A DNA stretch of 10,123 nt from Quisquiliibacterium sp. (GTDB lineage: Bacteria > Pseudomonadota > Gammaproteobacteria > Burkholderiales > Burkholderiaceae_E): the NCBI GenBank assembly GCA_030830765.1, contig JAURMJ010000359.1, forward strand, positions 1 through 10,123. The letters are read 5' to 3'. The notes below the pieces were generated by a model. It did not search any database, was not told the origin of the DNA, and saw only the letters and a list, made by a program, of their open reading frames with translations. The translations under genes were made by a program, and so were the position numbers. This document shows positions 1 through 10,123 of the stretch, piece by piece. Position 1 is the stretch's first letter; the number at the start of each line of letters is the position of its first letter.

Positions 1-23
1 ATCCGATCAAGAATGTCAGACAC
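1..23 (-). CDS. trpC: Indole-3-glycerol phosphate synthase, N-terminal fragment (cut by window edge)
   Basis: Only seven full codons plus two bases are visible, reading (M/V)SDILDR from a GTG start at 23-21. A strong ribosome site GGAGG (minus strand, 36-32) sits 8 bases upstream. The peptide matches the usual beginning of betaproteobacterial TrpC, and trpC is the expected gene after trpD. Its enzyme closes the ring of the carboxyphenylamino-deoxyribulose phosphate to give indole-3-glycerol phosphate. The gap to the trpD stop is 45 bases, so it should be the next cistron of the same mRNA. The call rests on a short peptide, a good ribosome site and context; the rest of the gene lies outside the window. 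Confidence 0.8.
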
Positions 24-68
24 TTGATTTGCCTCCGGCAGCTTTGCCAGCTCTCAGGTCAGACCGTT

Positions 69-1100
69 TCAGGCCTTGTATTTTTGCGTGAACCGCACGA
101 ACGCCTCCAGCTTGGCTCGAGCAGCACCAGAGACAATTGCCTTGCGCGCGAGGACCAATCCCTCATCAATCGACGCAACCACATCAGCGGCATACAGCGC
201 GCAAGCGGAATTCAAAACAACAATTTCACCGGCTGCACCGCCCTTGGCATCCAGCACATCGAGGATGACGTCGCGCGACTCGAGTGCATCGGCAACTTTC
301 AGCCCTCGGTTGCTGACCATCGCCAAACCGAAATCCTCCGGGTGGATTTCGTACTCGGTGATCCGGCCGTTGCGCAGTTCCCCAACCATCGTCGCGGCAC
401 CGAGCGAAACCTCGTCCATGCCATCCTTGCCATGGATCACCAGCGCGTGCCGAGCACCCAGCAGTTGCAGCACGCGCACCTGAATGCCCACCAGATCGGG
501 ATGGAATACGCCCATCAGAATATTGGGCGCATCGGCAGGATTGGTCAGTGGTCCGAGGATATTGAAAATGGTCCGGACACCAAGTTCCCGGCGAACTGGC
601 GCAACATTCTTCATCGCGGGATGATGGTTTGGCGCGAACATGAAGCCAAGCCCGATTTCGCGGATACATTCGGCAACCTGCAGCGAATCCAGCATGATGT
701 TGGCACCCAGCGCCTCAAGCACGTCCGCGCTGCCGGATTTGGAAGACACTCCCCGGTTGCCATGCTTGGCGACCGTGCCGCCAGCCGCCGCCACGACAAA
801 CATCGACGCAGTCGAAATATTGAAGGTATGGGAGGAGTCTCCCCCGGTTCCGACGATGTCAACGAAATGCTGACCCCCATCGACTTGAACCTTGTTGGCG
901 AATTCGCGCATAACCTGCGCAGCGGCGGTGATTTCCCCGATCGTTTCCTTCTTGACGCGCAGGCCAGTCAGGATTGCAGCAGTCATGGTTGGCGACATCT
1001 CACCACTCATGATCATCCGCATCAACGCGAGCATTTCGTCATGGAAGATTTCCCGATGCTCGATGCAACGGGTCAATGCTTCCTGCGGGGTGATCGCCAT
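69..1100 (-). CDS. trpD: Anthranilate phosphoribosyltransferase
   Basis: This cytosolic enzyme joins anthranilate to PRPP to give phosphoribosyl-anthranilate, the second step of tryptophan synthesis. The 343-residue length is normal for the family. Visible family motifs are the PRPP-binding GTGGD loop (84-88), KHGNR (112-116), [11 protein letters not shown] (119-129), the anthranilate-site region around APNHHPAMK with R170, and the metal-binding Asp-Glu pair D229-E230 in GKDGMDEVS. The ATG lies 2 bases after the trpG stop, and its ribosome site GGAGG (1112-1108) is inside the last codons of trpG, 7 bases before the start. Translation is therefore very likely coupled to trpG. The gene looks intact. 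Confidence 0.97.
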
Positions 1101-1102
1101 GT

Positions 1103-1666
1103 TCAGGCCTCCAGAAAGTTCTTGAGCAGTGCGTGACCATGTTCAGTCAAGATCGACTCCGGATGGAACTGCACGCCCTCGATCTGAAATTCTCGATGTC
1201 GTACGCCCATGATTTCACCATCGGCGGTCCAGGCAGTGACCTCCAGGCAGTCAGGCAAGGTACTTCGCTCGATCGCCAGCGAATGGTACCGGGTCACAAG
1301 ATAGGGATTCGGCAAGTCGCGAAAGACGCCCTTGCCGGTGTGCTCAATCGGCGAGGTCTTGCCATGCATAACCTCCTGGGCCCTGACGACCTGCCCGCCG
1401 AAGGCAGCGCCGATCGACTGGTGACCGAGACACACTCCAAGAATCGGAAGCCTGCCAGCGAAATGCTGCAGCAAAGGCACCGAGATCCCCGCTTCATTTG
1501 GTGTGCAAGGCCCGGGCGAGACCACGATTCGGGCTGGCGCCAGGCGCTCGATGTCATCAAGCGTGATCTCGTCATTGCGATAGGTTTTTACATCCTCGCC
1601 AAGCTCTCCGAGGTACTGGACAAGGTTGTAGGTGAAGCTGTCGTAGTTATCGATCATCAGCAGCAT
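1103..1666 (-). CDS. trpG: Anthranilate synthase component II (glutamine amidotransferase)
   Basis: TrpG is the glutaminase subunit that releases ammonia from glutamine and passes it to TrpE to make anthranilate from chorismate. The 187-residue protein is a class I glutamine amidotransferase. It shows the N-terminal [11 protein letters not shown] segment, the oxyanion-region SPGPCTP (50-56), the nucleophile C79 in GVCLGHQ, and the H168/E170 pair in FHPES that completes the catalytic triad. In some organisms (Pseudomonas, Acinetobacter) a TrpG-type subunit also serves folate synthesis as PabA; here the position between trpE and trpD favours tryptophan. The start is 10 bases after the trpE stop, with a GAGGGG ribosome site overlapping that stop. 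It is complete. Confidence 0.96.
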
Positions 1667-1676
1667 TGTTCACCCC

Positions 1677-3149
1677 TCATTCCAGTCCGGCCTGCACCAG
1701 CTCCGCAGCCCGCAGCACTGCACGCGCCTTGTTCTCGGTTTCCTGCCATTCGCTTTCCGGGACCGAATCCGCGACCACGCCAGCTGCGGCCTGCACATAA
1801 AGCATGCCGTCCTTGACGATACCGGTACGGATCGCAATGGCCAGATCAAGATCACCGACGAAGGAAATGTAGCCGCATGCACCGCCATAGATGCCGCGCT
1901 TGGTCGGTTCCAGTTCGTCGATGATCTCCATCGCGCGGATCTTTGGAGCGCCCGAGAGCGTCCCTGCCGGAAAGGTCGCACGCAGCACTTCCAGCGGTCC
2001 CATACCGGGCTTGAGCTTGCCTTCGACGTTCGAGACGATATGCATCACATGTGAATACTTTTCGATGACCATCTGATCGGTAACCTTGACACTGCCGATC
2101 TCGGCGATGCGCCCAATGTCGTTGCGGGCCAGATCGATCAGCATCACATGCTCGGCGCGCTCCTTCGGATCAGCAAGCAGCTCAAGGGCAATTGCCTCAT
2201 CCTGCTCCGGGGTACCCCCGCGTTTTCGGGTCCCAGCAAGCGGACGAATCGTAATCCGGTCGCCATCAGGCTGATGCTCCTGGCGCACGAGGATCTCCGG
2301 CGAGGCACCGACCACGTGAAAATCCCCAAAGTTGTACAGGTACATATAGGGCGACGGATTGATTGAACGCAGCGCCCGGTACAAGGTCAGCGGTGAATCA
2401 CGGAACTGCTTGCGCAGCACCTGTCCGACCTGAACCTGCATCATGTCGCCGGCCATGATGTACTCCTTGGCCTTGAGCACGGCCTCCAGATACTTCTCCT
2501 TGGGGAAGTCTCTCTGGGTCGGCGTCTCGTAGCTGCCGCTTGAGGACGGGACATCGACGGGCATGCGCAGGCGAGTGCGCAGATCACGCAATCGGCGACT
2601 AGCCTTCTGGTACGCCTCGGGTTCGGCCGGATCAGCATAGACCATCAGGTAGATCTTGCCGGCGATGTTGTCGATGATTGCCAGTTCCTCGGTCAGTAGC
2701 AGCAGGATATCCGGCACACCAACGGGATCGGGCTTATTAACGCCGGCAAGCCGTGGTTCGATGTAGCGCACCGCATCGTATGCAAAGTAACCGGCCAAGC
2801 CGCCGCAAAAGCGTGGCAGCCCTGGGCGCACGGCAACTTTGAAACGCTTGCGATAAAGATCGACAAAGTCGAGCGGGTTGCCTTCGTAGGACTCGATGAC
2901 CTGGCCGTTGCGCACGACTTCGGCACCAGTTTGCGTCGAACGCAGCAGCGTGCTGGCCGGCAGACCAATGAATGAATAACGCCCGAATCGCTCACCACCG
3001 ACAACGGATTCGAGCAGAAAGCTATAGGGCTTGTGGGCCAGCTTCAGATACAAAGAAAGCGGCGTTTCGAGGTCTGCAAAGCACTCAACGAGCAGTGGAA
3101 TGCGATTGAATCCCTGTGCGGCAATCGCCTTGAATTCGATTTCGGTCAT
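1677..3149 (-). CDS. trpE: Anthranilate synthase component I
   Basis: TrpE converts chorismate to anthranilate using ammonia from TrpG, the committed step of tryptophan synthesis. The 490-residue protein has the N-terminal regulatory domain with LLES at 45-48 and a serine at 59. This exactly fits the LLES-x10-S motif associated with feedback inhibition by tryptophan. The chorismate-binding domain follows, with GASPEILVR (281-289), [10 protein letters not shown] (302-311), the [11 protein letters not shown] stretch (337-347), [13 protein letters not shown] (365-377) and [12 protein letters not shown] (392-403). The YGGACGYI segment (421-428) completes the active site. The ATG has a GGGA-type ribosome site (3160-3157). 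It follows a Trp-codon leader (trpL), so it appears to be controlled both by enzyme feedback and by leader translation. Confidence 0.97.
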
Positions 3150-3166
3150 GGATCTTTCCCGGAATT

Positions 3167-3187
3167 GCGACTCAATCTGGGAGTCGC
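3167..3187 (-). promoter_or_regulatory. Hairpin just upstream of the trpE ribosome site
   Basis: The minus strand has a perfect 7-base stem, GCGACTC and GAGTCGC, around a 7-base loop. It ends only 6 bases before the GGGA ribosome site of trpE. It is followed by AATTCC, not a U-run, so it is not a standard intrinsic terminator. Its place suggests an effect on trpE translation initiation, or that it is the last element of the trp leader. The function is inferred; only the dyad is seen. Confidence 0.45.
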
Positions 3188-3235
3188 TGCGCGTGCTGGA
3201 ACGGGTTTTGCGCGTTATTCGATCATCTCTGGGTA

Positions 3236-3284
3236 CAGCCGGCGCGGAGCCGGCTGCGCAAGCGTCAGGGACGCCAGCGCCAGC
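3236..3284 (-). promoter_or_regulatory. Trp attenuator-like alternative hairpins over the end of trpL
   Basis: Two stems can form in the mRNA and exclude each other. Stem 1:2 pairs 3284-3271, which contains Trp codons 19 and 21, with 3265-3253. It has a four-pair core GCGT/ACGC, a further GCGC/GCGC block and a GCT/AGC block, with one bulge and one mismatch. Stem 2:3 is a perfect 8-pair hairpin, CAGCCGGC (3256-3249) with GCCGGCTG (3243-3236), loop of 5. The two share bases 3256-3253. A ribosome waiting at the Trp codons would cover arm 1 and favour 2:3; one that reaches the stop would change the balance. This is the logic of classical trp attenuation. However, no U-tract terminator follows, so the final switching step is not clear. 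Confidence 0.6.
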
Positions 3285-3397
3285 AGCGCCAAGGGCGCCG
3301 GGTCGTCAGAGAAATGCGCTGTTGCAGGCAAGACATCGAATAGACCTGAGCTTGAGCGAAAAATGTTGACCAGTCGAGGCTCCGGGCTGCGCAAGCG
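3252..3397. repeat. 13-base direct repeat flanking trpL
   Basis: The 13-mer GGCTGCGCAAGCG (plus strand) occurs at 3252-3264 and again at 3385-3397, both in the gph-trpE gap. The neighbouring bases are also similar (CAGGAC versus TCAGGGAC). The copy near trpE makes up arm 2 of the attenuator stems. The other copy lies upstream of the leader peptide and forms a small hairpin of its own (CTGCG-CTTG-CGCAG on the mRNA strand). It may be a local duplication or a structural decoy; the role is not known. Confidence 0.5.
3265..3336 (-). CDS. trpL: trp operon leader peptide with three Trp codons
   Basis: This ORF of 23 codons begins with ATG at 3336-3334 and ends with TGA at 3267-3265. The last residues (13-23) read [11 protein letters not shown], with Trp at 16, 19 and 21. 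Tryptophan is rare, so three in six codons right before a stop, upstream of trpE, strongly indicates a sensing leader peptide. A weak AGG ribosome site lies 8 bases before the ATG. The stop falls in the loop of hairpin 1:2 described for the attenuator. In gamma- and alphaproteobacteria such leaders act by ribosome stalling when charged tRNA-Trp is scarce. The sequence resembles those by arrangement, not by peptide similarity that I can recall. It begins 76 bases after the gph stop codon. I saw no convincing promoter directly upstream, so the transcript may also come from the rpe-gph promoter. Confidence 0.75.
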
Positions 3398-3411
3398 CAG
3401 GACAAAAGGCG

Positions 3412-4125
3412 TCAACTCCTGATCGGATCGATCAGAGTCCCGGCCTCGGAAAGCGTGGTGACTATAGCATCAACGTCCAGTGAATTCACATCAGCACCCT
3501 CGTTGTAGCCGTAGGGAACGGCCAGTACGGGCATGCCCGCGGCCCGTGCGGCCAGTGCATCATTGAGCGAATCACCAATCGCGAGAATTTGGTTCGCTGG
3601 CAATCCGAATTGCCGGCTGACATGCGTCATCGGCAAGGGATCTGGTTTTTTGCGCGACAAGCTGTCGCCCCCCACGACCAGCTCAAAGAACTTGCGAAGA
3701 CCAGTCGCCTGCAGAAGCGGCTCAGTGAAGCTCAGGGGTTTGTTCGTGACTACCGCTAATCGCAGGCCCATCGCGCTCATTGCCTCAAGCCCTTCCAGAA
3801 CGCCTGGGTAGACGCGTGAATGACGTCCGTTGACCTGCGTGTAGTGCATCATGAATGCGTCGATCGCAGGCCTGAACTGAGCTTCGGCCACCCTACCGTC
3901 AAGATGACCGGTCAATGCCCGATGCATCAGGACTTCGACCCCCTTACCTACGTATTGCGCGATCTGCTGCTGCTGCAAGGCGGTTCGCCCGAGATCACGA
4001 AACGCCAGATTGACCGCCTCGGCCAGGTCAGGGACGGTGTCCAGCAGCGTGCCATCCAGATCGATGATGACCGCACCCACTGCAAAACGGCGAGGCGCTG
4101 TGCCCGGCTGCAAACGACCGCTCAC
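3412..4125 (-). CDS. gph: Phosphoglycolate phosphatase, HAD family
   Basis: The protein (237 residues) is a haloacid-dehalogenase-type phosphatase that removes phosphate from 2-phosphoglycolate, a product of DNA 3'-end repair and of oxygenation reactions. It has all four HAD motifs: D22-L-D24-G-T with the nucleophile D22 and general acid D24, the motif II threonine T127 in VVTNKP, the lysine K160 in RKKPDP, and GDSLND (184-189) for magnesium binding. A helical cap domain lies between motifs I and II (about 35-105). The start is GTG, overlapping the rpe stop as GTGA, so translation is coupled. A second in-frame GTG at codon 16 is possible because many family members begin close to the first motif. 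rpe-gph-trpE is a common order in Burkholderiales. It appears intact. Confidence 0.94.
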
Positions 4126-4823
4126 GCAGTTGAATCAGCAGACTTCAGACGACTGATGATGCTGCGATAGCCTCCATCTGGATCTGGCGATCCGAAGACT
4201 GCCGACCCGGCCACAAAGGTATCGGCTCCGGCCGCTTCAATCTGCGCAATGTTATCGGCCTTGACACCGCCATCGACCTCCAGCCAGATCGACTGTCCGC
4301 CACGCGCCTGCCAGGCATCGATGCGCTGACGCACTTCGCGCAGCTTGGGCAAGGTCGATGCAATGAACTTCTGCCCGCCGAAACCGGGATTCACCGACAT
4401 CAGCAAAATCATGTCGAGCTTGTCCATCACATGATCCAGGTAGGACAGCGGGGTGGCCGGATTGAAGACCAGCCCGGCCTTGCACCCTGCCTCACGGATC
4501 ATTGCCAGACTGCGGTCGATATGCTCGGACGCTTCCGGGTGAAAGGTGATCAGGTTGGCACCAGCCCTGGCGAAATCGGGAATGATCCGATCGACCGGTT
4601 TGACCATCAGATGAACGTCGATCGGGATCGTGACATGAGGACGGATTGCTTCGCAAACGAGCGGCCCGATGGTCAGATTCGGAACGTAATGATTGTCCAT
4701 CACGTCAAAATGGATCAGGTCGGCACCAGCCGCTTCGACGGCACGGACTTCCTCGCCGAGCCGCGCGAAGTCTGCGGAAAGAATACTGGGGGCGATCCGC
4801 CTGACAGGCTTACTTGCTTGCAT
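4122..4823 (-). CDS. rpe: Ribulose-phosphate 3-epimerase
   Basis: Rpe interconverts ribulose 5-phosphate and xylulose 5-phosphate in the non-oxidative pentose phosphate pathway. From the ATG at 4823 the protein has 233 residues, close to the family norm, and is a TIM barrel. It shows [14 protein letters not shown] (10-23), metal-ligand H38 and catalytic D43 in [13 protein letters not shown]71 in DVHLMVKP, the flexible loop [11 protein letters not shown] (143-153), the second catalytic aspartate D184 in LEVDGG, and the phosphate-binding AGSAVFG (205-211). An upstream ATG at 4877 would add 18 residues, but the extension does not look like the family and lies over the divergent control region, so I prefer 4823, which has a weak GGA ribosome site 8 bases away. 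It heads the rpe-gph unit and probably feeds into trpL-trpE. Confidence 0.95.
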
Positions 4824-4868
4824 TTCAAAGATCCGGACCAGAGTGCGCTGGCGCCGGCGCATAATGAC

Positions 4869-4885
4869 TAGAATCATTCGATTCT
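4869..4885. promoter_or_regulatory. Perfect dyad in the rpe/apaG divergent control region
   Basis: The gap between divergent rpe and apaG (4824-4907) is the only place for both promoters. Near its middle the bases TAGAATC and GATTCTA form a perfect 7-base inverted repeat around ATTC (4869-4886, last base included). TAGAAT occurs on both strands and resembles a -10 hexamer each way, though I find no good -35 partner. It may be an operator or overlapping promoters. This is position-based inference. Confidence 0.35.
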
Positions 4886-4907
4886 ATCTGCAATACGGAA
4901 GGTCCCC

Positions 4908-5288
4908 TTGGCTGAACGCAAGTACGCAATCCAGATCTCGGTTGAAAGCCGCTATCTATCCGAACACTCCAAACCTGAGGCAGGCCGTTTCTCTTTTGCC
5001 TACACGATCAGGATCACCAATGTCGGGGCTGTTCCGGCACAACTGATCAGCCGACACTGGATCATCACAGATGCAGAAGGCAAGGTGATTGAAGTCAAGG
5101 GGCTGGGTGTCGTTGGCCAGCAACCGCTGTTGGCCCCCGGACAAAGCTTCGAATACAGCAGTGGCTGCCAATTGACCACGCCGGTCGGGTCAATGCATGG
5201 CAATTATTTCTTTGTGGCAGAGGACGGCGAGCGCTTCGAAGCCCCGATTGCCGAGTTCGGTCTGGCCATGCCACGATCACTGCACTGA
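4908..5288 (+). CDS. apaG: ApaG / DUF525 domain protein
   Basis: ApaG is a small single-domain protein with a fibronectin-III-like fold, 126 residues here, as usual. The family is linked genetically to magnesium/cobalt tolerance and Ap4A metabolism in enterobacteria, but its biochemical role is still unsettled. Recognisable segments are the N-terminal IQISVESRYLSEHS, the FAYTIRITNVG strand (29-39), the RHWIITDAEGK segment (49-59), the glycine-rich VKGLGVVGQQPLLAPGQ (63-79), YSSGCQLTTPVGSMHG (83-98) and a short C-terminal strand. Translation starts at TTG: it has a GGAAGG ribosome site (4897-4902) 5 bases upstream and gives the expected N-terminus, with no alternative ATG nearby. It is divergent from rpe and precedes mltA on the same strand. 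Confidence 0.93.
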   Translation: MAERKYAIQISVESRYLSEHSKPEAGRFSFAYTIRITNVGAVPAQLISRHWIITDAEGKVIEVKGLGVVGQQPLLAPGQSFEYSSGCQLTTPVGSMHGNYFFVAEDGERFEAPIAEFGLAMPRSLH

Positions 5289-5310
5289 GGTGCAGGCCGG
5301 GCTGCGCGCC

Positions 5311-5394
5311 CTACTTCGTGCCGCGCATCGTCCACCAGATCAGCAACAGTACGAAGATCAGGACTCCGGCAGCTTCGAGATAAATGACCCACAT
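5311..5394 (-). CDS. 27-residue single-span membrane protein
   Basis: This short ORF lies antisense between apaG and mltA. It begins MWVIYLEAAG, has a hydrophobic run (roughly residues 4-22, including VLIFVLLLIWW) and ends TMRGTK, so it should be a single transmembrane helix with a basic C-terminus in the cytoplasm (positive-inside rule). The ATG (5394-5392) has a CGGAG ribosome site 9 bases upstream, and a TAG stop follows. I recall tiny proteins of this form (MW..YLE.., hydrophobic core, WWT end) as unnamed betaproteobacterial ORFs, but cannot verify this here. Its start overlaps the start of mltA on the other strand. Function unknown; being next to mltA may suggest a cell-envelope role, which is only a guess. 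Confidence 0.7.
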   Translation of the reverse strand: MWVIYLEAAGVLIFVLLLIWWTMRGTK

Positions 5395-6484
5395 GATGAT
5401 CGACTCCGTTCGACGGCATTCTAACGTCCTGCTGATGACATTGACGGGTCTGCTGGCGGGTTGCGCACAGACCAGTGTGCCAGCCAGCGCAATCGACGCA
5501 GAGAATCGTCAGGACCGGCCGATCAGCACAGCAGAAAACGCCCGCAAGGGGTCACCAGCCAATCTTCCCGGGTGGCAGAGCGACGACCTGAAGGGTTTGT
5601 CTGATGCGATCGAGCAGCAATGCGGTATGCGCCGCCCGCCGCCTCCTTGGGAGGCACTTTGTGCAGAATTCGGCAGGCTGGATCCAGGGAAACTGCGCCA
5701 TTGGCTTGAACGACGTTTTTCGGTCGTTCCATTGCTGGCCAAGGATGGGTCGGCAACCGGTCTGGTCACTGGCTACTATGAGCCATTAGTGCACGGCAGC
5801 AGAACCCGGACCTCTTCGCGCCAGGTACCGCTTTACCGGAAGCCGGCAAAAGCGCTGCTGGCCCGCAAACCGACGCGCGCACAGATTGAAAACAGCGGCA
5901 TGCTGGCCGGCACGGAGCTCGTCTGGCTGGACGATCCGATTGAAGCATTCTTCCTTCAGATTCAAGGCTCGGGGCGCATCATGCTCAGGGAAGGCGGATC
6001 GATGCGGGTCGGATACGCCGCTGATAACGGATTGCGCTATCGAGCGATCGGTCGCGTGCTGATCGAAAGAGGCGCGATTCCGGCCCCTGAGATCAGTGCA
6101 CAAACGATTCGCAATTGGCTTCGTGCAAACCCTGAGCAAGCACTTGAAGTCATGCAGCAGAATCCGCGATACGTGTTTTTCCGGGAACTTCGAGGGATCG
6201 CGACTGACGCAGGTCCACTCGGGTCACTCGGCGTCTCCCTGACGGCAGGACGATCTGTCGCCATTGACCGCAGCCGGATTGCGCCAGGATCGATTCTGTT
6301 CCTGGACACCAGCGACCCGATCCGGGGAGCCCCCTTGCGGCGGGTTGTCATTGCCCAGGATACTGGCGGTGCGATCGTCGGCCCGATTCGGGTCGACCTT
6401 TTCTGGGGAAGTGGGGAAAAGGCCGGCGAGGCCGCCGGTCAGATGAAGCAGGACGGACGCCTCTGGCTTTTGCAAGCCCATTGA
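5384..6484 (+). CDS. mltA: Membrane-bound lytic murein transglycosylase A (lipoprotein)
   Basis: MltA cleaves the N-acetylmuramyl-beta-1,4-N-acetylglucosamine bond of peptidoglycan, forming 1,6-anhydromuramic acid, during wall turnover. The 366-residue ORF starts with a lipoprotein signal: basic VRRHS, hydrophobic VLLMTLTGLL, then lipobox LLAGC with C27 as the lipidated residue, so it should be anchored in the outer membrane facing the periplasm. The MltA barrel domain follows (about 110-275; TGYYEP at 129-134, FFLQIQGSG at 189-197). The C-terminal 3D-type double-psi barrel comes last (about 280-366), with AQDTGGAI (324-331, D326) and RVDLFWGSG (336-344, D338), the conserved acidic positions. 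In-frame ATGs at 5393 and 5396 are equally likely starts and give a tidier signal peptide; no ribosome site decides. Intact. Confidence 0.93.
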   Translation: MTHMMIDSVRRHSNVLLMTLTGLLAGCAQTSVPASAIDAENRQDRPISTAENARKGSPANLPGWQSDDLKGLSDAIEQQCGMRRPPPPWEALCAEFGRLDPGKLRHWLERRFSVVPLLAKDGSATGLVTGYYEPLVHGSRTRTSSRQVPLYRKPAKALLARKPTRAQIENSGMLAGTELVWLDDPIEAFFLQIQGSGRIMLREGGSMRVGYAADNGLRYRAIGRVLIERGAIPAPEISAQTIRNWLRANPEQALEVMQQNPRYVFFRELRGIATDAGPLGSLGVSLTAGRSVAIDRSRIAPGSILFLDTSDPIRGAPLRRVVIAQDTGGAIVGPIRVDLFWGSGEKAGEAAGQMKQDGRLWLLQAH

Positions 6485-6488
6485 TGAC

Positions 6489-6507
6489 CAGCAGGGCCGC
6501 CCTGCTG
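6489..6507. terminator. Hairpin between convergent mltA and dsbC
   Basis: A perfect 8-base stem, CAGCAGGG and CCCTGCTG, with a CCG loop lies 4 bases after the mltA stop and 4 bases before the dsbC stop (reading plus strand). Its placement between two convergent genes fits a shared bidirectional terminator. No U-tract follows on either strand, so termination may be inefficient, or the hairpin may protect the mRNA 3' ends. Confidence 0.5.
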
Positions 6508-6511
6508 ACGC

Positions 6512-7267
6512 TCAAGGCTTTGAGTATTCCGCAAGCATCTTCTCAAACTGCTCAGCAGGCACGTAGCCTTGCAGACGCCGCCCGTTGCTGAAGAATACGG
6601 TTGGGGTTGCCGAAACACCGTATTTTTCGGCTAATGCCCGAATCTTGGGTAAGGCTGTTTCACAGGTGCCGGCATTGTCTGGGACCTTGCCGCTGATCAG
6701 CAGATCGTTCCAGGCGGTCGCCTTATCCTTCGCACACAGGGCCTTCAAGGCTTTCGTTTCCGAATCGGGAGACAAGAAAGCCACTGTGTAGGTGTAGATC
6801 GTGACATCCTTCAAGGCAGCCATCTCGCGACGCATCTTCTTGCAATAGCCGCAATTGGCATCCTCAAAGACGGCGAAGACCCGCTTGCCGTTGCCGTGGA
6901 CCTGTTTGATCGCCAGATCAAGCGGCAGATCCTTGAAATTGATCGCAAGAATTTCCTCGGTGCGCTCACGCGTCAGGTTGCGATTCGAACCCAGCTCGAG
7001 CAGATTGCCTTCAATGAATGCGAACTGACCTTTCTCGTCTACGTAAATCAGGTTGCTGCCGATACGAACCTCGTAGATGCCAGCCAGCGGGGTCTTGCGA
7101 ACCTCCTCAACCTTGTAGCGACCCTTGAGCCAGCTATCGACAGCCTTGCGAACGGTATCCGCTGCGTCGGCCGCATGGACAGAGGCCATCCCCGCAAGGC
7201 TCAAAGCCATGGCAGCGGCGATTTTTTTCAGACCATTGAATCTGGCCAGGGTGCGTAAAAATTTCAT
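6512..7267 (-). CDS. dsbC: Thiol:disulfide interchange protein DsbC (periplasmic isomerase)
   Basis: DsbC rearranges wrong disulfides in periplasmic proteins as a V-shaped homodimer and is kept reduced by DsbD. Numbering from the ATG at 7267 (251 residues), there is a Sec signal peptide: basic KFLRTLARFNGLKK, hydrophobic AAAMALSLAG, with likely cleavage after SVHA at about 32. The N-terminal dimerisation domain spans about 35-100. The thioredoxin-like domain carries the active site CGYC (139-142), the cis-proline P222 in SATPTVFF, and a second cysteine pair (C178, C202) as in other DsbC proteins. The start has an AGAGG ribosome site 5 bases upstream; an upstream ATG at 7291 would overlap the previous gene and is less likely. 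It lies 10 bases after the hydroxylase gene, so both are probably one operon. Confidence 0.94.
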   Translation of the reverse strand: MKFLRTLARFNGLKKIAAAMALSLAGMASVHAADAADTVRKAVDSWLKGRYKVEEVRKTPLAGIYEVRIGSNLIYVDEKGQFAFIEGNLLELGSNRNLTRERTEEILAINFKDLPLDLAIKQVHGNGKRVFAVFEDANCGYCKKMRREMAALKDVTIYTYTVAFLSPDSETKALKALCAKDKATAWNDLLISGKVPDNAGTCETALPKIRALAEKYGVSATPTVFFSNGRRLQGYVPAEQFEKMLAEYSKP

Positions 7268-7277
7268 TCGAACCTCT

Positions 7278-8510
7278 TCATGACACGGCATGGGCGATCA
7301 GACGTCGCTTGAGCCATGGAAAACTTTCAAGTGCCCGCCAACCTAGGTCGCGAGCTCGCTGGACCGGGTACGCCAACATTGGCCAATCAGATGCGGACTC
7401 GGGATCGAATAGGCGTTGAAGACCATCCGTCACCAGCTTGATGGATTGAACTGGTTCGCGCCGTGCACGTTCATAGCGCCGCAGCAGCATCGGATCGCCA
7501 AGATCACGGAAAGGTTCACGGCTTCGAATCACGTCAAGCAGGGTTTGAAGGTCACCGAAGCCAAGATTCATTCCCTGCCCCGCCAGAGGATGCACCACAT
7601 GCGCAGCATCACCAATCAGCGCGACACGCGACGCAACCAGTTGCGGGACCTGAATCAGGCGCAGTGCAAAGGTCTGCTGCGGCGTAATCATCGACATCGA
7701 GCCGAGAACGTTGCCACTGAGCTCAGCGACCCGACTCGCCATCGCTGTGGAATCTAACGTCTGCAGCGTTTCAGCAAGCTGAGTCGGCGCGGACCAGACC
7801 ATGCTGCAGCGATTGCCCGGCAACGGCAACAAAGCAACGATGCCGTGATCTCCGAACCATTGATAGGCGCAATCACGATGCGGCTTTTCAATCTCGAAGT
7901 TTGCAACGACCGCCTGCTGCGGGTATTGCCGGATATCAGCCTGGATCGCGAGCAACTCACGTAGCTGCGAATGAGCGCCATCAGCACCGATCACCAGATG
8001 CGCACGAAGCTGCCGACCATCTTCCAAGGTCAGCAGCGCGTCTGGTTTTTCCTGCGGGTCGATCGAAGCAAGGGATGATTCAAACTTTGTCACGCCGGCA
8101 AAATCGATGGCCCGATTCAATGCATCGATCAGGTTCCGGTTTTCGACGATCTGAGCCAATGAATCGACGCAAGACTCATAGGCTGAAAAATGCAATTCCG
8201 ATTCGACTGGCCCGGCCTGCGGGTAAACACGCATGTCGAAGACCGGCGCAATGCGAGACTGGTCCATCGCGTCCCAGACCCGCAAGCCTTGCAGCAATTG
8301 GCGACTGGCCTGTGAAAGAGCGAAGACGCGTGAATCCCAGTCAGAGACCTTGCCTGCCTGCCCGTCCGGATCCGCATGAGAACCTCCATCGGGCCCAACG
8401 ATCCCCACCCGCAATCCGCTCTGCGCCATGCCGAGTGCTGCGGCAGCACCGATCGCACCGCGGCCGATGACGACGACGTCGTAGGAGGTTGCTGCCGACA
8501 CAGGGTACAT
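7278..8510 (-). CDS. FAD-dependent hydroxylase, UbiH/UbiF/VisC/COQ6 family
   Basis: This is probably one of the aromatic-ring hydroxylases of ubiquinone synthesis, a class A flavoprotein monooxygenase using NAD(P)H and oxygen. From the ATG at 8510 it has 410 residues, typical of the family. Motifs seen: the Rossmann GRGAIG (16-21), DSRVFALSQAS near 59-69 (family signature region), IGADG (174-178) of the DG motif, and GDAAHVVHPLAGQGMNLG (300-317), the second FAD/ribityl motif and the most diagnostic segment. Which ring position it acts on (UbiH, UbiF, UbiI or UbiM-like) cannot be told by eye, so no symbol is given. An ATG at 8519 is an alternative. The reading frame stays open to 8702, but the extra residues are not family-like. 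It is followed by dsbC and is divergent from the WYL regulator. Confidence 0.88.
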   Translation of the reverse strand: MYPVSAATSYDVVVIGRGAIGAAAALGMAQSGLRVGIVGPDGGSHADPDGQAGKVSDWDSRVFALSQASRQLLQGLRVWDAMDQSRIAPVFDMRVYPQAGPVESELHFSAYESCVDSLAQIVENRNLIDALNRAIDFAGVTKFESSLASIDPQEKPDALLTLEDGRQLRAHLVIGADGAHSQLRELLAIQADIRQYPQQAVVANFEIEKPHRDCAYQWFGDHGIVALLPLPGNRCSMVWSAPTQLAETLQTLDSTAMASRVAELSGNVLGSMSMITPQQTFALRLIQVPQLVASRVALIGDAAHVVHPLAGQGMNLGFGDLQTLLDVIRSREPFRDLGDPMLLRRYERARREPVQSIKLVTDGLQRLFDPESASDWPMLAYPVQRARDLGWRALESFPWLKRRLIAHAVS

Positions 8511-8517
8511 GCACTTC

Positions 8518-8523
8518 ATTATA
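8518..8523 (-). promoter_or_regulatory. Possible -10 box directly before the flavin hydroxylase start
   Basis: A consensus TATAAT on the minus strand ends 7 bases before the ATG at 8510. If used, transcription would begin at or next to the A of that ATG, giving a leaderless mRNA. That would explain why no ribosome site is seen. The -35 region at normal spacing does not match consensus, so the promoter would be weak or need an activator, perhaps the divergent regulator. Confidence 0.35.
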
Positions 8524-8561
8524 GGGGCACGTGGACATCGGCCACTGCCCGTAATAGCCTT

Positions 8562-8578
8562 GCCAGGTCCTTGCTGGC
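8562..8578. promoter_or_regulatory. Small inverted repeat upstream of the WYL regulator
   Basis: GCCAG and CTGGC form a 5-base inverted repeat with a 7-base centre in the 86-base divergent gap, 18 bases before the regulator's ATG. Regulators of this type often bind near their own start, so it is a candidate operator. Repeats this short occur by chance often, so the call is weak. Confidence 0.2.
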
Positions 8579-8596
8579 GACCTTTCCAGGTGGAGT

Positions 8597-9568
8597 ATGA
8601 ATCGCACCGAACGTCTTTATCGCATTGACCAGTTGCTGCATCAACGTGGTCTGGTGAGCCGCGCCGAGCTGCTCTGCGATCTGGAAATCTCTTGGGCCAC
8701 ACTCAAGCGGGATTTGGCCTATCTGCGCGATCGGCTCAATGCGCCGATCGTGTTCGACAGCGATCGCGGTGGCTACCGCTTCGATCAGAACCCGTTGGGC
8801 CCCCAATATGAGCTGCCTGGGCTATGGTTCAACGCTCAGGAAATTCTTGCGTTGCTGACAATGCATCGACTTCTGGATGAACTGGACAGCGGTGGCCTGC
8901 TGGGCCCGCAGGTCGGCCCCTTGATGGCCAGGCTCAAGGGTCTGCTCGAAAATGCACCGGGAGATGCCGAACAGGTGATGCAAAGAGTCAAGATCGTGAC
9001 GGCGCATAACCGGCCGGTCACTCCAGCCTGGTTCGAAATCGTGGGAATCGCCCTGATGCAACGGAAGCGGCTCCAGATTCAGTATTTCACCCGGACACGC
9101 AATGAAAGCAATCGACGCGAAATTTCACCGCAACGAATCGTTCACTATCGCAATGCCTGGTATCTGGATGCCTGGTGCCATCGCAGCGACGCGTTGAGAA
9201 TCTTTGCGCTCGACGCCATTCAAGAGGCCCACTTGCTTGGAAGCATCGCCGATGAGGTTCCAACGGACGAACTGGATCGGGAGGTCGCAGCTGGTTATGG
9301 CATCTTCCGCGGACAGCAGCTGCAGTGGGCGGTGCTGCATTTCAGCGCCGATGCCGCCCGCTGGGTCAGTGCTGAAGTCTGGCACCCGCAGCAGCAAGGC
9401 AAGACACTTGAAGATGGCAGTTTTGAGTTGAGAGTGCCCTACTCGGCGTCACCCGAACTCGAAATGGATATTCTGCGCCATGCTGAGCATGTCAGAGTGA
9501 TCGCACCGGATGCACTGCGCGACCAGATTGCAAGGCGACTGCGCAATGCCGCACAAAGCTACCGGTAG
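8597..9568 (+). CDS. HTH/WYL-domain transcriptional regulator (YafY type)
   Basis: The 323-residue protein has an N-terminal winged helix-turn-helix of the HTH_11/DeoR-like kind (about 3-62; helices in SRAELLCDLEISWATLKRDL and a wing ending GGYRF). A linker region follows (about 75-135). The WYL domain comes next (about 145-212), with the naming triplet W188-Y189-L190 in NAWYLDAW and the flanking ISPQRIVHYR and RIFALDAI. A WCX-like C-terminal part (about 240-318) closes the protein. WYL domains are Sm-like folds thought to sense ligands such as nucleic acids or nucleotides; many members repress or activate neighbouring genes. The ATG has an AGG ribosome site 6 bases upstream. It is divergent from the hydroxylase-dsbC pair and 47 bases upstream of a ferredoxin gene, so either could be a target. 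The ligand cannot be told from the sequence. Confidence 0.9.
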   Translation: MNRTERLYRIDQLLHQRGLVSRAELLCDLEISWATLKRDLAYLRDRLNAPIVFDSDRGGYRFDQNPLGPQYELPGLWFNAQEILALLTMHRLLDELDSGGLLGPQVGPLMARLKGLLENAPGDAEQVMQRVKIVTAHNRPVTPAWFEIVGIALMQRKRLQIQYFTRTRNESNRREISPQRIVHYRNAWYLDAWCHRSDALRIFALDAIQEAHLLGSIADEVPTDELDREVAAGYGIFRGQQLQWAVLHFSADAARWVSAEVWHPQQQGKTLEDGSFELRVPYSASPELEMDILRHAEHVRVIAPDALRDQIARRLRNAAQSYR

Positions 9569-9584
9569 ACCGGGAACAGGTACC

Positions 9585-9614
9585 ATGAGCAACCCAAGCA
9601 CCGATCCAATCTGA
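9585..9614 (+). other. Nine-codon upstream ORF before the Rieske gene
   Basis: ATG at 9585 has an AGG ribosome site 4 bases upstream and encodes only MSNPSTDPI before TGA at 9612-9614. One base later comes the ATG of the ferredoxin gene, which lacks its own visible ribosome site. This is the geometry for reinitiation, so the mini-ORF may supply ribosomes to the gene. It could also be the broken start of an older, longer N-terminus, or chance. Confidence 0.3.
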
Positions 9615-9615
9615 C

Positions 9616-9933
9616 ATGACTCAATGGATTCCAGTCGCCTCGCAAGACGATCTGTTTGACGGCGCGAGTCTCTCGGTCGACGCGCAGGGCAGTGAAGTCG
9701 CCCTGTTTCAGATCGAGGGCACCGTCCACGCCATCGACAATATCTGCTCCCATGGTGATGCTCGGTTATGCGACGGCTTTTTGCTTGATTATGAAATCGA
9801 ATGCCCGTTCCATCAGGGGCGCTTCGATCTACGCACCGGAGCGCCGACCTGTGAACCAGTGACTGCGCCAGTCAAAGTCTGGTCCGTGAAAGTTGACGAC
9901 GGCCTCATCTGGATCCAGGTTGATTCTGACTGA
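9616..9933 (+). CDS. Rieske [2Fe-2S] ferredoxin, dioxygenase-ferredoxin type
   Basis: The 105-residue soluble protein has the Rieske cluster motif C44-S-H46 followed by 16 residues and C63-P-F-H66; two cysteines and two histidines bind the 2Fe-2S cluster. Length and the YEIECPFHQGRFDLRTGAP segment match the stand-alone ferredoxins that carry electrons from a reductase to ring-hydroxylating dioxygenases (NahAb/BphF-like) rather than the large oxygenase subunits or NirD. No oxygenase or reductase gene is beside it, so its partner is unknown. It follows the WYL regulator by 47 bases and is probably co-transcribed with it. An imperfect 5-base hairpin (9941-9954) follows the stop, but no clear terminator. 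Confidence 0.9.
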   Translation: MTQWIPVASQDDLFDGASLSVDAQGSEVALFQIEGTVHAIDNICSHGDARLCDGFLLDYEIECPFHQGRFDLRTGAPTCEPVTAPVKVWSVKVDDGLIWIQVDSD

Positions 9934-10089
9934 TACCCGCGCCAGTGGCCTGGCACCGCCCGGGTCGGACCGATATTTTCTGAAGTCCGCAGATCGGCTT
10001 GAAAACGCGCTTCAAATTTCCCGTATAATCGCCGACTCCTGACGGTTGTTAGCTCTCGCGGGAGCGTTGAGACGATCGTGATCCAGGAA
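9934..10089 (+). promoter_or_regulatory. Intergenic region with tRNA promoter
   Basis: No ORF is convincing here. A consensus -10 box TATAAT lies at 10024-10029. The best -35 is TTGAAA at 9999-10004, but its spacing of 19 is longer than usual. Transcription would begin near 10036, leaving a leader of about 54 bases before the tRNA. The leader holds a small hairpin (GCTCT and GGAGC, 10052-10065) that may guide processing. Upstream, GCCAG/CTGGC (9941-9954) and two overlapping 5-base inverted repeats around 9970-9997 could form weak structures, possibly the end of the ferredoxin transcript. Confidence 0.6.
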
Positions 10090-10123
10090 GGCCAAGTAGC
10101 TCAGTTGGTAGAGCAGCGGATTG
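10090..10123 (+). tRNA. tRNA, 5' part, probably tRNA-Phe (GAA)
   Basis: The end of the window is the first 34 positions of a tRNA. The acceptor strand is GGCCAAG, followed by TA, the D stem GCTC/GAGC with loop AGTTGGTA, then A26, anticodon 5' stem GCGGA, loop T32-T33 and G34, where the sequence stops. An anticodon beginning with G and the overall sequence agree with the betaproteobacterial tRNA-Phe I recall, but the amino acid is an inference because anticodon positions 35-36 are missing. A TATAAT box 60 bases upstream supports expression. Confidence 0.85.

Follow-up and report, generated by a model that had tools for sequence, protein, structure and literature searches.

We analysed a 10,123-nt stretch of DNA (the window) from Quisquiliibacterium, a genus that the NCBI taxonomy places within Burkholderiaceae. 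The source genome assembly is incomplete (72%, 441 contigs). The minus strand of the window carries, in this order, an rpe-like ORF, gph, trpE, and then trpG- and trpD-like ORFs; the rpe-, trpG-, and trpD-like labels are what we take these flanking ORFs to be from their sequences. Pfam assigned an ApaG domain, MltA, a DsbC-type isomerase, an FAD-binding protein, a WYL-domain regulator, and a Rieske protein to positions 4908-9933, which are ordinary neighbours. The gap between gph and trpE is 262 nt long and contains a short ORF that ends 115 nt before trpE. The features, in window coordinates, are as follows.

1677..3149, minus strand: trpE (TIGR00564, 541 bits, cut-off 517.7)
3154..3160, minus strand: GGGAAAG, likely ribosome-binding site of trpE (from sequence and predicted accessibility)
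3236..3256, minus strand: hairpin 2, a perfect 8-pair stem without a U-run after it (-15.7 kcal/mol)
3253..3284, minus strand: hairpin 1, in which the strand with the Trp codons pairs with sequence beyond the stop (-19.0 kcal/mol)
3265..3336, minus strand: leader peptide ORF of 23 codons with Trp codons 16, 19, and 21 (from sequence, shuffles, and relatives)
3412..4125, minus strand: gph (NF009695, 264.6 bits, cut-off 225)
3461..3469, minus strand: TGCTATAGT, candidate extended -10 promoter that lies in gph and precedes the leader ATG by 130 nt

A preliminary description of this DNA had noticed a 23-codon ORF ending with three Trp codons upstream of trpE, and such an ORF is indeed present at 3336..3265 on the minus strand. 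When the 262-nt gap was shuffled 2000 times with its dinucleotides preserved, no shuffle contained an ATG ORF with at least three Trp in its last 10 codons, and when any start codon was allowed the same Trp criterion was reached at a frequency of 0.0005 in gap shuffles. The leader was present in all seven Quisquiliibacterium genomes fetched, with ends such as WRSWRWWCWRH, and none of the other six peptide ends is as diverged as that of the window. In the nearest other genus, that of Zeimonas arvi, 10 of the 11 members fetched have it as well. One locus of the Zeimonas genus (L193, with its copy L118) has lost the leader together with the gap, and gph runs straight to trpE there.

TrpE matches were obtained in 56 of 61, 269 of 300, and 63 of 74 genomes of three overlapping sets; at least 80 contigs with TrpE were kept, and the upstream DNA was examined for part of the sets and for 120 further stretches. 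Counting one row per genome, 123 of 178 genomes have a leader-like Trp ORF ahead of trpE, and these represent 28 of 41 families; 4.9 such genomes were expected, and 1 was found on the reverse strand; by the same rule none was found in 55 genomes and 13 families. This rule counted at least three apparently spurious ORFs (L016, L028, L030) and missed leaders that are visible by eye (L024, L202, L203) or lie further upstream (L039, L042, L045). A set of 186 distinct upstream regions is biased to near relatives by TrpE (79 of the 80 loci listed are included); among them, an ATG ORF whose last ten codons include two or more Trp occurred in 126 (3.8 expected from shuffles) and one with three or more in 90 (0.25 expected). 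The reverse strand of the 186 regions gave 5 and 1, respectively, and a control stretch of gph further upstream gave 14 and 1 of 182. Seven loci with doubtful Trp ORFs had been removed from the leader list and five leaders had been set by hand before the counts that draw on this list. TGG triplets were distributed over the three frames as 503:13:13 in 148 leaders, a bias that is descriptive only because the leaders were selected for in-frame Trp. The search for relatives lacking the ORF or its Trp codons thus turned out in favour of a leader peptide (123 of 178 genomes), and the 0 of 2000 shuffles, 28 of 41 families, and 7 of 7 genus members bear out the Trp-codon leader peptide that had been proposed upstream of trpE. 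We are highly confident from these comparisons that the ORF at 3265..3336 is a real leader peptide belonging to a known kind of regulation. Since a Trp-rich ORF is kept before trpE in many relatives, the leader very probably senses the supply of tryptophan.

Most of the leaders start without a ribosome-binding site. The mean strength of the ribosome-binding site was -0.72 kcal/mol at leader starts versus -5.04 kcal/mol at trpE and -1.75 kcal/mol at random upstream places; the starts of the 148 leaders thus fall short even of random positions. The leader start of the window also has a weak site (-3.2).

An extended -10 motif, TGnTATAGT, was found at most 260 nt upstream of 116 of the 148 distinct leaders. 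Among the matches listed, the motif lies in frame within gph on an ATA codon at 68 of 73 gph ends, and ATA accounts for 78 of 2323 Ile codons in trpE of the same loci and for 107 of 859 elsewhere in the same gph ends, where it is commoner than in trpE. Part of this extra ATA in gph is, by eye, a second repeated ATA in CTATACA, ~18 nt upstream at the -35 position. The -35-like CTATACA with the second ATA is often seen in Oxalobacteraceae. The D-x-I-V site of gph codes for Ile in 121 of 244 distinct loci, the remainder being 80 without the motif found and 43 with another residue. This Ile is encoded by ATA in 105 of 108 loci with a leader versus 6 of 13 without (Fisher p 3e-6, with relatedness ignored). 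Of the nine Ile codons in gph of the window, the one at the motif is the sole ATA, and in L193 and L118, where the leader is missing, the codon at the promoter site is ATC. A plain sigma-70 scan of the window did not flag 3461..3469, so that the case for a promoter comes from comparison among relatives, and the extended -10 motif in gph is a candidate promoter of the leader.

The two hairpins beside the leader were compared with chance expectation. As had been described, the second hairpin overlaps the first, has a perfect stem of eight pairs, and has four bases in common with it, which are CAGC. The stop codon had been placed in the loop of hairpin 1; in the predicted fold this holds for the T (3267) of TGA, which lies in a 3-nt loop, but the G and A belong to the stem. 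A stem of eight pairs, as in hairpin 2, is somewhat unusual, being reached by 2.0% of 1000 shuffles of the 101-nt region and by 3.7% of those of the whole gap. The folding of the gap is 1.58 sd below shuffles, and 14 of 200 shuffles fold as well. In the window, the strand with the Trp codons paired with the 25 nt that follow the stop at a p value of 0.48 versus shuffles; hairpin 1 is present, and the comparison with a shuffled partner gives no sign of a function. The best partner for a matching 3:4 helix in the window gave p 0.21 versus shuffles. By simple geometry, which was not computed, a ribosome stalled on Trp-16 would block the outer part of hairpin 1 and leave hairpin 2 freer. In the logic of E. 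coli, a hairpin that is eased by a stall at the first Trp codon is excluded from the role of terminator, and hairpin 2 could thus act only as an antiterminator.

Structure after the leader stop is at the shuffle level across the genus (mean z of -0.6 to +0.4 for segments starting 0-30 nt past the stop). The mean p for the stop-codon hairpin was 0.37 in the genus, 0.21 in the Zeimonas genus, and 0.26 in other members of the family; elsewhere it was 0.22 in Oxalobacteraceae, 0.55 in the AWPWR group, and 0.42 in the short-gap loci described below. A conserved set of hairpins in the genus was considered and found no support: RNAalifold yielded little when run with 7 and with 10 leaders, and the z profiles were at the shuffle level. 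Comparison of the gph-trpE gap across relatives, by which the preliminary description proposed to check its reading, showed the Trp codons to be kept but no clearly conserved stems. Its view of the two hairpins as an attenuator is not upheld for the Quisquiliibacterium window, where the genus structure does not rise above shuffles and a U-run is absent. Against chance expectation, the ORF is striking and the hairpins are not.

An intrinsic terminator with a U-run before trpE was absent from the window and from all 28 loci of its family. In loci of the Oxalobacteraceae type, a hairpin with a U-run begins 3-17 nt (median 13) past the leader stop in 28 of 72, and the same scan found none near the stop in the remaining 44. 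In family f4, all seven loci with a leader called have a hairpin with a U-run 18-77 nt past the leader stop. Judged from these elements, the arrangement in f4 and in the 28 of 72 Oxalobacteraceae-type loci is classical attenuation. A U-run terminator was found in 1 of 64 short-gap loci. The region from the leader stop to trpE is mildly C-rich, with a C/G ratio of 1.29 in the window and a genus mean of 1.32, compared with 1.03 in gph. The ratio is equal or higher in groups with terminators or other switches (1.58 and 2.14). Since C-richness also occurs where other switches exist, it permits Rho action at the leader of the window but is no specific pointer to it.

Pairing between the leader and the trpE ribosome-binding site was examined in a short-gap set of 64 loci from 20 families, in which 27-87 nt separate the leader from trpE. 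The 45-nt segment that precedes the first Trp codon paired with its own trpE site at -15.95 versus -11.48 with the sites of other families (sd 0.72, z -6.2). Other segments of the short-gap set showed no such preference (Trp codons to stop, z -0.9; after the stop, +2.1; further upstream, +0.35). Four loci of f1, f3, and f4 were excluded from this test. One locus included in the set (L096, family f45) looks like an out-of-frame gph ORF; when this doubtful family was left out, z was -6.1 in 19 families. Individually, 25 of 64 loci and, by median, 9 of 20 families reached p <0.05 versus shuffled sites, so that the claim of pairing belongs to the set rather than to single loci. An analysis of 29 short-gap loci pointed in the same direction (own -16.9 versus swapped -12.1; 8 of 29 under 0.05). 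Anchored counts of compensatory pairs gave some in most families and many broken pairs too. Long complementarity between the leader start and the trpE site is visible in L067, L074, L082, L085, L089, L095, L112, L230, and other short-gap loci. A ribosome at the first Trp codon is predicted to open the trpE site in 15 of 20 families, mostly slightly: the opening is at least 0.05 in 9 of 20 families, and, relative to the stop state, the site gains 0.044 on average (s.e. 0.016). With a queued second ribosome, the site is predicted to be more open than in the stop state in 18 of 20 families. We infer from these predictions that the short-gap arrangement may be translational attenuation.

Within the genus of the window, the Zeimonas genus, the Oxalobacteraceae, and the AWPWR groups, leaders paired with their own trpE sites no better than with swapped ones. 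For the family of the window, the leader strand against the trpE site gave z -1.1 and five other segments gave -0.9 to +0.4. The leader of the window pairs less well with its own trpE site (-13.3) than with the sites of other loci (-16.1), and its trpE site is predicted to be open at ~0.65 in three ribosome states and at 0.60 with a queued ribosome. A sequestered trpE site in the window was rejected on the basis of this swap-level pairing and openness. In Oxalobacteraceae (the L113-L192 region), the trpE site pairs beyond swaps with the DNA just upstream (z -4.8), which is perhaps a local hairpin.

The Trp repressor family (TrpR) was found in none of the 61 genomes searched, and the search was positive in the control, E. 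coli, and also in Bacillus subtilis. Rfam 15 gave no match at the gathering score in the window and six relatives; the best weak match was tfoR, with 15.7 bits against a cut-off of 70. No betaproteobacterial trpE leader peptide was found in the titles and abstract openings searched, which is not a claim of absence from print, and PMC10219788 contains no occurrence of trp.

Taken together, the window probably contains a genuine Trp-sensing leader of the trpE operon, with its promoter in gph, in which stalling raises trpE expression and either Rho or a U-less hairpin ends transcription. Transcription would start at the gph motif, and a ribosome would translate the leader. When charged tRNA-Trp is scarce, the ribosome would stall on the Trp codons and trpE expression would rise; when Trp is plentiful, the ribosome would reach the leader stop and expression would fall. 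The fall here would most likely be a premature end of transcription between the leader and trpE, without a U-run, through Rho or a U-less hairpin, and hairpins 1 and 2 may take part in the switch. Besides the leader counts, the U-run terminators behind leaders of this kind in relatives and the lack of TrpR speak for this reading; the 55 genomes and 13 families in which the rule finds no leader, the missing U-run in the family of the window, the shuffle-level structure in the genus, and the weak leader start site speak against it. The locus is Trp-attenuator-like, yet it is not filed as a classical trp transcription attenuator because a U-run terminator was sought and is absent.

An attenuator of the E. 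coli type, in which hairpin 1 is the 1:2 helix, hairpin 2 is the 2:3 antiterminator, and a further 3:4 helix terminates transcription, would account for the layout of hairpin 1, which carries the Trp codons on its 5' arm and the stop at its tip, and for the CAGC common to the two hairpins. The hairpin with a U-run in some Oxalobacteraceae moreover begins 3-17 nt past the stop, where hairpin 2 starts. Nevertheless, this explanation is unlikely for the window, since the U-run is absent from the window and its family, neither hairpin 1 (p 0.48) nor the best 3:4 partner (p 0.21) stands out from shuffles, and the hairpins are not clearly conserved in the genus. Translational attenuation, in which part of the leader would sequester the ribosome-binding site of trpE and a ribosome stalled on the Trp codons would release it, draws on the z of -6.2 in the 20 short-gap families, but it is improbable here, because z is -1.1 in the family of the window, the window's own pairing is weaker than swaps, and its trpE site is predicted to be ~0.65 open whatever the ribosome state. 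The leader might also be a decaying remnant that has lost its switch and is poorer in Trp codons than the leaders of most relatives. Its peptide end is the most diverged among the seven genus members, neither a terminator nor sequestration was found in the window, and the assembly is 72% complete. However, the ORF is intact with three in-frame Trp codons, the promoter motif is retained on the sole ATA of gph, and chance reproduced the ORF in 0 of 2000 shuffles, which makes decay very improbable.

The preferred reading of the window, a Trp-sensing leader with a U-less, perhaps Rho-dependent output, can be placed in an order-wide view to which we give an even chance. An old Trp leader of Burkholderiales would have kept its sensor and exchanged its output, which would be U-run terminators in some groups, a helix at the trpE site in ~20 families, and a U-less, perhaps Rho-dependent, end of transcription in the family of the window. 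The sensing part kept would comprise the Trp codons, the weak start site, and a promoter often hidden in gph. The leader is a concrete candidate for Trp sensing in a large bacterial order that yielded no TrpR in the 61 genomes searched, and it explains a short ORF that gene callers would overlook. One sensor peptide coupled to different switches would be a natural series, and the short-gap relatives, as translational attenuators that sense an amino acid, would be unusual. What deserves pursuit is this order-wide view, in which a single peptide has been combined with interchangeable switches.

The trpL of E. coli, which precedes trpE, is a short ORF whose Trp codons are clustered and whose stop lies at the tip of a hairpin that has these codons in its 5' arm. 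The leader of the window resembles it in the clustered Trp codons before trpE and in the stop at the tip of the Trp-codon hairpin. Unlike E. coli trpL, it has no U-run terminator, its Trp codons are at the very end of the ORF, its start site is weak, and TrpR is lacking from the 61 genomes searched. The trpL-trpE(G) locus of Sinorhizobium meliloti is described as having a leader ORF before trpE only, with attenuation as its control (PMC7298713). The leader ORF of the window is likewise upstream of trpE, but the S. meliloti transcript starts at the leader ATG (PMC7298713), whereas the candidate promoter of the window is 130 nt upstream in gph. In Actinobacteria, conserved leader peptides without terminators have been described and Rho has been proposed, and the regulatory codons of the LEU element pair with the Shine-Dalgarno box (PMC1262725). 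The window shares with these leaders a conserved peptide with attenuator parts missing, but they serve Cys and Leu genes in another phylum (PMC1262725). Moreover, the LEU element, as presented there, pairs the codons themselves, whereas the pairing strand of the short-gap Burkholderiales precedes the Trp codons.
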